The position numbers were made by a program, and so were the translations under genes. Shown here one piece after another: positions 1-64,000 of a stretch of DNA of 64,000 nucleotides. A model generated the notes under the pieces. The model made no database searches and was not told the DNA's origin. It was given only the letters and a program-made list of their open reading frames with translations. The stretch spans positions 3,348,001 to 3,412,000 of the forward strand of contig NZ_CP126241.1 of assembly GCF_030142075.1 (NCBI RefSeq). The letters are read 5' to 3'. Position 1 is the first letter of the stretch. Each line of letters begins with the position of its first letter. The stretch comes from Arthrobacter sp. zg-Y20 (lineage in GTDB: Bacteria > Actinomycetota > Actinomycetes > Actinomycetales > Micrococcaceae).

Positions 1-1638
1 GCCGGCGGAGGAGTTGGCGGCGGCCATCAGCGTGGGTGAGAGTCCGGTTTCATTCGCCGCCGCCACCTGCAGGGCACCGAAGAGGGAGTTGGAGGAGGTG
101 TCGGAGCCCGTCAGTGCCACGCCGATCCACCCGAGCAGCGGGGACAGGATGGCGAAGAAGCCGCCGGCGGAGGCCAGTGCGACCCCCAAGGTGGTGGTCT
201 GCCCGGACAGGTTCATTACAAAGGACAGGGCCAGGACGGCGCAGACGGTCAGGATGGTCCAGCGCAACTGCACCAGGGTCTCGCCGTACACCCGGACCCC
301 GCGCCGTGGCGTAATCCGGTACAGGATCATGGTGATGATGCCGGAGAAAAGCAGCAGGGTTCCGGTGGCGCGGATGTGGTCGAAGCGCAGGGTCTGGGCG
401 GCCACGGGTTTGCCGTTGGAACCGGTGACGTCCAGGCCCGGCCAGGAGAACGTGGTGCTGCCGATGCTGGTCAGCCAGGTTTTGATGCCGGGGACCTGGG
501 CCAGGGAGAACACGGCAATAATGACCAGGTAGGGGGCAACCGCCATCCACACGTCATGCCCGGAAGGCCGGCCGGTCCCCGCGGATGCACCGGTATCACC
601 GCTGCCGCGCGCCCCGCCGTCTTCTTTGGGGACGCGGCCGCCGTCGCCGACGGCGGTGGCTCCCCCGGTGCCCGGGGCCCCCGTCGCTCCCGCGGCCAGA
701 GGGTCGCTGCGGCCGGGTCCGGTGAGAGTATCCGCGCCGGCGGTTTCGGCTACGCGCTCCCCGGCCTCCTCCGCTTCCCGGGTTTCCCCGGTCATTCCGA
801 TGATTTCCACCGGTTGCCAGACCCGCAGCATCAGCAGCACGGCCACCACGGTGACCACGGCGGCCACCACATCGGTGAGTTCCACAATGAAGAAGTTGGA
901 CGCCACGAACTGGGACAGCCCGAAGGCCGCCCCGGCCACCAGGGCCACCGGCCAGGTCTGCCGCACCCCGCGTTTGCCGTCCACCAGGAAAACCAGGATC
1001 AGCGGAACCACCAGCGCTATAAAGGGTGTTTGCCGGCCGGTCATGGAGGACAGTTCCTGCAGCGGGATGCCGGTGACGCCGTTCAGGGCGATGATAGGTG
1101 CCGCCATGGCACCGAAGGCCACCGGCGCCGTATTGGCCAGCAGCGCCACGACGGCGGATTTGAGCGGCTTCATGCCGGCAGCCATCAGCATGGCCGAAGC
1201 AATGGCCACCGGAGCACCGAATCCGGCCAAGGATTCCAGCAGGGCGCCGAAGCAGAAAGCGATCAGGATGGAGAGGATGCGCAGGTCATCGGAGATCGAC
1301 CGGATGGTGCGGCCCAGCACCTCGAACCAGGGCGTGGCTACGGTGAGTTTGTAGATCCACAGGGCGTTGATCAGGATCCAGAGGATGGGGAAGACGGCGT
1401 AGAACGCGCCAAGCCCGGTGGCGGAGAGGACCTGCCCCACGGGCATCCGCCAGCCGAGGATGGCTAGGAGGATGGAGAGCACCAGGCTGATCAGGGCCGC
1501 CTGGTAGGCCTTCATCCGGAACACGCCCAGCATCACGAATAACAGGAGCAGGGGCAGCGCTGCAAGGATTGCGGACAGGGCCAGGGATCCGGCGATGGGT
1601 TCGAGCGGCTGTTGGAATGCGGCTACCTGCGTCTTCAC
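1..1638 (-). CDS. lctP: L-lactate permease, 3' end outside window
   Basis: Membrane carrier of the LctP family (proton-coupled uptake of lactate and related 2-hydroxy acids). Reading the minus strand from a GTG at 1638 gives 546 uninterrupted codons up to base 1, where the window stops. The start is supported by an AAGGGAG ribosome binding site about six bases upstream. The protein opens with a short polar head, then a run of hydrophobic segments (SLALSAILAALPLLLLFVML), and near the visible end carries TGLSPTLMAAANSS, a conserved LctP signature. The family is usually about 550 to 590 residues, so only a short tail is missing. A lactate 2-monooxygenase lies at 53721-54941, so lactate use is represented twice in the window. 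Family call is secure; substrate could include glycolate. Confidence 0.92.
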   Translation of the reverse strand, partial: MKTQVAAFQQPLEPIAGSLALSAILAALPLLLLFVMLGVFRMKAYQAALISLVLSILLAILGWRMPVGQVLSATGLGAFYAVFPILWILINALWIYKLTVATPWFEVLGRTIRSISDDLRILSILIAFCFGALLESLAGFGAPVAIASAMLMAAGMKPLKSAVVALLANTAPVAFGAMAAPIIALNGVTGIPLQELSSMTGRQTPFIALVVPLILVFLVDGKRGVRQTWPVALVAGAAFGLSQFVASNFFIVELTDVVAAVVTVVAVLLMLRVWQPVEIIGMTGETREAEEAGERVAETAGADTLTGPGRSDPLAAGATGAPGTGGATAVGDGGRVPKEDGGARGSGDTGASAGTGRPSGHDVWMAVAPYLVIIAVFSLAQVPGIKTWLTSIGSTTFSWPGLDVTGSNGKPVAAQTLRFDHIRATGTLLLFSGIITMILYRITPRRGVRVYGETLVQLRWTILTVCAVLALSFVMNLSGQTTTLGVALASAGGFFAILSPLLGWIGVALTGSDTSSNSLFGALQVAAANETGLSPTLMAAANSSAG

Positions 1639-1793
1639 AAAAACTCCCTTGTTTTTGTTTCCACACCGTTTGCCCTCCGCCGTTTGGTGTTCCCGGGGGC
1701 TGCCCCGGGCGCATGTACGCGGTGAGGATGGGTCCGACACTAGGCCCGGGCTGTGCGCAGGGTCAACGGTTCAGGCGCATCTTAGACACAGCA

Positions 1794-1836
1794 GCCGCCG
1801 CGGTTCCCGTCCGTGAGGAGCGGGAGCCGCGGCGGC
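1794..1836. terminator. Long GC hairpin downstream of ctaD
   Basis: A 16-bp stem (1794-1809 with 1821-1836, one G-U pair) around an 11-base loop lies just after the ctaD stop and before the lactate permease promoter region. There is no T-run on either side, so it would be a U-tract-free terminator, or an RNA-stabilising hairpin. It is the only strong structure between ctaD and lctP. Confidence 0.6.
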
Positions 1837-1867
1837 GGGCGGTGCGGTGCTGCGTGGAGCCGCCGAC

Positions 1868-3622
1868 CTATTGCCGCGGATCGGGATTCTGCGGCTCTTC
1901 GCTCCCCATGTCGGCGGCACCGAAGAGTTTCTCCGCCGGGGAATTCGCGGCGCTGTTCGCGCGGGCCATCAATTCCGGATGATGCAGGTCCAGAGCCGGC
2001 CGCTCGGAGCGGATGCGGGGCAGGGAGGTGAAGTTGTGGCGCGGCGGCGGGCAGGATGTGGCCCACTCCAGCGATCCGCCGAAGCCCCACGGATCATCCA
2101 CTTCCACCTTCTTGCCGTGCCGCCAGGTGATGTACACATTCCAGAAGAACGGAATCATGGACAGCGCCAGAATGCCCGCCCCGATAGTGGAGAGCTGGTT
2201 CATTCCGGTGAAATTGTCCTCCACCAAATAGTCTGCATAACGGCGCGGCATTCCGAGCACGCCCAACCAATGCTGGATCAGGAACGTGGTGTGGAAGCCG
2301 AGGAAAAGCAGCCAGAAATGCAGCTTCCCGAGCCGCTCGTTAAGCATCTTTCCGGTCCATTTTGGCCACCAGAAATAGAAGCCCGCAAACATTGCGAACA
2401 CCACAGTTCCAAAGACCACGTAGTGGAAATGCGCCACCACGAAGTAGGTGTCCGACACGTGGAAGTCCAGGGGCGGGGAGGACAGGATGACGCCGGTCAG
2501 CCCGCCGAACAGGAAGGTGATCAGGAAGCCGATGCTCCACAGCATGGGCGTCTCAAACGTTACGGATCCCCGCCACATCGTGCCGATCCAGTTGAAGAAC
2601 TTCACCCCCGTCGGCACCGCAATCAGCATGGTCATAAAGGCGAAGAACGGCAGCAGCACCGACCCGGTCACATACATGTGGTGCGCCCAGACGGTCATGG
2701 ACAGGGCGCCGATGGCGATGGTGGCAAATACCAGTCCCTTATACCCGAAGATGGCCTTCCGGCTGAAGACCGGCAGTATTTCGGAAATGATCCCGAAGAA
2801 CGGCAGGGCAATGATGTACACCTCGGGATGGCCGAAGAACCAGAACAGGTGCTGCCAGAGGATGGACCCGCCGCGCTCCGGGTTGAAGATGTCCGCGCCG
2901 AACCGGCGGTCCGCACCGAGGGCGAACAGGGCCGCCGCCAGGGGCGGGAAGGCCATCAGCACCAGGATCGAGGTGACCAGGGTGTTCCAGGTGAAAATGG
3001 GCATCCGCCACATCGTCATCCCCGGGGCACGCAGGCAGGTGATGGTGGTGACGAAATTGACCGAGCCCAGAATGGTGCCGAAACCGGACAGCGCCAGTCC
3101 GAAGACCCAGAGGTCTCCGCCCACACCGGGGCTGAATTCAGTGCTGGACAACGGCGTATAGGCAGTCCAGCCGTAGGAGGCGGGACCTTGGGGCAGGAGG
3201 AACCCCGCCATCGCCACGGAGGACCCGAACAGGAAGAACCAGAACGCCAAGGCATTCAGCCGCGGGAACGCGACGTCCGGCGCCCCGATCTGCAGGGGCA
3301 TGATCACGTTGGCGAACCCGGCGAAGAGCGGGGTGGCGAACATCAGCAGCATGGCGGTGCCGTGCATGGTGAACAGCTGGTTGTACTGTTCCCGCGTTTG
3401 CAGGATCTGCATCCCGGGTTCGAAAAGTTCCGCCCGGATGATCAGGGCCATCACACCGGCCAGCGAGAAGAAGACAAAGGACGCTATCAGGTACATGTAG
3501 CCGATGGTCTTGTGGTCCGTTGAGGTGATCCAGCTGACGACAATTCGGCCCTTGGATACCGGCACGACCCGGGGGGCAACGAACGTTCCATCCGGTTCCG
3601 CGGTGTACTTCATGGTCGACAT
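1868..3622 (-). CDS. ctaD: Cytochrome c oxidase subunit I (aa3 type)
   Basis: Catalytic subunit of the aa3 terminal oxidase, an integral membrane protein that reduces oxygen and pumps protons. The 584-residue protein has about twelve hydrophobic segments and the expected ligands: the low-spin heme His in TMHGTAML, the CuB His-Tyr pair in GHPEVY (about residue 265), the His-His pair in WAHHMY, and the two heme His residues in VAHFHY. Start chosen at the ATG giving [10 protein letters not shown]; the frame stays open upstream to about 4294 but that part runs antisense through the neighbouring SDR gene and looks nothing like an oxidase. The C-terminal tail past about residue 540 is polar, as in other actinobacteria. 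No ctaC, ctaE or ctaF neighbours are present, so this copy is separated from the rest of the oxidase genes. Confidence 0.96.
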
Positions 3623-3827
3623 GGAATGATCCCGATCCGCTGTTGGGGGTAGTGCGCTGCCAGGAACCACCGAGACTGTCCTTGGTATCGTAGGGCGGCA
3701 GCGCACCGCCCACCAGACCCCGCCGGGAATCGGCTGCGTCCGCCGCCAACCTCCGCGGCAGTCGAAGCGAACCGACCGGTTCGGGGAAACGGTGCGGCCG
3801 GCGGGGACGGCAAGGCAGAATCGGAGG

Positions 3828-4613
3828 ATGGACACGAATCCCCTGCCCACGCAGCCGTACGACGCCGCCCCGCCCCGCACTGCGGTGGTCACCGGTGCCG
3901 GCTCCGGCATTGGCCGTGCCGCCGCGAGGGCCTTCCTGGCCGACGGCTTCCAGGTGGTGCTGGCGGGCCGCCGCGAAACGGAGCTGCGCGAAACCGCGGA
4001 CGGATCTCCCCGGGCCCTCGTGGTACCCACCGACGTTACGGTGCCCGACGACGTCGAACGGCTTTTCGCCGCGGCCGTCGGGGCGTTCGGAAGGGTGGAC
4101 GTGCTGTTCAACAACGCGGGGACCTTCGGCCCCACCGGGAGCATTGACGAACTCAGCCTTGAGGACTGGAACCGGACGCTGGCGGTCAATGTCACCGGCA
4201 CCATGCTGTGCACCGCCGTTGCGGTGCGGCACATGAAGGCACAGTCCCCGCAGGGCGGCCGGATCATCAACAACGGGTCCATTTCGGCGCACACGCCCCG
4301 CCCGCTGTCGGCCGCCTATACGGCCACCAAGCACGCGGTGACCGGGCTGACCAAGTCCATTGACCTGGACGGACGCCCCTTCGGCATCACCTGCGGGCAG
4401 ATTGACATCGGCAATGCCGCTACGGAACTGCTCAGCGGAATCGGCGGCGGCCAGGGCGCGCTGCAGGCCAACGGTACCCGGGCGCAGGAGCCGTGCTTCC
4501 CGGCGGAGGAAGCCGCAGCGGCCGTGCTGTTCATGGCCTCTGCCCCGGCGTCGGCGAACGTCCGCTCGCTGGTGCTGACCGCCGCCGGGATGCCGTTCGG
4601 CGGCCGCGGCTAA
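3828..4613 (+). CDS. SDR family NAD(P)-dependent oxidoreductase
   Basis: Classical short-chain dehydrogenase of 261 residues. It shows the cofactor motif TGAGSGIG near the N-terminus, the NNAG motif, the catalytic Ser in NNGSIS and the YTATK active-site Tyr/Lys pair. Substrate cannot be read from sequence. The ATG at 3828 is preferred: a CAGAAT -10-like hexamer lies six bases before it, matching the leaderless pattern seen at many starts in this window, while the GGAGG next to it abuts the ATG too closely to work as a normal ribosome binding site. An alternative GTG at 3792 would add twelve residues. Divergent from ctaD. Confidence 0.88.
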
Positions 4614-4646
4614 GTCCCCGGCCGCCGGCCCCGGCTGGTTCGGCCC

Positions 4647-4700
4647 CTAGCCCTGCCGGGCCTTCCGGGTCGGCGAGCCGTTCTTGCCGGTCTTAGGCAT
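4647..4700 (-). CDS. Possible 17-residue basic peptide coupled to the upstream gene
   Basis: A 17-residue frame, MPKTGKNGSPTRKARQG, starts inside the last codons of the gene at 4693-4935: its ATG at 4700 lies upstream of the other stop, an eight-base overlap in another frame. Six of seventeen residues are Lys or Arg. There is no separate ribosome binding site, so translation would depend on coupling to the upstream gene. The overlap and composition are what can be seen; whether it is expressed is unknown. Confidence 0.3.
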   Translation of the reverse strand: MPKTGKNGSPTRKARQG

Positions 4701-4935
4701 CCTCGGCCTCCGTTGCTTCGCTGGTAAAGGCCACTGCTGCCCCACCGGCGGGTGCGGTGCCGTTCGGGTCCAGGGCAGCCAGCACGTCCTCGGAATCCGT
4801 GTCGTCGGGCATTGGCTCGGGCTGGCGCCACTCCGCCACATGGTCCGGATGGGTGTTTCGGGTCAACCCGGAGGTCTCAGACTTCATTTCGTCATCGAGC
4901 CGGCGCCCGTGAGTGCTGTTGCCGCGTTCCGCCAT
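4693..4935 (-). CDS. Small acidic hypothetical protein, DUF2795-like N-terminal segment
   Basis: An 80-residue soluble protein. The first half (RRLDDEMKSETSGLTRN then EWRQPEP) resembles the conserved N-terminal stretch of actinobacterial DUF2795 proteins, recalled from memory, but the usual C-terminal domain is replaced by a short Ala/Glu-rich tail. The ATG at 4935 is chosen because AAGGAA lies about eight bases upstream; an ATG at 4959 would add eight residues. Function unknown. Confidence 0.7.
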   Translation of the reverse strand: MAERGNSTHGRRLDDEMKSETSGLTRNTHPDHVAEWRQPEPMPDDTDSEDVLAALDPNGTAPAGGAAVAFTSEATEAEDA

Positions 4936-5022
4936 GATGCGTTCCTTCCGGTGAACCAACAGTAAGTGTACTTACGGTTTAGCACCCGGACGGCGGAGCC
5001 TCAACCCGTTACGGGGACGGAA

Positions 5023-6438
5023 TCAGCATTCCACCACATTCACGGCCAAGCCGCCGAGCGCGGTTTCCTTGTATTTCGAGCTCATGTCGCGGCCGGTTTC
5101 ACGCATGGTCACGATGACCTCGTCCAGGGAAACGCGGTGGTCGCCGTCGCCCCACAGGGCCATTTTCGCCGCGTTGACGGCCTTGGCGGCACCAATCGCG
5201 TTGCGTTCGATGCAGGGCACCTGCACGAGCCCGCCGATGGGATCGCAGGTGAGGCCCAGGTTGTGTTCCATCGCAATCTCGGCGGCGTTTTCCACCTGCT
5301 CCGGGGTGCCGCCCAGGATTTCCGCCAGTCCGGCTGCGGCCATGGACGACGCCGACCCCACCTCACCCTGGCAGCCCACCTCGGCGCCGGAAATGGAGGC
5401 CTGCTCCTTGTAGAGCACGCCCACGGCACCGGCTGCCAGCAGGAACCGGACCACAACGTCGTCTTTCTGCTCCTGCGTGGCGTTTTCCATGCCGGGGCCG
5501 TAGTGGGTGGCGTAGAACATCACGGCCGGAATGATCCCGGCGGCACCGTTGGTGGGCGCGGTGACCACCCGCCCGCCGGAAGCGTTTTCCTCGTTAACGG
5601 CCAGCGCCACCAGGTTCACCCATTCCTGCCAGAACTTCGGATCCCGGTTCGGATCCTCGGCCCGCAGCCGGGTGTGCCAGGCCGGGGCCCTGCGGCGGAC
5701 CTTCAGCCCGCCGGGCAGCAGCCCCTCGCGCCGGATGGCGGAATTCTTGCATTCCTCCATCACGTCGCGGATGTGCAGCAGGCCGGCGCGGATGTCCGCC
5801 TCGGACCGGGCCGCGCGCTCGTTGGCCAGCATCACCTCGCTGATGCTCAACCCGGTGCCGGTGCAGTGCCGCAGCAGTTCGGCCGCGGTGCGGAACGGAT
5901 AGGGCAGCTCGGATTTGCTGGCCTCCAGTTCCATGGCGTCGGCCCGCTCCTCGCCGTCGCGGACAATAAAGCCGCCGCCTACGGAGAAGAAGGTCGCGTC
6001 CCGGAGCACCGCGCCGTCGGCGTCCAGCGCCGCGAACTTCATGCCGTTGGTGTGCCGGGGCAGCACGGTCAACGGGTGCAGCACAATGTCCGCCTCGCCG
6101 TATTCCAGCGGGCGGGCGACGGCGCCGGGAACCTGGGCGCACAGCTGAAGCTTCCGGGTGGTCTGGATGTCCGCCAGCCGGTCCTCCACCTGTTCGGGCA
6201 GGATCAGTTCCGGAGCGAATCCTTCCAGCCCCAGCAGGACGGCGGTCATGGTGCCGTGGCCGCGGCCGGTCGCCGCGAGGGACCCGTACAGGTCTACGCG
6301 GAGGCCGGCCACGGCGGACAGGATGCCGGCGGCAACCAGTTCCTCCGCGAACACGGCAGCGGCACGCATCGGACCCACGGTGTGTGAGCTCGAGGGGCCA
6401 ATGCCCACGGTGAACAGGTCAAAAACGCCAACAGCCAA
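5023..6438 (-). CDS. sdaA: L-serine ammonia-lyase (iron-sulfur type)
   Basis: Converts L-serine to pyruvate and ammonia. The 471-residue single chain joins the beta domain ([12 protein letters not shown] near the N-terminus) and the alpha catalytic domain. Cysteines that can hold the 4Fe-4S cluster are visible in [17 protein letters not shown] and VPCIERN. The protein ends in Cys; in the structurally known bacterial type II enzymes this C-terminal Cys reaches into the active site as a cluster ligand. The start is a TTG at 6438, ten bases after glyA, with AGGAAA overlapping the glyA stop. Last gene of the glycine-cleavage operon: serine made by GlyA is passed on to pyruvate. Confidence 0.95.
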
Positions 6439-6448
6439 GGGGTATTTC

Positions 6449-7756
6449 CTAACGGTGTGCTGCAGCCGGTGCTGCGGAAAGGTCCGCCAGGCCGGGGTAC
6501 AGCGGGTGGGACTGCGCCAGGGCCGTAACCCGTTCGCGCAGCGGTGCCAGGTCCTGCTCCGGTCCGGCGACCAGTGCAGAGGCGATGATGTCGGCTACCT
6601 CGCGGAACGCGTCCTCGCCGAAACCGCGGGTGGCCAGTGCCGGGGTGCCGATCCGCAGGCCGGAGGTGACCATGGGCGGGCGCGGGTCGAAAGGCACGGC
6701 ATTGCGGTTCACGGTGATGTCGATCTGGGCCAGCCGGTCTTCGGCCTCCTGCCCGTTGAGCTCGGCGTTGCGCAGGTCTACGAGCACCAGGTGCACGTCG
6801 GTTCCGCCCGAGACGACAGAAATCCCCGCGGCGGCGACGTCGTCGGCCAGCAGGCGTTCGGCGAGTATCCGAGCGCCGGCCAGCGTGCGCTCCTGCCGTT
6901 CGCGGAACTCAGGGGTGGCGGCGATCTTGAAGGCCGTGGCCTTGCCGGCGATGACGTGTTCCAGCGGGCCGCCCTGCTGGCCGGGGAAGACAGCAGAGTT
7001 GATCTTCTTGGCGATGTCGGCGTCGTTGGAGAGGATGATGCCGCCGCGCGGACCGGCGAGGGTCTTGTGCGTGGTGGTAGTGACAACGTGCGCGTGCGGC
7101 ACCGGGCTCGGGTGCAGGCCCGCGGCCACCAGGCCGGCGAAGTGCGCCATGTCCACCATCAGGTAGGCGCCCACCTCGTCCGCGATGCGGCGGAACTCGG
7201 CGAAGTCCAACTGGCGCGCGTAGGCGGACCAGCCGGCCACGATCAGCTTGGGCTGATGCTCCTTGGCCAGTGCTTCCACCTCGGCCATGTCCACGCGGTG
7301 GTCCGTCTCCGAGACGTTGTACGGCACCACGTTGTAGAGCCGGCCGGAAAAGTTGATCTTCATGCCGTGGGTCAGGTGCCCGCCGTGCGCCAGGGACAGG
7401 CCCAGGATGGTGTCGCCGGGCCGGATCAGGGCGTGCATCACCGAGGCGTTGGCCTGCGCGCCGGAATGCGGCTGCACGTTGGCGAAGTTGGCTCCGAAGA
7501 GCTCCTTGGCGCGGTCAATGGCCAGCTGCTCAATGACGTCCACGTATTCGCAGCCGCCGTAGTAGCGGCGTCCCGGGTAACCCTCGGCGTACTTGTTGGT
7601 CAGCACCGAGCCCTGCGCCTCCATGACGGCCACCGCGGTGTGGTTCTCGGAGGCAATCATTTCCAGCCCCTGCTGCTGCCGGCGCCGCTCGTTGTCGATC
7701 TGCTCGGCTACCTCGGGATCAACGTCCCCTAGGGACGAGTTGAGGAAATCGCTCAT
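6449..7756 (-). CDS. glyA: Serine hydroxymethyltransferase
   Basis: PLP enzyme that interconverts glycine plus 5,10-methylene-THF and serine plus THF. The 435-residue length is typical. The PLP-binding Lys is K231 in [14 protein letters not shown]; the SENHT motif and the YGGCEYVD region are also present. The ATG overlaps the gcvH stop as ATGA, so translation is probably coupled. Within this operon it uses the methylene-THF released by the glycine cleavage system to turn a second glycine into serine. A separate housekeeping glyA may exist elsewhere in the genome; that cannot be judged here. Confidence 0.97.
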
Positions 7757-8130
7757 AGTTCGCCGCCGTTCTTCTCTGCGTACTCCTCGGCACTGAGCAG
7801 TTCACCCTCGGCCGTGGCGTTGACGGTGAACAGCCAGCCGGCGCCGTACGGGTCCTCATTGAGCAGGGCCGGGTTGTCGATGGCTTCCTGGTTGATCTCC
7901 ACGATCTCGCCCGAAACCGGGGCGTAGAGGTCCGAGACGGACTTGGTGGACTCAACCTCGCCGCAGGTTTCGCCGGCTGTGACCGTATCGCCGACGGCGG
8001 GCAGGTCAACGTAGACCACGTCGCCGAGGGCATCAGCGGCGACGGCGGAGATGCCGACGCGGATGGGGCTGGAGGAGTCGACCCACTCGTGTTCGGCGGA
8101 GTAGCGGAGTCCTGCGTTTACTTTGCTCAT
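7753..8130 (-). CDS. gcvH: Glycine cleavage system H protein
   Basis: Lipoyl carrier of the glycine cleavage system, 125 residues. The lipoylated Lys is K63 in [18 protein letters not shown], the standard motif. The ATG at 8130 is preceded by GAGAGG at a good distance. It is separated from gcvT by 151 bases that fold into alternative hairpins, and overlaps glyA by four bases. Confidence 0.97.
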
Positions 8131-8189
8131 CTTGGGCCTCTCGAAAGGTTGATCGTGTCTGGTTCAAAGTCTAGGTTCCGAGTGCCCGC

Positions 8190-8260
8190 GGGGCGGCATT
8201 CGCCGCCCCTTAGACACCTCGCTCGTTCCTCGCTCGGCGATGCGGGGCTACACGAATGCC
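8190..8260. repeat. Structured intergenic element between gcvT and gcvH
   Basis: Two competing structures can be drawn. The first is a perfect 8-bp hairpin with a 4-base loop, GGGGCGGC/GCCGCCCC at 8190-8209. The second pairs GGCATTCG (8195-8202) with CGAATGCC (8253-8260), continues as GCCCC/GGGGC, and encloses a short tandem CTCGCTCG motif (8218-8236). They share bases, so only one can form. It could be a REP-like extragenic repeat or an RNA processing or attenuation site inside the operon. Confidence 0.5.
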
Positions 8261-8281
8261 GTACCACCAACGTGTCTCGCC

Positions 8282-9406
8282 TTACCGCTTCTCGCGCTTA
8301 TAGAACGGAAGCTCCACCACCGTGAAGGATTCAGGCTTGCCGCGGAGGTCGACGTCTAGGAGTGTGCCGGGGGCTGAATGGGCGGCGTCGACGTAGGCCA
8401 GGGCGACAGGGTAGCCGAGTGTGGGGCTGGGGGCGCCGGACGTGACTTCACCGATAACGTTGCCGTCCTTCAGGACCGGATAGGAGCTGCGGGCCGACCG
8501 GCGGCCGGAACCCTTCAGACCCACCAGGGTGCGGGCCGGACCGGCTTCCTTGCGGGCTTCGAGGGCTGCACGGCCCACGAAGTCACCGTCCTTGGAAAGG
8601 GCGACCACGGGGCCGAGGCCAGCCGCGTAGGGATCGGTGTCGAGGGTGAGCTCGTTGCCGTACAGCGGCATACCGGCCTCCAGGCGGAGGGAATCGCGGC
8701 AGGCCAGACCTGCCGGAACCAAGCCCGAGTCCGAGCCGGCGGCAAGCAGCGCTTCCCAGAGGGCCGCGGCGTCGTCGTTGGGGACGTAGATCTCAAACCC
8801 GTCCTCGCCGGTGTACCCGGTGCGGGCCACCAGCAGGTCCAGGCTGCGCTCCCCCGCGGCAACAGTGACCGTATCGGCAGCGTAGTACTTCATACCTGTG
8901 ACGGCGTCGCGCTGCCCGGCCGGAACCAGGGCCAGCAGGATGGCCTCGGCGGCCGGTCCCTGCACCGCTACCAGCGAGGTCTCGGCGGACACGTTCTTCA
9001 CGGTGACGTTGAAGCCTTCGGTGCGGGCCGCCAGCTCGGCGGCCACGGTGTCCGCGTTGCCGGCATTGGGGACCACCAGATAGGCGTCCTCAGCCAGCCG
9101 GTAGCTGATCAGGTCGTCAATGATTCCGCCGTCGTTGTTGGTGATCAGCGAGTACTTCGCCCGTCCCGGCTTCACGGCGGAAAGCTTGCCCACCAGGGCG
9201 TAGTCCAGGAACGCTCCGGCGTCGGGACCGGTGACCTCCACCTCGCCCATGTGGGAGAGGTCGAACAGGCCGGCGGCGCTGCGCACGGCCTTATGCTCGG
9301 CCAGTTCGGAACTGTACTTGAGGGGCATCTGCCAGCCCCCGAAGTCGGTGAAGGAGGCGCCCAGCTGTTTGTGCGCCTCGTAGAGCGCGGTGTATTTCTC
9401 AGTCAC
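8282..9406 (-). CDS. gcvT: Glycine cleavage system aminomethyltransferase (T protein)
   Basis: Folate-dependent T protein of 374 residues; takes the aminomethyl group from lipoylated GcvH and forms 5,10-methylene-THF and ammonia. The N-terminal FTDFGGWQMPL, the SHMGEVEVTG segment, the ARTGYTGEDGFEIY motif and the EAGMPLYGNEL motif are diagnostic. The start is a GTG at 9406 with GGGGA upstream, overlapping the end of gcvP by eleven bases of spacing. Second gene of the operon. Confidence 0.97.
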   Translation of the reverse strand: MTEKYTALYEAHKQLGASFTDFGGWQMPLKYSSELAEHKAVRSAAGLFDLSHMGEVEVTGPDAGAFLDYALVGKLSAVKPGRAKYSLITNNDGGIIDDLISYRLAEDAYLVVPNAGNADTVAAELAARTEGFNVTVKNVSAETSLVAVQGPAAEAILLALVPAGQRDAVTGMKYYAADTVTVAAGERSLDLLVARTGYTGEDGFEIYVPNDDAAALWEALLAAGSDSGLVPAGLACRDSLRLEAGMPLYGNELTLDTDPYAAGLGPVVALSKDGDFVGRAALEARKEAGPARTLVGLKGSGRRSARSSYPVLKDGNVIGEVTSGAPSPTLGYPVALAYVDAAHSAPGTLLDVDLRGKPESFTVVELPFYKREKR

Positions 9407-9417
9407 TGGAGTATCCC

Positions 9418-12267
<2,850 letters not shown>

Positions 12268-12308
12268 GAGGGGCTCCAGGAAAGGCAGACGGGGGTACGC
12301 CAACTAAC

Positions 12309-12514
12309 GAAGGCTCCTCCCCGCTCTGTATTGGACCTGAGAGATTCCGCGGGTGTACTTCCGCTTGCACCGTCGGTGAGTTCCGGCCGTGCCGGAACTG
12401 CTTTCCAGAGTTGCCTCGCCCTGGCGGTACAGGGGCCTGAGAGATTCCCGGGGAGGGTTTGCTCCTACGGCGCCCGGCGCGATGCTCATGTGCATCCGGC
12501 AGGACTCTCCCGCC
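12309..12514 (-). promoter_or_regulatory. Tandem glycine riboswitch upstream of gcvP
   Basis: On the minus strand the segment reads as two consecutive glycine aptamers. The opening GGCGGGAGAG, the two AATCTCTCAGG boxes (near 12441 and 12338 on the plus strand as cctgagagatt), the conserved GGAGCAA and CACCGACGG segments, and the closing ACAGAG then GGGGAG are all present in order. The first aptamer spans roughly 12514-12400 and the second about 12400-12309. It sits 42 bases before the gcvP start. Glycine riboswitches of this class turn on gcv operons when glycine is abundant; the expression platform here is not obvious as a terminator. Confidence 0.95.
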
Positions 12515-12543
12515 ACGGCTGATAAAGGCATGTTCATTTGTAG

Positions 12544-12563
12544 GTGTCACACGCATGTGACAC
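12544..12563. promoter_or_regulatory. Perfect dyad upstream of the gcv operon promoter
   Basis: GTGTCACACGCATGTGACAC is a perfect 8+8 inverted repeat with a 4-base centre, about 30 bases upstream of the riboswitch. On the minus strand a GTGACA -35-like box lies inside it. Half-site TGTGACA recurs in a second dyad at 12647-12665. Probable operator; the protein is unknown. Confidence 0.5.
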
Positions 12564-12646
12564 AGCAAACTCTAACCTGCCGCCTGCACCGCCTCAACCC
12601 CTCGACACACCCGGGCGCGGGGGAGCAGCCGGCCTCGAATGTGCCC

Positions 12647-12665
12647 TGTGACCTGCAACGTCACA
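12647..12665. promoter_or_regulatory. Second TGTGAC dyad, cycA side of the divergent region
   Basis: TGTGAC and GTCACA flank a 7-base centre. The half-site is the same as in the dyad at 12544-12563 but in the opposite orientation. It lies about 145 bases before cycA and just upstream of a TTGATT/TTGACG segment that could serve as the cycA -35. The remaining bases between the riboswitch and cycA show no other gene. Confidence 0.4.
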
Positions 12666-12809
12666 ATCCCTTGATTTGACGGGGCCAGCAAGCGGCTTTC
12701 AAACTGAAATGTCGGCGGCAGCGCCAACAGCAGGGTGCTGTCCCCCCGGGGAGCGGCATAGGCGATTACGGCGGTTAGCTGCCGGCGGGTGCCTATTAGA
12801 AGGATTTTG

Positions 12810-14327
12810 ATGTCTGAGCGCATTACCCGCCCCCCGAGCGACAGCGCTGTTTCCGCGCCGCAAAACAACTCCCCCGAGCCGCATCTTGCCCGCTCCCTGT
12901 CCAGCCGCCACATCCAGCTGCTGGCCATCGGCGGAGCCATTGGCACCGGCCTGTTCATGGGCTCGGGCAAAACCATTTCCGTGGCCGGCCCGTCCGTGAT
13001 CTTCGTCTACGCGATCATCGGCTTCATGCTGTTCTTCGTGATGCGGGCCATGGGTGAACTGCTGCTCTCGAACCTCAACTACAAGTCCTTCAGCGATTTC
13101 TCCGCGGACCTCCTCGGCCCCTGGGCCGGCTTCTTCACCGGCTGGACCTACTGGTTCTGCTGGGTGGTCACCGGCATTGCCGACGTAGTGGCGATTGCCC
13201 ATTACGTGACCTTCTGGTGGGGCAGCGCCCCACTGTGGATTCCGGCGCTGGCCTGCATCCTGCTGCTGCTGGCCTTGAACCTGCCCTCGGTGAAGGCCTT
13301 CGGTGAAACCGAATTCTGGTTCGCGCTGGTCAAGATTGTGGCCATCCTGACCCTGATTGTGGTGGGCCTGGTGATGATCCTTACCGGCTTCACCCACGGC
13401 GACGGCGTGACGGCCGGCTTCGGGAACCTCTGGGAGCACGGCGGGTTCTTCCCCACCGGACCCATGGGCTTTGTTGCCGGCTTCCAGATTGCCGTGTTCG
13501 CTTTTGTCGGCATCGAGCTGGTGGGCACCGCCGCCGCCGAAACCAAGGATCCCGAAAAGAACCTGCCGCGCGCCGTGAACTCCATTCCGATCCGCATCCT
13601 GCTCTTCTACGTAGGCGCCCTGGCCATCCTCATGGCAGTGGTGCCGTGGGACGAGTTCAGCGCCGACGAGAGCCCGTTCGTGGGCATGTTCACACTCGCC
13701 GGGCTCGGCACTGCTGCGGCCGTGGTGAACTTTGTGGTGCTCACTTCCGCGGCTTCGTCGGCGAACTCGGGGATATATTCCACTTCGCGCATGGTTTTCG
13801 GTTTGGCGCACGACGGCGACGCCCCCCGGCCGTTCGGCCGGCTGTCCCGGCGCAAGGTCCCCCAGAACGCACTGTTCTTCTCCTGCACCTTCCTGCTGGC
13901 CGGCGTTGTCCTGCTGTACGCAGGCGAGTCGGTGAGCGCGGCCTTCACCCTGGTGACCACCATTTCGGCGCTGTGCTTTATGTTCGTCTGGTCCATCATC
14001 CTGGCCAGTTACCTGGTCTACCGGAAGCGCCGCCCGCAGCTGCACGCGGCGTCGAAGTTTCCGATGCCCGGCGGCGTCGTCATGGTTTACGTGGTGTTCG
14101 CGTTCTTCGCGTTCCTCCTGTGGGCCCTTACCACCCAGCCGGACACGCTGCAGGCCCTGCTGGTGACCCCCATCTGGTTTGTCCTCCTGGGCATTGTGTA
14201 CGCGTTCCTGCGCCGCACTCCCGTGCACCAGGCACGGGTGGCAGCGCACCGCGACGCCGTCGCCCGCGAGCGCGCCGGACTGGCCGACGCCGGACTGGCC
14301 GACGCCGGAACACCGGTCCGCGGCTAA
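12810..14327 (+). CDS. cycA: Amino acid permease, D-serine/D-alanine/glycine type
   Basis: APC-superfamily amino acid permease of 505 residues with about twelve membrane segments. The N-terminal RHIQLLAIGGAIGTGLFMGSG and the RAMGELLLSNLNYKSFSDF region are typical of the CycA branch, which imports glycine, D-alanine and D-serine with protons. The ATG at 12810 is used because AAGGA lies about six bases upstream. Divergence from a glycine-degradation operon under glycine-riboswitch control supports a glycine uptake role. The last residues contain a short duplicated AGLAD motif. Confidence 0.87.
   Translation: MSERITRPPSDSAVSAPQNNSPEPHLARSLSSRHIQLLAIGGAIGTGLFMGSGKTISVAGPSVIFVYAIIGFMLFFVMRAMGELLLSNLNYKSFSDFSADLLGPWAGFFTGWTYWFCWVVTGIADVVAIAHYVTFWWGSAPLWIPALACILLLLALNLPSVKAFGETEFWFALVKIVAILTLIVVGLVMILTGFTHGDGVTAGFGNLWEHGGFFPTGPMGFVAGFQIAVFAFVGIELVGTAAAETKDPEKNLPRAVNSIPIRILLFYVGALAILMAVVPWDEFSADESPFVGMFTLAGLGTAAAVVNFVVLTSAASSANSGIYSTSRMVFGLAHDGDAPRPFGRLSRRKVPQNALFFSCTFLLAGVVLLYAGESVSAAFTLVTTISALCFMFVWSIILASYLVYRKRRPQLHAASKFPMPGGVVMVYVVFAFFAFLLWALTTQPDTLQALLVTPIWFVLLGIVYAFLRRTPVHQARVAAHRDAVARERAGLADAGLADAGTPVRG
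14274..14309 (+). repeat. Short tandem repeat in the cycA C-terminus
   Basis: The 15-bp unit GCCGGACTGGCCGAC occurs twice in direct succession (14274-14288 and 14289-14303), followed by a partial third copy. It encodes AGLADAGLADAG in the cytoplasmic tail of the permease and may vary in copy number between strains. Confidence 0.7.
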
Positions 14328-14941
14328 TAAACCACTGTCCCCCGGGAGCTGACCGCTGCGCCGCCTCCCGGGGCGCCCGCCTTGGCGCTTGCGTCAATTT
14401 CCAGCCCGAAGGTATTCAGCGGCACTTCCAGCGCGGAAACCAGGTGCGGGACTACTTCGTGCTGGATCCGGCCGATTACGCCCTGCACATCGGCATCCGA
14501 GTTCACCGTGACCTTCATGGCCAGGTCCGGTTCGTCGGCTGTGCCGCGCAGCCGGACGGTTGAGCCCACCACGCCGGGGAGCTCCGCGGTTTCACGGTTG
14601 GCTGCGGCCGCCAGGATCTGCGGGTCGCACACCGTGATGCCGTGCGTGGGGTCTTCCTGCAGGCGGAACGTTCCCGCCGCCCGGTTCCGCGGAATCTGGG
14701 CGAGCAGCCACCACAGGCCCAGCAGCCCCAGCACCACTCCGGCGAGCAGGACACCCCACGGCGCGTACTCCCCGCTGAGGAAACCTTCCCCGTCCGCCAG
14801 CAGTGGTTCCGACGGGTCCGCAGCGGCCGTGCCTTTGAGCGCTCCTCCTGCGATCAGTGCAGCCAGGACCCCGGCGGCGAGGAGGATGATCCCCAGGACA
14901 ATCAGCCAGGTCCGGTTCGCTGGTCCGGCATGTGCTCTCAT
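14324..14941 (-). CDS. AmaP-like alkaline-shock membrane anchor protein
   Basis: A 205-residue membrane protein with two hydrophobic segments (about residues 11-32 and 60-80) followed by a soluble domain. The layout and its place at the end of an Asp23 operon match AmaP-type proteins, which in other Gram-positives anchor Asp23 to the membrane. The ATG at 14941 has GGAAGGG seven bases upstream. Its stop overlaps the convergent cycA stop by four bases. Identification rests on topology and context rather than strong motifs. Confidence 0.75.
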   Translation of the reverse strand: MRAHAGPANRTWLIVLGIILLAAGVLAALIAGGALKGTAAADPSEPLLADGEGFLSGEYAPWGVLLAGVVLGLLGLWWLLAQIPRNRAAGTFRLQEDPTHGITVCDPQILAAAANRETAELPGVVGSTVRLRGTADEPDLAMKVTVNSDADVQGVIGRIQHEVVPHLVSALEVPLNTFGLEIDASAKAGAPGGGAAVSSRGTVVY

Positions 14942-14954
14942 AGGACTGCCCTTC

Positions 14955-15569
14955 CTACTCCCTGGTCCGGATGCTGGCGGTAACCTCCGGCACGGGGTCC
15001 AGGCCGGTGGCCGCCAGGCGGGAGCGCACCCCGTCCACCACCCAGTGCTCCAGGTCGGAGGTGCCGTGCAGCGCCGTCGTGACGTCCAGGTGGACCCGGC
15101 GCGCGGAGGCGGTGGCGGAAGCTGATGCCACCCCGTCAATGTGGTCGCATGTGGAGGCCGCAAGCCGGGCAACTGCCCGGCGGCTCATCACCACGGTTTC
15201 GCCGCCCCGGACCGACGGTACTCCGCCGGTGTCCGCCGCTCCCGGCATCCCCGGCATGTTCACCGGCTTGGCCCGCAGCGGCAGGGAGCGGTACTCGCCC
15301 GGAATGATGCCGCACAGCAGCAGGATCAGGCCAAGCACGCCCAGGATGACGGCGGCGGTCCATCCCTGGGTGCTGTCCCAGCTGGTCTCCCGGAGCCAGC
15401 GCAGGGGTTCAGTGACGAACACCGGCCAGCTTCCGTTGACGAGCCGGAGCACCGCGGCCCACACCAGGGCCACTCCGAGGGCCAGCAGCAGGACAGCGGT
15501 GATCGTTGCCGGTACGGACCGGCTGGGCCGGCGGCGCATGGACACCGGCGGATGGATTCTGGCACTCAT
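14955..15569 (-). CDS. DUF6286-type membrane protein of the Asp23 cluster
   Basis: A 204-residue protein with a basic N-terminus, two membrane segments (about residues 20-42 and 68-90) and a C-terminal soluble domain ending in SIRTRE. Proteins of this shape in actinobacterial Asp23 clusters are annotated DUF6286. Its ATG overlaps the stop of the upstream gene as ATGA. It probably interacts with the Asp23 proteins at the membrane; function is not established. Confidence 0.8.
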   Translation of the reverse strand: MSARIHPPVSMRRRPSRSVPATITAVLLLALGVALVWAAVLRLVNGSWPVFVTEPLRWLRETSWDSTQGWTAAVILGVLGLILLLCGIIPGEYRSLPLRAKPVNMPGMPGAADTGGVPSVRGGETVVMSRRAVARLAASTCDHIDGVASASATASARRVHLDVTTALHGTSDLEHWVVDGVRSRLAATGLDPVPEVTASIRTRE

Positions 15570-15970
15570 TGCAGCTTCCTCCGGCGGGGTTCGGATTGCG
15601 GCGGACGGAGCCAGGCCACCGTGATGTCCACCTGCCGCACCTGCACCCCGGTCAGGGCCGTGACCCGTTCGGTGATCCGCCGCCGCAACTGTTCCGTGGC
15701 TTGGCGCAGCGGCACCGGATAAGGCAGTCCCACCGTCACTTTAAGGCTGGCGATATTGCCGGCCAGCTGGACGCTGGCATCCGGCCGGGCGGAAAGGTCC
15801 GCCCGTACGCCTATGCCCAGGAAGCCTCCGCTGCTGCCGCCGGCGAAGGTTTCGTCCCGGGCCACCTGGCTGGCGGTTTTTTCGAGCACCCGCCGGGCCA
15901 GGACGGTTTCCCCGCGGTCATTGATGTCCCGGGCCGGCCGCAGCGGCACCTGCGCCGAGGGCATACTCAT
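15566..15970 (-). CDS. Asp23/Gls24 family protein (second copy)
   Basis: A 134-residue protein with the Asp23/Gls24 fold pattern: a helical part with LARRVLEKTASQVARDE, then strands around LKVTVGLPYPVPLRQATEQLRRRITERV and a closing VDITVAWL strand. It lacks the long disordered head of the larger copy at 16170-16757. It overlaps both neighbours by four bases, so the three middle genes of this cluster are translationally coupled. Confidence 0.85.
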   Translation of the reverse strand: MSMPSAQVPLRPARDINDRGETVLARRVLEKTASQVARDETFAGGSSGGFLGIGVRADLSARPDASVQLAGNIASLKVTVGLPYPVPLRQATEQLRRRITERVTALTGVQVRQVDITVAWLRPPQSEPRRRKLQ

Positions 15971-16146
15971 CGGCTCGACGCTCTACCGAGCATTCCCTGG
16001 ACGTCCACCTTCCCGTCCGCCACCAGCCCCACCATCAGTCCAATCAAGCCGAACAGGAGCGTGATGAGGAACGGCACCCAACCACCGAAGGCCAGCACGA
16101 TTCCCAGCACCAGCCCGACTACCAGACACCACCGCGTTGCAGACAT
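15967..16146 (-). CDS. DUF2273-type small membrane protein
   Basis: A 59-residue protein, almost entirely membrane: two hydrophobic segments (LVVGLVLGIVLAFGGWVPFL and LLFGLIGLMVGLVA) and a short polar tail ending GMLGRASSR. The family is a regular partner of Asp23 proteins. The start has a very strong ribosome binding site, AAGGAGGA, and the TGA stop overlaps the next ATG. It lies between the two Asp23 genes. Confidence 0.85.
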   Translation of the reverse strand: MSATRWCLVVGLVLGIVLAFGGWVPFLITLLFGLIGLMVGLVADGKVDVQGMLGRASSR

Positions 16147-16169
16147 GGAGTCCTCCTTTTGGTTGTTGT

Positions 16170-16757
16170 TTACTCAAGGCTCTTGGACGGCTTGGCATCC
16201 TGGCTGTCGTCGTCCTCGTCCTGGTTGTCCCCGGGCAGGTGCACGTCGGTGACGTTGACGTTCACTTCGAGGACCTCCAGCCCGGTGGCGTTTTCCACGG
16301 ACCGGATGACGTTGCGCCGAATGCCCTGGCTGACCTCCACTACGGAGTAGCCGTACTCCACCACAATGCTGACGTCCACCGCCGCCTGCCGCTCACCCTT
16401 TTCCACCGAGACGCCGTTGCTGACATTTGTCTGCGAACCCGGTATCCGTTCCGTCATGGAACTGAAGGCCCGGCGCGCCGCATTGCCCATGGCATACACC
16501 CCGGGCACCTCTCGGGTGGCCATGCCGGCGAGCTTCTGCACCACGGTTTCCTCAATGGTGGTGTCGCCCCGGGGTGTCTGCAGCGGCCCCGACCTGCGCT
16601 GGGCGTCTGGGGGCGCCGGCGCTTCCGGGGTGCTCAGTGTGCCCTGCCCCTGTGCTCCCTGCCCCGGTGCTCCCTGCATCCCTTGTGCGCTTTCGATGCT
16701 CTGCGCGCCCCGCGGACTCGGCGCTGACGGCGTGGGGGTCTTTGACGGATCTGCCAT
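16170..16757 (-). CDS. Asp23/Gls24 family envelope stress response protein
   Basis: A 195-residue protein. Residues 1-60 are Pro/Gly/Gln-rich and likely disordered; the rest is an Asp23/Gls24 domain (ETVVQKLAGMATREVPGVYAMG, then VDVSIVVEYGYSVVEVSQGIRRNV and VLEVNVNVTDVHL). Known members form abundant membrane-associated complexes under envelope or alkaline stress. The ATG at 16757 is preferred because AGGAG sits about eight bases upstream; an ATG three codons earlier abuts that site. First gene of the five-gene cluster. Confidence 0.9.
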   Translation of the reverse strand: MADPSKTPTPSAPSPRGAQSIESAQGMQGAPGQGAQGQGTLSTPEAPAPPDAQRRSGPLQTPRGDTTIEETVVQKLAGMATREVPGVYAMGNAARRAFSSMTERIPGSQTNVSNGVSVEKGERQAAVDVSIVVEYGYSVVEVSQGIRRNVIRSVENATGLEVLEVNVNVTDVHLPGDNQDEDDDSQDAKPSKSLE

Positions 16758-16790
16758 GGAAATCATCTCCTGCGTATCAACGCGGACTCA

Positions 16791-16827
16791 CCGCGCACGT
16801 CCCTTACAGAATTAATGACGTGCGCGG
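16791..16827. promoter_or_regulatory. 11-bp dyad in the divergent region between asp23 and the sigma factor
   Basis: CCGCGCACGTC (16791-16801) is repeated inverted at 16817-16827 around a 15-base AT-rich centre (ccttacagaattaat). It lies 34 to 70 bases upstream of the asp23 start, where that promoter should be. A second small palindrome, GCCAAAGTTTGGC (16849-16861), lies on the sigma-factor side, next to a TATCTT -10-like box. Probable promoter/operator pair; the binding protein is unknown. Confidence 0.45.
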
Positions 16828-16960
16828 GCCGGATTCGTCACGGCGAAAGCCAAAGTTTGGCTATCTTTCCCGCCGCCCGGGACGGTGTTGTTCCGCCCGG
16901 GTCCGCCCTCTGGGAAAATCGGGGCATGGTCCGGTCGCTGCCGGACGGAACAGGGACACC

Positions 16961-17593
16961 ATGGCAGGATCCGAGCTGCCGCAGGCGGCACATAACCATT
17001 CTCCCCGCGGCCGTGCCGGGACCGCACTTTCCCTCCCGGACGAGGCTGCGTTGGTGGCGCAGGCCCGGAGCGGCGACCTCCCAGCCTTCGAATATCTGGT
17101 GGCCCTCTATCAGGGGCGGCTGTTCCGGCTCGCCTACCGGATGCTGCGGGACCGCGGCGACGCCGAGGACGTAGTCCAGGACACCCTCACGGCCGGCTGG
17201 CGGATGCTGCCCACACTGGACCGGGGCGAGGCGTTCGGCGGCTGGGTTTACCGCACCGCCACCAACCGCTGCCTGGACGTACTCCGCCACCGCACTGCGC
17301 ATCCGCAGGACCTGCCCGGAACCGAGCACCTGGCAGCGGCACTGGATGCGGGGGCAACCCGGCGCGGAGCCGATCCGCACCACAGTGCCGAGGTTTCCGC
17401 AGAACTTGAAACCCTGCGGCGCGCACTGTCCCTGCTGCCGGCGGACCAGCGGGCCTGCTGGCTGCTGCGCGAGGTCCACGGCCAGAGTTATGCGGAGATC
17501 GGTGCCGCCCTGCGGATCAGCCCGCCGGCGGTGCGCGGGCGGCTGGCCCGGGCACGGGAACACCTCACGGCCGCGATGACCCAGTGGCGGTGA
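16961..17593 (+). CDS. ECF-type RNA polymerase sigma factor
   Basis: A 210-residue sigma-70 family protein with region 2 (about residues 45-110, FRLAYRMLRDRGDAEDVVQDTL) and region 4 (about 150-205, LPADQRACWLLREVHGQSYAEIGAAL followed by an ARAREHL recognition helix). No anti-sigma gene follows. The start at 16961 is taken because AGGGA precedes it; the frame is open far upstream but that part is antisense to asp23. Diverges from the Asp23 cluster, a pairing seen in other actinobacteria, so it probably controls the envelope stress genes. Confidence 0.87.
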   Translation: MAGSELPQAAHNHSPRGRAGTALSLPDEAALVAQARSGDLPAFEYLVALYQGRLFRLAYRMLRDRGDAEDVVQDTLTAGWRMLPTLDRGEAFGGWVYRTATNRCLDVLRHRTAHPQDLPGTEHLAAALDAGATRRGADPHHSAEVSAELETLRRALSLLPADQRACWLLREVHGQSYAEIGAALRISPPAVRGRLARAREHLTAAMTQWR

Positions 17594-17727
17594 CGGCACC
17601 CTTGAACTTCCATTTACCAGACAATAATATCCACGATACGGAAGAAGTAACCGGGATCACCCGCCTGTTTTCCCGCTGGTTTCCGCCACTCCCCCTCCGC
17701 CGGGGCACCGTTCACAGGAGAACCATC

Positions 17728-19326
17728 ATGGCCGTTGAAGTAACCGACTCCTCCCCCGCGGAGGGAGCGGAGCACATCCTGACTCCCGAAGCACTGAAAT
17801 TCATTGAAGAACTCCACCGCCGCTTCCGCAGCACCCGCGACGAGCGCCTGGCCGCCCGCGCTGTCCGCCGCCGGGAGGTCTCGGCCAGCGGAACGCTGGA
17901 TTTCCTTTCCGAAACCGCTGATATCCGCAGCGGTGACTGGAAGGTCGCCGAGGCGCCGGCCGCGCTGCAGGACCGCCGGGTGGAAATGACGGGTCCGGCG
18001 TCCCCCGCCAAGATGGCTATCAACGCCCTGAATTCGGGGGCCAAGGTATGGCTTGCCGACCTTGAGGACGCCTGCACGCCCACGTGGCACAACCTGGTGG
18101 ATTCCCAAGTGAACCTTTACCGTGCAGCCCGCGGCGACCTTTCCTACACTTCACCGGACGGCAAGGAATACTCACTGCGCACGGACGTTCCGCTCGCCGT
18201 CGTCGTGATGCGCCCGCGCGGCTGGCACCTGCCGGAAAAACACCTGCAGATCGACGGCGAACCTGCCGTGGGTGCGCTGGTGGACTTCGGCCTGCACTTC
18301 TTCGCCAACGCGAAACAGCTGCTGGAAAACGGCCAGGGACCGTACTATTACCTGCCCAAGATGGAGAGCCACCTCGAAGCCCGCCTCTGGAACGATGTCT
18401 TCGGCTTTGCCGAGGAGTACGTGGGCGCGCCGCAGGGGTCGGTCCGCGCCACCGTGCTGATCGAGACCATTCCGGCGGCCTTTGAAATGGAGGAAATCCT
18501 CTACGAACTGCGGGAGCACGCCTCGGGCCTGAACGCCGGGCGGTGGGACTACCTGTTCAGCATGATCAAGGTCTTCCGCGACGCCGGGAAGTCCTTCCTC
18601 CTGCCGGACCGCGCGGACGTGACCATGACGGCACCGTTTATGCGGGCATACACCGAGCTGCTGGTGAAGACCTGCCACCGCCGGGGTGCCTTCGCCATGG
18701 GCGGCATGGCTGCCTTCATCCCCAACCGGCGGGAACCCGAAACCACGGCAGCTGCGCTGGAAAAGGTGAAGGCGGACAAGACCCGGGAGGCCGGTGACGG
18801 TTTTGACGGTTCCTGGGTGGCCCACCCGGATCTGGTGGCCACCTGCACGGAGGTCTTCGACGGCGTGCTGGGCGACAAGCCGAACCAAGTGGACCGGCTG
18901 CGCGAAGACGTGTCCGTTACCGCCTCGGACCTGCTCGATGTCAGCACCGCCGGCGGGTCGATCACCGAGGCCGGGCTGCGCTCCAACCTGTACGTGGCCG
19001 TCAACTATGTGGCCATCTGGCTTTCTGGCAACGGCGCCGTGGCCATCCGCAATTTGATGGAGGACGCCGCCACCGCCGAGATTTCCCGTTCCCAGGTCTG
19101 GCAGCAGGTCCGGAACCACGTAGTCCTGGAGGACACCGGAGAGACCGTGACCGAGGACCTGGTCAGCCGGCTCTTGGCGGAGGAGACCGAGCGGCTCCGC
19201 GGCGAGGTGTCAGAGGAGATGTACACCGGGTATTTCGAGCCGGCCAGCAAACTGATCGGCTCGATCAGCCTGTCAGCGGATTACCCCGATTTCCTTACCC
19301 TTCCCGCCTACGAGTTGATTGACTAG
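17728..19326 (+). CDS. aceB: Malate synthase A
   Basis: Condenses glyoxylate and acetyl-CoA to malate in the glyoxylate shunt. The 532-residue length fits malate synthase A. The WLADLEDACTPTWHN motif and VVMRPRGWHLPEKH (catalytic Arg near residue 162) are typical, as are AFAMGGMAAFIPNR and DGSWVAHPDL. The ATG at 17728 has AGGAGA seven bases upstream; the frame opens further upstream, overlapping the end of the sigma factor, but those residues are not family-like. No isocitrate lyase gene is in the window. Its stop overlaps the convergent hydrolase stop. Confidence 0.97.
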   Translation: MAVEVTDSSPAEGAEHILTPEALKFIEELHRRFRSTRDERLAARAVRRREVSASGTLDFLSETADIRSGDWKVAEAPAALQDRRVEMTGPASPAKMAINALNSGAKVWLADLEDACTPTWHNLVDSQVNLYRAARGDLSYTSPDGKEYSLRTDVPLAVVVMRPRGWHLPEKHLQIDGEPAVGALVDFGLHFFANAKQLLENGQGPYYYLPKMESHLEARLWNDVFGFAEEYVGAPQGSVRATVLIETIPAAFEMEEILYELREHASGLNAGRWDYLFSMIKVFRDAGKSFLLPDRADVTMTAPFMRAYTELLVKTCHRRGAFAMGGMAAFIPNRREPETTAAALEKVKADKTREAGDGFDGSWVAHPDLVATCTEVFDGVLGDKPNQVDRLREDVSVTASDLLDVSTAGGSITEAGLRSNLYVAVNYVAIWLSGNGAVAIRNLMEDAATAEISRSQVWQQVRNHVVLEDTGETVTEDLVSRLLAEETERLRGEVSEEMYTGYFEPASKLIGSISLSADYPDFLTLPAYELID

Positions 19327-20354
19327 GCGCGGGCCCGCAGGTACCCGCCGGACCACCGAGTGATGGCATTGTAGGCCTGCGCCCGGACCACCGGGGCAGA
19401 GAGGAACACGTCATGCATGGCGTTGGCTATCCGCACCACGCTGACCGAGGGGCCCAGCGATAGCGCCCGGTGGGCCACCACATTCACATCCAGGGCAACG
19501 TCGGATCGTTCGGCATCTTCAGACCAGCGCGGGTGCAGGTAGCTCTTGTCCGAGAGGAGCACCAGCACGGGCACGTTCAGCCGCAGCCCGGTGGCTACGG
19601 TGGCCTGAGCGGAAAACACCGCATTGAGGAACGCCACGGTCACCGGAAAGCCACGGACCGGCCGCCATTGTGTGTTGTAGTTCCATTCGCCGCTAAAAGC
19701 CGCGGACACCGTCCGGCTGTAGATGCCCGGATCCACCGGAGGCAGCGGCATCCGCGGCCGGCGCTGTGCCTGCATGCTGACCAGCGGGGAGATCATGCGG
19801 CGGGCCAGTTCCGTTGCCTGGAACTCCAGCCAGGGACTGTTCAGGATCAGTGCCGCGGCCCGTCCCGGGTGACGGTAGGCCCACGTGGACAAGGTGAGGC
19901 CACCGGTGGAATGGCCCAGCAGGAGCAGGGGCCGGGCGTCCGCTGCACCCTGGCCCATGGCGTCCAGCGCCGCTTCCAGGTCCGCGTCGTAATCGCTGAG
20001 GCTTTGCACATACCCCGGTTCCTGCCCGGGGCGCAGGCTGCGGCCGTAGTTGTGCAGGTCCAGGGCGAAGAACCGGGCCCCCTGCGCAGCCCAATAGCGC
20101 GCGAGCTCGGTCTGGAAAAAGTAATCGGACCAGCCGTGCACGTACAGGACATCCAAGCCTTCGCTGCCGGCATCCACGCCGGAAAGCATCAGTTCCGGAA
20201 CCTGCCGGACACCGGCGGGGAGTACCTCGTTTCCCGGGGCCGGCGTGTAGCGGACCAGGGTCGCAACGTTGCCGCCGGGAAGGTCCAGGGTGAGCTGCTC
20301 GAAGCCCTCTCCGAGGATGTCCGGCTCCCAGCCGCGCAGCGGCGGCCTAGCCAC
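19323..20354 (-). CDS. Alpha/beta hydrolase
   Basis: A 343-residue soluble serine hydrolase with the nucleophile elbow LGHSTGG, an oxyanion region VLYVHGWSDYFFQ, and a C-terminal catalytic His in ANAMHDVFLSAP. Monoacylglycerol-lipase-like layout; substrate unknown. Starts at a GTG that overlaps the end of the alcohol dehydrogenase gene by eight bases, so the two are likely co-translated. Convergent with aceB, sharing stop-codon bases. Confidence 0.85.
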   Translation of the reverse strand: MARPPLRGWEPDILGEGFEQLTLDLPGGNVATLVRYTPAPGNEVLPAGVRQVPELMLSGVDAGSEGLDVLYVHGWSDYFFQTELARYWAAQGARFFALDLHNYGRSLRPGQEPGYVQSLSDYDADLEAALDAMGQGAADARPLLLLGHSTGGLTLSTWAYRHPGRAAALILNSPWLEFQATELARRMISPLVSMQAQRRPRMPLPPVDPGIYSRTVSAAFSGEWNYNTQWRPVRGFPVTVAFLNAVFSAQATVATGLRLNVPVLVLLSDKSYLHPRWSEDAERSDVALDVNVVAHRALSLGPSVSVVRIANAMHDVFLSAPVVRAQAYNAITRWSGGYLRARA

Positions 20355-21501
20355 GGGATACCGGGGCTGCCGGGTCCTCGAACAGGATCACCTGGCGGAT
20401 GGCTTTTCCGTCCGCCAAGGTGTCCATGGCGGCATTGATGTCATCCAGGGTGATGGTCGAGGAAACCAGTTCCTCCACCGGCAGCTTCCCCTCCCGCCAC
20501 AGCTGGGCGTAAACGGGGATGTCCCGGGCCGGAACCGCGGAACCGAGGTAGCTGCCGATGATGGTGCGTGCCTCCGCAGTGAGGGTCAACGGCAGAATTT
20601 CGGCAGTTTGATCCGGAGCAGGCAGCCCCACCGTCACGGTGGTGCCGCCGGCTGCGGTGATCCGAACGGCAGTTTCAAACGCACGGGGGTGCCCGGCGGC
20701 CTCGATGACCAGGGCAGGGCGGATCCCGGCGTCGAGCGCCTCCTGCGGAGTGTAGACGGCGTCCGCCCCCAGTTCCCTTGCCCGGGCCAGTTTCTCCGGC
20801 AGGGAGTCGATGCCGATCACACTGCGGACCCCCAGGGAAAGTGCGGTCAGCAGGGCTGCCATGCCGACGCCGCCGAGTCCCACCACCGCGACGTCGTCGT
20901 CCTTGCCCGGGCGGGCAGGGTTCAGCACCGCGCCACCGCCGGTAAGCACGGCGCAGCCCAGCAGGGCTGCCACCTGCGGGGGGATGTCATCCTCCACGGG
21001 AACCACGGATTTACGGTTGACCACCGCGTGGCTGGCGAAGCCGGAGACCCCCAAGTGGTGGCGCACCTCCTCCCCGTCTTCGCCGTGCAGGCGCATGCCG
21101 CCGTCGAGCAGGGTGCCGGCGTTGTTGGCCGCCGAACCCGCAAGGCACGGCATTTTGCCGTCTGTGCGGCAACCGGCACATTCGCCGCAGCGCGGCAGGA
21201 AAGCCATCACCACGCGTTGGCCCACGGCCAGGTCTTCCACCCCCTCCCCCAGCTCCTCCACCCTGCCGGCGGCCTCATGACCTAACAGCATGGGCAGCGG
21301 CCGGACCCGGCTGCCGTTCACCACGGACAGGTCCGAGTGGCACAGGCTGGCAGCTTCTATGCGCACGAGGATCTCTCCCGGGCCCGGAGCGTCGAGCATC
21401 AGGTCACGGACGGCCACCGGCCGGGACCGGGCGTAGGGGCGCGGGGCGCCAATGGTTTCCAGGACTGCGCCGCGGATGGACCTGCTGCCGTTGATAGCCA
21501 T
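20347..21501 (-). CDS. Zinc-dependent alcohol dehydrogenase (MDR family)
   Basis: A 384-residue medium-chain dehydrogenase. The catalytic zinc site includes Cys in SLCHSDLS and the GHEAAG motif; the structural zinc site is the four-Cys cluster CGECAGCRTDGKMPC. The NAD-binding motif is VGLGGVGMAAL. It oxidises an alcohol to an aldehyde, or the reverse; the pairing with the downstream alpha/beta hydrolase suggests ester or alcohol catabolism but does not name the substrate. Confidence 0.92.
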   Translation of the reverse strand: MAINGSRSIRGAVLETIGAPRPYARSRPVAVRDLMLDAPGPGEILVRIEAASLCHSDLSVVNGSRVRPLPMLLGHEAAGRVEELGEGVEDLAVGQRVVMAFLPRCGECAGCRTDGKMPCLAGSAANNAGTLLDGGMRLHGEDGEEVRHHLGVSGFASHAVVNRKSVVPVEDDIPPQVAALLGCAVLTGGGAVLNPARPGKDDDVAVVGLGGVGMAALLTALSLGVRSVIGIDSLPEKLARARELGADAVYTPQEALDAGIRPALVIEAAGHPRAFETAVRITAAGGTTVTVGLPAPDQTAEILPLTLTAEARTIIGSYLGSAVPARDIPVYAQLWREGKLPVEELVSSTITLDDINAAMDTLADGKAIRQVILFEDPAAPVSRG

Positions 21502-21655
21502 GAACTCTCCCTTGAAATCCCTGCCCTGCGGCCGCCGTGTTTCCGCCCGGCCGGTGCTGCGGCGCCCGTTCCTCCCGCCATTTGATCATGTCCAGGCGGA
21601 TCCCACACGGCTTGGGTGGCTGCCGGGGGCAGATTCGTTTGGCAAGATTAGGGCC

Positions 21656-22108
21656 ATGAGCCAGAGTTCCCGAACCGTACCGGCGCTGCCGGACAAAGAC
21701 ATCCGTGCCCTGAAGCGGGCCCTCGCCGCCGGCGACGTAACGGTCTTCGTGGACGGCACGGCACTGCGCCTGCCGGACACCGCCCGCGACGCCGTACTGG
21801 ACCTGCTCTCGCGCCTTGCGGACGGGTCCCCCGTTACCCTGTCCACCGCGGCCCCCGCTCCGGCGGACGCCGGCCAGGACGCACCCCTGCCGGCCGGACC
21901 CATGCCTCTGCTGACTACCTCGCAGGCCGCCGCTGCTGCCGGCATATCGCACACCTATCTGCGGAACCTGACCGACGCCGGCATCATCCCGGTGGAGTAC
22001 CGCGGTTCGCACCGCCGGATCCGGATGGAGGACGTGCAGTCCTGGCTGGAGTCCCAGCAGGCCGCGAAGGCCGCTAAGGAAGCCCGCCCGCAGGGCAACG
22101 CCGGCTGA
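21656..22108 (+). CDS. Excisionase-family helix-turn-helix DNA-binding protein
   Basis: A 150-residue protein. The C-terminal half carries an excisionase/MerR-type helix-turn-helix (LLTTSQAAAAAGISHTYLRNLTDAG, then IPVEYRGSHRRIRMEDVQSWLES). The N-terminal half (DIRALKRALAAGDVTVFVDGTAL) resembles the extension seen in antitoxins of PIN-domain pairs, yet no toxin gene follows: the next gene is alanine dehydrogenase. The start fits a leaderless promoter, CAAGAT then seven bases then ATG. Could be an orphan antitoxin or a local regulator. Confidence 0.8.
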   Translation: MSQSSRTVPALPDKDIRALKRALAAGDVTVFVDGTALRLPDTARDAVLDLLSRLADGSPVTLSTAAPAPADAGQDAPLPAGPMPLLTTSQAAAAAGISHTYLRNLTDAGIIPVEYRGSHRRIRMEDVQSWLESQQAAKAAKEARPQGNAG

Positions 22109-22227
22109 CCCGGACAAGCGCCGGGAAACCGGTCCTGCAGCGGTCTGCCGGCACGCCGGATGGGCATCTATGCTGGGGCTGTGTCGGCGGACACCTCGCC
22201 GGCTGACCCTACTGACGGAGCAATACT

Positions 22228-23346
22228 GTGATCATCGGTATCCCCAAGGAAATCAAGAACAATGAATTCCGCGTAGCAATTACTGCCTCCGGCGTGCATG
22301 AACTGCGCACCCACGGCCATGAGGTGCTGGTACAGAGCGGTGCCGGCACCGGTTCCAATATCACTGATGCGGAATACACCGCGGCCGGGGCGCAGATCCT
22401 GGACTCAGCCGACGACGTCTGGTCCCAGTCCGCCATGGTCCTGAAGGTCAAGGAACCCATCGCCTCCGAGTACCGGCATTTCCGGCCGGGCCTGATCCTC
22501 TTCACCTACCTCCACCTGGCCGCCGAGCCAAAGCTGACCGCGGCACTCTTGGAAAGCGGTGTAACCGCCATTGCCTATGAAACCGTGCAGCGCGGACGCA
22601 CCCTGCCCTTGCTTGCCCCCATGTCCGAAGTTGCCGGCCGGCTTTCGGTACAGGTGGGCGCCCAGTCCATGATGGCTCCGGCCGGCGGTCCGGGCCTGTT
22701 GCTCGGCGGGGTGCCGGGCGTGCGGCCCGCCAAAGTGGTGGTGCTCGGTGCCGGCGTGGCCGGCACCAACGCCGCTGCAGCCGCCGTCGGAGGCCATGCC
22801 GATGTCACGGTGCTGGACATCAACATTGACCGGCTCCGGGAGCTGGATGCGCTGTACGCCGGCCGGATCAAGACCGTAGCCTCCAACGCATTCGAGATTG
22901 AACGCGCGGTGGTGGACGCGGATCTGGTGATCGGCTCGGTCCTGGTTCCCGGGGCCAAGGCGCCCAAGCTCGTCACCAACGCCATGGTGGCGCGGATGAA
23001 ACCGGGCAGCGTCCTCGTGGACATCGCCGTGGACCAGGGCGGCTGCTTCGAAGACAGCCACCCCACCACCCATGAGGATCCCACGTTCCGGGTGCACGGC
23101 TCGCTGTTCTACTGCGTTGCCAACATGCCGGGCGCGGTGCCCAACACCTCCACTTACGCGCTGACCAATGTGACCCTGCCGTATGCGGTGGCGCTGGCCA
23201 ACCTCGGTGTTGCCGCTGCCTTCCAGAAATATCCGGACCTCGCGCACGGCCTGAACATCGCCGGCGGCAAGGTGACGCATTCCTCCGTCTCGGCAGCGCA
23301 CGGCCTGGAACTTGCCGCCGACTGGCCGGAACTGGTCGCGTCCTAA
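22228..23346 (+). CDS. ald: Alanine dehydrogenase
   Basis: NAD-dependent enzyme that interconverts L-alanine and pyruvate plus ammonia; many members also reduce glyoxylate to glycine. The 372-residue length is standard. Catalytic K75 (VKVKEP) and H96 (TYLHLAA) are in the expected places and the Rossmann motif [14 protein letters not shown] is intact. Starts at a GTG with GGAG seven bases upstream. A short dyad, GTGTCGGCGGACAC, lies 34 bases before the start (22181-22194) and could be an operator. Confidence 0.97.
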
Positions 23347-23354
23347 CCCGGCTC

Positions 23355-23394
23355 GGTACCCGGGTCCGCAGCCGTTCGCGCGGACCCGGGTACC
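23355..23394. terminator. Bidirectional hairpin between ald and the MFS gene
   Basis: Perfect 15-bp stem, GGTACCCGGGTCCGC paired across a 10-base loop, between two convergent genes. No T-run follows on either strand, so termination would rely on the hairpin alone. Confidence 0.7.
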
Positions 23395-23419
23395 GGCCAT
23401 ATTGGCGGGCTGTGCCCCG

Positions 23420-24754
23420 CTAGCGGACGGGGGCCGGGTGCTTCTCGACCGGACCGTGCAGCACCGGCTTGCCCAGCCTGGAAATAACGACGGCGCCCAG
23501 GGCCATGGGGAGCACAAACAGGAAGTAGAGGTCCCCGGCGCTCCAGCCGCCGTCGATCAGGGCGCCGGCAAGGATGGGCGAAATGATGGCCCCAAGCCGG
23601 CCCATGCCGATCACCAGGCCCAGCGCCGTGCCCCGGACCTCGCTGGTGTAGTAGGTGGGGCTAATGGCAAGCATCCCGGCAATCGGCGCGTTGGAGCCGA
23701 AGCCCACCAGCGCGGCGGCGAAGAGGGCCCAGCCCACTGATCCGGTGGTTGAATTCGCGAAGACCACAAAGGTTGCCGCTCCGGCCACAAAGAACACCGC
23801 CAGGACCTTGCGCATCGGGAAACGCGCACCGAACAGGCCCAGCGTTATGCCGCCGGCAATGGCGCCGACGCTGAAGAGGACACCGGCGTTGATCCCGTCC
23901 CGGGCAGTGAACCCGCTGGCCGTGATCAGCTTGGGTGTCCAGGAGTTCGCGAAGTAGAAACTGGCCATCAGGATGAAATAGGCCAGGGACAGCAGGATGG
24001 TGCGCCGTGTGTTGTAACCGGTGAGGACGTCGGCAAACCGAGAGGTCTTCCGCCGCACCGGTACGGCGTCCGGAAGGGCATCCACTGGCGGCTGCCCTAT
24101 TGAGCGCAGGCTGCGGTTGAGCTGCGCCAGTGCGTCCGCCGGGCGCCTGGCCAGCAGGAAATCCACCGATTCCGGGAACACCTTCATCACCAGGGGAATC
24201 ATCAGGAAGGTTGCAACCGCTCCGAGCAGGAACGCGGACCGCCAACCATACTGGCTGATCAGCACGCCGCTGGCCAGCCCGCCCAGCACCCCGCCAATGG
24301 GCTGGCCGATGGTGACAATGGACAGGGCGGTGGAGCGCCGCTTTGCGTTGGAGAACTCCGAGGCAAAAACGCCGATGGTCGCCTGCAGTGTGCCAATGGC
24401 CAAGCCGGTGAGCAGGCGAAGAACCAGCAGCACCGCATAGTTCGGGGCAAAGAAGGACGCCAACATCCCCAGTCCGACAATGCACACACCGACCAGCATG
24501 GTGCGCTGCCGGCCGAAGATGTCGGCAACCGTGGAGACGAAGATGGAGCCCACCGCCATCCCCACCAGTGCTGCGCTGAGCAGGTAGCCCAGCTGCGCGC
24601 CGTTCAGCCCCCATTCTTCTTCCACATGGCTTGCACTGAAGGCCATCACCAGGACGTCGAAACCGTCGATCATGTACAAGGCTGTACAGATGGCAATGAT
24701 GGCCACCTGCCGCCGACTCATCGGGGCTTCTTCGATCCGGTCCTTGATGTGCAT
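23420..24754 (-). CDS. MFS transporter, aromatic acid:proton symporter type
   Basis: A 444-residue permease with twelve predicted membrane segments. [17 protein letters not shown] in the first helix and the following GRQRT loop are typical of the aromatic acid/H+ symporter branch (PcaK/BenK-like), which takes up benzoate, protocatechuate or similar acids. The start at 24754 fits a leaderless promoter (TAGCTT, six bases, ATG). Diverges from a MarR-like regulator, a frequent partner of aromatic-acid carriers. Substrate is inferred only from subfamily resemblance. Confidence 0.85.
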
Positions 24755-24964
24755 CGTACAAAGCTATCTGAGGTGCTCATCACACCGGTATTCGGGTCCC
24801 CGGGTGACTGTACGGTGACGGGCGGTTCCGGCTCCGCCAAGCCGTCCGCCGCCATAATCCCGCTTGTCAGCGCCGGATAGTCCACCGTAAGCTGTCCTCT
24901 GGTCAAGACGTGGCCGAGGCCTGTTTCTGCACAGCCGCACCCTCTTTTAGACCCCAAGGAACAA

Positions 24965-25516
24965 GTGCCGTTTCGACACGTCAACCCCGACCAGTCCGGG
25001 AACTCCGAGCAGTCCGATTCCAGTCCCGGCCCTGATTCCGTTTCCGCATCCCACACCGCTCCGGCCACCCCGGGCTATTTCCCCCGGCTTCTGTCCGCTG
25101 CTGCCCATGTCACCCATGTGGCGTCCGACGGCGCCTTGGAACGCTTTGGCCTGAACCGGAACTCTTTCACCCTGCTCACCCTCCTGGCAGCAGCTGCAAC
25201 GGGTGACGCCGTAAAGGACACCGCGCTCGCTGCAGGTACCAGGCAGCCGCTGCCGGCCGTCCGGCGGGAGTTGTCTTCCCTTGTTTCGTCCGGATATGCG
25301 GAACAGCGGGGCTGTGTGCAGGAGGACCCGGAGACGGCTGGCGGGACCGACCCGGCCGTCTTGTCCTGGGCCGTCACCGAAGCCGGCCGCGAGGCCATCA
25401 AGTGCGCACAGCTGGCCGAGGCGGAGGTAACCCTGGACGCAGAGGACAGCCAGGAATTGCGCCGGGCGCTGCGGTCCCTGATCGCCTCCCTCGGTTTGGA
25501 GCATCCGGACAACTAG
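24965..25516 (+). CDS. MarR-like winged-helix regulator
   Basis: A 183-residue protein with a roughly 35-residue disordered head and a winged-helix core (NRNSFTLLTLLAAAATGDAVKDTALAAGTRQPLPAVRRELSS is the helix-turn-helix area). Starts at a GTG with AAGGAA upstream. The classic MarR wing motif is weak, so the family call is tentative. Position next to the divergent MFS gene suggests it controls that carrier. Convergent with the TetR gene 18 bases away. Confidence 0.65.
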   Translation: MPFRHVNPDQSGNSEQSDSSPGPDSVSASHTAPATPGYFPRLLSAAAHVTHVASDGALERFGLNRNSFTLLTLLAAAATGDAVKDTALAAGTRQPLPAVRRELSSLVSSGYAEQRGCVQEDPETAGGTDPAVLSWAVTEAGREAIKCAQLAEAEVTLDAEDSQELRRALRSLIASLGLEHPDN

Positions 25517-25534
25517 TCCCCGGCCAGTCCCGGG

Positions 25535-26122
25535 CTAGGCCCGGACAAGGGCAGCCACCAGATCCGTCCAGCCCTGCTCAAGCCGCGTCTGGTCCATTCC
25601 CGCCTCCCCGCGCAGATGAAGCAGCAGCCCGGCGTCCAGGAACGCCGCCAGCTGGTAGGCGGCAAGTTCGGGGTCCCGCACCCGACCCGCTTCCCGCAGC
25701 AACCCGGCCAGATGCGCCACGGCGAGGGCACGGGACGGGTTCCGGTAGCGGGTGCGGGGGTCGACGTCGGCTGCCCGGGCCAATTCGCTGTTCACCATGA
25801 GGAGCGACAGGCGTGCCGAGCCGAAGGCCTGTAACCGGGCGAGTGCCGGCGCGCCGGGCCCCAGCGGCGGCGGACCGGACATCCAGTCTGCGCGGAAACC
25901 GGCCTCCACGTGCTCCAGGAGCGCCTGCATCAGTCCTGACCGGCTGCCGAACCGGCGGAAGACCGTCCCTTTGCCCAATCCGGCCCGCCGGGCCAGGGCT
26001 TCCATGGTCAGCGCATCGGCGCCGCCTGCCGCCACGAGTTCCCGGGCCTCCTCCAGCAGGCGGAGCCGGTTGCGCTCCGCATCCCCGCGGATGCCGGACG
26101 GTACGGGCTGGCTTGCCTCCAT
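25535..26122 (-). CDS. TetR family transcriptional regulator
   Basis: A 195-residue repressor-type protein. The N-terminal TetR helix-turn-helix is clear: ALTMEALARRAGLGKGTVFRRFGSRSGLMQALLEHVE. The C-terminal ligand domain is unremarkable. The ATG at 26122 fits a leaderless promoter, TACACT then six bases. A perfect 14-bp palindrome at 26153-26166 overlaps the expected -35 and faces the divergent FMN reductase gene, so autoregulation and control of that gene are likely. Confidence 0.92.
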   Translation of the reverse strand: MEASQPVPSGIRGDAERNRLRLLEEARELVAAGGADALTMEALARRAGLGKGTVFRRFGSRSGLMQALLEHVEAGFRADWMSGPPPLGPGAPALARLQAFGSARLSLLMVNSELARAADVDPRTRYRNPSRALAVAHLAGLLREAGRVRDPELAAYQLAAFLDAGLLLHLRGEAGMDQTRLEQGWTDLVAALVRA

Positions 26123-26152
26123 CGCGCAAGTGTAACCCGGAGGGAATATATC

Positions 26153-26166
26153 CGGACCGCGGTCCG
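26153..26166. promoter_or_regulatory. Palindromic operator between tetR and the FMN reductase gene
   Basis: CGGACCGCGGTCCG is a perfect palindrome of the type bound by TetR repressors. It is 31 bases from the tetR start, overlapping the likely -35 region of its leaderless promoter, and 74 bases from the divergent reductase start. Confidence 0.7.
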
Positions 26167-26239
26167 TTTAAGCGATCGAAGACAGAACCGCGTCCGTGCC
26201 CGGGGGAAATCGGCACGGCCTAGACAGGAGTTCCCTATT

Positions 26240-26797
26240 TTGAGCACCACCATCCTGACCCTCGTCGGAAGCCTCCGCGCCGGATCCATCAACCGCCAGC
26301 TCGCCGAAGTGGCCGCAAGCGGTGCCCCTGAGGGCGTTGACGTGAAGGTATTTGACCGGCTGGGCGAGATCCCCTTCTACAACGAAGACATCGACGCCGA
26401 GGGCCTGGTTCCCGAACCCGCGCTGGCCCTGCGTGAAGCGGCTGCTGCCTCCGACGGCCTGTTGCTGATCAGCCCGGAATACAACGGCACCATGCCCGCA
26501 GTACTGAAAAACGCCATCGACTGGCTGTCCCGCCCCTTCGGCGCCAGCGCCGTGTCCGGAATGCCGACCGCCGTCATCGGTGCGGCCTTCGGCCAGTACG
26601 GCGGCGTATGGGCCCAGGATGATGCCCGGAAGTCCGTGGGCATTGCCGGCGCACGCGTCGTGGAGGAAGTGCGCCTGGCGATTGGCGGCTCGGTCACCCG
26701 CTATGCGGAAATCCACCCCAAGGACGACCCCGAGACGGTGGCCCAGCTCAATGAAGCCGTCCGCGTCCTCGCCGAGGCTTCCATTTCCGTAGCCTAG
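26240..26797 (+). CDS. NADPH-dependent FMN reductase
   Basis: A 185-residue flavodoxin-fold reductase. GSLRAGSINRQLA is the phosphate-binding loop for FMN, and SPEYNGTMPAVLKNAIDWLSRP is the conserved core motif of the NADPH-dependent FMN/quinone reductases. The start is a TTG with AGGAG nine bases upstream. The TetR operator upstream suggests induction by an electrophile or quinone, a common theme for this enzyme class. Confidence 0.93.
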   Translation: MSTTILTLVGSLRAGSINRQLAEVAASGAPEGVDVKVFDRLGEIPFYNEDIDAEGLVPEPALALREAAAASDGLLLISPEYNGTMPAVLKNAIDWLSRPFGASAVSGMPTAVIGAAFGQYGGVWAQDDARKSVGIAGARVVEEVRLAIGGSVTRYAEIHPKDDPETVAQLNEAVRVLAEASISVA

Positions 26798-26826
26798 GCG
26801 TCAAAACCGGCACCATTTCGCAGGAC

Positions 26827-26871
26827 AAACACAAAAGGGACGGACCCACATGGTCCGTCCCTTTTGTGTTT
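26827..26871. terminator. Strong bidirectional intrinsic terminator
   Basis: A perfect 20-bp stem with a 5-base loop; the outer part is A-rich on one side and T-rich on the other (AAACACAAAA and TTTTGTGTTT), so it can end transcription of the FMN reductase on the plus strand and of the small-peptide locus on the minus strand. Confidence 0.93.
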
Positions 26872-26902
26872 CTGCCGCACAGGTCCAGCGGACCCCGGCG
26901 CC

Positions 26903-27091
26903 TCAATACCAGGCCTGATCCGCCCACGCAGCATCCCGCAGATATTCGCGGGCCGGCCCAACATTCCACGCTTCACCGAAGGGTTCCAGCAGTCCGCTGT
27001 CCTTCATATCGGCCAGCAGATCTTCCGAGCAGCCCAGGACCAGACCCAGGTCTTGGGCGTCTGCCACCACTACCTCTTCTTGTTCGGCCAC
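26903..27091 (-). CDS. 62-residue hypothetical protein with aromatic C-terminus
   Basis: Acidic small protein downstream of the thiopeptide-type enzyme, ending in the aromatic tail AAWADQAWY. A GTG at 27091 is chosen because AAGGGGG lies eight bases upstream; a GTG at 27121 would add ten residues but has no ribosome binding site. The middle reads DLGLVLGCSEDLLADMKDSG and may be helical. No family was recognised. Thirty-three bases separate it from the upstream gene and the strong terminator follows. It might be a second precursor peptide, a leader-binding helper, or unrelated. Confidence 0.65.
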   Translation of the reverse strand: MAEQEEVVVADAQDLGLVLGCSEDLLADMKDSGLLEPFGEAWNVGPAREYLRDAAWADQAWY

Positions 27092-27124
27092 AGGCTGGGC
27101 CCCCTTCCCAATTGTGCGCACGTT

Positions 27125-28084
27125 TCAGCGCTTATCCAGCAGTACTGATTCCCGTTCCGGGCTCCAGGTGCGTGCGTACAGCCCCATGGCGGCTTCTTCC
27201 CGCAGGCTGAGACCAAGGCGGTTGAGGAGCATATGGGCTTGATATACCGTCAAGTGCTGGGCGCTACGGCTCAGCCGGGCCTTGTCCGCCCGGTAGAGGT
27301 AAGTGTCGATGCCGCGGAACCACCGGCGGCGCCAGTTTTCAACGGCCGATTCTGCTGCAGTGGCTGCCATTAGCCGGTGCGTCGGCATTACCTTGGCGCC
27401 TACCTGAACCGTCATTGCCTGCCGCACGCCTGCCGCCCGGGGGCCAAACCCGGCGGTGCAGCTGCGCAGGTGGCTGTCCCAGTAGTAGTCCCAGGACAAA
27501 CGGCGCCGGTCCGGCCAGGCCGAGGCGCGCGGTCCCTTCATCATGCTCCGGGCCGCGTCGAAGAGCAGCAGCGACCCGAGCGCCCACCGGTTTTGGACCT
27601 TGGGGAAACGCGCGGTTGCCCAGCTGGCCAGATCCGAGGAAAGTTCAAATACTTCTTCGGCGAGGGACAGCCCCTCCACCCCGCCGTACTTTGCGAGGTC
27701 CGCTTCGATCCGCGGGTCCTGAGGCTCTCCGCCGCCCGGGCTCAGCCGGTCGGTGGCGGGTTCAGTGAGCTGCTGGCTGGTCTCCAGATGGCCGATCACT
27801 CCGCTGGATTGTTCCTGCAGGGCCGGCAAAAGCGACTGCAGCCGGTCCAAGGTCTCGGTGGTTGCCAGCACCCGCATCTTTACGTGCGCAAAGGCCGGAT
27901 CCGAGCACCGGGTGAAATACCAGCGCTGGGCTCCCAGGACCTGCGCCTGCGCCGCCAGCGGGGTAACCAATTCTCCAATGATGCCGTCCGCTACATCGAA
28001 GCCCCCGGTATGGATGGAAAGTGACCACCAATGAGTGCCGGTTTGCGTCCGTGAGGCTGGTCGAACTGCAGCTAGCTGGCTCAT
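27125..28084 (-). CDS. Thiopeptide-type bacteriocin biosynthesis (SpaB_C-like) protein
   Basis: A 319-residue soluble protein whose N-terminal part (HWWSLSIHTGGFDVADGIIGEL, then RWYFTRCSDPAFAHVKMRVLA) resembles the thiopeptide-type domain found at the C-terminus of lantibiotic dehydratases and as stand-alone enzymes in thiopeptide pathways. There, members eliminate glutamylated residues or build the central pyridine ring. No dehydratase N-terminal domain (LanB_N) is present in the window. The ATG has GAGGGGAAAG about seven bases upstream. It lies 90 bases after a seven-codon ORF and diverges from a LuxR-type regulator. The family call is from recalled motif similarity. Confidence 0.75.
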   Translation of the reverse strand: MSQLAAVRPASRTQTGTHWWSLSIHTGGFDVADGIIGELVTPLAAQAQVLGAQRWYFTRCSDPAFAHVKMRVLATTETLDRLQSLLPALQEQSSGVIGHLETSQQLTEPATDRLSPGGGEPQDPRIEADLAKYGGVEGLSLAEEVFELSSDLASWATARFPKVQNRWALGSLLLFDAARSMMKGPRASAWPDRRRLSWDYYWDSHLRSCTAGFGPRAAGVRQAMTVQVGAKVMPTHRLMAATAAESAVENWRRRWFRGIDTYLYRADKARLSRSAQHLTVYQAHMLLNRLGLSLREEAAMGLYARTWSPERESVLLDKR

Positions 28085-28152
28085 GTGGATCTTTCCCCTC
28101 GGGGTTGGTTACCGCCGCTGGGGCGGGCCTGCATTGTTGTTATTTCCTGTGT

Positions 28153-28171
28153 TCGGCCCCTCGGGGGCCGA
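28153..28171 (-). terminator. Hairpin immediately after the seven-codon ORF
   Basis: An 8-bp perfect stem with a 3-base loop, TCGGCCCCTCGGGGGCCGA, begins three bases after the stop codon of the MKSWDWF ORF. No T-run follows. It could act as an attenuator, a processing stop that raises the short ORF over the downstream gene, or a partial terminator. Confidence 0.5.
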
Positions 28172-28174
28172 TGG

Positions 28175-28198
28175 TTAGAACCAATCCCAGCTCTTCAT
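28175..28198 (-). CDS. Seven-codon ORF MKSWDWF upstream of the SpaB_C-like gene
   Basis: ATG to TAA gives MKSWDWF. A very strong ribosome binding site, AAGGGGGA, lies eight bases upstream, better than most starts in the window, and a hairpin follows directly. Two of seven residues are Trp and one is Phe. Two readings are possible: a minimal precursor peptide modified by the adjacent enzyme, or a leader peptide sensing Trp supply and controlling the hairpin. The sequence shows the ORF and signals; translation and role are inference. Confidence 0.55.
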   Translation of the reverse strand: MKSWDWF

Positions 28199-28310
28199 GA
28201 TTGCTGTCCCCCTTGAATCTCTTGGCTGTTGCTCAGCCGGCACCTTGATTTGACTCCGAAAGCTTCCCCCGCCGCTGACGCGTCTGTAAATAGGCTCCGC
28301 TGCCCTGTTC

Positions 28311-28322
28311 CGGACATGGCCG
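28311..28322. promoter_or_regulatory. Palindrome copy A near the peptide promoter
   Basis: CGGACATGGCCG, one mismatch from a perfect palindrome, lies just upstream of a TATTTA -10-like box (minus strand, 28287-28292) and overlaps the expected -35. The same motif, perfect, recurs at 28429-28440. Likely binding site of the divergent LuxR-type regulator. Confidence 0.5.
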
Positions 28323-28340
28323 CTTCCGGCACCGGAACCC

Positions 28341-28381
28341 GGCATACCCGTGCCAAAATCGGACGCCTGAACGGGTATGCC
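28341..28381. repeat. 11-bp inverted repeat between the two palindromes
   Basis: GGCATACCCGT (28341-28351) is repeated inverted at 28371-28381 with 19 bases between. It lies midway between the two CGGACATG palindromes. It could be a second operator with widely spaced halves or a hairpin. Apart from this, the palindromes and the seven-codon ORF, the 28085-28556 region shows no gene. Confidence 0.55.
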
Positions 28382-28428
28382 CCACCTCTGCTTCCTGTAC
28401 CGGCAGCGCCGCCGTCGTTGGCATTAAC

Positions 28429-28440
28429 CGGACATGTCCG
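28429..28440. promoter_or_regulatory. Palindrome copy B near the regulator promoter
   Basis: CGGACATGTCCG is a perfect 12-bp palindrome matching copy A at 28311-28322 in eleven of twelve positions, and both are followed by TT two bases on. It lies upstream of a CATAAA -10-like box (28463-28468), overlapping the expected -35 of the plus-strand promoter. Confidence 0.5.
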
Positions 28441-28556
28441 ACTTTCCACAGTGTGTTGGCGACATAAAGCACTTTCGTAACGAGCGGACCGGAAACATGC
28501 TGTGCTGGGTAGGGTAGCCGTGGGGGCTTCAGCTTGCTGCTTTGAAAGGATTCGCC

Positions 28557-29525
28557 GTGCTGTCTCAGGTTTCGCTGGACGTCTACCGATTTGCCGTCAG
28601 CCGTCCCGGGTGGACGGCTGAAGATGCATCGGAGGCACTGGGATACACCAGCCGCTCCATTGACGCGGCCATTGCCGAGCTGACCTCCCGGTGCCTGCTG
28701 CTGGCGCAGGCTGCGGACTGCCCCAGCTACACCGCCGTCTCCCCTGACGTGGCACTGGCCGAACTGGTGGATCCGGACGAGCGGGCACTGCTGGAGCTGC
28801 GCGGCCGGATCAATTCCCGGCGCCGGGAAATGGCCGCCCTGACCCCCGCCTATGTGGAGGCACGCAAGCGGCTCGCGGCGGATTCCTCGGTGGAGGTGGT
28901 GGAGGACCAGGACAAGGTCCAGCGCGTCCTGATCGAATACGGGCGCAGCGCCACGGACCGCGTCCTGATTGCCCGTCCGGGCCAGGGGGCAAATGCAGAC
29001 ATCCACGAAGAGAGTGTGCAGAAGGACCTGGACCTGCTGCGCAGCGGCGTCCAGCGGCAGACGCTCTACCACTCCAGCACCCGGGACCACGTTCCCACCC
29101 GCAAGGCGGTGGAAACCATCACTGCGGCTGGCGGCCAGTTCCGCACACTTCCCTACATGCCGCTGCGGACACTGATTTTTGATGAGAAGGTCGCGGTGGT
29201 TGCCCGCCAACTGCATCCCGGAGACGTTGCCGGCCTGGTCATCCGCGATCCCAACCTCATCCGCATCTTTGGCCTGCTGTTCGAGTTCGCCTGGGGCCTT
29301 GCCGAGCCGTTTCTCACGGAGAATCCGGCCCGGGACGAGCTGACCAGCACCCAGCGCTCGGTCCTGACCGCCCTGGCCGCCGGATATTCCGATGAAGCCA
29401 TCGCCCGCCGGGTGGGTATCAGCGTCCGGACGTGCCGCCGGCACATTGCCTGGATGCTGGAGGAACTCGGTGCCGAGAGCCGGTTCCAGGCCGGAATCAA
29501 GGCCCACAAGGCCGGATGGATCTAG
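28557..29525 (+). CDS. LuxR-type regulator with TrmB-like N-terminal domain
   Basis: A 322-residue regulator. The first 70 residues form a TrmB-like winged helix (GWTAEDASEALGYTSRSIDAAIAEL), the middle is a sensor-like domain (about 100-250), and the C-terminus is a LuxR helix-turn-helix (RSVLTALAAGYSDEAIARRVGISVRTCRRHIAWMLEELGA). The GTG at 28557 is preferred to a TTG at 28542 because AAAGGA lies at a proper distance. It diverges from the seven-codon ORF and SpaB_C-like gene, and two matching palindromes in between suggest it controls both sides. Same architecture is known in actinobacterial secondary-metabolite regulators. Confidence 0.85.
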   Translation: MLSQVSLDVYRFAVSRPGWTAEDASEALGYTSRSIDAAIAELTSRCLLLAQAADCPSYTAVSPDVALAELVDPDERALLELRGRINSRRREMAALTPAYVEARKRLAADSSVEVVEDQDKVQRVLIEYGRSATDRVLIARPGQGANADIHEESVQKDLDLLRSGVQRQTLYHSSTRDHVPTRKAVETITAAGGQFRTLPYMPLRTLIFDEKVAVVARQLHPGDVAGLVIRDPNLIRIFGLLFEFAWGLAEPFLTENPARDELTSTQRSVLTALAAGYSDEAIARRVGISVRTCRRHIAWMLEELGAESRFQAGIKAHKAGWI

Positions 29526-29544
29526 GGACGGGAACCTAGATCCA
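29517..29544 (+). terminator. Hairpin spanning the regulator stop codon
   Basis: TGGATCTAGG (29517-29526) pairs with CCTAGATCCA (29535-29544) around an 8-base loop; the TAG stop of the regulator lies inside the left arm. No T-run. Likely a terminator or transcript-end hairpin before the aminotransferase gene. Confidence 0.6.
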
Positions 29545-29605
29545 GCCAACGGTGTACGAAACAGCCGTTGCATAGGGGTCAACACCCGGGGTTAGCATGG
29601 TTGCC

Positions 29606-30901
29606 ATGACCCGCGAGGAATTCTCCGATGCCGTAGAACTGCCCGTAGACACCATGGCCGCCCTGGAGCGGGCCGCCGGTGCGCACCGCCATGAGATGCT
29701 CTTCTCCAACCGCGCCTTCCACATCAAGCAGTCCGCGGTGCGGGACGTTTTCGACATTTCCATCCGCCCCGGGCTGATTTCCCTCGCCGGCGGCAGCCCT
29801 TACCTGCGCTCCCTGCCCCTGGAAGACCTGGGCGAGACCGCCCGGAACATCATTGCCCGGCACGGACTGGAGGCACTGCAGTACGGCGGCGGGCAGGGCA
29901 TGGAGGACCTGCGGAGGCAGGCCTGCAGGGTGATGGCAGCCGAGGGCATCCTCGACGCCGACCCGGCGGACATTGTGATCACCACAGGCTCCCAATCCGC
30001 CCAGGACGTCGCCGCGAAGGTGTTCTGCGATCCCGGCGACGTCATCCTCTGCGAGGACCCCACCTACGTCGGCGCCCTGAACGCGTTCGAGGCCTACGAG
30101 GTGGACGTCCAAACGGTCCCGATGGACGACGACGGCCTGCTCCCTGAGGCGCTGGAGCAGCGGATTGGCCAGCTGCGCGCCGAGGGCAAAACCATCAAGC
30201 TGCTCTACACGATCCCCAGTTTCAACAATCCCAGCGGAGTCACGCTCAGCGCCGAACGGCGGCAGCTGGTGGTGGACATCTGCCGGCGGAACAACATCCT
30301 TGTTTTGGAGGACAACCCGTACGGCCTGCTGCGGTTCGACGGCGAACCCCTGGCACCCATGCGGGCCGGGAACCCCCAGGACGTGCTGTACCTGGGCTCG
30401 TTCTCGAAGATTTTCGCCCCCGGGGTCCGGCTTGGCTGGGCCCTGGTTCCCCGCCACCTCTACCGGCGGTTCTACCTTGCCTGCGAAGCCGTGGTGCTCT
30501 GCCCCTCACCGCTGACCCAGATGCTGGTCTCGGCCTACCTGCGCGACTACGACTGGATGGGCCATGTGAAGGATTCGCGGGCCCTTTACGCCGACCGCTG
30601 CGCCGCCATGCTCGCCGCCCTGGACGAGCACATGCCCGAGGGGGTTACCTGGACGCGGCCGGACGGCGGATTCTTCATCTGGGTGACGCTGCCGGAGGGC
30701 GTGGACACCTATCCGCTGCTCTATGAAGCGATCGACGCCGGCACGGTCTTTATCCCCGGAGCTGCATTCACGCCCGGCGAGGGTCCGTCCAACAAGCTTC
30801 GGCTGGCCTTCAGCGCGGTGTCGTCGGAAGACATCGGCGAAGGGATCCGCCGGCTGGCCCCCATCCTCGTCAGCGCCGTCGGGTCCGCCACGGTCCGCTA
30901 G
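29606..30901 (+). CDS. PLP-dependent aminotransferase (class I, 2-aminoadipate type)
   Basis: A fold-type I aminotransferase of 431 residues, similar in layout to LysN/2-aminoadipate aminotransferases and to the catalytic half of MocR proteins, but without a DNA-binding head. YGGGQGMEDLRRQ, TTGSQSAQD, the NNPSG motif and the PLP Lys in GSFSKIFAPGVRLGW are present. An ATG at 29606 fits a leaderless promoter (TAGCAT, seven bases, ATG); an ATG three codons earlier is the alternative. The substrate is probably an aromatic, branched or 2-aminoadipate-like amino acid; context does not settle it. Confidence 0.88.
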   Translation: MTREEFSDAVELPVDTMAALERAAGAHRHEMLFSNRAFHIKQSAVRDVFDISIRPGLISLAGGSPYLRSLPLEDLGETARNIIARHGLEALQYGGGQGMEDLRRQACRVMAAEGILDADPADIVITTGSQSAQDVAAKVFCDPGDVILCEDPTYVGALNAFEAYEVDVQTVPMDDDGLLPEALEQRIGQLRAEGKTIKLLYTIPSFNNPSGVTLSAERRQLVVDICRRNNILVLEDNPYGLLRFDGEPLAPMRAGNPQDVLYLGSFSKIFAPGVRLGWALVPRHLYRRFYLACEAVVLCPSPLTQMLVSAYLRDYDWMGHVKDSRALYADRCAAMLAALDEHMPEGVTWTRPDGGFFIWVTLPEGVDTYPLLYEAIDAGTVFIPGAAFTPGEGPSNKLRLAFSAVSSEDIGEGIRRLAPILVSAVGSATVR

Positions 30902-30920
30902 CGGCAGGCGCGGTTCAGCG

Positions 30921-32300
30921 TCAGTCCAGCAGCAGTGCCGGCTCCTCGAGGATCGAGGCGACGTCGGCGATGAAGCGGGCCGAAAGGTCGCCGTCGACCA
31001 CCCGATGGTCGAAGGAACCGCCCAGCGTGGTGACCCAGCGCGGGACCACCGCTCCGTCCACCACCCACGGCTTCTGCTTGATGGTCCCGAAGGCCACAAT
31101 CGCCACCTCGCCCGGGTTAATGATGGGCGTGCCGGTGTCCAGGCCCAGCGAGCCGAGGTTGGTGACGGTCAAGGTGCCGCCCTGCATGTCCGCCGGGGGC
31201 GTCCGTCCTTCCCGCGCCGTGGCCGTCAGGTTGTTAAGCGCGACGGCGAGCTCCTTCAGCGATAGGTCCTGGGCGTCCTTGATGTTCGGCACCATCAGGC
31301 CGCGCGGAGTGGCAGCGGCAATACCGAGGTTCATGTAGTGCTTCACGAGGATCTCGTCCCCGGCCCACGCGGCATTGACGAGCGGGTTGCGGGCAGCGGC
31401 CCAGATGACAGCCTTAGCCAGGACCAGCAGCGGTGAAACCCGGATCCCCTCAAAGTCCCGGGAGGCCTTCAGCCGCTTCACGAATTCCATGGTCCGGGAG
31501 GCATCCACGTCCACGAAGATGCTCGCGTGCGGTGCGCTGAAGGCACTTTCCACCATGGCGCGCGCGGTGGCACGGCGCACGCCCTTGACCGGAATGCGTT
31601 CGATCCGCGCATCGGCTTCTCCGGTGCCGGTTGCGCCGAACGTCCCGGCGGATTCCGGCGCCTGGTCACGCCGGGCCTGGAAGCCCATCAGGTCCTGCTT
31701 GGTAACTTCACCGCTTGCTCCGGTGGCGGGCACCTCGGCAAGGTCGATGCCCAGGTCCTTTGCCGCCTTGCGCACCGGCGGCTTGGCAAGGACCCGCTGG
31801 ACCAGCCGGTTGACCCGGTCCTGGACGGCGGTGGCAGCCGTCTCAACTGCGGCCTCAACGGGGGCCTTTGCCACCGTTTCTGCAGCAGCAGCAGCAGCCG
31901 GGGCCGCGGGTGAGGCCGGACGGCGGCGCTCCCGGCGGCGGACGGCGTCGGGCTTGGGGCCGGTGCCGGTGAGCGAGGCGGCGGGCGCCTCCCCCGTTTC
32001 AGCTGCCGGGGCAGACGCTGCCGGGCCGGCCGGCGCCGGTGCAGATGCTGCACCGGGGGCGCCCACGGTGACGCTGATGATGGGCGTCCCCACGTCAACC
32101 GTTTCGCCTTCGGCCACCATCAGGGCGGAGACCGTTCCGGCGTACGGTGAGGGAAGCTCAACCAGCGACTTGGCGGTTTCGATTTCCACGATGACGTCGT
32201 TGACGGCAACCGTGTCGCCCGGCTGCACCTTCCACTGCACAATGTCGGCCTCGGTCAGGCCTTCGCCAACGTCCGGCAGGTTGAATGTCTTTTCAGTCAT
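30921..32300 (-). CDS. bkdC: 2-oxoacid dehydrogenase E2 (dihydrolipoyl acyltransferase)
   Basis: Acyltransferase core of a 2-oxoacid dehydrogenase complex, 459 residues. One lipoyl domain with Lys K44 in [12 protein letters not shown], an Ala/Pro-rich linker, a peripheral subunit-binding domain (about residues 165-205) and the catalytic domain with the DHRVVDG motif. With the E1 alpha/beta pair upstream it forms a branched-chain 2-oxoacid dehydrogenase; the two-subunit E1 rules out the actinobacterial AceE-type pyruvate dehydrogenase. The E3 subunit is not in the window. Confidence 0.93.
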
Positions 32301-32372
32301 GGCTTCTCGATCTTGTATGGGCTGCTGATGGGCGCAGCTAAAGGGGCGGGCCGGGTTCCGACGAGAGGTCCG

Positions 32373-33347
32373 TCAGTAGGAGAACGAGCGGTCCAGCGCC
32401 TCCAGCAGGCGGTCAATGTCCGGCAGGTAGTGTTCTTCGACCTTGGCCACAGGGTAGGGCATGTGGAACCCGCCCACGCGGAGCACGGGAGCTTCCAGAG
32501 AGAGGAACGCCCGCTCGGTCACCCGGGCGGCAATTTCTCCGCCGATGCCGCCGAAGGTGGGTGCCTCGTGCGTGACGATCAGCCGGCCGGTCTTCTTCAC
32601 CGATTCGGTAACCGTGTCGAAGTCGATCGGCGAGATGGACCGCAGGTCCACAACCTCCACGGAACGGCCGTCCTCCTCCGCCGCGGCTGCGGCAGCCAGG
32701 GCCACCGGGACCAGCGGGCCGTAGGCGACGATGGTGGCATCGGTGCCTTCCCGCACGATGTGCGCGGAGAAGGGGTCCGACGTCGGCGCCGAGGTATCCA
32801 CCTCGCCCTTGAGCCAGTACCGGCGCTTGGGTTCGAAGACGATCACCGGGTCCTTGCAGGCCACGGCCTGCTGGATCATCCAATAGGCGTCCTGGGGGTT
32901 CGACGGCGTAATGATGCGCAGCCCGGCCGTGTGCGCGAAGAGCGCTTCCGGCGATTCGGAGTGGTGCTCGATGGAGCCGATGCCGCCGCCGTAGGGAATC
33001 CGGATGACAACCGGTGCGCTGAGCGCACCCTCGCTGCGGGAGTGCATTTTGGCCAGCTGGGTGGTGATCTGGTTGAAGCCGGGGAAAACGAAACCGTCGA
33101 ACTGGATTTCGCAGACAGGCAGGTAACCGCGCAGCGCCAGGCCGATGGCGGTACCGATGATCCCCGATTCAGCCAGCGGCGTGTCCATCACCCGGTCCCG
33201 GCCGAAGTCGGCCAGCAGCCCTTCCGTGATCCGGTAGACCCCGCCGAGGGCGCCGATGTCCTCTCCCATCAGCAGCGAGTTCGGGTGGCTTTCCAGCGCG
33301 GCGCGCAGTCCGGCGTTGATGGCCTTGGCCATGGTCATGGTGCTCAT
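32373..33347 (-). CDS. bkdB: 2-oxoacid dehydrogenase E1 beta subunit
   Basis: Transketolase-like beta subunit of 324 residues. MGEDIGALGGVYRITEGL, GRDRVMDTPLAESGIIGTAIG and VVDLRSISPIDFDTV are standard motifs. Its ATG overlaps the E1 alpha stop as ATGA, so the two subunits are co-translated. Seventy-two bases separate it from the E2 gene. Part of the branched-chain 2-oxoacid dehydrogenase operon, acting in valine, leucine and isoleucine breakdown or branched fatty acid priming. Confidence 0.95.
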   Translation of the reverse strand: MSTMTMAKAINAGLRAALESHPNSLLMGEDIGALGGVYRITEGLLADFGRDRVMDTPLAESGIIGTAIGLALRGYLPVCEIQFDGFVFPGFNQITTQLAKMHSRSEGALSAPVVIRIPYGGGIGSIEHHSESPEALFAHTAGLRIITPSNPQDAYWMIQQAVACKDPVIVFEPKRRYWLKGEVDTSAPTSDPFSAHIVREGTDATIVAYGPLVPVALAAAAAAEEDGRSVEVVDLRSISPIDFDTVTESVKKTGRLIVTHEAPTFGGIGGEIAARVTERAFLSLEAPVLRVGGFHMPYPVAKVEEHYLPDIDRLLEALDRSFSY

Positions 33348-34579
33348 GCAGTGTGCTCCCGGGAAGCGGAGGTGGTGTCGACGGCGGTGTCCGTGTCCGC
33401 ATCGGCGCTGGTGTCGGTGAAGCCGGCTTCGTACCGGCGGTGGGCGTCCAGTTCCTCGCGTACCAGCGGGTGTGCTTCGGCGTATACATCGGCGAAGGCG
33501 TCTTCGAAGCCGGGGGCCTCCATCTGCTGCACGTTCTCGCGCAGCCGGACGGCCATGTTGGTGCCTTCCGTCCGCAATTCGGCGAAGAAGGCATCGTCGG
33601 CCAGCCCCTGGCTGCGCAGGAACTTTTCCATCCGCAGCAGCGGATCCCGGTCCAGCCAGGCTTCCTCGTCCGCGCTTACGCGGTATTTAGTGGGGTCGTC
33701 CGCCGTCGTATGGGCACTCATGCGGTAGGTGAAGGCCTCAATAAGGACCGGACCGCCGCCCGACCGGGCGTGTTCCAGCGCCCAGCGGGTCACCGCGTGG
33801 ACGGCCAGGACGTCGTTGCCGTCCACCCGTACTCCCGGGAAACCGTAGCCCTGCGCGCGGTTGGCCAGCGGGATCCTGGACTGGACCTCGGTGGGAACGG
33901 AAATGGCCCAGTGGTTGTTCTGACAGAAGAACACCACCGGCGCGTTGTACGAGGCGGCGAACACCATGCCCTCGTGCACGTCGCCTTCGGAGCTCGCGCC
34001 GTCGCCGAAGTAGGCCACGGTGGCGGCCTCGGGGAGCTTCGGGTCCACGAGCCGGTCACGCGCCATGCCCATCGCATAGCCGACGGCGTGCGGCACCTGT
34101 GCGGCCAGCACGAGCGTATAGAGGTGGAAGTTCGCTTCCCGCGGATCCCAGCCGCCGTGGGAGATGCCGCGGAAACGGCGCAGCAGATGCGCCAGCTCCA
34201 GCCCGCGGGTATAGGCGACGCCGTGTTCCCGGTAGGTGGGGAACACATAGTCCTGGGGCAGCAGGGCGCGGCCCGAACCGATCTGCGCGCCTTCCTGGCC
34301 CGTGAGCGGCACCCACATCACCAGTTCGCCCTGGCGCTGGAGGGCCGTGGCCTCTTCGTCAAAGCGGCGCACCAGGAACATGTCCCGGTAGAATCCGCGC
34401 AGCTCTTCGGGGCTCAGGTCCTGCACGTAGCTGCTGTAGGTCTCATCCTGCCGGAGCTCGCCGTCAATGGTGAGCAGTTGGACCATGTCCGGGACAGGGT
34501 TGTCCTCGGGAGCACCCATCAGGGATTGCTCAAGTCCGGCAGCGTTGAACTCGCTTGCCGGCAGGTGTCCTACGTCCAT
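33344..34579 (-). CDS. bkdA: 2-oxoacid dehydrogenase E1 alpha subunit
   Basis: Thiamine-diphosphate subunit of 411 residues; the ThDP motif runs from GDGASSEGD to CQNNHWA. RMSAHTTADDPTKYR marks the phosphorylation-loop region typical of branched-chain enzymes. The ATG at 34579 has GAGGAG six bases upstream; an upstream extension of the frame crosses the promoter region and is not family-like. The last 25 residues are an Asp/Thr-rich tail not common in the family. First gene of the operon. Confidence 0.94.
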   Translation of the reverse strand: MDVGHLPASEFNAAGLEQSLMGAPEDNPVPDMVQLLTIDGELRQDETYSSYVQDLSPEELRGFYRDMFLVRRFDEEATALQRQGELVMWVPLTGQEGAQIGSGRALLPQDYVFPTYREHGVAYTRGLELAHLLRRFRGISHGGWDPREANFHLYTLVLAAQVPHAVGYAMGMARDRLVDPKLPEAATVAYFGDGASSEGDVHEGMVFAASYNAPVVFFCQNNHWAISVPTEVQSRIPLANRAQGYGFPGVRVDGNDVLAVHAVTRWALEHARSGGGPVLIEAFTYRMSAHTTADDPTKYRVSADEEAWLDRDPLLRMEKFLRSQGLADDAFFAELRTEGTNMAVRLRENVQQMEAPGFEDAFADVYAEAHPLVREELDAHRRYEAGFTDTSADADTDTAVDTTSASREHTA

Positions 34580-34600
34580 GCCTGCTCCTCGCCTGGACGG

Positions 34601-34705
34601 CAAAAGCCGCGCCCGCGCTAGAAATATGCCTCGCCGGGAATACATTCCCTGTTTTGCATATGTGTGGAAGTTACTTCCCACAGCCTAACGACGGCGCGGC
34701 TTTTG
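34601..34705. promoter_or_regulatory. Promoter region of the bkd operon with nested inverted repeats
   Basis: CAAAAGCCGCGCC (34601-34613) is repeated inverted at 34693-34705, 79 bases apart, enclosing the whole control region. Inside lie GGGAATACATTCCC (34636-34649) and an imperfect dyad around TGTGGAAGT/ACTTCCCACA (34662-34682). On the minus strand a CATATT -10-like box lies near 34625. These look like operator sites for a bkd regulator. Confidence 0.5.
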
Positions 34706-34722
34706 ACCCTACTTAGGACCCG

Positions 34723-35862
34723 CTAGGAAACCCGCGGCCCTTTTGTATAGGTTGCACATAGCTCCAGGAACCGGGTGTTTGCCTCTTCCTCGCCGATGGT
34801 CACGCGCACACCCTCGGTTCCGAAGGCCCGCACCGCCAGGGCCTGCTGCTCTGCCATTGCTGCAAACTCGGGGGTGTTCTCGCCCAATTCCAACCACACG
34901 AAGTTTCCCTGGGCCGCCGGAATCTTCCATCCAAGGCCCTGCAGGCCCTCCACGACGCGGGTCCGTTCCGCGACCAGTCCTTGTATCCTCTCCACAAGTT
35001 GGTCGTGGTGGCGGAGGGACGCAATGGCTGCCTGTTCAGCGATGGTGGAGACCGCAAACGGGACGGCGGCCACGCGCAGGTGCTCCGTGATGTGCGGGTG
35101 GGATACCGAGTAGCCCACCCGTAGCCCTGCGAGCCCGGCACCCTTGGAGAAGGTGCGAAGCACAACCACATTGGGCCGGTTGCGGTACATTTCGATGCCG
35201 TTGACGGCGGCCGGGTCACGCACGAAGTCTTCATACGCTTCGTCAATCACCACGATGATGTCGGACGGAACATGGTCGAGGAAGTCCTCCACCTGTGCGG
35301 TGGTCAGGACCGGCCCGGTGGGGTTGTTCGGGGTGCAGAGCAGAATGACCTTGGTGTTTTCGGTAATGGCCGCGGCCATTGCGTCGAGGTCGTGGGTCCC
35401 GTCTGCCTGCAGCGGAACCTGCACGCTTGCGGCTCCGGCCAGGCCCACGCTGATGGGGTACGCCTCGAAGGAACGCCAGGCATAGATGACCTCGTCGGCC
35501 GTTCCGTCCGGGTTCCGTCCGGCGAAGGTGGCCAGGAGTTGGTTCAGTGCCCCCAAGCTGCCTCCGCCGGTGACGATGTCTTCGGCGGGAATGTCCAGGA
35601 AGGCAGACAGCTCGTTGCGCAGCTCCGTGGAAAGCGGGTCCGGGTAGCGGTTGACCGTGGCATGGTCATTGATCGCGTCCAGGACGGCGGGCAGCGGAGC
35701 GTAGGGGTTTTCGTTGGAGGAAAGCTTGTAGCTCTCCAGCCCATTGACGACCACCGGCGGCTTGCCCGCCTTGTACTGCGGCAGTTGGCCCACGATGGGC
35801 CGCGGGGAGATGCCGATGGCGGGAAGTACAGCTGCGTCGGTGTCATTCTCGGTAGTGGTCAT
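34723..35862 (-). CDS. hisC: Histidinol-phosphate or aromatic aminotransferase
   Basis: HisC-like PLP aminotransferase of 379 residues: SSNENPYAPLPAV, GGGSLGALNQLL, TPNNPTGPV, DEAYEDF and the PLP Lys in FSKGAGLAGLRVGY. HisC-family members in actinobacteria also serve as aromatic amino acid aminotransferases (Pat), and lack of his genes nearby leaves that open. The start fits a leaderless promoter (TACTGT, seven bases, ATG). It diverges from the holin-like gene across only 41 bases. Confidence 0.88.
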   Translation of the reverse strand: MTTTENDTDAAVLPAIGISPRPIVGQLPQYKAGKPPVVVNGLESYKLSSNENPYAPLPAVLDAINDHATVNRYPDPLSTELRNELSAFLDIPAEDIVTGGGSLGALNQLLATFAGRNPDGTADEVIYAWRSFEAYPISVGLAGAASVQVPLQADGTHDLDAMAAAITENTKVILLCTPNNPTGPVLTTAQVEDFLDHVPSDIIVVIDEAYEDFVRDPAAVNGIEMYRNRPNVVVLRTFSKGAGLAGLRVGYSVSHPHITEHLRVAAVPFAVSTIAEQAAIASLRHHDQLVERIQGLVAERTRVVEGLQGLGWKIPAAQGNFVWLELGENTPEFAAMAEQQALAVRAFGTEGVRVTIGEEEANTRFLELCATYTKGPRVS

Positions 35863-35903
35863 GGCGTTAACAGTAATGGTCCTGCATCTGCCAGCATGGG
35901 TGC
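35863..35903. promoter_or_regulatory. 41-bp divergent leaderless promoter pair
   Basis: On the minus strand TACTGT sits seven bases before the hisC ATG; on the plus strand CAGCAT sits six bases before the holin-like ATG. No ribosome binding site precedes either start. The two promoters must overlap, since the -35 of one falls on the -10 of the other (TTAACA at 35867-35872 is a candidate for the plus strand). Confidence 0.55.
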
Positions 35904-36317
35904 ATGGTCACACTGTTTCTGCGGATTGTCCTGAACGCCATTGCCCTTTGGGTAGCCAGCTGGCTTCTTCCCGGCCTGACACTGACCTCGGAAACGGGCG
36001 GCATGACAGGAAACCCGACCCTGGACACGGTCCTGGCCTACCTTTTTGTCGGCTTGATCTTCGGTTTGGTCAACGCCCTGGTCCGCCCGATTGCGCAGGG
36101 CCTGACCCTGCCCCTGGCCATCCTGACGCTCGGGCTTTTCCGGATCATCATCAACGCCGCCATGCTCGAACTCACGGCATGGCTGAGCAGTTACACTCCC
36201 ATCCGTTTCGAGGTGGATTCCTTCTTCTGGACGGCCATTTTCGGGGCGGTCATCATCAGTGTTGTTTCCATGGTGCTGGACACCGTGACCGGCGCGCGGA
36301 GGCGCAGCCGGCGCTAA
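35904..36317 (+). CDS. Phage-holin-like four-TM membrane protein
   Basis: A 137-residue membrane protein with four hydrophobic segments and a basic tail (GARRRSRR). The pattern LYLIVLALNALAL-like start, VLAYLFVGLIFGLVNALVRPI and the following LPLAILTLGLF match the widespread phage holin family 4 superfamily proteins of actinobacterial chromosomes. Despite the name no phage genes are nearby; it is a housekeeping membrane protein of unknown role that often lies near purB. Confidence 0.87.
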   Translation: MVTLFLRIVLNAIALWVASWLLPGLTLTSETGGMTGNPTLDTVLAYLFVGLIFGLVNALVRPIAQGLTLPLAILTLGLFRIIINAAMLELTAWLSSYTPIRFEVDSFFWTAIFGAVIISVVSMVLDTVTGARRRSRR

Positions 36318-36324
36318 CGGGCAG

Positions 36325-37096
36325 CGCTAGTTGTACTCAGGCACCACGTTAGTTACACGGGTGATGGGTGTTTGCCGGCCTGGTTTTCTATGTTGTGACT
36401 TCGCTCTAACACTGCTGGAGGCAATGGCGTGATCAGATCTGGAAGCTGGATCGTACCTGCGAGTAACCACAGATTCTCCTTACTGGTATCGCCTCCTCCT
36501 GTCGATCAGGCTCGGCTTGTAGAGGCCTTCATGGCATCTCGAGGCCAAGCCGAGCCTGATCCTCTCCAAGACTTGGGACTGCAGGTGGTCACGGGCATTT
36601 GGGGAGGGCCAGTGCTAATCAATCTGGAAGTATTGAGCGAGGCACCCACGTTGCTTACACATGATCATTGGGAAGATGTCGAGGAGACATCAGTCAAGCT
36701 CGGTGAAGGCACGCTCACTCTGGGTGATGACGAAGTCAGGTCGATAATGATCGGTTCACTGGAGAGTCAGGACCATCATCGGTACAGATTCCGTATCTAC
36801 TCCTCCGGTCGGGACATCAACCGAGACCAAATAGTAGAGGAGCCCAGTGAACGCTACCTCCTCCAGTGCTGGCCGGAACCGTTGGGTCGACCTCCGTTAG
36901 TTTTTCGGAGCGGCTCATCGTACGGCGGCGGCAATTATGAACCTCGCAGTTTGACGGCGAAGATGCTCCACGACCCGCAAGTTGTGGAGAGCTTTGAGTG
37001 AAGACCTCTTAGTTTCGGGTGTGTAGTAACCACCAAATCCAAGAGGTCTTCACCTATTTGCCGTGTAACTAACGTGCTGTCTGAGTACAGCTAGCG
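36325..37096. mobile_element. Transposase-less element with 36-bp terminal inverted repeats
   Basis: The left end (36325-36360) and right end (37061-37096) are inverted copies of each other, 33 of 36 positions matching. If the outer GCTAG is read as a target duplication (36326-36330 and 37090-37094), the element proper starts TGTACTCAG and ends CTGAGTACA, with TG/CA ends as in several DDE insertion sequences. The interior holds one gene of lower GC and no transposase. It is inserted between the holin-like gene and a hydrolase. No IS family was recognised. Confidence 0.72.
36429..37001 (+). CDS. Cargo hypothetical protein of the inverted-repeat element
   Basis: A 190-residue soluble protein starting at a GTG with GGAGG seven bases upstream. 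Codon use and base composition are clearly less GC-rich than the neighbours. The central and C-terminal parts (HDHWEDVEETSV, YRFRIYSSGRD, ERYLLQCWPEP) resemble a motif set I recall from a widespread actinobacterial family of hypothetical proteins. A 16-bp inverted repeat (36504-36519 with 36546-36561) lies inside the coding sequence, and a 12-bp repeat (36999-37010 with 37041-37052) spans the stop codon. Function unknown. Confidence 0.7.
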   Translation: MIRSGSWIVPASNHRFSLLVSPPPVDQARLVEAFMASRGQAEPDPLQDLGLQVVTGIWGGPVLINLEVLSEAPTLLTHDHWEDVEETSVKLGEGTLTLGDDEVRSIMIGSLESQDHHRYRFRIYSSGRDINRDQIVEEPSERYLLQCWPEPLGRPPLVFRSGSSYGGGNYEPRSLTAKMLHDPQVVESFE

Positions 37097-37127
37097 GCCG
37101 GCACTACCGTCCGCAGCGCTCCGGCGG

Positions 37128-38474
37128 TCATCTGTTGGACGGGAGCCGGCTGAACGGCGGGGTAGGCGTTGAAACGTCCGCGGGTGCGGCTACCCGAGCA
37201 GGGGGACGTGCAGGGAGCGGTTCCCGCTCAAAACGGTACAAGTGCCTGGTGGCCTGCCCCGCCCCCACCGCCAGGGACAGCGACCCCAACGCAGTCCGCA
37301 CCGAACCATCGTCGCTGGCATCCGCGAGCGCCGCACCGTCGAGGTAGTTCTCCAGCCGGTGCGCCGGGCCCAGGCCAGCCGGCTCCCCTTCCGGGGTGGC
37401 AACCGGATCCGTCAGGGTCAGGGTGACCCGGTCCGGGGTATCCGGATTGGGCACGCTGTCGATCCCCGGGACCCAGTCCCGCTCGTGCTCCAAGTGCAGG
37501 GCCGGCACACCTGGCGGGAGGTTGGCCGTGCCGGTGGGGCTGCCGGCCGTCAGCACAAAGTCCACCTGATACTGGCTTCCGGTGGCGAGGAACGCTGCGA
37601 CATTGACGGCATGGTCTCCGCCCTGGCTGTATCCGGACAGCACCACGGAATCGCCGGCTTCCGCGTTAGCCTGCCGGAGTGCTTCCGCCACGGCAGCGGC
37701 AACATACTGGCTTTCGCGGCCCCGGGCCTCCCCCATTCCGGCGAGGTCAAACGGCACGGATCCCCCGTCGGAAAACCAGCCCTGCGTGCCCGGCAGGACG
37801 ACGATAAAGGTGTTTTTGCCGCCCTCCTCGATACGGAGGACTTCGACCACTCCCGGATCGTTTTCGTCCTTGAGCACCTGCGACCGGGCGAGCAGGCCGG
37901 CCGCCGTTCCGTCCAGCCGGATGTTCTCCGGCTTCCCGGGAAGCGCGGTTACCGTCACGGGCCGCAGCTCCGTCACCCCTGCAGTCTTCAGCAGCGCCAG
38001 GGCCGCCAGCAGAGCCACTTCATCAGCCACGGAACCCAATGCGGCCTCCATTTGGCCGCGGGTCGGCACCAGGGTTCCTCCGCTGGCTGGCGCTGCCGGC
38101 CAGGGGGACACCTCGCCGGCCCAGGGCATCCGCAGCTGCACCCGACCCTCGGTGGCGGCGTAGCTGCGGGCGCTCTCCCGCACACCCTCGGTGAGCTCCT
38201 CGAGCGCGGCCGCCGATCTCCGCAGGGCGAAAGACGCATCAAGCATCCGTGCCCGGACACGGTCCGCGGTCACGGATCCGCCTCCCCACGCTCCGGCCTC
38301 CAGCCACAGGCCATTGACCCGTTTCTCAAGGTTCCGCAGCATGGACGTAGTGGTTCCCAGCCGATCCGCCACCCGTGCAAGATCCTCCAACTGCACCAGA
38401 AGTCCGACCGAACCACCCCTCACTTGGAACGCCGGCTGATCGCGGAAGCTGTCCGCAGCCCCGATGGCACCCAT
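37128..38474 (-). CDS. Alpha/beta hydrolase with helical N-terminal domain
   Basis: A 448-residue protein. Residues 1-130 are helical and reminiscent of WXG100-type secreted proteins; the C-terminal two thirds are an alpha/beta hydrolase with VLPGTQGW, the nucleophile elbow SGYSQGG, and an Asp/His region in LEHERDW and APAHRLENY. The tail is Pro-rich. No signal peptide. The ATG at 38474 has GGGAGG nine bases upstream. It follows a WXG100-like gene by five bases, a pairing that suggests export by a type VII-like system, though no such system is in the window. Confidence 0.82.
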   Translation of the reverse strand: MGAIGAADSFRDQPAFQVRGGSVGLLVQLEDLARVADRLGTTTSMLRNLEKRVNGLWLEAGAWGGGSVTADRVRARMLDASFALRRSAAALEELTEGVRESARSYAATEGRVQLRMPWAGEVSPWPAAPASGGTLVPTRGQMEAALGSVADEVALLAALALLKTAGVTELRPVTVTALPGKPENIRLDGTAAGLLARSQVLKDENDPGVVEVLRIEEGGKNTFIVVLPGTQGWFSDGGSVPFDLAGMGEARGRESQYVAAAVAEALRQANAEAGDSVVLSGYSQGGDHAVNVAAFLATGSQYQVDFVLTAGSPTGTANLPPGVPALHLEHERDWVPGIDSVPNPDTPDRVTLTLTDPVATPEGEPAGLGPAHRLENYLDGAALADASDDGSVRTALGSLSLAVGAGQATRHLYRFEREPLPARPPARVAAPADVSTPTPPFSRLPSNR

Positions 38475-38479
38475 CCCGA

Positions 38480-38731
38480 TCAACCTCCCGCGATCATCGC
38501 GGCCGGGTCCTGTTGCAGATCTGCGGCGGCCGCCCGCAGCTGGTCCGCCACCCACGGCAGCTCCTGAACAGATGCCGCCAAGGCGTGCCGGAACGCATCT
38601 GCAGCAGGCGATACCCAGCGGACGCCCGCCGCCGCGGCCACTTCGTCCTCACGTTGGTCCGTTTCCCCGGCGCAGGACACCAACTGATGCGCGGTTTCCT
38701 GTGCATATGCGGCCGCAGCCATTTGATTCAT
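38480..38731 (-). CDS. WXG100-like small helical protein
   Basis: An 83-residue protein, two helices joined by RWVSPAADAFR, the W-x-S variant of the WXG turn. GGAGGAACCC before the ATG gives a strong start. It ends five bases before the hydrolase gene, so the two are one unit. WXG100 proteins are normally secreted as dimers by type VII systems; no EccC-type ATPase gene is seen here. Confidence 0.75.
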   Translation of the reverse strand: MNQMAAAAYAQETAHQLVSCAGETDQREDEVAAAAGVRWVSPAADAFRHALAASVQELPWVADQLRAAAADLQQDPAAMIAGG

Positions 38732-38962
38732 GGGTTCCTCCGCTGTGCTCTTTCACATACCGTGTTTGTCGTGACCGCGCTTGTGCCCGCCCCACTCAAG
38801 CTAGGCACCACGGCCCGCCGCCGACGATGACCGGGCGCAGCGGTGGGGACTCCCCCTACCCGCCGCCTCCTACCGGAGGTTCTGTGGAGGAGATGTCATC
38901 CGACGTCGCCCTCCGGAAAGTCACACACCGGCTCCAACGCACCGGCATGAAAGAATTGCCGC

Positions 38963-40378
38963 ATGGCCGAATCTGAATCCCGTGTATCCCTTGCCTCCGT
39001 GACTCCCGCCATCGCTCTGGGCCCCCTGGACGGCCGGTACCGCAGCACCGCAGCACCGCTGGTGGATTACCTGTCCGAAGCCGCCCTGAACCGCGACCGG
39101 ACCCACGTGGAGGTGGAATGGCTGATCCACCTCACCAGCAACGCCGTCCTTCCCGGCACCGAGCCGCTGAGCGCCCAGCAGCAGCACCAGCTGCGCGAAA
39201 TCGTCACCGGATTCGACGGCAATTCCGTCACGGAGCTCGGCGAAATCGAGAAGCGCACGGTTCACGACGTTAAAGCCGTGGAGTACTACATTGCGGACCG
39301 CCTGGCCGCTGCCGGCATTGAGGACCTCAAGGCACTGGTGCACTTCGGCTGCACCTCCGAAGACGTCAACAACCTCTCCTATGCCCTTGGCATCAAGGGC
39401 GCCGTAGAGAACGTCTGGCTCCCCGCCGCCCAGCACCTGGTGGACCAAATCGCTGCCATGGCCGAGGACACCCGCAGCATCCCCATGCTCTCGCGCACGC
39501 ATGGACAGCCGGCCACCCCCACCACCCTGGGTAAAGAACTGGCGGTTACGGTACACCGCCTCTCCCGCCAGCTGCGCCGCATCCGAAACACTGAATTCCT
39601 GGGCAAGATCAACGGTGCCACCGGCACCTACGCAGCCCACTACGCGGCAGTGCCGCAGGCCGACTGGCAGCAGGTGGCACGCAGTTTCGTGGAGGGCCTG
39701 GGCCTGACCTGGAACCCGCTGACCACCCAGATTGAATCCCATGACTGGCAGGCCGAGCTCTACGCCGACATGGCCCGTTTCAACCGGATCCTGCACAACT
39801 TCTGCACCGATGTGTGGAGCTACATCTCCATCGGCTACTTCGCGCAGGTACCCGTGGAAGGCGCCACCGGCTCTTCCACCATGCCGCACAAGGTGAACCC
39901 GATCCGCTTCGAAAACGCCGAAGCCAACCTGGAAATCTCCAACGGACTGCTGGACACCCTGGGTTCCACCTTGGTGACCTCCCGCTGGCAGCGCGACCTG
40001 ACTGACTCCTCTTCGCAGCGCAACATCGGCGTGGCGTTCGGCCACTCCCTCCTGGCCATCTCCAACGTGGCCAAGGGCCTGGAGCGCCTGGATGTGGCAG
40101 CGGACGTCCTCGCCGCCGACCTGGACACCAACTGGGAGGTGCTCGGCGAGGCGATCCAGATGGTGATGCGCGCTGAGGCGGTGGCCGGCACACCGGGCAT
40201 GGAAAACCCGTACGAACGCCTGAAGGACCTCACCCGGGGACACCGGGTGGATGCCGCCCGGATGAAGGAGTTCATTGCCGGCCTTGGCCTTCCGGCCGAG
40301 GCGGAAGCCCGCCTGCAGGCGCTCACCCCGGGTAAGTACACGGGCATCGCGGAAGAGCTGGTGAACCACCTGTTGTAG
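38963..40378 (+). CDS. purB: Adenylosuccinate lyase
   Basis: Catalyses two steps of purine synthesis, releasing fumarate from SAICAR and from adenylosuccinate. The 471-residue length and the signature GSSTMPHKVNPIRF (about residue 305) are diagnostic; SRTHGQPATPTTLGKE and LDGRYRS are also conserved. The start fits a leaderless promoter, AAGAAT then six bases then ATG. Ends before a strong hairpin terminator. Confidence 0.97.
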   Translation: MAESESRVSLASVTPAIALGPLDGRYRSTAAPLVDYLSEAALNRDRTHVEVEWLIHLTSNAVLPGTEPLSAQQQHQLREIVTGFDGNSVTELGEIEKRTVHDVKAVEYYIADRLAAAGIEDLKALVHFGCTSEDVNNLSYALGIKGAVENVWLPAAQHLVDQIAAMAEDTRSIPMLSRTHGQPATPTTLGKELAVTVHRLSRQLRRIRNTEFLGKINGATGTYAAHYAAVPQADWQQVARSFVEGLGLTWNPLTTQIESHDWQAELYADMARFNRILHNFCTDVWSYISIGYFAQVPVEGATGSSTMPHKVNPIRFENAEANLEISNGLLDTLGSTLVTSRWQRDLTDSSSQRNIGVAFGHSLLAISNVAKGLERLDVAADVLAADLDTNWEVLGEAIQMVMRAEAVAGTPGMENPYERLKDLTRGHRVDAARMKEFIAGLGLPAEAEARLQALTPGKYTGIAEELVNHLL

Positions 40379-40430
40379 CCCGGGCACGCGGCCAGGCCGC
40401 CGCACCCCACGGCACTGTCTGACACACGAG

Positions 40431-40478
40431 AAGGCACGATTTGCCGTTTTCCAGCCGAAAACCGGTAAATCGTGCCTT
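40431..40478 (+). terminator. Intrinsic terminator after purB
   Basis: AAGGCACGATTT (40431-40442) pairs with AAATCGTGCCTT (40467-40478); the loop carries a second small stem. It ends in a run of T on the plus strand (CCTTTTCG). Confidence 0.87.
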
Positions 40479-40555
40479 TTCGTTTCCCCGGGGCGGACCT
40501 CCCCAGCGGGATCCGGCACCCCGGTCACACCAACAACCCTTGAATCCGCGACCGC

Positions 40556-40571
40556 TCACGATATATCGTGA
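40556..40571. promoter_or_regulatory. PadR-type operator
   Basis: TCACGATATATCGTGA is a perfect 16-bp palindrome of the kind bound by PadR repressors. It is 80 bases before the PadR gene, in its promoter region. Confidence 0.8.
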
Positions 40572-40650
40572 TGTTATTGAAGCGCTTCTTTGAGACTCAG
40601 GTTGATGATCGTGCAACGACCAATGCGAACGTCTTCGGAAGGAGAAGGCC

Positions 40651-41364
40651 ATGCATAAATTCCATCCCTTTGACACCCCGCAGGAGGCGGCCCAGGAGCC
40701 GAACCGCTGCCACCGCACCCCCGGAGGGCCAGCAGGTTTTGGCGGATTCGGGCCCGGCGGTCCCGGCGGGCTCGGCGGCTTTGGCCCGGGCGGCCCCCGC
40801 GGAGCAGGAGCCATGCCCGGCGGTATGCCGTGGCGGGGCCGCGGCAGGGGCCATCACGGTCCCGGCGGCCGCCGCGCAGGCCGCGGAGATGTCCGCGCGG
40901 CCGTCCTGCTGCTGCTCGCCGAGGAACCCATGCACGGTTACCAGCTCATCCAGGCGATCAGCGAACGCACCAATGGCCGCTGGCAGCCCAGCCCGGGCGC
41001 CATTTACCCCACGCTTTCACAGCTGGAGGACGAAGGCCTGGTCACCATAGAGGTCCGCGGCGGCCGCAAACTCGCCAGCCTCACCGAGGAAGGGCGGGGC
41101 GCCGCACAGGCCGAAACCGGGGATCCGTTCGGGGATTTCACCGGCGCCCACAGCGGCCCGGACCTGCGCGGCCTGCTGCATGAGCTGGCCGCCGCCACCC
41201 GCCAGGTGGGCATGGCCGGGGATCCCGGACAGGTAGCCGCTGCAGCCGCCCTGCTGGGCGAGACCCGGCGGGCCTTGTACCTGATCCTTGCCGGGGAAAC
41301 GCCCGAAACAGATACTGACGAAACCGGCGATGCTCCCGGCACCCCCGGCGAACCCCGGGACTGA
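40651..41364 (+). CDS. PadR family regulator with Gly-rich N-terminus
   Basis: A 237-residue protein. Residues about 25-80 are Gly/Pro-rich, with FGPGG repeats; a PadR winged helix follows (RAAVLLLLAEEPMHGYQLIQAI, GAIYPTLSQLEDEGLV) and the C-terminal part is the helical dimerisation domain. PadR proteins usually sense aromatic or toxic compounds; the Gly-rich head is unusual, though seen in related actinobacterial members. GGAGAAGG precedes the ATG. No transporter gene is adjacent, so the target besides itself is unknown. Confidence 0.9.
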   Translation: MHKFHPFDTPQEAAQEPNRCHRTPGGPAGFGGFGPGGPGGLGGFGPGGPRGAGAMPGGMPWRGRGRGHHGPGGRRAGRGDVRAAVLLLLAEEPMHGYQLIQAISERTNGRWQPSPGAIYPTLSQLEDEGLVTIEVRGGRKLASLTEEGRGAAQAETGDPFGDFTGAHSGPDLRGLLHELAAATRQVGMAGDPGQVAAAAALLGETRRALYLILAGETPETDTDETGDAPGTPGEPRD

Positions 41365-41390
41365 GCCCCGGAAGAGGCGGGCATAAACGA

Positions 41391-41427
41391 CGACGGCGGG
41401 CCGGGCACTGTGCCCGGCCCGCCGTCG
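41391..41427. terminator. Bidirectional terminator between padR and rlmN
   Basis: A perfect 17-bp stem with a 3-base loop (41391-41407 paired with 41411-41427). On the plus strand it is followed by CTTTCTCC. It separates two convergent genes. Confidence 0.85.
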
Positions 41428-41448
41428 CTTTCTCCACGGAGCTGGCTG

Positions 41449-42693
41449 CTAGTCCGCGGCAGCGAGCTGGCCGCAGGCGCCGTCGATCTCCTTGCCGCGG
41501 GTATCCCGGATGGTGGTGGGGATTCCGGCGTCGAGCAGGTGGTTAATGAACTCCTGGATGACCTCCGGCTCAGGGGAGGTCCAGATGGAGCCGGGCGTCG
41601 GGTTCAGCGGAATGGGGTTCACGTGCACCCAGCCGCGGCCGCGGGCGTTGAGCTTCTTGGCCAGCAGGTCCGCACGCCAGGCGTGGTCGTTCATGTCCTT
41701 GATCAGGGCATATTCAATGGACACCCGGCGGCCGGTGACGCGGTAGTAGTTGTACGCGGCATCCAGCGCCTCGTCCACCTTCCAGCGGCTGTTGACCGGG
41801 ATCAGCTCATCGCGCAGCTCATCGTCCGGGGCGTGCAGGCTCAGCGCAAAGGTCACCGGGATGTTCTCCTCGGCGAGCTTCTTGATGGCCGGGACCAGGC
41901 CCACGGTGGATACCGTGATGTTGCGGGCGCTCATGCCCAGGCCCTCGGGGACCTCGGCGGCCATGCGGTGCACGGCGTTCATCACGCGCTTGTAGTTGGC
42001 CAGCGGCTCACCCATGCCCATGAACACGATGTTGGTGACGCGCTCGGCGTCGTGGCCGCCGTCGCGCCGCTTGCCGCCCAGGCCGCCTTCCTTGATCACC
42101 CGGTTGGCCTGGACAATCTGGTCCAGAATTTCCGCGGTGGACATGTTCCGGGTCAGGCCGGCCTGGCCGGTGGCGCAGAACGGGCAGTTCATGCCGCAGC
42201 CGCACTGGCTGGACACGCACAGGGTGATCCGGCCGGGGTAGCGCATCAACACCGACTCCACCAGGGAACCGTCGAAGAGCCGCCAAAGGAACTTGATGGT
42301 GTCCCCGTTGTCCGTGGTCAGGCGTTTGACCTCGGTGAGCAGCGGAGGGAACATCTCCGCGGCGATCTCGGCCCGGCGTTCCTTGGGCAGGTCGCTCATG
42401 ACCTCGGGGTCGGTGGTGTAGTGCTGGAAGTAGTGCACCGAGAGCTGCTTGGCGCGGAAGCCGGGCAGGCCCAGGGACTTCACCTTCTCCTGACGCTCGG
42501 CCAGCGTCATGTCGGCCAGATGCGCCGGCGGCTGGGATACGCGCGGCGACTTGAACTGCAGCAGCGGGCGGCCGTCCGGTTCCTTGGCCTGTTCCCAACC
42601 CTCCGTGGCAGGGCGGACCTGGGGTCCGGTGGCGGTGGGAAGCGCGCGGGCGGGGCGCTGCTTTTTTGCGGGGGGAATTTCGAGGCTTGACAT
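41449..42693 (-). CDS. rlmN: 23S rRNA/tRNA adenine-C2 methyltransferase
   Basis: Radical SAM enzyme of 414 residues that methylates A2503 of 23S rRNA and A37 of some tRNAs. The CGCGMNCPFCATGQAG cluster motif (C-x3-C-x2-C) and the GMGEPLANY motif are present, with the C-terminal GACGQL providing the second catalytic Cys. The ATG at 42693 follows GAGAAT by seven bases, a leaderless pattern; the frame extends upstream but would run through the neighbouring gene. Confidence 0.95.
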   Translation of the reverse strand: MSSLEIPPAKKQRPARALPTATGPQVRPATEGWEQAKEPDGRPLLQFKSPRVSQPPAHLADMTLAERQEKVKSLGLPGFRAKQLSVHYFQHYTTDPEVMSDLPKERRAEIAAEMFPPLLTEVKRLTTDNGDTIKFLWRLFDGSLVESVLMRYPGRITLCVSSQCGCGMNCPFCATGQAGLTRNMSTAEILDQIVQANRVIKEGGLGGKRRDGGHDAERVTNIVFMGMGEPLANYKRVMNAVHRMAAEVPEGLGMSARNITVSTVGLVPAIKKLAEENIPVTFALSLHAPDDELRDELIPVNSRWKVDEALDAAYNYYRVTGRRVSIEYALIKDMNDHAWRADLLAKKLNARGRGWVHVNPIPLNPTPGSIWTSPEPEVIQEFINHLLDAGIPTTIRDTRGKEIDGACGQLAAAD

Positions 42694-42819
42694 CGCCACT
42701 ATTCTCGCACGGTTCGCACGCCCGGAACATTCCTTTTGCCCGTCAGCCACATCACGGAAACACGGTGGAAACCCGCTGCTCCTAGCGTGGGGGCATACCC
42801 CTTGGCCGCTGGAGGCAGC

Positions 42820-43338
42820 ATGTCGGATTTGCGACCCTTTTCCGGATTCCGTCCCTACTCGACCCCGCACCTGCGGATCCGCGAAGTGCCCTGGACCAAC
42901 CCGGTGGGCGCGGACCTGCGCGAAGCCCAGCAGGCCGAACTGGATGCCCGCTACGGCAGCACCGCCCACGATCCGCATCCGCCCGGAGCCGCAGACTCGG
43001 CTGTGTTCCTGGTGGCCTACGAGCGGAGCACCGGGCAACCGCTGGGCTGCGGCGGGCTGCGGCGCGTGGATTCCGTGACCGCGGAAATCAAGCGGGTGTA
43101 CGTCCTGCCCTATGCCCGCGGTTCAGGAGTGGCGACGGCGGTCCTCGCGGCCCTGGAAGCACGCGCCAAGCAGATGGGCTACGCCGTCCTGACGGCCGAA
43201 GCCGGATCCGCCCAACCGGACGGCCGCCGCTTCTACGAAAACGGAGGCTACAAAGTCGTGCCGAACTTTGGCGCCTACCTGGGCTCGGACGGTTCCACCT
43301 GCTACTCCAAGACCATTGGCGCGGCGGTGCCGTTCTGA
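42820..43338 (+). CDS. GNAT family N-acetyltransferase
   Basis: A 172-residue acetyltransferase. IKRVYVLPYARGSGVATAVLAALE is motif A (acetyl-CoA loop R/Q-x-x-G-x-G/A), followed by RFYENGGYKVV. GGAGG lies four bases before the ATG. Substrate unknown. Convergent with the deaminase gene 25 bases away. Confidence 0.9.
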   Translation: MSDLRPFSGFRPYSTPHLRIREVPWTNPVGADLREAQQAELDARYGSTAHDPHPPGAADSAVFLVAYERSTGQPLGCGGLRRVDSVTAEIKRVYVLPYARGSGVATAVLAALEARAKQMGYAVLTAEAGSAQPDGRRFYENGGYKVVPNFGAYLGSDGSTCYSKTIGAAVPF

Positions 43339-43363
43339 CCTGCGGTGAAGTCCCGCCGGCGCC

Positions 43364-43855
43364 TTAGTAGTCGACCCGTCCGGCGGCAGCGGTCCAGGCA
43401 TCGAAGGGCGCCGTGGCCGGAACGCCGTCCACGGCCAACTGGTTCACCTGCATGGAGCGGCGCTCCAGCGGCGTTTCGAAGTATTCGTAGAACGCGGCGT
43501 CGTCGAAGCCCGCGGTGGCGGCGTCGTGCCGGTCGGCGGCGAAGACCACCCGGTCCACCCGCGCCCACAGCGCCGAGGCCAGGCACATGGGGCACGGCTC
43601 GCAGCTGGTGTACAGCACGGCCCCGGTGAGGTCGAACGTGCCCAGGGTGGCACAGGCATTGCGGATGGCGGTGACTTCGGCATGCGCGGTCGGATCATTG
43701 TTGGCCGTCACCCGGTTTACGCCCTCAAAGGCTGCCCCCTCGGCGGTGACGACGACGGCACCGAACGGCCCGCCGTCGTCGGCTACGTTCGCGGTGGCCA
43801 AGCTAATGGCCTGGGACAGGTAGACGTCGTCGGTGGTCAAGTCATCCGTGCTCAT
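43364..43855 (-). CDS. Nucleoside/guanine deaminase (cytidine deaminase fold)
   Basis: A 163-residue zinc deaminase. Zinc and catalytic motif are THAEVTAI and SCEPCPMCLA. Size and the EYFETPLERRSM tail resemble bacterial guanine deaminase and related nucleoside deaminases more than TadA. GGGAGAAG precedes the ATG. Likely acts in purine salvage or catabolism. Confidence 0.88.
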   Translation of the reverse strand: MSTDDLTTDDVYLSQAISLATANVADDGGPFGAVVVTAEGAAFEGVNRVTANNDPTAHAEVTAIRNACATLGTFDLTGAVLYTSCEPCPMCLASALWARVDRVVFAADRHDAATAGFDDAAFYEYFETPLERRSMQVNQLAVDGVPATAPFDAWTAAAGRVDY

Positions 43856-44093
43856 GTGGCTTCTCCCGTGGGTCCTGATGCAGTGTCGATGCAGGTATGC
43901 CAGGTAGATAACCGGAGATGCCGGCCCGCCTTCGCAGCTGCGAGATTAGCAGTTTTCCGGGCGGCAGCGAATATTGGCGGCGTCACGAACGGACATCCGT
44001 TTTCCGTTCCCCCGGACGGGGCTTTCGGCTACCCGTTGTCACGGCCTTCGGCCGGTGGGAACGTGAAAAGTACCCCGCCCGAAAGGACCAGCC

Positions 44094-44567
44094 ATGGAAC
44101 GCATGATTTTCCCCAACCTCCCCGTCGCGGACCTGAAAACCGCGGAGAACTTCTACCTGGGCCTCGGCTTCACCAAGGACCCGCAATTCAGCAATGACCA
44201 GGGCACCGCCATGGTCATTTCGGACAGCATTGTGTTGATGCTGCTGCAGCAGGATTTCTACCAGGGGTTCCTGCCGCAGGGCGACACACCGCACCTCGCT
44301 TCCTCCGGCAAGGAAGTGCTGAACTGCCTCAGCTGCGACAGCCGCGATGAAGTGGACGGGTTCCTGTCCGCCTGCCAGACGGGCGGCGGCGCTGTTTACG
44401 CCCCGGCGGAGGAACGGATGCCGGGCATGTACAGCGGCTCCGCCACGGACCCGGACGGCCACGTCTGGGAGTTCCTGTGGATGGACCCGGCCAACACCGG
44501 GGAGGCCGAACGAACCTTCGAGGTCTCCTCGAACGCCACGGTGCAGGAGCAGAACCAGGCCCTGTAA
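44094..44567 (+). CDS. VOC family protein (glyoxalase/bleomycin-resistance fold)
   Basis: A 157-residue vicinal-oxygen-chelate protein: FPNLPVADLKTAENFYLGLGF at the N-terminus and DPDGHVWEFLWMD at the C-terminus mark the two beta-alpha-beta halves. Lactoylglutathione-lyase-like in pattern, function unknown. GAAAGGA precedes the ATG. Convergent with the sugar ABC genes. Confidence 0.85.
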   Translation: MERMIFPNLPVADLKTAENFYLGLGFTKDPQFSNDQGTAMVISDSIVLMLLQQDFYQGFLPQGDTPHLASSGKEVLNCLSCDSRDEVDGFLSACQTGGGAVYAPAEERMPGMYSGSATDPDGHVWEFLWMDPANTGEAERTFEVSSNATVQEQNQAL

Positions 44568-44592
44568 GCACGGTTCCCCAACCCGATGTCCC

Positions 44593-45486
44593 CTACTTGA
44601 CGGCGCCCATCGACAGTCCTCGCACCAGCTGTTTCTGCGCCACCCACCCGGCCAGGACCACCGGCAGCGACGCCAGGACGGAAGCGGCCGAGAGCTGTGC
44701 CAGGAACAGTCCCTCACTGGTCATCTGGGACACCAGGAACACCGGGACTGTGGCGGACTTTCCGGCGGTCAGGATCAGGGCGAAAAAGAACTCGTTCCAC
44801 GCGAAAATGACGCAGATGAGGGCGGTGGCGGCCAACCCCGGCGCGACCATGGGCATCAGCACCCGCCACAGCGTTTTCATCAAGCCGGCACCATCCATCT
44901 GTGCCGCCTCCAGCACCTCGCCGGGGACTTCCAGGAAGAACGAGCGCATCATCCATACCGCAATGGGCAGGTTCATGGAGGTGTACAGGACCACCAGGGT
45001 CCACACGTTGTCCAGCACCTTCAGCTGCCCGGCAATGACGTAGATGGGCATAATCACGGCTACCACCGGCAGCATGCGGGTGGAGATGAAGAAGAACAGC
45101 ACATCGGATGTCTTTTTCACCGGCCGGATGCTCACCGCGTAGGAGGCCGGGACCGCCAGCGCGATCACCAGGATGGTGGAGACCCCGGTAGCGATGGCCG
45201 AGTTGGCAAAGTAGCTGCCGGCCCCGCCCGACAGCACCGCCCGGTACTGGTCCAGGGTGGGCGCGAAAAAGAAGACCGGAGGCGACGACGCCGCAGCGGA
45301 CTCCTGCTTGAAGGAGGTCAGCACCATCCACAGCACCGGGGAGAAGAAGATCAGTGCCAGCACCCAGGTGACGGTGGTGAGGATTGGGCCGGAATTGAAC
45401 CGGCGGACCGGCTTGCGGACGGTTCGCCCGGAGGGGGCCGGCGTTTCCTTGCCGGCGGGAGTGGGGGCAGCAGTCTGGGTAGCCAC
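44593..45486 (-). CDS. Carbohydrate ABC transporter permease (MalG-like)
   Basis: A 297-residue inner-membrane permease with six membrane segments and the EAA loop EAAQMDGAGLMKTLWRVLMP that binds the ATPase. The first 30 residues are a Pro/Ala-rich basic head. It follows the other permease gene by four bases. Confidence 0.9.
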   Translation of the reverse strand: MATQTAAPTPAGKETPAPSGRTVRKPVRRFNSGPILTTVTWVLALIFFSPVLWMVLTSFKQESAAASSPPVFFFAPTLDQYRAVLSGGAGSYFANSAIATGVSTILVIALAVPASYAVSIRPVKKTSDVLFFFISTRMLPVVAVIMPIYVIAGQLKVLDNVWTLVVLYTSMNLPIAVWMMRSFFLEVPGEVLEAAQMDGAGLMKTLWRVLMPMVAPGLAATALICVIFAWNEFFFALILTAGKSATVPVFLVSQMTSEGLFLAQLSAASVLASLPVVLAGWVAQKQLVRGLSMGAVK

Positions 45487-45490
45487 GTCG

Positions 45491-46435
45491 TTAGTCCTTT
45501 ACGTCGAAGCTTCGGAAGATCAGGCGCAGCGCGAGGGTGGCAACAACCATGGTTGCAATGACCACCACCACGCCCATTGCGGCGGCCTGGCCGACGTCGA
45601 AGCCCAGGAACGCGCGCTGGTAAATGTAGAACGGCAGGTTGGCACTTGCCGTACCCGGCCCGCCTGCGGTCATCAGGTAGATCTGGTCGAAGGTGTTCAC
45701 CACGTAAATGGCCCCGAGCAGGACGCCCAGTTCGATATACCGGCGCAGCTGGGGAAGGGTGACCGACACGAAGGTCCGCCACCAGCCGGCACCGTCCACC
45801 TGCGCTGCTTCGAGCACGTCCTTTGACTGTGCCTGCAGGCCGGAGAGGACCAGCAGCATCATAAACGGGGTCCATTGCCACACCAGCGCCATGAGGATGG
45901 AGACGATGGGGTGCTGCGACGTCCAGTCCACCGGCGGGATTCCCACCAGCCCGATCAGCCAGTTCAGGAGGCCGTAGCTGGGGTTGAGGATGGAAATGGA
46001 CCACAGCAGCGAGCTGGCCACCGGCATGATCAGGAACGGGGTGATCAGCAGGGTGCGCACAATCCCGCGGCCGGGAAAGGAGCGGTCCAGCAGCAGCGCA
46101 AAGACAATCCCCAGCAGCATTGCGAAAAGCACGCAGCCGACCGTGAAGATGACACTGTTCAGGGCCGCGCCGCGGAACGTGGAATCGGAGAAGATGTCCA
46201 CGTAGTTGGACAACCCGACAAACTTATTGCCCTGCGGACGCAGCAGGTTCCAGTTCTGGAGCGAATACCAAAGGGTAAACAGGAACGGGATCTGGGTGAC
46301 GATCAGGGTGAAGATCAGCGCCGGAAGCAGCGGCAGCCGCCGCCGCCATCCTTCCGCCGATGACATTCCGCCGCCCTGCCGCTCCTCGGCGGCCTTCCGC
46401 GCCCGGACCTGCTGGCGGGCTACCAAGGTGGACAT
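45491..46435 (-). CDS. Carbohydrate ABC transporter permease (MalF-like)
   Basis: A 314-residue permease with six segments and the EAA loop EAAQVDGAGWWRTFVSVTLP. Its ATG overlaps the stop of the binding-protein gene (TGATG). Together with its partner it forms the channel of a CUT1-type sugar or polyol importer. Confidence 0.9.
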   Translation of the reverse strand: MSTLVARQQVRARKAAEERQGGGMSSAEGWRRRLPLLPALIFTLIVTQIPFLFTLWYSLQNWNLLRPQGNKFVGLSNYVDIFSDSTFRGAALNSVIFTVGCVLFAMLLGIVFALLLDRSFPGRGIVRTLLITPFLIMPVASSLLWSISILNPSYGLLNWLIGLVGIPPVDWTSQHPIVSILMALVWQWTPFMMLLVLSGLQAQSKDVLEAAQVDGAGWWRTFVSVTLPQLRRYIELGVLLGAIYVVNTFDQIYLMTAGGPGTASANLPFYIYQRAFLGFDVGQAAAMGVVVVIATMVVATLALRLIFRSFDVKD

Positions 46436-47820
46436 CAGCCGCCTCCGTCCTGGTAGCCTTCGGCCACCGTCTCTGCGTAGCTCTGGGACTGCTCCAGTGC
46501 TTCCTGCACCGTTTGCTGGCCGGCAATCGCAGCCGAAATCTGCTGGGCCACCCGTGTGCCAAGGTCCTGGAATTCGGGGATGCCCACAAACTGCAAACCC
46601 GTGTAGGGCACCCCCTGGTTCATGCTGTTTTCCTGCGACGCTCCCGCCATGGCGTTGAGGGTGGGCTCCGCATAGGCCTCGGCAATCTCGGCGTATTCGG
46701 GGATCTCGTAGGTGGAAAGCCGGCTGCCCGGCGGCACCCGCTCCCAGCCGATCTCGTTGCCGACCAGCTTGATGTAGTCCTTATTGGTCATCCAGGACAC
46801 AAAATCCCAGGCAGCGTCCTTCTGCTCACTGGTCGAAGGAATGGCAAGCGACCAGCTGTACAGCCAGCCGGCGGAGTCCGTTTCCTGGACAGGTGCTGGC
46901 GCGTAGCCGGTTTTGCCCACCACCAGTGACGACGAAGGGTCCTCGATAGCGGAAACCATGGCGGTGGCGTCGTACCACATGGCGGTGTTGCCCTGGCTGT
47001 ACAGGGTCAGGCAGTCCCCGTAGCCGCTGGTGGCCGGTCCGGCCTGCCCGTAGTTCTGCACCAGGTCCACATAATCCGTCACCGCCGCCTCGACCTCAGG
47101 GGAGTCCAGGGTGGCGTTCCAGTCCTCGTCGAACCAGCGCCCGCCGTAGGTGTTGATCATGGTGTCCAGCGGGGCCATCACCTCGCCCCAGCCGGCCAGG
47201 CCGCGCAGGCACACGCCGCTCATGTCGGTGTCCGGGTCATCCAAAGTTTCGGCGAATCCGCGGATGTCGTCCCAGGTGGGCTGCTCCGGCATGGTCAGTC
47301 CGGCTTCTTCAAACAGGTCCTGGCGGTAGGCCACAAAGGAGGACTCACCGTAGAACGGAACCGAATAAAGGTCCCCCTCGTAGCTGAGCGCCTCGCGAAT
47401 GTTCGGCACAAAGTCCTCGGGGTCATACCCCTCGGTGGAATCCGCGTAATCCTGCAGGTTGGTGATCCACCCGTTTTCCGCCCACATGGGCGTTTCGTAA
47501 TTGGAGATCATCACGACGTCGAATTCCCCGCCCTGAGTCGCCACGGAGGCGGTGATCTTTGCCCGGGCCTCGTTTTCCGGAAGGGATACAAAACTGACAT
47601 CGATATCCGGATACTGGGCCTTGAATTCATTCTGGAGCGAGATGGCGTCCTGCATCTGCGGGTTCGACACAATAGCCACGACAATTTCCTTGTTGCCCCC
47701 GGCGTCCGCGTCGCCGCCGCAGCCGGTGAGCACCAGGCCCGTCACGGCGGCGCAGGCCATAAGCTGCCGGAGCCGGAAGTGTTCCCTGCGGCGGGTCCGC
47801 CTGCTGGGTGGGAATCCCAT
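46435..47820 (-). CDS. Carbohydrate ABC transporter substrate-binding lipoprotein
   Basis: A 461-residue extracellular binding protein. Lipoprotein signal: basic head, hydrophobic stretch, lipobox LTGC with Cys34, then GGDADAGGNK. The body has the SBP family 1 pattern. The ATG at 47820 is preferred because AAAGGTG lies upstream; an ATG at 47838 would add six residues. No ATPase gene is in the cluster, so a shared MsmK/MalK-type ATPase must serve it. Resembles sugar/sugar-alcohol (SmoE-like) binders. Confidence 0.9.
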   Translation of the reverse strand: MGFPPSRRTRRREHFRLRQLMACAAVTGLVLTGCGGDADAGGNKEIVVAIVSNPQMQDAISLQNEFKAQYPDIDVSFVSLPENEARAKITASVATQGGEFDVVMISNYETPMWAENGWITNLQDYADSTEGYDPEDFVPNIREALSYEGDLYSVPFYGESSFVAYRQDLFEEAGLTMPEQPTWDDIRGFAETLDDPDTDMSGVCLRGLAGWGEVMAPLDTMINTYGGRWFDEDWNATLDSPEVEAAVTDYVDLVQNYGQAGPATSGYGDCLTLYSQGNTAMWYDATAMVSAIEDPSSSLVVGKTGYAPAPVQETDSAGWLYSWSLAIPSTSEQKDAAWDFVSWMTNKDYIKLVGNEIGWERVPPGSRLSTYEIPEYAEIAEAYAEPTLNAMAGASQENSMNQGVPYTGLQFVGIPEFQDLGTRVAQQISAAIAGQQTVQEALEQSQSYAETVAEGYQDGGG

Positions 47821-47934
47821 ATGGTCACCTTTGCTCATTTGAGATATCGGTACCGCTGCGTAGGCCGTGACACTACGTCCAGAGCTCCCGTCCGGGCAAG
47901 ACTCCGGACCCGGAAAGGGGAAAAGAATAATCAG

Positions 47935-48810
47935 CTACGCGGAAACGTAAGTATTCATCACCACTTCGACGGCGCCGTCGAGCGTTTCGGAAGTCAGCCG
48001 GACGGAAATACCCGATATGTCCGCCAGGGAAGACAGATGGGTCCCGCCGCAGGGCATGCTGACCGTTCCGTCGGGAAGTTCGCATACCCAGCGCCGCATT
48101 CCGGTGAGCAGCTCCGATTCCCGGTCAATGCGCACCTTCGCTCCGGACGCCGTCCACGCCGCAAGGGCCGCATTCACGCCGGCCTCAACGGCAGCCAGAT
48201 CCGCCAGCAGAGCCTCAGACTGGAAACCTTTGCGGCGCAGCGACTTCCCCAGCCGGTACACGTCCCGCGAGCCGAATTCCCTGATGGCAGTGGTTTCAAC
48301 AGCCAGCGCGTCGAAGTTCGGGTTGCCCGCGGCGTCGGGCTGGACGTCCTTCTTCCACCCGTGGGCCAGCTGCCGGTTCAGGGCCAGGGACGCCAGGTGG
48401 CAGGCGGTGTGTCCGGCGGAGATCCCCGCCCGGTAGCCTTCATCGACCCGGAACCGAACCTCGGCGCCTTCGGCGAGGACGGTCCCGGCGGGCAGGATAT
48501 GCACCACCGTAAAAGCCCACCCCTCCGTGCCTTTCCGGACCGGAATATCCCGCCCCAGGAACAGTGTGCTGCCGTCGGTGGCGCCCACAATGCAGTCGGC
48601 CACCGGTACCTCGGTACCCTCCGGCGTCGTCAGCGTTGCCCGGTCCGGTCCCTGGTCCGGCCATCCCGCATCCACCGGATGTACGGGTGTGGCATCCACC
48701 AGGACCGCCAGCCGCCCGTCCGGGAGGGTCTCGGTGTGCAGAACCGTTCCGGCGCCGGTGAGGGCGCCTGCAGGGTAGGTGACGGCGGTATCAGCGGTAG
48801 GCATAGTCAT
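47935..48810 (-). CDS. AlaX-like alanyl-tRNA editing hydrolase
   Basis: A 291-residue metal-dependent hydrolase with the editing-domain zinc ligands: GHTACHLAS (H-x-x-x-H) and MPCGGTHLSS (C-x-x-x-H). Proteins of this layout hydrolyse mischarged Ser- or Gly-tRNA(Ala). The start fits a leaderless promoter (TAGGGT, six bases, ATG). A methionine two codons later is an alternative. Confidence 0.85.
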   Translation of the reverse strand: MTMPTADTAVTYPAGALTGAGTVLHTETLPDGRLAVLVDATPVHPVDAGWPDQGPDRATLTTPEGTEVPVADCIVGATDGSTLFLGRDIPVRKGTEGWAFTVVHILPAGTVLAEGAEVRFRVDEGYRAGISAGHTACHLASLALNRQLAHGWKKDVQPDAAGNPNFDALAVETTAIREFGSRDVYRLGKSLRRKGFQSEALLADLAAVEAGVNAALAAWTASGAKVRIDRESELLTGMRRWVCELPDGTVSMPCGGTHLSSLADISGISVRLTSETLDGAVEVVMNTYVSA

Positions 48811-48903
48811 CGGCCCACCCTACCGAAGCGGACCGGCCGCAAATGTGAACAGGACCACAGGATTACGCGGCAGGGAGAATGTGCGGTAAAGTCGTAACCA
48901 CAC

Positions 48904-48980
48904 CGCGGGGTGGAGCAGTTCGGTAGCTCGCTGGGCTCATAACCCAGAGGTCGCAAGTTCAAATCTTGCCCCCGCAACCA
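48904..48980 (+). tRNA. Initiator tRNA-fMet (CAT anticodon)
   Basis: A 77-base tRNA with encoded CCA. The acceptor begins C against A at position 72, the mispair typical of initiators, and the anticodon stem has three G-C pairs (GGG next to CTCATAA and CCC), the other initiator hallmark. T-arm reads GTTCAAAT. Ends before a strong terminator. Confidence 0.97.
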
Positions 48981-48983
48981 ATA

Positions 48984-49021
48984 AAAAGATCCCGATCCGG
49001 ATTCCCGGATCGGGATCTTTT
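48984..49021 (+). terminator. Intrinsic terminator after the initiator tRNA
   Basis: A perfect 17-bp stem, AAAAGATCCCGATCCGG with its complement, and a 4-base loop; ends in TTTTGTG. Directly downstream of the tRNA CCA end. Confidence 0.95.
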
Positions 49022-49184
49022 GTGTTTGGCCAGCCGCAGGTGGACTGCCCCCCCTGGGATAGCGGATCCCCGGCACTGGGGTCTCGGTCCACCCACCGTT
49101 GGCAGCGCCTTTTGGTTGTTTCCGTCACACCCCTTCCGGTAAGTTGCAGAAACGATCCGTCAACGGGAGAGGCGGCACACTCTT

Positions 49185-49805
49185 ATGGAAGCCCGGATAA
49201 CCCTGTTGGTGGACGGCACACCACGCACCTTGACGGTGGATACACGCACCACGGTCCTGGACGCGTTGCGGAACCTGCTGGGCGTCACCAGCCCCAAGAA
49301 AGGCTGTGACCACGGCCAGTGCGGGGCCTGCACTGTCCTGCTGGACGGACGCCGCGCCAACTCCTGTCTCACCTTGGCGGTGGCCCACGAGGGCGCTGAC
49401 ATCGTCACTGCGGAGGGCCTGGCCGGCGGTACGCCCGACGGCGGTCTGCACCCCGTCCAGCGGGCCTTCCTGGAGCAGGACGCGTTCCAGTGCGGCTACT
49501 GCACCCCCGGACAGATCTGCTCAGCTGCAGGCATCATCGAAGAGGCCGCGGCCGGGCACCCCTCCTCCGCCACCGAAGACCTGCAGGCCGAGGGCGGGAT
49601 TGAGCTCAGTGACGCGGAGATCCGCGAGCGCATGAGCGGGAACCTCTGCCGCTGCGGCGCCTACGTAAACATCGTGGCCGCAGTAAAGCAGGCCGCGGAG
49701 GCAGCCGCCGCCCGGCGAGGCGGCGTCCCCGATCCGGCGGAACCCGCCGTGGAGGATTCTCCCACTGCGGAATCCATGCCCTCCCACAGGGAGGAGCGGT
49801 CATGA
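49185..49805 (+). CDS. Aldehyde oxidoreductase 2Fe-2S subunit (PaoA/YagT-like)
   Basis: A 206-residue electron-transfer subunit of a xanthine-oxidase-family enzyme. First 2Fe-2S cluster: [21 protein letters not shown]; second: CGYCTPGQ and CRCGAY. No Tat signal, so cytoplasmic, unlike the E. coli homologue. Its stop overlaps the next ATG as ATGA. First of three coupled subunit genes. Confidence 0.93.
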
Positions 49806-50881
49806 TTCCCTTCGACTACCGCCGCGCGGAGGACGCCGCCGCCGCCGTCGCCCTGGTCAGCGCCAACCCGGATGCCGCCTTCCTCGCCGGCGGCACCAAC
49901 CTGGTGGACCGGATGAAGCTGGGCATTGCCGATCCGACACTGCTGGTGGACATCAGCCGGCTGCCGCTGGACACCGTGGACGTGCAGGAGGACGGACGGG
50001 TGCGGATCGGCACGAATGTCCGCAACGCGGACCTCGCGGCCAACACATTTGTCCGCAGCCGCTATCCGGCCCTGGCCCAGGCACTGCTTGCCGGCGCATC
50101 CGGGCAGCTGCGCAACCTTGCCACCACCGGCGGAAACCTGCTCCAGCGCACCCGCTGCGTGTACTTCCAAAACCCCACCACACCGTGCAACAAGCGCGAA
50201 CCCGGCACCGGATGCTCCGCCGTCGACGGCTACACCCGCTACCACGCCATCCTCGGCGCGTCCGAGGAGTGCATAGCCACCCATCCTTCCGACATGGCTG
50301 TGGCCCTCGCTGCCCTTGACGCTTCGGTGGTGGTCCTGGGTCCGGCCGGTGAAAGGATTCTTCCGCTCAGCGAGTTCCACCGGCTGCCCGGCAACGAGCC
50401 GCAACGGGATACCGTGCTCGAGCACGGAGAGCTGATCACCGCCGTCGAGCTGCCCCCGGCACCCGCCCGCTCCGCCTACCGCAAGGTGCGGGACCGCGCG
50501 TCGTACGCCTTTGCCCTGGTCTCCGTGGCCGCGGCACTGGAACTGGAGGACGACGGCGTGAATCCACCGGTTATCCGCGACGTCCGCATTGCCCTGGGCG
50601 GGGTGGCGCACAAACCCTGGCGTGCGCTGCAGGCCGAGGCAGTGCTGCGCGGGGCGCCGGCCACGATCGCCGCCTTCCGTGCCGCGGCGGACGCCGAACT
50701 GGCCCAGGCGCGGCCGCTGAGAGGGAACGGCTTCAAGGTACCGATGGTCCGCAACACCATGGCCGCCGTCCTGCGGGACCTGGCCGGGCTGCCCGCACCG
50801 GACGCGGGCGCTGCGGGAACCGGCCATCCGGAAGGTCCGGACGGCCCGGAAGATGCCGGCTGGGAGGAGCAAACCCCATGA
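49802..50881 (+). CDS. Aldehyde oxidoreductase FAD subunit with extra 4Fe-4S site (PaoB/YagS-like)
   Basis: A 359-residue FAD-binding subunit. [15 protein letters not shown] and [12 protein letters not shown] are FAD motifs. Cysteines in [21 protein letters not shown] and ASEEC correspond to the 4Fe-4S ligands seen in E. coli PaoB and absent from most xanthine oxidase family FAD subunits. Overlaps both neighbours by four bases. Confidence 0.92.
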
Positions 50882-52956
50882 CCATGCCCGCCTCCGCCAT
50901 TGGCACTCCGTTTGAACGGCTCGACGGCGAACTCAAGGTCACCGGCACCGCCCCGTACGCGTATGAGCAGCCGGTAGAGAACCCCGTCCACCTGTATCCC
51001 GTCCTCTCCACCATTGCACGCGGCCGGGTGGAGCGTGTGGACACCGCCGAAGCAGAGGCGCTGGACGGGGTCCTGACCGTGCTCACCGCCGAAACAGCGC
51101 CTCGTCTGGCGGACACCTCTGACCGCGAACTGGCCGTCCTGCAGGACACCCGCGTGGGCTACCGCGGGCAGATCGTGGCCGCTGTCCTGGCGGAAACCCC
51201 GGAAACCGCGCGGCAGGCGGCCGACTCCGTGAAGGTGACGTACGCAGCGGAGCCGTTTTCCGCCCAGCTGCGCGCTGATGACCCGGCCCTCTACGCGCCG
51301 GAGGAACTCAACGCCGGCACGCCCACGGACAGCAGCCAGGGCAACGCGGAGTCCGCCTTCGACACGGCAGCCCTGAAGATCGACCAAACCTATTCCACCC
51401 CGCCCGAACACAACAATCCGCTGGAACCGCACGTCACCGTGGCGCAGTGGGACGGCGCTACCCTGACCCTCTGGGACTCCACCCAAGGGGTGCATACGGT
51501 GAAGGGCACCCTGGCGCAGGTCCTGGGCCTTGACGAAGGGCAGGTGCGGGTGATCGCCCCGCACGTGGGCGGCGGCTTCGGGTCCAAGGGGATGCCGCAC
51601 GTACACGTGGTGATGGCTGCCCTTGCCGCGCAGTGCACGGACGGGCGGCCGGTGAAATTCCCGGTCAGCCGCCAGCAGATGTATTCACTGACCAGCCACC
51701 GCACCCCCAGCATCCAGCACATCCGGCTTGGCGCCGCCGACGACGGCCGCCTCACCTCCATGTCCCTGGACATCGTGGAACACACCTCCCGGATCAAGGA
51801 ATTCGCCGAGCAGACCCCTGCCCCGTTCCGGATGATGTACGCCGCCCCCAACCGGCGCACCACCACCCGCCTGGCGCCGCTGGATATCCCGGTGCCGTCC
51901 TGGATGCGGGCTCCCGGCGAGTGCCCCGGAATGTTCGGTCCCGAAGTGGCCATGGACGAACTCGCGGCCGCAGCGGGACTGGACCCGATTGAACTGCGCC
52001 GGCGCAATGAACCGGAGACCGACCCGGAAACCGGCAAACCCTGGTCCAGCCGGCATCTGCTGGAGTGCTTTGAGCTGGGCGCGGAACGGTTCGGATGGGA
52101 CCGGCGGGTCACCCGGCCCCGGTCCGTGCAGGAGGACGGCTGGCTGGTGGGCATGGGCACCGCCAGCGCCGTTTATCCCTTTATGCGCCAACCGTCCAAC
52201 ACCGCCCGGATCGGCTATGAGCAGGACGGGATCTACTCCGTGCAGATAGGCGCCGCGGACATCGGCACCGGATCCTGGACGGCGCTGACGCAAATAGCCG
52301 CCGATGCGCTGCGGGTGCCGGTGAACCGGATCCGCCTTGGAATCGGCGACACCCGTTTCCCGGTCGCCAGCGTGGCCGGCGGGTCCTCCGGCACGGCCAG
52401 CTGGGGCGGCACAATCATCGCCGCCGCCCGCGCATTCCGGGCGGACCACGGCGAGCACCCCTCCCCCGGCGCCGCCACCGAAGCGCAGCCGCCCGAAGAC
52501 GCCGAAGCACAGGAGTTCGCCCTCTACTCCTTCGGCGCGCATTTCGCCGAGGTGCGCATCAATGCCGATACGGGGGAAATCCGGGTGCCCCGGATGCTCG
52601 GGGTTTTCTCCGCCGGACGGATCATCAACCCCCGCACGGCCCGGTCCCAGTTCCTCGGCGCCATGACCATGGGCCTGGGCATGGCGCTGCACGAGGCGGG
52701 CGTCATGGACCCGCGGTTCGGCATCTTCGTCAACCACGACCTGGCCGAATACCACATCCCCACCAACGCGGACGTGCTGGACATGGAGGCCCTGTGGATT
52801 GAGGACGACGACGAGCATGCCGGCCCGCTGGGCGCCCGCGGCATCGGGGAAATCGGGATTGTGGGCAGCGCGGCGGCCGTCGCCAACGCCGCCTACAACG
52901 CCTCCGGCGTCCGGGTGCGGGACCTGCCCCTGACACCTGACAAGTTCCTGGCGTAA
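50878..52956 (+). CDS. Aldehyde oxidoreductase molybdopterin subunit (PaoC/YagR-like)
   Basis: A 692-residue catalytic subunit. GGGFGSKG and the [18 protein letters not shown] segment (Mo-cofactor pocket) and the C-terminal [11 protein letters not shown] motif carrying the catalytic Glu are present. Oxidises aldehydes to acids, aromatic ones in E. coli. No XdhC-type or molybdenum cofactor maturation gene is adjacent, so maturation must come from elsewhere. Confidence 0.92.
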
Positions 52957-53008
52957 CGAAGCGGTGCGTGGCGCCGCAGCCGGCTTGCGGTGTGCCAAAC
53001 TGGCGCCC

Positions 53009-53656
53009 ATGACTGCCGTGCGTCCCCTTCCCGCCGTCCTTGCGGGCCGGTTTGTCCGGCTTGAACCGTTGACCGCTGATCTGCTGCCCCGGCTGTACCG
53101 GGCCATTGCGGTGCCCGAGGTGTTTGCCGGCGGCTACGGCGGCGGCCCGGCGGGGCTCCGCGAGGATTTAGACGGGTTCACTGAGTGGGCGCGGAGGTAT
53201 TACCGGTGGAATGAACTGCCCTTTGCGGTCCGCCTTCTGGCCGGGACGGACGCCGGCACGGTGGTGGGCACCAGCAGCCTGGCCGACCTGGAGCTGCACA
53301 CGGAATCGGCCCAACTGGGATGGACTGCCTATTCGCCTTCCGTCTGGGGCACCGCCGTGAACCCAGAGACCAAGCTCCTGCTGCTGGGACATGCCTTCGC
53401 GGCCGGATTAGGCCGCATCACCATTCAGGCGGACGCCCGCAACGAGCGGTCCCGGGCCGCCATCAGCGGGATCGGCGCGGCGTTCGAAGGCATCCGCCGC
53501 CGGGACCGGCGCCGCGCCGACGGCAGCTGGCGGGATACGGCCGTGTATTCGCTCCTTGCGGAGGAATGGCCGCAGGTCCGGGCGGGGCTCGAACAAAGGC
53601 TGGACCGGTTCGCCGGCCCAGCGGGTCGCGCCGCTGCCAAGAGCGCCCGGGAGTAG
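53009..53656 (+). CDS. GNAT family N-acetyltransferase (RimJ/RimL-like)
   Basis: A 215-residue acetyltransferase of the RimJ/RimL type: FVRLEPLTADLLPRLYRA start, VGTSSLADL and NPETKLLLLGHAFAAGLGRITIQADARNERSRAAI. The start fits a leaderless promoter, CAAACT then seven bases. Substrate unknown. Confidence 0.87.
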   Translation: MTAVRPLPAVLAGRFVRLEPLTADLLPRLYRAIAVPEVFAGGYGGGPAGLREDLDGFTEWARRYYRWNELPFAVRLLAGTDAGTVVGTSSLADLELHTESAQLGWTAYSPSVWGTAVNPETKLLLLGHAFAAGLGRITIQADARNERSRAAISGIGAAFEGIRRRDRRRADGSWRDTAVYSLLAEEWPQVRAGLEQRLDRFAGPAGRAAAKSARE

Positions 53657-53720
53657 CATTTCCGCCACAGGAGCATTCCGGCGACGGCGCCGCGAATGAG
53701 ATGAAACGGGGACAACAATC

Positions 53721-54941
53721 GTGAGCGCTAACTTCGGCGACTATCAGCTGGGCATTTACATGAACGGAGCACGGGGAACACTTCCCGGGCTGCCGATGGG
53801 CTTTGCCGCCACGGAGGAACTGGCGCAGACCGTCATGGATCCGCGGGTCCTGGGCTACGTGGCCGGCGGCGCCGGCGATGAACACACCCAGCGGGCCAAT
53901 GTTGCAGCCTTCGAGCGGTTGGGCATCATGCCCCGGATGCTCGTGGGCGCGGCACAGCGGGACCTGGGCATCGACCTGTTCGGGCATCATCTGCCCTCAC
54001 CCTTGTTCTTCGCGCCCGTGGGCGTGCTGGGCGCAGTGGCCGACGACGGCGACCTGGCCACCGCGGCGTCGTCGTCCGAGCTGGGCATACCGATGGTGGC
54101 TTCCACCCTCGCCTCCGCACCGCTGGAACAGGTCCGCGCAGCGGCCGGTGAAACACCCGGATTCTTCCAGCTCTACCCGCCCGCAGACCGGGAACTGGCC
54201 GAGAGCCTGGTGCACCGCGCCGAAGCAGCCGGTTACACGGGCATCGTGATCACCCTGGACACCTGGGTCAACGGCTGGCGTCCGCGCGACCTCAGCGCCG
54301 CCTACCTGCCGATGCTCTCCGGCCAGTGCCTGGCCAACTACCTCACGGACGACCGCTTCCGGAAGCTGCTGGCCGAGCAGGGCTCCGCCGATCCCGCCGC
54401 CGCCGTGATGCTGTGGGCATCCCTGTTCGGAAATCCCACCATGACCTGGGAGGACCTGGCGTGGTTCCGCTCCCTGACCAAGCTGCCGATCCTGCTCAAG
54501 GGCATCTGCTCCCCGGAGGACACCCGGCGCGCCCTGGACGGCGGGATGGACGGCATCTACTGCTCCAACCACGGCGGCCGCCAGGCCAACGGCGGCATCC
54601 CCGCCATCGACTGCCTGCCCGGTGTGGTGGAAGCGGCCGACGGCGCCCCGGTGCTGTTCGATTCAGGGGTGCGTTCCGGGGTGGACGCCCTGCGTGCACT
54701 GTCCCTGGGGGCCACCGCCGTGGGGATCGGCCGGCCGTACGTGTACGGGCTGGCCGTGGGCGGACAGGCCGGGGTAACGCATGTGATGCGCAGCCTGCTG
54801 GCCGAGGCGGACCTCACCATGGCCGTCAACGGCTACCCGGACCTGGCCTCGCTGAGGGGAGCCCTGCACCGGCTCCAGGGGGCCGGTGCAGCTGCTGGCC
54901 GCCGGGACGGTGCCGATGGCAGTTACCGCGGGCGGGGCTAA
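53721..54941 (+). CDS. Lactate 2-monooxygenase
   Basis: FMN enzyme of 406 residues that oxidises L-lactate to acetate and CO2 using oxygen. It follows the mycobacterial lactate monooxygenase closely: DEHTQRANV, VITLDTWVNGWRPRDL, and the catalytic His H284 in YCSNHGGRQANGG. VLFDSGVRSG and GIGRPYVYGLA bind FMN phosphate. Starts at a GTG with GGGGAC upstream. Complements the lactate permease at 1-1638. A glycolate or lactate oxidase role is less likely. Confidence 0.9.
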   Translation: MSANFGDYQLGIYMNGARGTLPGLPMGFAATEELAQTVMDPRVLGYVAGGAGDEHTQRANVAAFERLGIMPRMLVGAAQRDLGIDLFGHHLPSPLFFAPVGVLGAVADDGDLATAASSSELGIPMVASTLASAPLEQVRAAAGETPGFFQLYPPADRELAESLVHRAEAAGYTGIVITLDTWVNGWRPRDLSAAYLPMLSGQCLANYLTDDRFRKLLAEQGSADPAAAVMLWASLFGNPTMTWEDLAWFRSLTKLPILLKGICSPEDTRRALDGGMDGIYCSNHGGRQANGGIPAIDCLPGVVEAADGAPVLFDSGVRSGVDALRALSLGATAVGIGRPYVYGLAVGGQAGVTHVMRSLLAEADLTMAVNGYPDLASLRGALHRLQGAGAAAGRRDGADGSYRGRG

Positions 54942-55567
54942 CCCGCCTGCGGGAAACCGTCCCGCGGCCACCAGGCAGGCAGCAGGTTCCGCAGGGAGGC
55001 CAGCCATGCTTCGGCGTCGTCGTCGTCGCTGATGACCCACTGCTCAAACCAGGAGGCGTAGGCGCCGCCCAAAAATCCCGCCGTGGCCTCCAGATTGATG
55101 TCCGGCAACACCTCGTGCGCCTGCCAGACGTGCAGTGCCAGGAGAATCCGCAACCGCAGGTCCTCGACGAGGACGCCCAGGAACGTCTCCGTATGGAACA
55201 GGGCCCGGTAGACGCGCTGCTCATCCTTGGTGTGCCGCAGGATCTGCCGGATGGACTCTACGTAAAGGTCCCCGATCTCCGCGACAGTCCGCCCGGTCCC
55301 GCGCTGGTCCAGGTCCACGGTGCCCAGCCGGTCCACCACGCCGGCGTATACGGAGGCGGCAAAGTCGAAAATGTTCCGGTAATGGCCGTAGAACGTGGTG
55401 CGGTGCACCCCTGCCTGGCGGCAGAGCGCCGACACGCTGATGTCTGCCAGTTCATGCTCCCGGAGCAGCTCCCAGAGGCCTGCTTCAAGCGCTTCGCGGG
55501 TGCGGGCAGTCCGGGGTTCTTCCGGGGAGTGCCGCCGTAGCGGCTTGGGGTCTTCCGGTGCTGGCAT
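54938..55567 (-). CDS. TetR family transcriptional regulator
   Basis: A 209-residue regulator with the TetR helix-turn-helix (LADISVSALCRQAGVHRTTFYGHYRNIFDF). Convergent with the lactate monooxygenase gene and overlapping its end by four bases; downstream of an SDR gene on the same strand, separated by a terminator. Target unknown; the SDR gene is the likeliest partner. Confidence 0.9.
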   Translation of the reverse strand: MPAPEDPKPLRRHSPEEPRTARTREALEAGLWELLREHELADISVSALCRQAGVHRTTFYGHYRNIFDFAASVYAGVVDRLGTVDLDQRGTGRTVAEIGDLYVESIRQILRHTKDEQRVYRALFHTETFLGVLVEDLRLRILLALHVWQAHEVLPDINLEATAGFLGGAYASWFEQWVISDDDDAEAWLASLRNLLPAWWPRDGFPQAG

Positions 55568-55587
55568 GAAATTAATCTTCGCAGATA

Positions 55588-55623
55588 CACCGAAGGGCCC
55601 TGCCTAGGCGGGGCCCTTCGGTG
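55588..55623 (-). terminator. Hairpin between the SDR and TetR genes
   Basis: CACCGAAGGGCCC (55588-55600) pairs perfectly with 55611-55623 around a 10-base loop. It follows the SDR gene on the minus strand and precedes tetR. Confidence 0.75.
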
Positions 55624-55667
55624 CCGCGGCGCTGGGGGACGCCGCAAGCTTTTGGTGTGGAGCAGGC

Positions 55668-56402
55668 CTAGTAGTTGGCCAGTCCTGCGGTCTCGCCGCC
55701 GTCAACCACGAATTCCGCCCCGGAGGAGAAACTGGAATCGTCGCTGGCCAGGAACAGGACCATCTGGGAGACCTCCTGCGCCTCACCCATGCGGTGCAGG
55801 GCAACGTGGTTCATGGGGTTCTCCATGCCTTCCGTCATGGGCGTCTTGATGACGCCCGGGTGCACCGAGTTCACGCGGATGCCGTACTTGCCAAGATCCA
55901 GGGCAGCAGACTTGCTCAGGCCGCGCACCGCGTACTTGGTGGCGGTGTAACCCGGCAGCTCCACGAAGCCCTGCAGGCCCGCTGTGGAGGAGATGTTGAT
56001 GATGGATCCGCCCGCGGATTCCTTCAGTGCCGGGATGGCGGACTTGATGCCAAGGAACACGCCGTTGAGGTTGATGTTCACAATGGTGTTCCACTGCTCG
56101 AAGCTGTAATCCTCGATGTGCCCGAAGTTGGCGATCCCGGCATTGTTGACCAGCACGTCCAGTCCGCCGAATTCGGTGACGGCGGTGTTTACCGCGGCGT
56201 CCCAGTCGGCAGCATTGGTGACATCCAGGTGGACGTAGCGGGCGGCGTCGCCAAGCTCTTCGGCCGTCTTCCGGCCATCCTCGTCGAGGATGTCGCCGAT
56301 AACGACCTTGGCACCCTCAGCCACCAGCAGGCGTGCGTGTGAGGCACCCATGCCGCGGGCCCCTCCGCTGATGAGGGCTACTTTGCCGCTTACGCGTCCC
56401 AT
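55668..56402 (-). CDS. SDR family oxidoreductase (3-alpha/20-beta-HSD-like)
   Basis: A 244-residue short-chain dehydrogenase: SGGARGMGASHARLL cofactor motif, NNAG, catalytic Ser in INISSTAG and YTATKYAV. The GGARGMG loop and the VELPGYTATKYAVRGLSK core resemble bacterial 3-alpha(20-beta)-hydroxysteroid and cyclohexanol-type dehydrogenases. TetR gene downstream may regulate it. Confidence 0.9.
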   Translation of the reverse strand: MGRVSGKVALISGGARGMGASHARLLVAEGAKVVIGDILDEDGRKTAEELGDAARYVHLDVTNAADWDAAVNTAVTEFGGLDVLVNNAGIANFGHIEDYSFEQWNTIVNINLNGVFLGIKSAIPALKESAGGSIINISSTAGLQGFVELPGYTATKYAVRGLSKSAALDLGKYGIRVNSVHPGVIKTPMTEGMENPMNHVALHRMGEAQEVSQMVLFLASDDSSFSSGAEFVVDGGETAGLANY

Positions 56403-56511
56403 TTCTTTCTCCTTCTAAGTGTTTCAATCCTGCCTTATTCAACACCTGTAGAAGAAATTTGCATCCCCGAATGAGACGAATGTGACTGACAGTACAGCCG
56501 GGCAGAACGTC

Positions 56512-57324
56512 TCAGACCGCCGGCCGGGGGCGGCGCGGCGGCAGCGGCACGAGCGGCGAGGTCCGCTGCTGGTACCCGGCGTAGGCGGGGTAGCGGGCCC
56601 GGGAGATACTCTCGGTCAAGGCGGTGGAACCGGCGAACAGCATGCTCAACAGAAGCGGCCCGGCCAGGGTCCAGTGCAGCCAGGAGCCCGCGGCGGCAAC
56701 GGCAAATCCGTAGAAGAACCACCACTGGGCCTGTTCAAAGAAAAAGTTGGGGTGCCGGGAGAAGCGGAACAGGCCGGTCTGCAGAAAGCCGGGGCCCGAT
56801 TCCTGTCCAGCGGCGCGCCGGGCTTTTTTCCATTGCTGGAAATTCCACTGCTGCTGGTCCGCGATGGTCTCCCCCGCGAGGGCGGCCAGGAACAGCACCG
56901 CCAGCACCCCGTCCCACCCGGTGAGCGGCCCGGGGTGCCGGTAGACGGTAAGGATCGGAAGGGTCATCAGCCAGATGATGAGGTTCTGGTAGATGCTGAT
57001 GAACCCCAGGTTGAACAGCTGGAACTGCCAGGGCCGCAGCCGGCGGCGAAGGATGCCCCAGCGGTAGTCCTCTCCGCCCGGGGCATACCCGCCCTTGCGG
57101 GCGTAGTTGAAGGTCAGCCGGGCGCCCCACAGGGTCACCAGCGCCGCCATCAGCACCACACGGGCGGCTGCACCGGATGCCGCGGCAAACACCCACACAT
57201 AGGCCACCGGGGTCAGCGACCAAACACGGTCTGTCCACGAGTATTCCCGCGTGGCCAGGGACAGCAGCCACGTGCCGGCGGTGCTGGCGGCGAAAATCCA
57301 GAGACAGACGCGTACCGGGTCCAT
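56512..57324 (-). CDS. DUF1295 family membrane protein
   Basis: A 270-residue protein with six or seven membrane segments and the family motif GLFRFSRHPNFFFEQAQWW, shared with steroid reductase and isoprenylcysteine methyltransferase folds. Probably a membrane reductase; substrate unknown. The start fits a leaderless promoter (TATCCT, six bases, ATG). Confidence 0.88.
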   Translation of the reverse strand: MDPVRVCLWIFAASTAGTWLLSLATREYSWTDRVWSLTPVAYVWVFAAASGAAARVVLMAALVTLWGARLTFNYARKGGYAPGGEDYRWGILRRRLRPWQFQLFNLGFISIYQNLIIWLMTLPILTVYRHPGPLTGWDGVLAVLFLAALAGETIADQQQWNFQQWKKARRAAGQESGPGFLQTGLFRFSRHPNFFFEQAQWWFFYGFAVAAAGSWLHWTLAGPLLLSMLFAGSTALTESISRARYPAYAGYQQRTSPLVPLPPRRPRPAV

Positions 57325-57365
57325 AGGAGGAGGATACGCAGGGCGCTGCCCTTGGCGGGAGCCCT

Positions 57366-58061
57366 TCAGCCCATGAGCCGGTGCTCGTAGGCGAACGCCA
57401 CCAGCTGGATCCGGGTGGCCAGGCCCAGCCGGTCCAGAATGCGGCGAATGTGCGTTTTGACCGTGGCCTCGGAGAGGAACACACTGGCGGCTATGTCCGC
57501 GTTGCTGAGGCCTTTGGCCACCAGCACAAACACGTCCTTCTCCCGCGCCGACAGCTCGGCGATGGCTGCCAGGTCCGGTTCCGGCGGGTCAGCGCTGCGG
57601 GTCAGGTGCGCAAACAGGTCATGCGCGGAACCCGGCGCCACTACTGAATAGCCGGCATACACCGTGCGGATGGCCGAGAGCAGGAACTCCGGTTCCGCGC
57701 TTTTGAGCAGGTAACCGCTGGCGCCGGCGCGGATCACTTCCACCACTGCCTGGTCCCGGTTGAAGGTGGTCAGTGCAATCACCTTGGGCCGGTCCCGGCC
57801 GGCTGCGTCGGCGTCAGCCATGATCCGCCGGGTGGCAGTAATCCCGTCCACCACCGGCATCCGCAGATCCATCAGCATCACGTCCGGACGGGCTGTTTCA
57901 GCCAGTTCCACTGCTTCCATCCCGTCACCGGCGCCGCCGCAGTAGGCGAGGTCGGGCTGCGAGCGCACCAGCATCTGGATTCCCGCACGGAACAGCGGCT
58001 GGTCATCCACCAGGGCCACGCGGATCGGTTCCTCCGCAGCACCTCCGCCCGGTTCACTCAT
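57366..58061 (-). CDS. LuxR-family two-component response regulator
   Basis: A 231-residue NarL/FixJ-type regulator: receiver domain with phospho-acceptor Asp65 in VMLMDLRMP, then a LuxR helix-turn-helix (LSAREKDVFVLVAKGLSNADIAASVFLSEATVKTHIRRIL). Overlaps the kinase gene by eight bases. Targets unknown. Confidence 0.94.
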   Translation of the reverse strand: MSEPGGGAAEEPIRVALVDDQPLFRAGIQMLVRSQPDLAYCGGAGDGMEAVELAETARPDVMLMDLRMPVVDGITATRRIMADADAAGRDRPKVIALTTFNRDQAVVEVIRAGASGYLLKSAEPEFLLSAIRTVYAGYSVVAPGSAHDLFAHLTRSADPPEPDLAAIAELSAREKDVFVLVAKGLSNADIAASVFLSEATVKTHIRRILDRLGLATRIQLVAFAYEHRLMG

Positions 58062-59340
58062 CTGCGCCTACCAGTTCCGCGGCATAAATCTCAGCGCCCG
58101 GTGCGCTCAGCGCCAATCCGTAGGGCAGGAACGCACTCACCCGGAAGCTTTCCCCGTCCGGGCCGGCCGTGAGCCAGCCGCCGGCCAGGTGGGCACGTTC
58201 GCGCATGCCGGCAATACCGCGACCGGTGCCGGCCGTCGTCGCGCTTGAGTCGCTCCCGGCCGACGACGCCGCGCGGCCGGGATAGGAGGCGATCTGCAGG
58301 GAAAGCCCCGGGCCGCTCCAGTCCAGGTGCACCGTAACGCGTGTTCCGGATCCGCCGTGGCGCAGGGCGTTGGTGAGGGATTCCTGCACAATCCGGAACA
58401 CCGCCAGCTGCTGCCCCTCGGGCAGGTCCACCGGCGACCCGGACTCGGTGCGTTCCACCTGCAGGCTGTTGCCCTGCTGCACGAGAAGTTCGTCAATATC
58501 CGCCAGCCGGGGCTGGGGCAACGCGGAACCGCCGTCGCCCACCCCTTCAATCACCCGCTGGGCATCGGTCAGGGCGCGGCGCGCGGACGAGGCAATGTTC
58601 TCCAAAGCGTCCAGCACCGGCTGGGGCTGGTTCTTCCCCAGGTAGCGCGAACCGTCGGCCTGCGCCGCGATGACGGCCAGGGAGTGCGCCAGGACGTCAT
58701 GCAGGTCGCGGGAGATGCGGGTCCGCTCCTGTTCCACGATCAGGTCCACTTCCGTGGCCTTCAGGCTGGCCACGGCGGCAGTCCGTTCGGCGGACAGGGT
58801 CCGGCGCTCTTCCCAGCTGCGCAGGGCATGGCCGGCAAGCCAGGCCGCAGCGAAAATCACCAGCAGGAACGAGGAATAAAGTATCCAGAAATCCCGCATC
58901 GTGTACCAAGAGGCCCCGTAAACCGGCAGCCAACCGACACCGCCCGAGTAACTTCTGTTCAGCATCAGATATGACATGGCACCGGCAAGGAAAGGCGCTG
59001 CCGCAATTCCTGCCACCCGCGGCCATTTGCCACCCGACAGCGCCACGAAAAAGAGCACAATCCCCGAACCGAGGTAAATGGGCCAGCTATTGGGCTCCAA
59101 TGGCGGCACAGCCCTGAGGAACTGCGCGGCGAGGACCAGAACGGGGATGAGGAGCGCGGCGTACGCCACCCGTGACGCAAGCCCGATGGCCAAGGTAAAG
59201 GCCAGCAGCGGGAATGCCCCGCCCCAGGTGGCGAAATCGCCACCCATCCGGCCTGCCTCCCCGATGATCCAGAGCACCAAAAATACTGCGGCAGCCGCTG
59301 GGGCACCCCAGATACGCGTGTAATTCAGCAATTGAGTCAT
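58054..59340 (-). CDS. Sensor histidine kinase (HisKA_3, DesK-like)
   Basis: A 428-residue membrane kinase: about five membrane segments in residues 10-170, then the HisKA_3 domain with the phospho-acceptor His214 in SRDLHDVLAHS, and the ATP domain (NALRHGGSG N-box, TGRGIAGMRERA G-box). The ATG at 59340 fits a leaderless promoter (TAGCTT, seven bases, ATG). Partner of the response regulator; likely senses a membrane or envelope cue. Confidence 0.92.
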   Translation of the reverse strand: MTQLLNYTRIWGAPAAAAVFLVLWIIGEAGRMGGDFATWGGAFPLLAFTLAIGLASRVAYAALLIPVLVLAAQFLRAVPPLEPNSWPIYLGSGIVLFFVALSGGKWPRVAGIAAAPFLAGAMSYLMLNRSYSGGVGWLPVYGASWYTMRDFWILYSSFLLVIFAAAWLAGHALRSWEERRTLSAERTAAVASLKATEVDLIVEQERTRISRDLHDVLAHSLAVIAAQADGSRYLGKNQPQPVLDALENIASSARRALTDAQRVIEGVGDGGSALPQPRLADIDELLVQQGNSLQVERTESGSPVDLPEGQQLAVFRIVQESLTNALRHGGSGTRVTVHLDWSGPGLSLQIASYPGRAASSAGSDSSATTAGTGRGIAGMRERAHLAGGWLTAGPDGESFRVSAFLPYGLALSAPGAEIYAAELVGADE

Positions 59341-59467
59341 GGCACCGAAGCTATCCCGCCCCCAAACGACTTTCGGTTGAAACGGCAGTCTTTCATCCCG
59401 GCGGCTGGGAATCCTGTCCATTTGGATGGTTTCGCTTTATCGAATTACACCGTCATAGAATCCCCCA

Positions 59468-59995
59468 ATGGCAACCCTGATTACTCCCGATGCCCGTTTC
59501 CGGAACAGCTGGCTGGCCGCCGCCGAAGAATTCGGCGGCGAGAACATGGACGGTTCCGGTGTGTACGGCGAGAACCGGCTCGAGCGCGTCCGCACGGAAA
59601 TTTCCGGGGATTTTGCGGCCTTCGTCGACGGGCTGGTGGCAGACCGGCTGCCGGAAACACCCCGTCCGCCGGAATTCGTCGCCTGCACCTACCTCTGGCT
59701 GGTGGAAGGAGAGGAGTTCCTCGGTTCCCTCGCCATCCGGCACATCTTGAATGACTTCCTCTTCGAGCGCGGCGGACACATCGGCTACAGCATCCGTCCC
59801 TCGGCCCGGCGGCAGGGCCACGCAACACGCGCCCTGCATGATTCCCTGCCGGTGGCCCGCGGGCTGGGCATCTCACCCGTGCTGGTCACCTGTGCCGAGG
59901 ACAACGCCGGTTCCCGGGCCGTTATCGAGAAGAACGGCGGCGTTTACGAGGACAGCCGGGAAGGCACTCGCCGGTACTGGATCGACCTGGCCTGA
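59468..59995 (+). CDS. GNAT family N-acetyltransferase
   Basis: A 175-residue acetyltransferase: GHIGYSIRPSARRQGHATRAL motif A and VTCAEDNAGSRAVIEKNGGVYED. Leaderless start, TAGAAT six bases before ATG. Ends three bases from the convergent kinase gene. Substrate unknown. Confidence 0.9.
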   Translation: MATLITPDARFRNSWLAAAEEFGGENMDGSGVYGENRLERVRTEISGDFAAFVDGLVADRLPETPRPPEFVACTYLWLVEGEEFLGSLAIRHILNDFLFERGGHIGYSIRPSARRQGHATRALHDSLPVARGLGISPVLVTCAEDNAGSRAVIEKNGGVYEDSREGTRRYWIDLA

Positions 59996-59998
59996 CGG

Positions 59999-61546
59999 CT
60001 ACTCAGGGGCTACCGGGACCCGCCGGATACGGTCTTCACCCCCGGTTGCGCCGCTCCTGTGCAGCGGGAAGGCCACGGTGAACCGGGTGCGCCCGGGCCT
60101 GCTTTCGACGTCGATCGTCCCGCCGTTCACTGCCACCAGTGCCTGCACAATGGCCAGCCCCAAACCGCTGCTGCCGGTGCCGCTCTCAGTCCCCGTACGG
60201 GCCGAGTCCGCCTTGCTGAACCGGGCGAAAATCGAGTCAGCGAACGAAGGATCAATGCCCTGGCCGTTATCGGTCACCGTGACCGTGGCCTTGCCCGCGT
60301 CCGCCTGCAAAACGATCTCCACCCGGGTCCCCGGCGGTGTGTGCTTGTGTGCATTCGAGAGCAGGTTGATCAGCACCTGCCGCAGCTCGGACTCGGCGGC
60401 GTAAACGACGACGGGCTCGTCCGGCAGCTGAAGGGTCCACTGGTCCTCCGGTGCTGAGACCTGCGCGTCGCTGGCGGCTTCCACCACCAGTTCGGAGAGA
60501 TCGACCCCGGCACGCTCACCGCGCCGGCCTTCATCCAGCCGGGCCAGGAGCAGCAGGTTTTCCACCAGCACCGACATCCGTTTGGACTCGCTGTCCACCC
60601 GTTCCAGGGCCGACCTGCCGGCCGCACTGACCTGTTCACTGAGCAGGACGAGTTCGGTGTAGCCCCGGATGGAGGTCAGCGGCGTCCGGAGCTCGTGGCT
60701 GGCATCGGCAACAAACTGCCGCACTTTCATTTCGCTGGCCTGCCGGGCGCGCAGCGCCTGGGTGACGTGGTCAATCATGCCGTTCAGGGCCATCCCCACC
60801 GTGCCCACTTCGGACCCGGGTGCGGCGGCCGACGGCGGCACCCTAACCGGTATTTCCACCTCGCCCGAGGCCAGCGGAAGTTTTGACACTGAAGTGGCCG
60901 CTGCGGCGAGCTGGTCCAAGGGGCGCAGCGACCGGCGGATAATCACCGTTCCTGCCACGCCGGTCACCAGCAGGCCGCCCAGGGACAGGACAACCATGGT
61001 GAGGTTCAGCGAAGCCAGGGTGCTGTCGCGTTGGGCCGTGGAAAGGCCCGCCACCAGGACGGCGTCCCCTGCAGGTGCCCCCGGGGGCGCCGTGAAAGCG
61101 TCCACCCGGTAGCGGCCGGTGGAGAGGGTGAGGTCTTCCGGCCCATCGGCCGGCTTGACCGCGGCAAGCCGTTCCACGTCCTCGTCGCTCAACGGCTGCG
61201 CCGCGCCGTCGTCGGGCATCAGCGACGACCGGCGGGGCTCACCGCCCACGAAGAGGGCATTCAGTGAGCCGGGGCGCATGCCGTCCGCCTTGCGGGGAGC
61301 AGTGCGGCGCTCCGGCGGCTGGGCGTCGCCGGAGGACCCGGGACGGAAACCAGACCGGACTGCGGACCGCTCCAACCCGTCATCAAGCACCGACGTGAGG
61401 TACTGGCTCATCGCAAGGTGGCTGAAGAGGCCGACGGCAGCGCAGATGGCAGTCAGGAGGGCCAGCGTGGCGAGGATGAGCTTGGTGCGCAGCGGATGGT
61501 TGCGCAGGCGGGGCCACTTTCCGGACCGGGGAACGGATGTGTTCAC
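59999..61546 (-). CDS. Sensor histidine kinase with HAMP domain
   Basis: A 515-residue kinase. One membrane segment at about 22-45, an extracellular domain of about 135 residues, a second segment at about 180-203, HAMP, HisKA with His284 in DASHELRTPLTSIRGY, and the ATP domain (NLLSNAHKHTPP, DNGQGIDPSFADSIFARFSK, SSGLGLAIV). Starts at a GTG overlapping the regulator stop as GTGA. OmpR-type partner upstream; TcrY/TrcS-like in layout. Signal unknown. Confidence 0.93.
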   Translation of the reverse strand: MNTSVPRSGKWPRLRNHPLRTKLILATLALLTAICAAVGLFSHLAMSQYLTSVLDDGLERSAVRSGFRPGSSGDAQPPERRTAPRKADGMRPGSLNALFVGGEPRRSSLMPDDGAAQPLSDEDVERLAAVKPADGPEDLTLSTGRYRVDAFTAPPGAPAGDAVLVAGLSTAQRDSTLASLNLTMVVLSLGGLLVTGVAGTVIIRRSLRPLDQLAAAATSVSKLPLASGEVEIPVRVPPSAAAPGSEVGTVGMALNGMIDHVTQALRARQASEMKVRQFVADASHELRTPLTSIRGYTELVLLSEQVSAAGRSALERVDSESKRMSVLVENLLLLARLDEGRRGERAGVDLSELVVEAASDAQVSAPEDQWTLQLPDEPVVVYAAESELRQVLINLLSNAHKHTPPGTRVEIVLQADAGKATVTVTDNGQGIDPSFADSIFARFSKADSARTGTESGTGSSGLGLAIVQALVAVNGGTIDVESRPGRTRFTVAFPLHRSGATGGEDRIRRVPVAPE

Positions 61547-62292
61547 GCGGCCACCGGTTTCAGGACATAGCCCGCACCGCGCACCGTGTGGATCATGGGC
61601 GGGCGGCCGGCATCGATCTTCTTGCGCAGGTAGGAAATGTACAGTTCCACGATGTTGGCCTGGCCGCCGAAATCGTAGTTCCAGACACTGGCCAGAATCT
61701 GGGCCTTGCTCAGGACCCGCTTCGGGTTCTCCATGAGGTAGCGCAGCAGTTCCCACTGGGTACTGGTCAGGAAAATGTCCTCCCCGCCGCGCGAGACTTC
61801 CCGGGTCTCCAAGTTCAGGACCAGGTCACCGACCACCAGTTCGGCGGAGTCCGACGCCGCCACCCCCGAGCGCTGCACCAGCCGATGCAGGCGGAGCATC
61901 AGTTCCTCCATGCTGAACGGCTTGGTGACATAGTCATCACCGCCGGCTGCCAGGCCGGAGATCCGGTCTTCCACGGCGTCCCTGGCGGTGAGGAAAAGGG
62001 CCGGAACCGCGGGGGAAAAGGAGCGGATCTTCTGCAGGGCCGCAAGCCCGTCCAGCCCCGGCATCATCACGTCCAGCACCAGCACGTCCGGGCGGAACTC
62101 CCGGGCAGCCGCAACGGCCCGGTGCCCGTCCGGGGCAGTCAGCACGTTCCAGCCCAGCATGCGCAGGCCCATGCCGACCAGTTCGGCCAAGCTTGTCTCG
62201 TCGTCGACCACCAGCGCCCGGACCGCGCTGCCGTCCGGATGGGCCAGGCGCGGGAGGTTGACCGTGGGGGACAGTGCGGAAGCGTCTGCCAT
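61543..62292 (-). CDS. OmpR-family response regulator
   Basis: A 249-residue regulator: receiver with Asp74 in VLVLDVMMPG and Lys in YVTKPFS, then a winged-helix DNA-binding domain (LTSTQWELLRYLMENPKRVLSKAQIL). The ATG giving MADASALS has AAAGGACG upstream; two earlier ATGs are possible. Co-transcribed with the kinase. Confidence 0.93.
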   Translation of the reverse strand: MADASALSPTVNLPRLAHPDGSAVRALVVDDETSLAELVGMGLRMLGWNVLTAPDGHRAVAAAREFRPDVLVLDVMMPGLDGLAALQKIRSFSPAVPALFLTARDAVEDRISGLAAGGDDYVTKPFSMEELMLRLHRLVQRSGVAASDSAELVVGDLVLNLETREVSRGGEDIFLTSTQWELLRYLMENPKRVLSKAQILASVWNYDFGGQANIVELYISYLRKKIDAGRPPMIHTVRGAGYVLKPVAA

Positions 62293-62439
62293 GGGTTGCG
62301 TCCTTTGACTCATGCCGTCGGCCGGCCCGGATTTGAGCCTGACGCCCATTGTGCAGGCCCGGGCCGACTGAACCTGTTCCGAAACTGTGCGTCACGTGTA
62401 CGGCTTTGCGCAACAGTTCATCAGTAGGCTTATGACGTA

Positions 62440-62458
62440 GGTGCAGTTTCGCTGCACC
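62440..62458 (+). promoter_or_regulatory. Hairpin in the leader of the FNT gene
   Basis: GGTGCAG and CTGCACC pair around TTTCG just before the GGAGAGG ribosome binding site. It could set the transcript 5' end or modulate translation. Confidence 0.35.
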
Positions 62459-62471
62459 GGAGAGGACATAT

Positions 62472-63311
62472 ATGAGCGAGGAACGTCGCAGGGAAATCGG
62501 CTCCTCCGAGGCGCCCGTGGAGGACGAACTCCAGGAGTCATTCGAGAACACTGTGACGGAAGGTGCCGAGCGCCTGCACCGCACCTTCCGCACCATCCTG
62601 ATCACCGGGGTGTTCGGCGGCCTCGAAGTAGGCCTCGGAGTGATGGCATACCTGGCCGTGATGCATGAAACGGGTGACCACCTGTTGGCCGGCATTGCCT
62701 TCAGCGTGGGCCTTATTGCTCTTTTCCTGGCGCACAGCGAGCTCTTCACCGAAAACTTCCTGATGCCGGTGGCTGCTGTTGCGGCCAAGGAAGGCAGCGC
62801 CAAGCAGCTCGCCAAGCTCTGGGCCGGCACGCTGGTGGCGAACCTGGCCGGGGGCTGGGTCTTTATGTGGATTGTGATGCAGGCCTTTCCCCAGTGGGCG
62901 CCCACCGTAGCCGAATCGGCAAAGCACTTCACCGAAGCACCGTTTTCACTCCAAACCGTGGCCCTGGCGATCCTGGGCGGCAGCACCATCACCTTGATGA
63001 GCCGGATGCAGCAAGGCACGTCTTCGGATCCTGCGAAGATTGTCGCCACGGTTATCGGTGGATTCCTGCTGGCCGGCCTGCAGCTGTTCCATTCCATCCT
63101 GGATTCACTGTTGATTTTCGGTGCCCTCCAGTCCGGGGCGGAAATCACCTACCTGCAGTGGCTGGGCTGGTTCGGTTACACACTGCTGTTCAACATGGTG
63201 GGCGGCCTGGTGCTGGTGACCGCCCTGCGCCTGGTGCGCACCAAGGAGCTGCTGGCACAGCGCCGCCGCGACGCGCCGGAGGACCCCGACGCCGCCCACC
63301 GGGACGCCTAG
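62472..63311 (+). CDS. Formate/nitrite transporter family protein
   Basis: A 279-residue FNT channel with six membrane segments and the pore motifs HSELFTENFL and HSILDSLLIFG. FNT members pass formate, nitrite, hydrosulfide or lactate; a soluble N-terminal extension of about 35 residues is present. GAGAGG precedes the ATG. Its stop overlaps the convergent MFS stop. Confidence 0.9.
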   Translation: MSEERRREIGSSEAPVEDELQESFENTVTEGAERLHRTFRTILITGVFGGLEVGLGVMAYLAVMHETGDHLLAGIAFSVGLIALFLAHSELFTENFLMPVAAVAAKEGSAKQLAKLWAGTLVANLAGGWVFMWIVMQAFPQWAPTVAESAKHFTEAPFSLQTVALAILGGSTITLMSRMQQGTSSDPAKIVATVIGGFLLAGLQLFHSILDSLLIFGALQSGAEITYLQWLGWFGYTLLFNMVGGLVLVTALRLVRTKELLAQRRRDAPEDPDAAHRDA

Positions 63312-64000
63312 CTGCGCTTGCGTACCAGTGCGGCTGTGCCGCCGGCGGCACAAAACGCGGTAGCTGCTGCCGCCAGGGCAACGGGGCTCCAGTCTGCGGC
63401 GCCAATGGCGGCGGACCCCAGCGCCTGCCCGGTGGCCAGCGCGATAAACAGCACCGAGGTGCCGGCCCCGGCGTCCTGCGGCCACGCGGACCGGGCCCAC
63501 AGGATCAGCACGGCCGACATTGCCATGTAGCCTGCCCCGAAAACCGCCATGCCGGCGTAGGCCGCCGCGGTGTTGGCCGTGGCAACGGAGAGACCCACGG
63601 CGGCGGTGGCCAGAGCAAGCAACCCGGCACAGGCACACCACCCGCTGTGCAGCCCGATGCGTTTCACCAGATGGCCGGTGAAGGTTCCCAGGAGCCCGCC
63701 GGCGCCCAGGGCAATCCATAACCAACCAACCTGACCGCCGGAGACGGCGCCGGCCTCAGTGACCAGCAGCGGGCCGAAAGTCCAGGTCAGGGAGGACCCC
63801 GCGCCCACCACCAGGGCGGCGGCCGCCGGGAGCAGCAACGCCCGCCAGGCCAGCGGCCCGGAGGTCTCCTCCTGCCGTGCGGTTTGGCTACCTGGCCGGG
63901 CTGCCAAAGCGTTGCGCGAGCGCACCGGGTACAGTGCGGCCGCGGCGGATCCTGCGCAGATCAGGGCCATCAGCACCCAGGCGGCACCTACGGATGGAAC
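63308..64000 (-). CDS. MFS transporter, 5' end outside window
   Basis: Open to the right edge; 230 codons are visible, covering about six or seven membrane segments of the C-terminal half of a major-facilitator protein (GWLWIALGAGGLLGTFTGHLVKRIG is the central loop area). The YbfB/YjiJ type is likely. Substrate unknown. The first residues lie beyond base 64000. Confidence 0.85.
   Translation of the reverse strand, partial: VPSVGAAWVLMALICAGSAAAALYPVRSRNALAARPGSQTARQEETSGPLAWRALLLPAAAALVVGAGSSLTWTFGPLLVTEAGAVSGGQVGWLWIALGAGGLLGTFTGHLVKRIGLHSGWCACAGLLALATAAVGLSVATANTAAAYAGMAVFGAGYMAMSAVLILWARSAWPQDAGAGTSVLFIALATGQALGSAAIGAADWSPVALAAAATAFCAAGGTAALVRKRS

Follow-up and report, generated by a model that had tools for sequence, protein, structure and literature searches.

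A seven-codon W-[D/E]-W peptide gene beside a stand-alone LanB-fold enzyme: a probable minimal RiPP-type unit in Arthrobacter

The C-terminal domain of LanB enzymes, split LanB proteins and the pyridine synthases TbtD, PbtD and TsrL share the elimination-type fold of class I lanthipeptide and thiopeptide biosynthesis, and the known job of this fold requires a glutamylated substrate. Halves of LanB-type enzymes have also been repurposed, as in the peptide aminoacyl-tRNA ligases (PEARLs) described in the accessible part of the source (PMC11962472); these typically keep the glutamylation-like domain and lack the elimination domain. Very small precursor genes are exemplified by the biarylitides (bytA/bytO), where, according to the available text, an unannotated gene of 18 bp encodes five residues whose aromatic members are cross-linked (PMC13417212). 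Among signalling peptides, the accessible sections on streptococcal leaderless communication peptides (LCPs) describe generally 8-10 residues, no leader and a position divergent from the cognate Rgg, and the XIP and RtgS peptides listed there contain WW or WGW (PMC13361665).

Here, we analyzed a window of 64,000 nucleotides from Arthrobacter sp. zg-Y20 (NZ_CP126241.1, positions 3,348,001 to 3,412,000), in which a sequence-only reading had proposed a minimal ribosomal-peptide locus (Table 1). Like class I lanthipeptide and thiopeptide systems, the locus encodes an enzyme with the LanB elimination-domain (SpaB_C) fold, but it differs from them in having no detected glutamylation protein (with limited sensitivity) or YcaO, in a W-[DE]-W core that is not rich in Ser, Thr or Cys and has no Cys, and in the position of NisB R786, which is changed in 30 of 68 W-x-W enzymes. 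Its enzyme is also a repurposed LanB-type half, as in PEARLs, yet the family is their mirror image. The tiny gene beside a modifying-type enzyme gene recalls the biarylitides; however, their enzyme is a cytochrome P450, and none was found among the enzyme, the small protein, the regulator and ten flanking proteins. A very short peptide, with or without a leader and in some cases rich in Trp, encoded next to a regulator gene or diverging from it, is likewise a feature of the streptococcal LCP, XIP/ComS and SHP systems, as far as the accessible text describes them, but those belong to Firmicutes and use Rgg-type regulators, whereas the regulator here has an HTH of LuxR type, the enzyme has a LanB fold and relatives carry tandem cores. 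In a literature search conducted mostly without subscription papers, SWDWPK, WDWPK, KSWDWF, VWDWPQ and NWEWPK were absent, and 'thiopeptide-type bacteriocin biosynthesis' was never paired with Arthrobacter. From its sequence, the locus displays the general hallmark of RiPP systems, an encoded putative precursor co-conserved beside a modifying-type enzyme, and we consider it probable that it is a minimal RiPP-type unit of a W-[D/E]-W peptide, a modifying enzyme, a small protein and a regulator.

Table 1. Features of the locus, with positions in the window; likely start codons were judged against relatives.
Feature	Position	Strand	Basis or remark
Inverted repeat closing the unit, 20 pairs	26827..26871		MFE -39.7 kcal/mol
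Conserved small protein, 72-codon ORF, C-terminal motif YLRDAAWADxxW	26903..27121	minus	likely start GTG 27091
Stand-alone LanB C-terminal (SpaB_C) fold enzyme, 319 aa	27125..28084	minus	PF14028, TIGR03891
Element around CCGCCCCAGCGGCGGTAACC, between precursor and enzyme	28107..28129	minus	similar in relatives
GC hairpin immediately 3' of the short ORF stop codon	28154..28170	minus	weak covariation
Seven-codon putative precursor ORF MKSWDWF, ATGAAGAGCTGGGATTGGTTCTAA (24 bases)	28175..28198	minus	ORF reading and genus conservation
Ribosome-binding site (RBS) of the short ORF, AAGGGGGA	28207..28214	minus	also present in MKSWDWF-clade relatives
Block GGGGGAAGCTTTCGGAGTCAA upstream of the short ORF	28250..28270	minus	similar in genus orthologues, by eye
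Operator-like site CATGTCCGGAACAGGGCA, precursor side	28301..28318	minus	pattern by eye
Operator-like site CATGTCCGGTTAATGCCA, regulator side	28419..28436	minus	same pattern by eye
Divergent regulator, C-terminal LuxR-type HTH	28542..29525	plus	PF00196, 2.3e-9; likely start GTG 28557

The seven-codon ORF with a ribosome-binding site that had been read from the sequence is present, 90 bases upstream of the enzyme gene. An ORF ending in W-[DE]-W-[FLI] precedes the orthologous enzyme gene in all 29 genomes of the window's genus. Within the MKSWDWF clade (nine rows), only one of the 24 ORF columns varies, by a synonymous GAT/GAC change, with 7 of 24 columns variable in the upstream flank and 51 of 90 downstream. 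Across 25 rows from the genus, neither Trp codon of the core varies, the codon between them is GAC (10), GAT (7), GAA (6) or GAG (2), and the ORF may end in any of the three stop codons (TAA 14, TAG 7, TGA 4). The encoded changes replace Asp by Glu and F by I or L and leave W-x-W intact. Of the W-x-W-F pattern anticipated earlier, W-[D/E]-W is what is kept, the next residue being F, L, I, P or none. When the 260 bases preceding the enzyme gene were shuffled with dinucleotides preserved, an RBS followed by an ORF with W[DE]W no more than two residues from its end arose in 1 of 20,000 shuffles, a criterion fixed only after the ORF was known. On the earlier reading, the ORF would rank among the shortest precursor genes; the 18 bp reported for biarylitides in the accessible text (PMC13417212) make it not the shortest RiPP precursor gene.

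Outside the genus, the enzyme was matched in 40 other family genomes, and 37 of these carry a [WY]-x-W ORF in the same slot, mostly longer than seven codons (W-[DE]-W in 34; WGW, WAW and YDW in one each), so that precursor length forms a series in which the seven-codon gene is at the lower extreme. The longer ORFs consist of a signal-peptide-like leader and one to six cores, for example SWDWPK, NWEWPK or VWDWPQQ, and the precursors of most loci outside the genus span 44-93 residues, with up to six tandem cores. A tandem precursor with a leader occurs, for example, in A. agilis. Their starts were picked by an N-terminal pattern drawn up after the ORFs had been seen. Because an ORF had to contain [WY][DEGAN]W, the invariance of Trp in the 110 core copies is built in; D or E occupies the middle position in 108 of the 110, counted among D, E, G and A only. 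The only Cys among the listed precursors sits in a leader, none in a core, and stop codons among 73 distinct loci are TAA (47), TAG (22) and TGA (4). Since these relatives carry longer, export-tagged and repeated versions, the locus looks like a member of a ribosomal-peptide family with its precursor shrunk almost to nothing. The 23 short-precursor enzymes form one group in the enzyme tree (SH-aLRT 90; 4 of 73 loci, with enzyme readings below 280 aa, excluded). We infer leader loss, not leader gain, in which case the precursor of the genus would have shortened from about 45 residues to 16-17, 8-9 and 7.

The description of the enzyme as stand-alone, SpaB_C-like and thiopeptide-type is borne out by its matches to Pfam PF14028 (Lant_dehydr_C; 7.4e-19) and NCBIfam TIGR03891 (51.0 bits, just above the cut-off of 48.45). 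The equivalent of NisB His961, which we take to be the catalytic His, is retained in 66 of 68 W-x-W enzymes versus 3 of 17 orphan paralogues, and R786 of NisB corresponds to R or K in just 38 of the 68, a figure that counts against the main reading (L092 is excluded from these counts, and L090 and L091 are regrouped). The loci compared include that of A. citreus DSM 20133. The W-x-W ORF occurs in 51 of 60 named enzyme loci. Among these 51, the small protein is found in 49 (45 by its C-terminal motif, four by tblastn at E <= 0.05), and 48 have the regulator no more than 4 kb away; the remaining nine, all orphan paralogues, have none of the three. Comparison thus establishes a conserved ORF of coding type, longer counterparts elsewhere that match it in place and motif, and its co-occurrence with enzyme, small protein and regulator. 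The objection that the ORF might be unconserved, or conserved only as RNA, was raised with the original proposal; the ORF withstands it, being kept beside this enzyme with coding-type variation and absent from the orphan paralogues.

The enzyme was found in 64 of 295 genomes in the family search, in 9 of 396 in the order and 1 of 396 in the phylum (E <= 1e-10, sister enzyme as query), and in 9 of 394 in the class (E <= 1e-12, profile A1), seven of the nine class matches being new. Matches starting past query residue 20 or 60, depending on the analysis, were dropped by a rule set after looking. The five closest class matches share 35-39% identity and include L195, which neighbours a PF04738 protein. 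When L195-L199 were scanned for W[DEGA]W ORFs that follow an RBS and have at most 100 residues, the single match, in L198, looked like a portion of a membrane protein. Three distant family loci (L090, L091 and L093) have no W-x-W ORF, and each adjoins a protein matching PF04738. These three loci, the orphan paralogues without a peptide and a split of the enzyme gene into two pieces in 2 of the 29 genus genomes (G006 and G022) count against the main reading.

The LanB N-terminal glutamylation domain (PF04738) was detected in none of the 29 genus genomes, in a search that also detected 0 of 14 built-in controls. Of three family genomes with a LanB-like protein, G033 and G050 were detected and G264 was missed, their proteins scoring just 48.4, 30.1 and 19.3 bits, respectively. 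A profile of four LanB-like proteins, run without a positive control, likewise gave 0 of 29. The domain is likely absent from the genus. No YcaO was found in the strain's own genome by a search that detected 5 of 14 built-in controls. The earlier remark that the window lacks both a LanB N-terminal domain and a YcaO gene can thus be extended to 29 of 29 genus genomes for the former, within limited sensitivity, and to the own genome for the latter. That a fold whose known job needs glutamylation occurs with no such domain detected in the 29 genomes counts against the main reading.

The small protein, whose ORF falls inside the interval of the sequence-only reading but went unnamed there, belongs to the unit, is conserved and has a predicted helix-helix-hairpin-helix fold (pLDDT 76). 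With its strongly conserved, Trp-containing C-terminus, this protein could itself be the real substrate, which counts against the main reading. The diverging regulator is confirmed, with GerE/LuxR-type (LuxR/NarL) HTH models as its best matches and no Pfam match above cut-off in its N-terminal part. The operator pattern, derived by eye from this locus and relatives, matches only twice across the 3.5 Mb genome, both times in this intergenic region, at the two CATGTC sites; the shorter operator motif is missing in many relatives, including most of the 16-17 residue clade. Block GGGGGAAGCTTTCGGAGTCAA is perhaps a promoter or leader. As for the terminator claimed earlier, a strong inverted repeat does close the unit (0 of 200 shuffles equally good) and is a possible bidirectional terminator, although a simple scan of 26780-28700 called no terminator. 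No sigma-70 promoter was called in that interval, and the ten flanking proteins scanned include an MFS transporter but no peptide exporter, protease, P450 or radical SAM protein; these absences, too, count against the main reading.

In the arrangement that we propose, the short gene would encode the W-[D/E]-W peptide, to be modified by the stand-alone enzyme, whose fold is that of thiopeptide pyridine synthases and of the LanB domain for glutamate elimination. The small companion protein would be produced downstream of the enzyme, and a dedicated regulator would govern the unit from the divergent promoter region with its pair of operator-like sites. Outside the genus, most relatives would make the peptide behind a signal-peptide-like leader, often in tandem copies; with the leader lost in the genus, the enzyme would have to recognise the core itself. 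The W-x-W core is presumably the substrate, which the enzyme would change chemically, and by analogy the product may act as a small signal. In these terms, the original interpretation is supported by the sequence comparisons.

Regulatory leader peptides are commonly as short as seven residues, and the short ORF might be one, its translation or stalling at WDW-stop refolding hairpins that set enzyme expression. The hairpin directly after the stop and a second conserved element before the enzyme gene, whose CCAG pairs with the core-codon CUGG in a consensus fold, would suit such a role. That fold is weak, however (-7.9 kcal/mol, with changes on both sides in 1 of 13 pairs), the Asp-to-Glu and F-to-I/L replacements respect W-x-W, and the ORFs in the same slot outside the genus mostly run to 44-93 residues, comprising a signal-like leader and as many as six tandem cores, none of which an attenuator needs, so that we regard attenuation as unlikely.

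An unmodified short pheromone, with the enzyme-fold protein confined to binding, storing or destroying it, would also explain an aromatic leaderless peptide of 7-9 residues that diverges from a regulator and has sister lineages with signal-like leaders. The streptococcal LCPs are similarly short, leaderless and divergent from Rgg, with WW or WGW in XIP and RtgS, in the accessible text (PMC13361665). Yet the regulator matches LuxR/NarL-type HTH models, and its Pfam and NCBIfam lists hold no Rgg model and no sign of an Rgg/RRNPP regulator with a TPR-like peptide-binding domain. The catalytic-His equivalent, moreover, is kept in almost all W-x-W loci (66 of 68), as expected of catalysis, and the pheromone explanation seems to us improbable. 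We give still less weight to the possibility that the small downstream protein is the enzyme's real substrate and the W-x-W peptide a cofactor, inducer or inhibitor, a proposal that draws on the presence of that protein in nearly every named W-x-W locus, on its C-terminal stretch being its most conserved part and on one genus in which little else of it is recognisable.

Beyond the RiPP-type unit itself, we suggest, tentatively, that these loci could represent a new RiPP class, in which an elimination-type domain without a glutamylation partner acts on a W-x-W core, in a leader series reaching down to a leaderless seven-residue substrate that may be a regulated peptide signal. If so, the LanB elimination fold would gain a function independent of glutamylation, the converse of what is seen in PEARLs. 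Most RiPP enzymes locate their substrate via a leader; as the precursors within one enzyme lineage here range from as many as six cores behind a signal-like leader to a leaderless seven-mer, leader dependence and its loss would be testable side by side. Finally, genes this short evade annotation, and further such loci therefore probably remain unseen.

The stand-alone SpaB_C-type enzyme is found in all 29 genomes of the genus examined, and in each its orthologue is preceded by a short ORF ending in W-[DE]-W-[FLI]; the W-x-W part of the proposed W-x-W-F pattern thus holds, and the fixed Phe does not. Three forms of the ORF track enzyme groups: MKSWDWF (once MMKSWDWF) in 12 genomes, including the window's own, beside enzymes 95-97% identical to that of the window; forms of 16 or 17 residues (MKKATAPVSIKSWEWF, MEKATGSTVSIKSWEWF and MNRIRISVAGSKSWEWF among them) in nine (81-87%); and forms of 8 or 9 residues (MTKVWDWI and MTSKVWDWL, for instance) in eight (76-80%; 67% in genome G022, measured over the aligned first piece). 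In G006 (locus L099) and G022 (L030), the enzyme gene is in two pieces, as if frameshifted, and the short ORF is open.

Aligning the upstream ORFs, as the sequence-only reading had suggested, revealed conservation beside the enzyme with coding-type variation. Across nine aligned rows of the MKSWDWF clade, one of 24 ORF columns varies, by a synonymous GAT/GAC change; the flanks vary at 7 of 24 columns on the upstream side and at 51 of 90 on the downstream side. Neither Trp codon changes in any of 25 genus rows; between them stands GAC, GAT, GAA or GAG, and stops are mixed (TAA 14, TAG 7, TGA 4). Such codon variation is typical of a translated peptide.

In the source genome (3.53 Mb, one contig), the ORF and its ribosome-binding site lie where first placed, and the divergent regulator and closing inverted repeat were also borne out. 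The enzyme assignment was confirmed by scores exceeding the cut-offs of the Pfam Lant_dehydr_C and NCBIfam thiopeptide-type models; its closest named relatives are from Arthrobacter. The intergenic element around CCGCCCCAGCGGCGGTAACC is conserved in relatives and includes a stretch able to pair with the core codons; other genera have a similar GCCCCAGCGGGG form.

Features of the locus in the window
Feature	Position	Strand
Short ORF, MKSWDWF	28175-28198	-
Element around CCGCCCCAGCGGCGGTAACC, in the precursor-enzyme gap	28107-28129	
SpaB_C-type enzyme	27125-28084	-
Small downstream protein	26903-27121	-
LuxR-type HTH regulator	28542-29525	+

Most other family loci carry ORFs of 44-93 residues in the same slot. 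Such an ORF opens with a basic segment, then a hydrophobic stretch (closed in many by an Ala-x-Ala-like sequence), and goes on to one to six cores; by eye, the leader appears signal-peptide-like. Examples are MKKVLGATAGLLIVVGAVLPASQSISAASWDWPKSQATAGSWDWPK (Arthrobacter ruber, L133), three NWEWPK copies (Arthrobacter sp. 260, L136), four (L129/L061) or six (L053/L060) VWDWPQQ copies, and MFKKIAGITAGLLLAVGAVSAATPAVAADQSQQSNAIVTAAWDW (Arthrobacter sp. VKM Ac-2550, L163). Short or absent leaders also occur outside the genus, since Arthrobacter sp. H5 (L128) has only MNKIVGA ahead of three cores and Haematomicrobium sanguinis (L168) a 21-24 residue ORF, depending on the start chosen, ending in SGGIYDWPTVA. 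The enzyme was matched in 40 family genomes from outside the genus, and a [WY]-x-W ORF accompanies it in 37 (W-[DE]-W 34; WGW, YDW and WAW one each); the three without such an ORF have enzymes of 27-38% identity. Stops in 73 distinct loci are TAA 47, TAG 22 and TGA 4. Of their 110 W[DEGA]W copies, in which the search motif itself fixes Trp, 108 carry D or E in the middle, and each of the four codons for these two residues occurs.

The W-x-W ORF is present at 51 of 60 named enzyme loci, accompanied by the small protein at 49 and by the regulator within 4 kb at 48. The remaining nine enzymes lack the ORF, the small protein and the regulator nearby; each is a paralogue from a species of the same genus as the window, and that species has a W-x-W locus as well. 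All eight genomes of the 8-9 residue clade have the regulator: in three it is adjacent, and in five it lies some 9-12 kb off, where other genes intervene (two of these five read gene by gene). At L182 and L183, a roughly 9 kb carbohydrate-metabolism-like cassette (by eye, dihydroxyacetone kinase-, triose-phosphate isomerase- and transporter-like ORFs) parts regulator and precursor. Two operator-like sites, starting 118 bases apart, lie between regulator and precursor, and their pattern, drawn up post hoc from this locus and its relatives, recurs nowhere else in the window's genome. An Arthrobacter-like copy of the unit, found on a contig labelled Vibrio cholerae strain 35D (L162), is probably contamination of that assembly.

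Searches for partner enzymes found no match to PF04738, the LanB N-terminal glutamylation domain, in 29 genus genomes, with limited sensitivity (0/14 built-in control genomes detected; 2/3 family genomes known to hold a LanB-like protein, scoring 48.4, 30.1 and 19.3 bits). A profile from four LanB-like proteins, also of limited sensitivity, matched none of the 29, and the window's own genome has no YcaO (search control good). In another actinobacterial family, L195-L199 combine a long LanB-like ORF (PF04738 match in L195) with an elimination-type protein encoded separately and with small ORFs rich in Ser/Thr/Cys, e.g. MTHNPHESVDLYAEDLAELQAEDLPGDTALASLSTASSTSSASCPVSSASSATTASSYG (L197).

Many genus species carry several enzyme paralogues per genome (L031-L052, L138, L140, L143, L145, L149, L151, L152, L159, L170). 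The equivalent of NisB H961, a catalytic His, is lost in 14 of 17 aligned paralogues. L034 and L042 lie beside sugar ABC transporter-like ORFs (named by eye), and several paralogue ORFs (L042, L044, L045) begin with two-codon start-stop overlaps, e.g. ATGAAATGAGCC. A quick maximum-likelihood tree built from 88 enzymes places the 23 with short precursors in one group (SH-aLRT 90), within a larger one (98) that adds 17 orphan paralogues and L092; the long branches L092 and L049 meet, and branching order among the short forms is unsettled. As leader-bearing forms fall outside the larger group, the simplest reading would be leader loss before or alongside enzyme duplication in the genus.

Members of the SpaB_C fold are not known to need a redox cofactor. 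The Trp pair is kept in nearly every locus (first Trp to Tyr once), and the middle acid is replaceable (Gly and Ala, one copy each); together, these points suggest that the aromatic pair is either what is recognised or what is altered. The seven-codon gene is no size record, given biarylitide precursor genes of 18 bp (PMC13417212). In the literature searched, we found no account of W-x-W cores combined with a signal-like leader ahead of tandem cores, a lone elimination-type enzyme and leaderless forms. We place the family among RiPP-type peptide loci; it is possibly a new class. The best supported reading is that the W-x-W peptide would be the product-bearing part, modified by the enzyme, perhaps together with the small protein, under control of the regulator. 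By analogy with the streptococcal LCP, XIP and RtgS peptides (PMC13361665), the peptide may have a signalling role.
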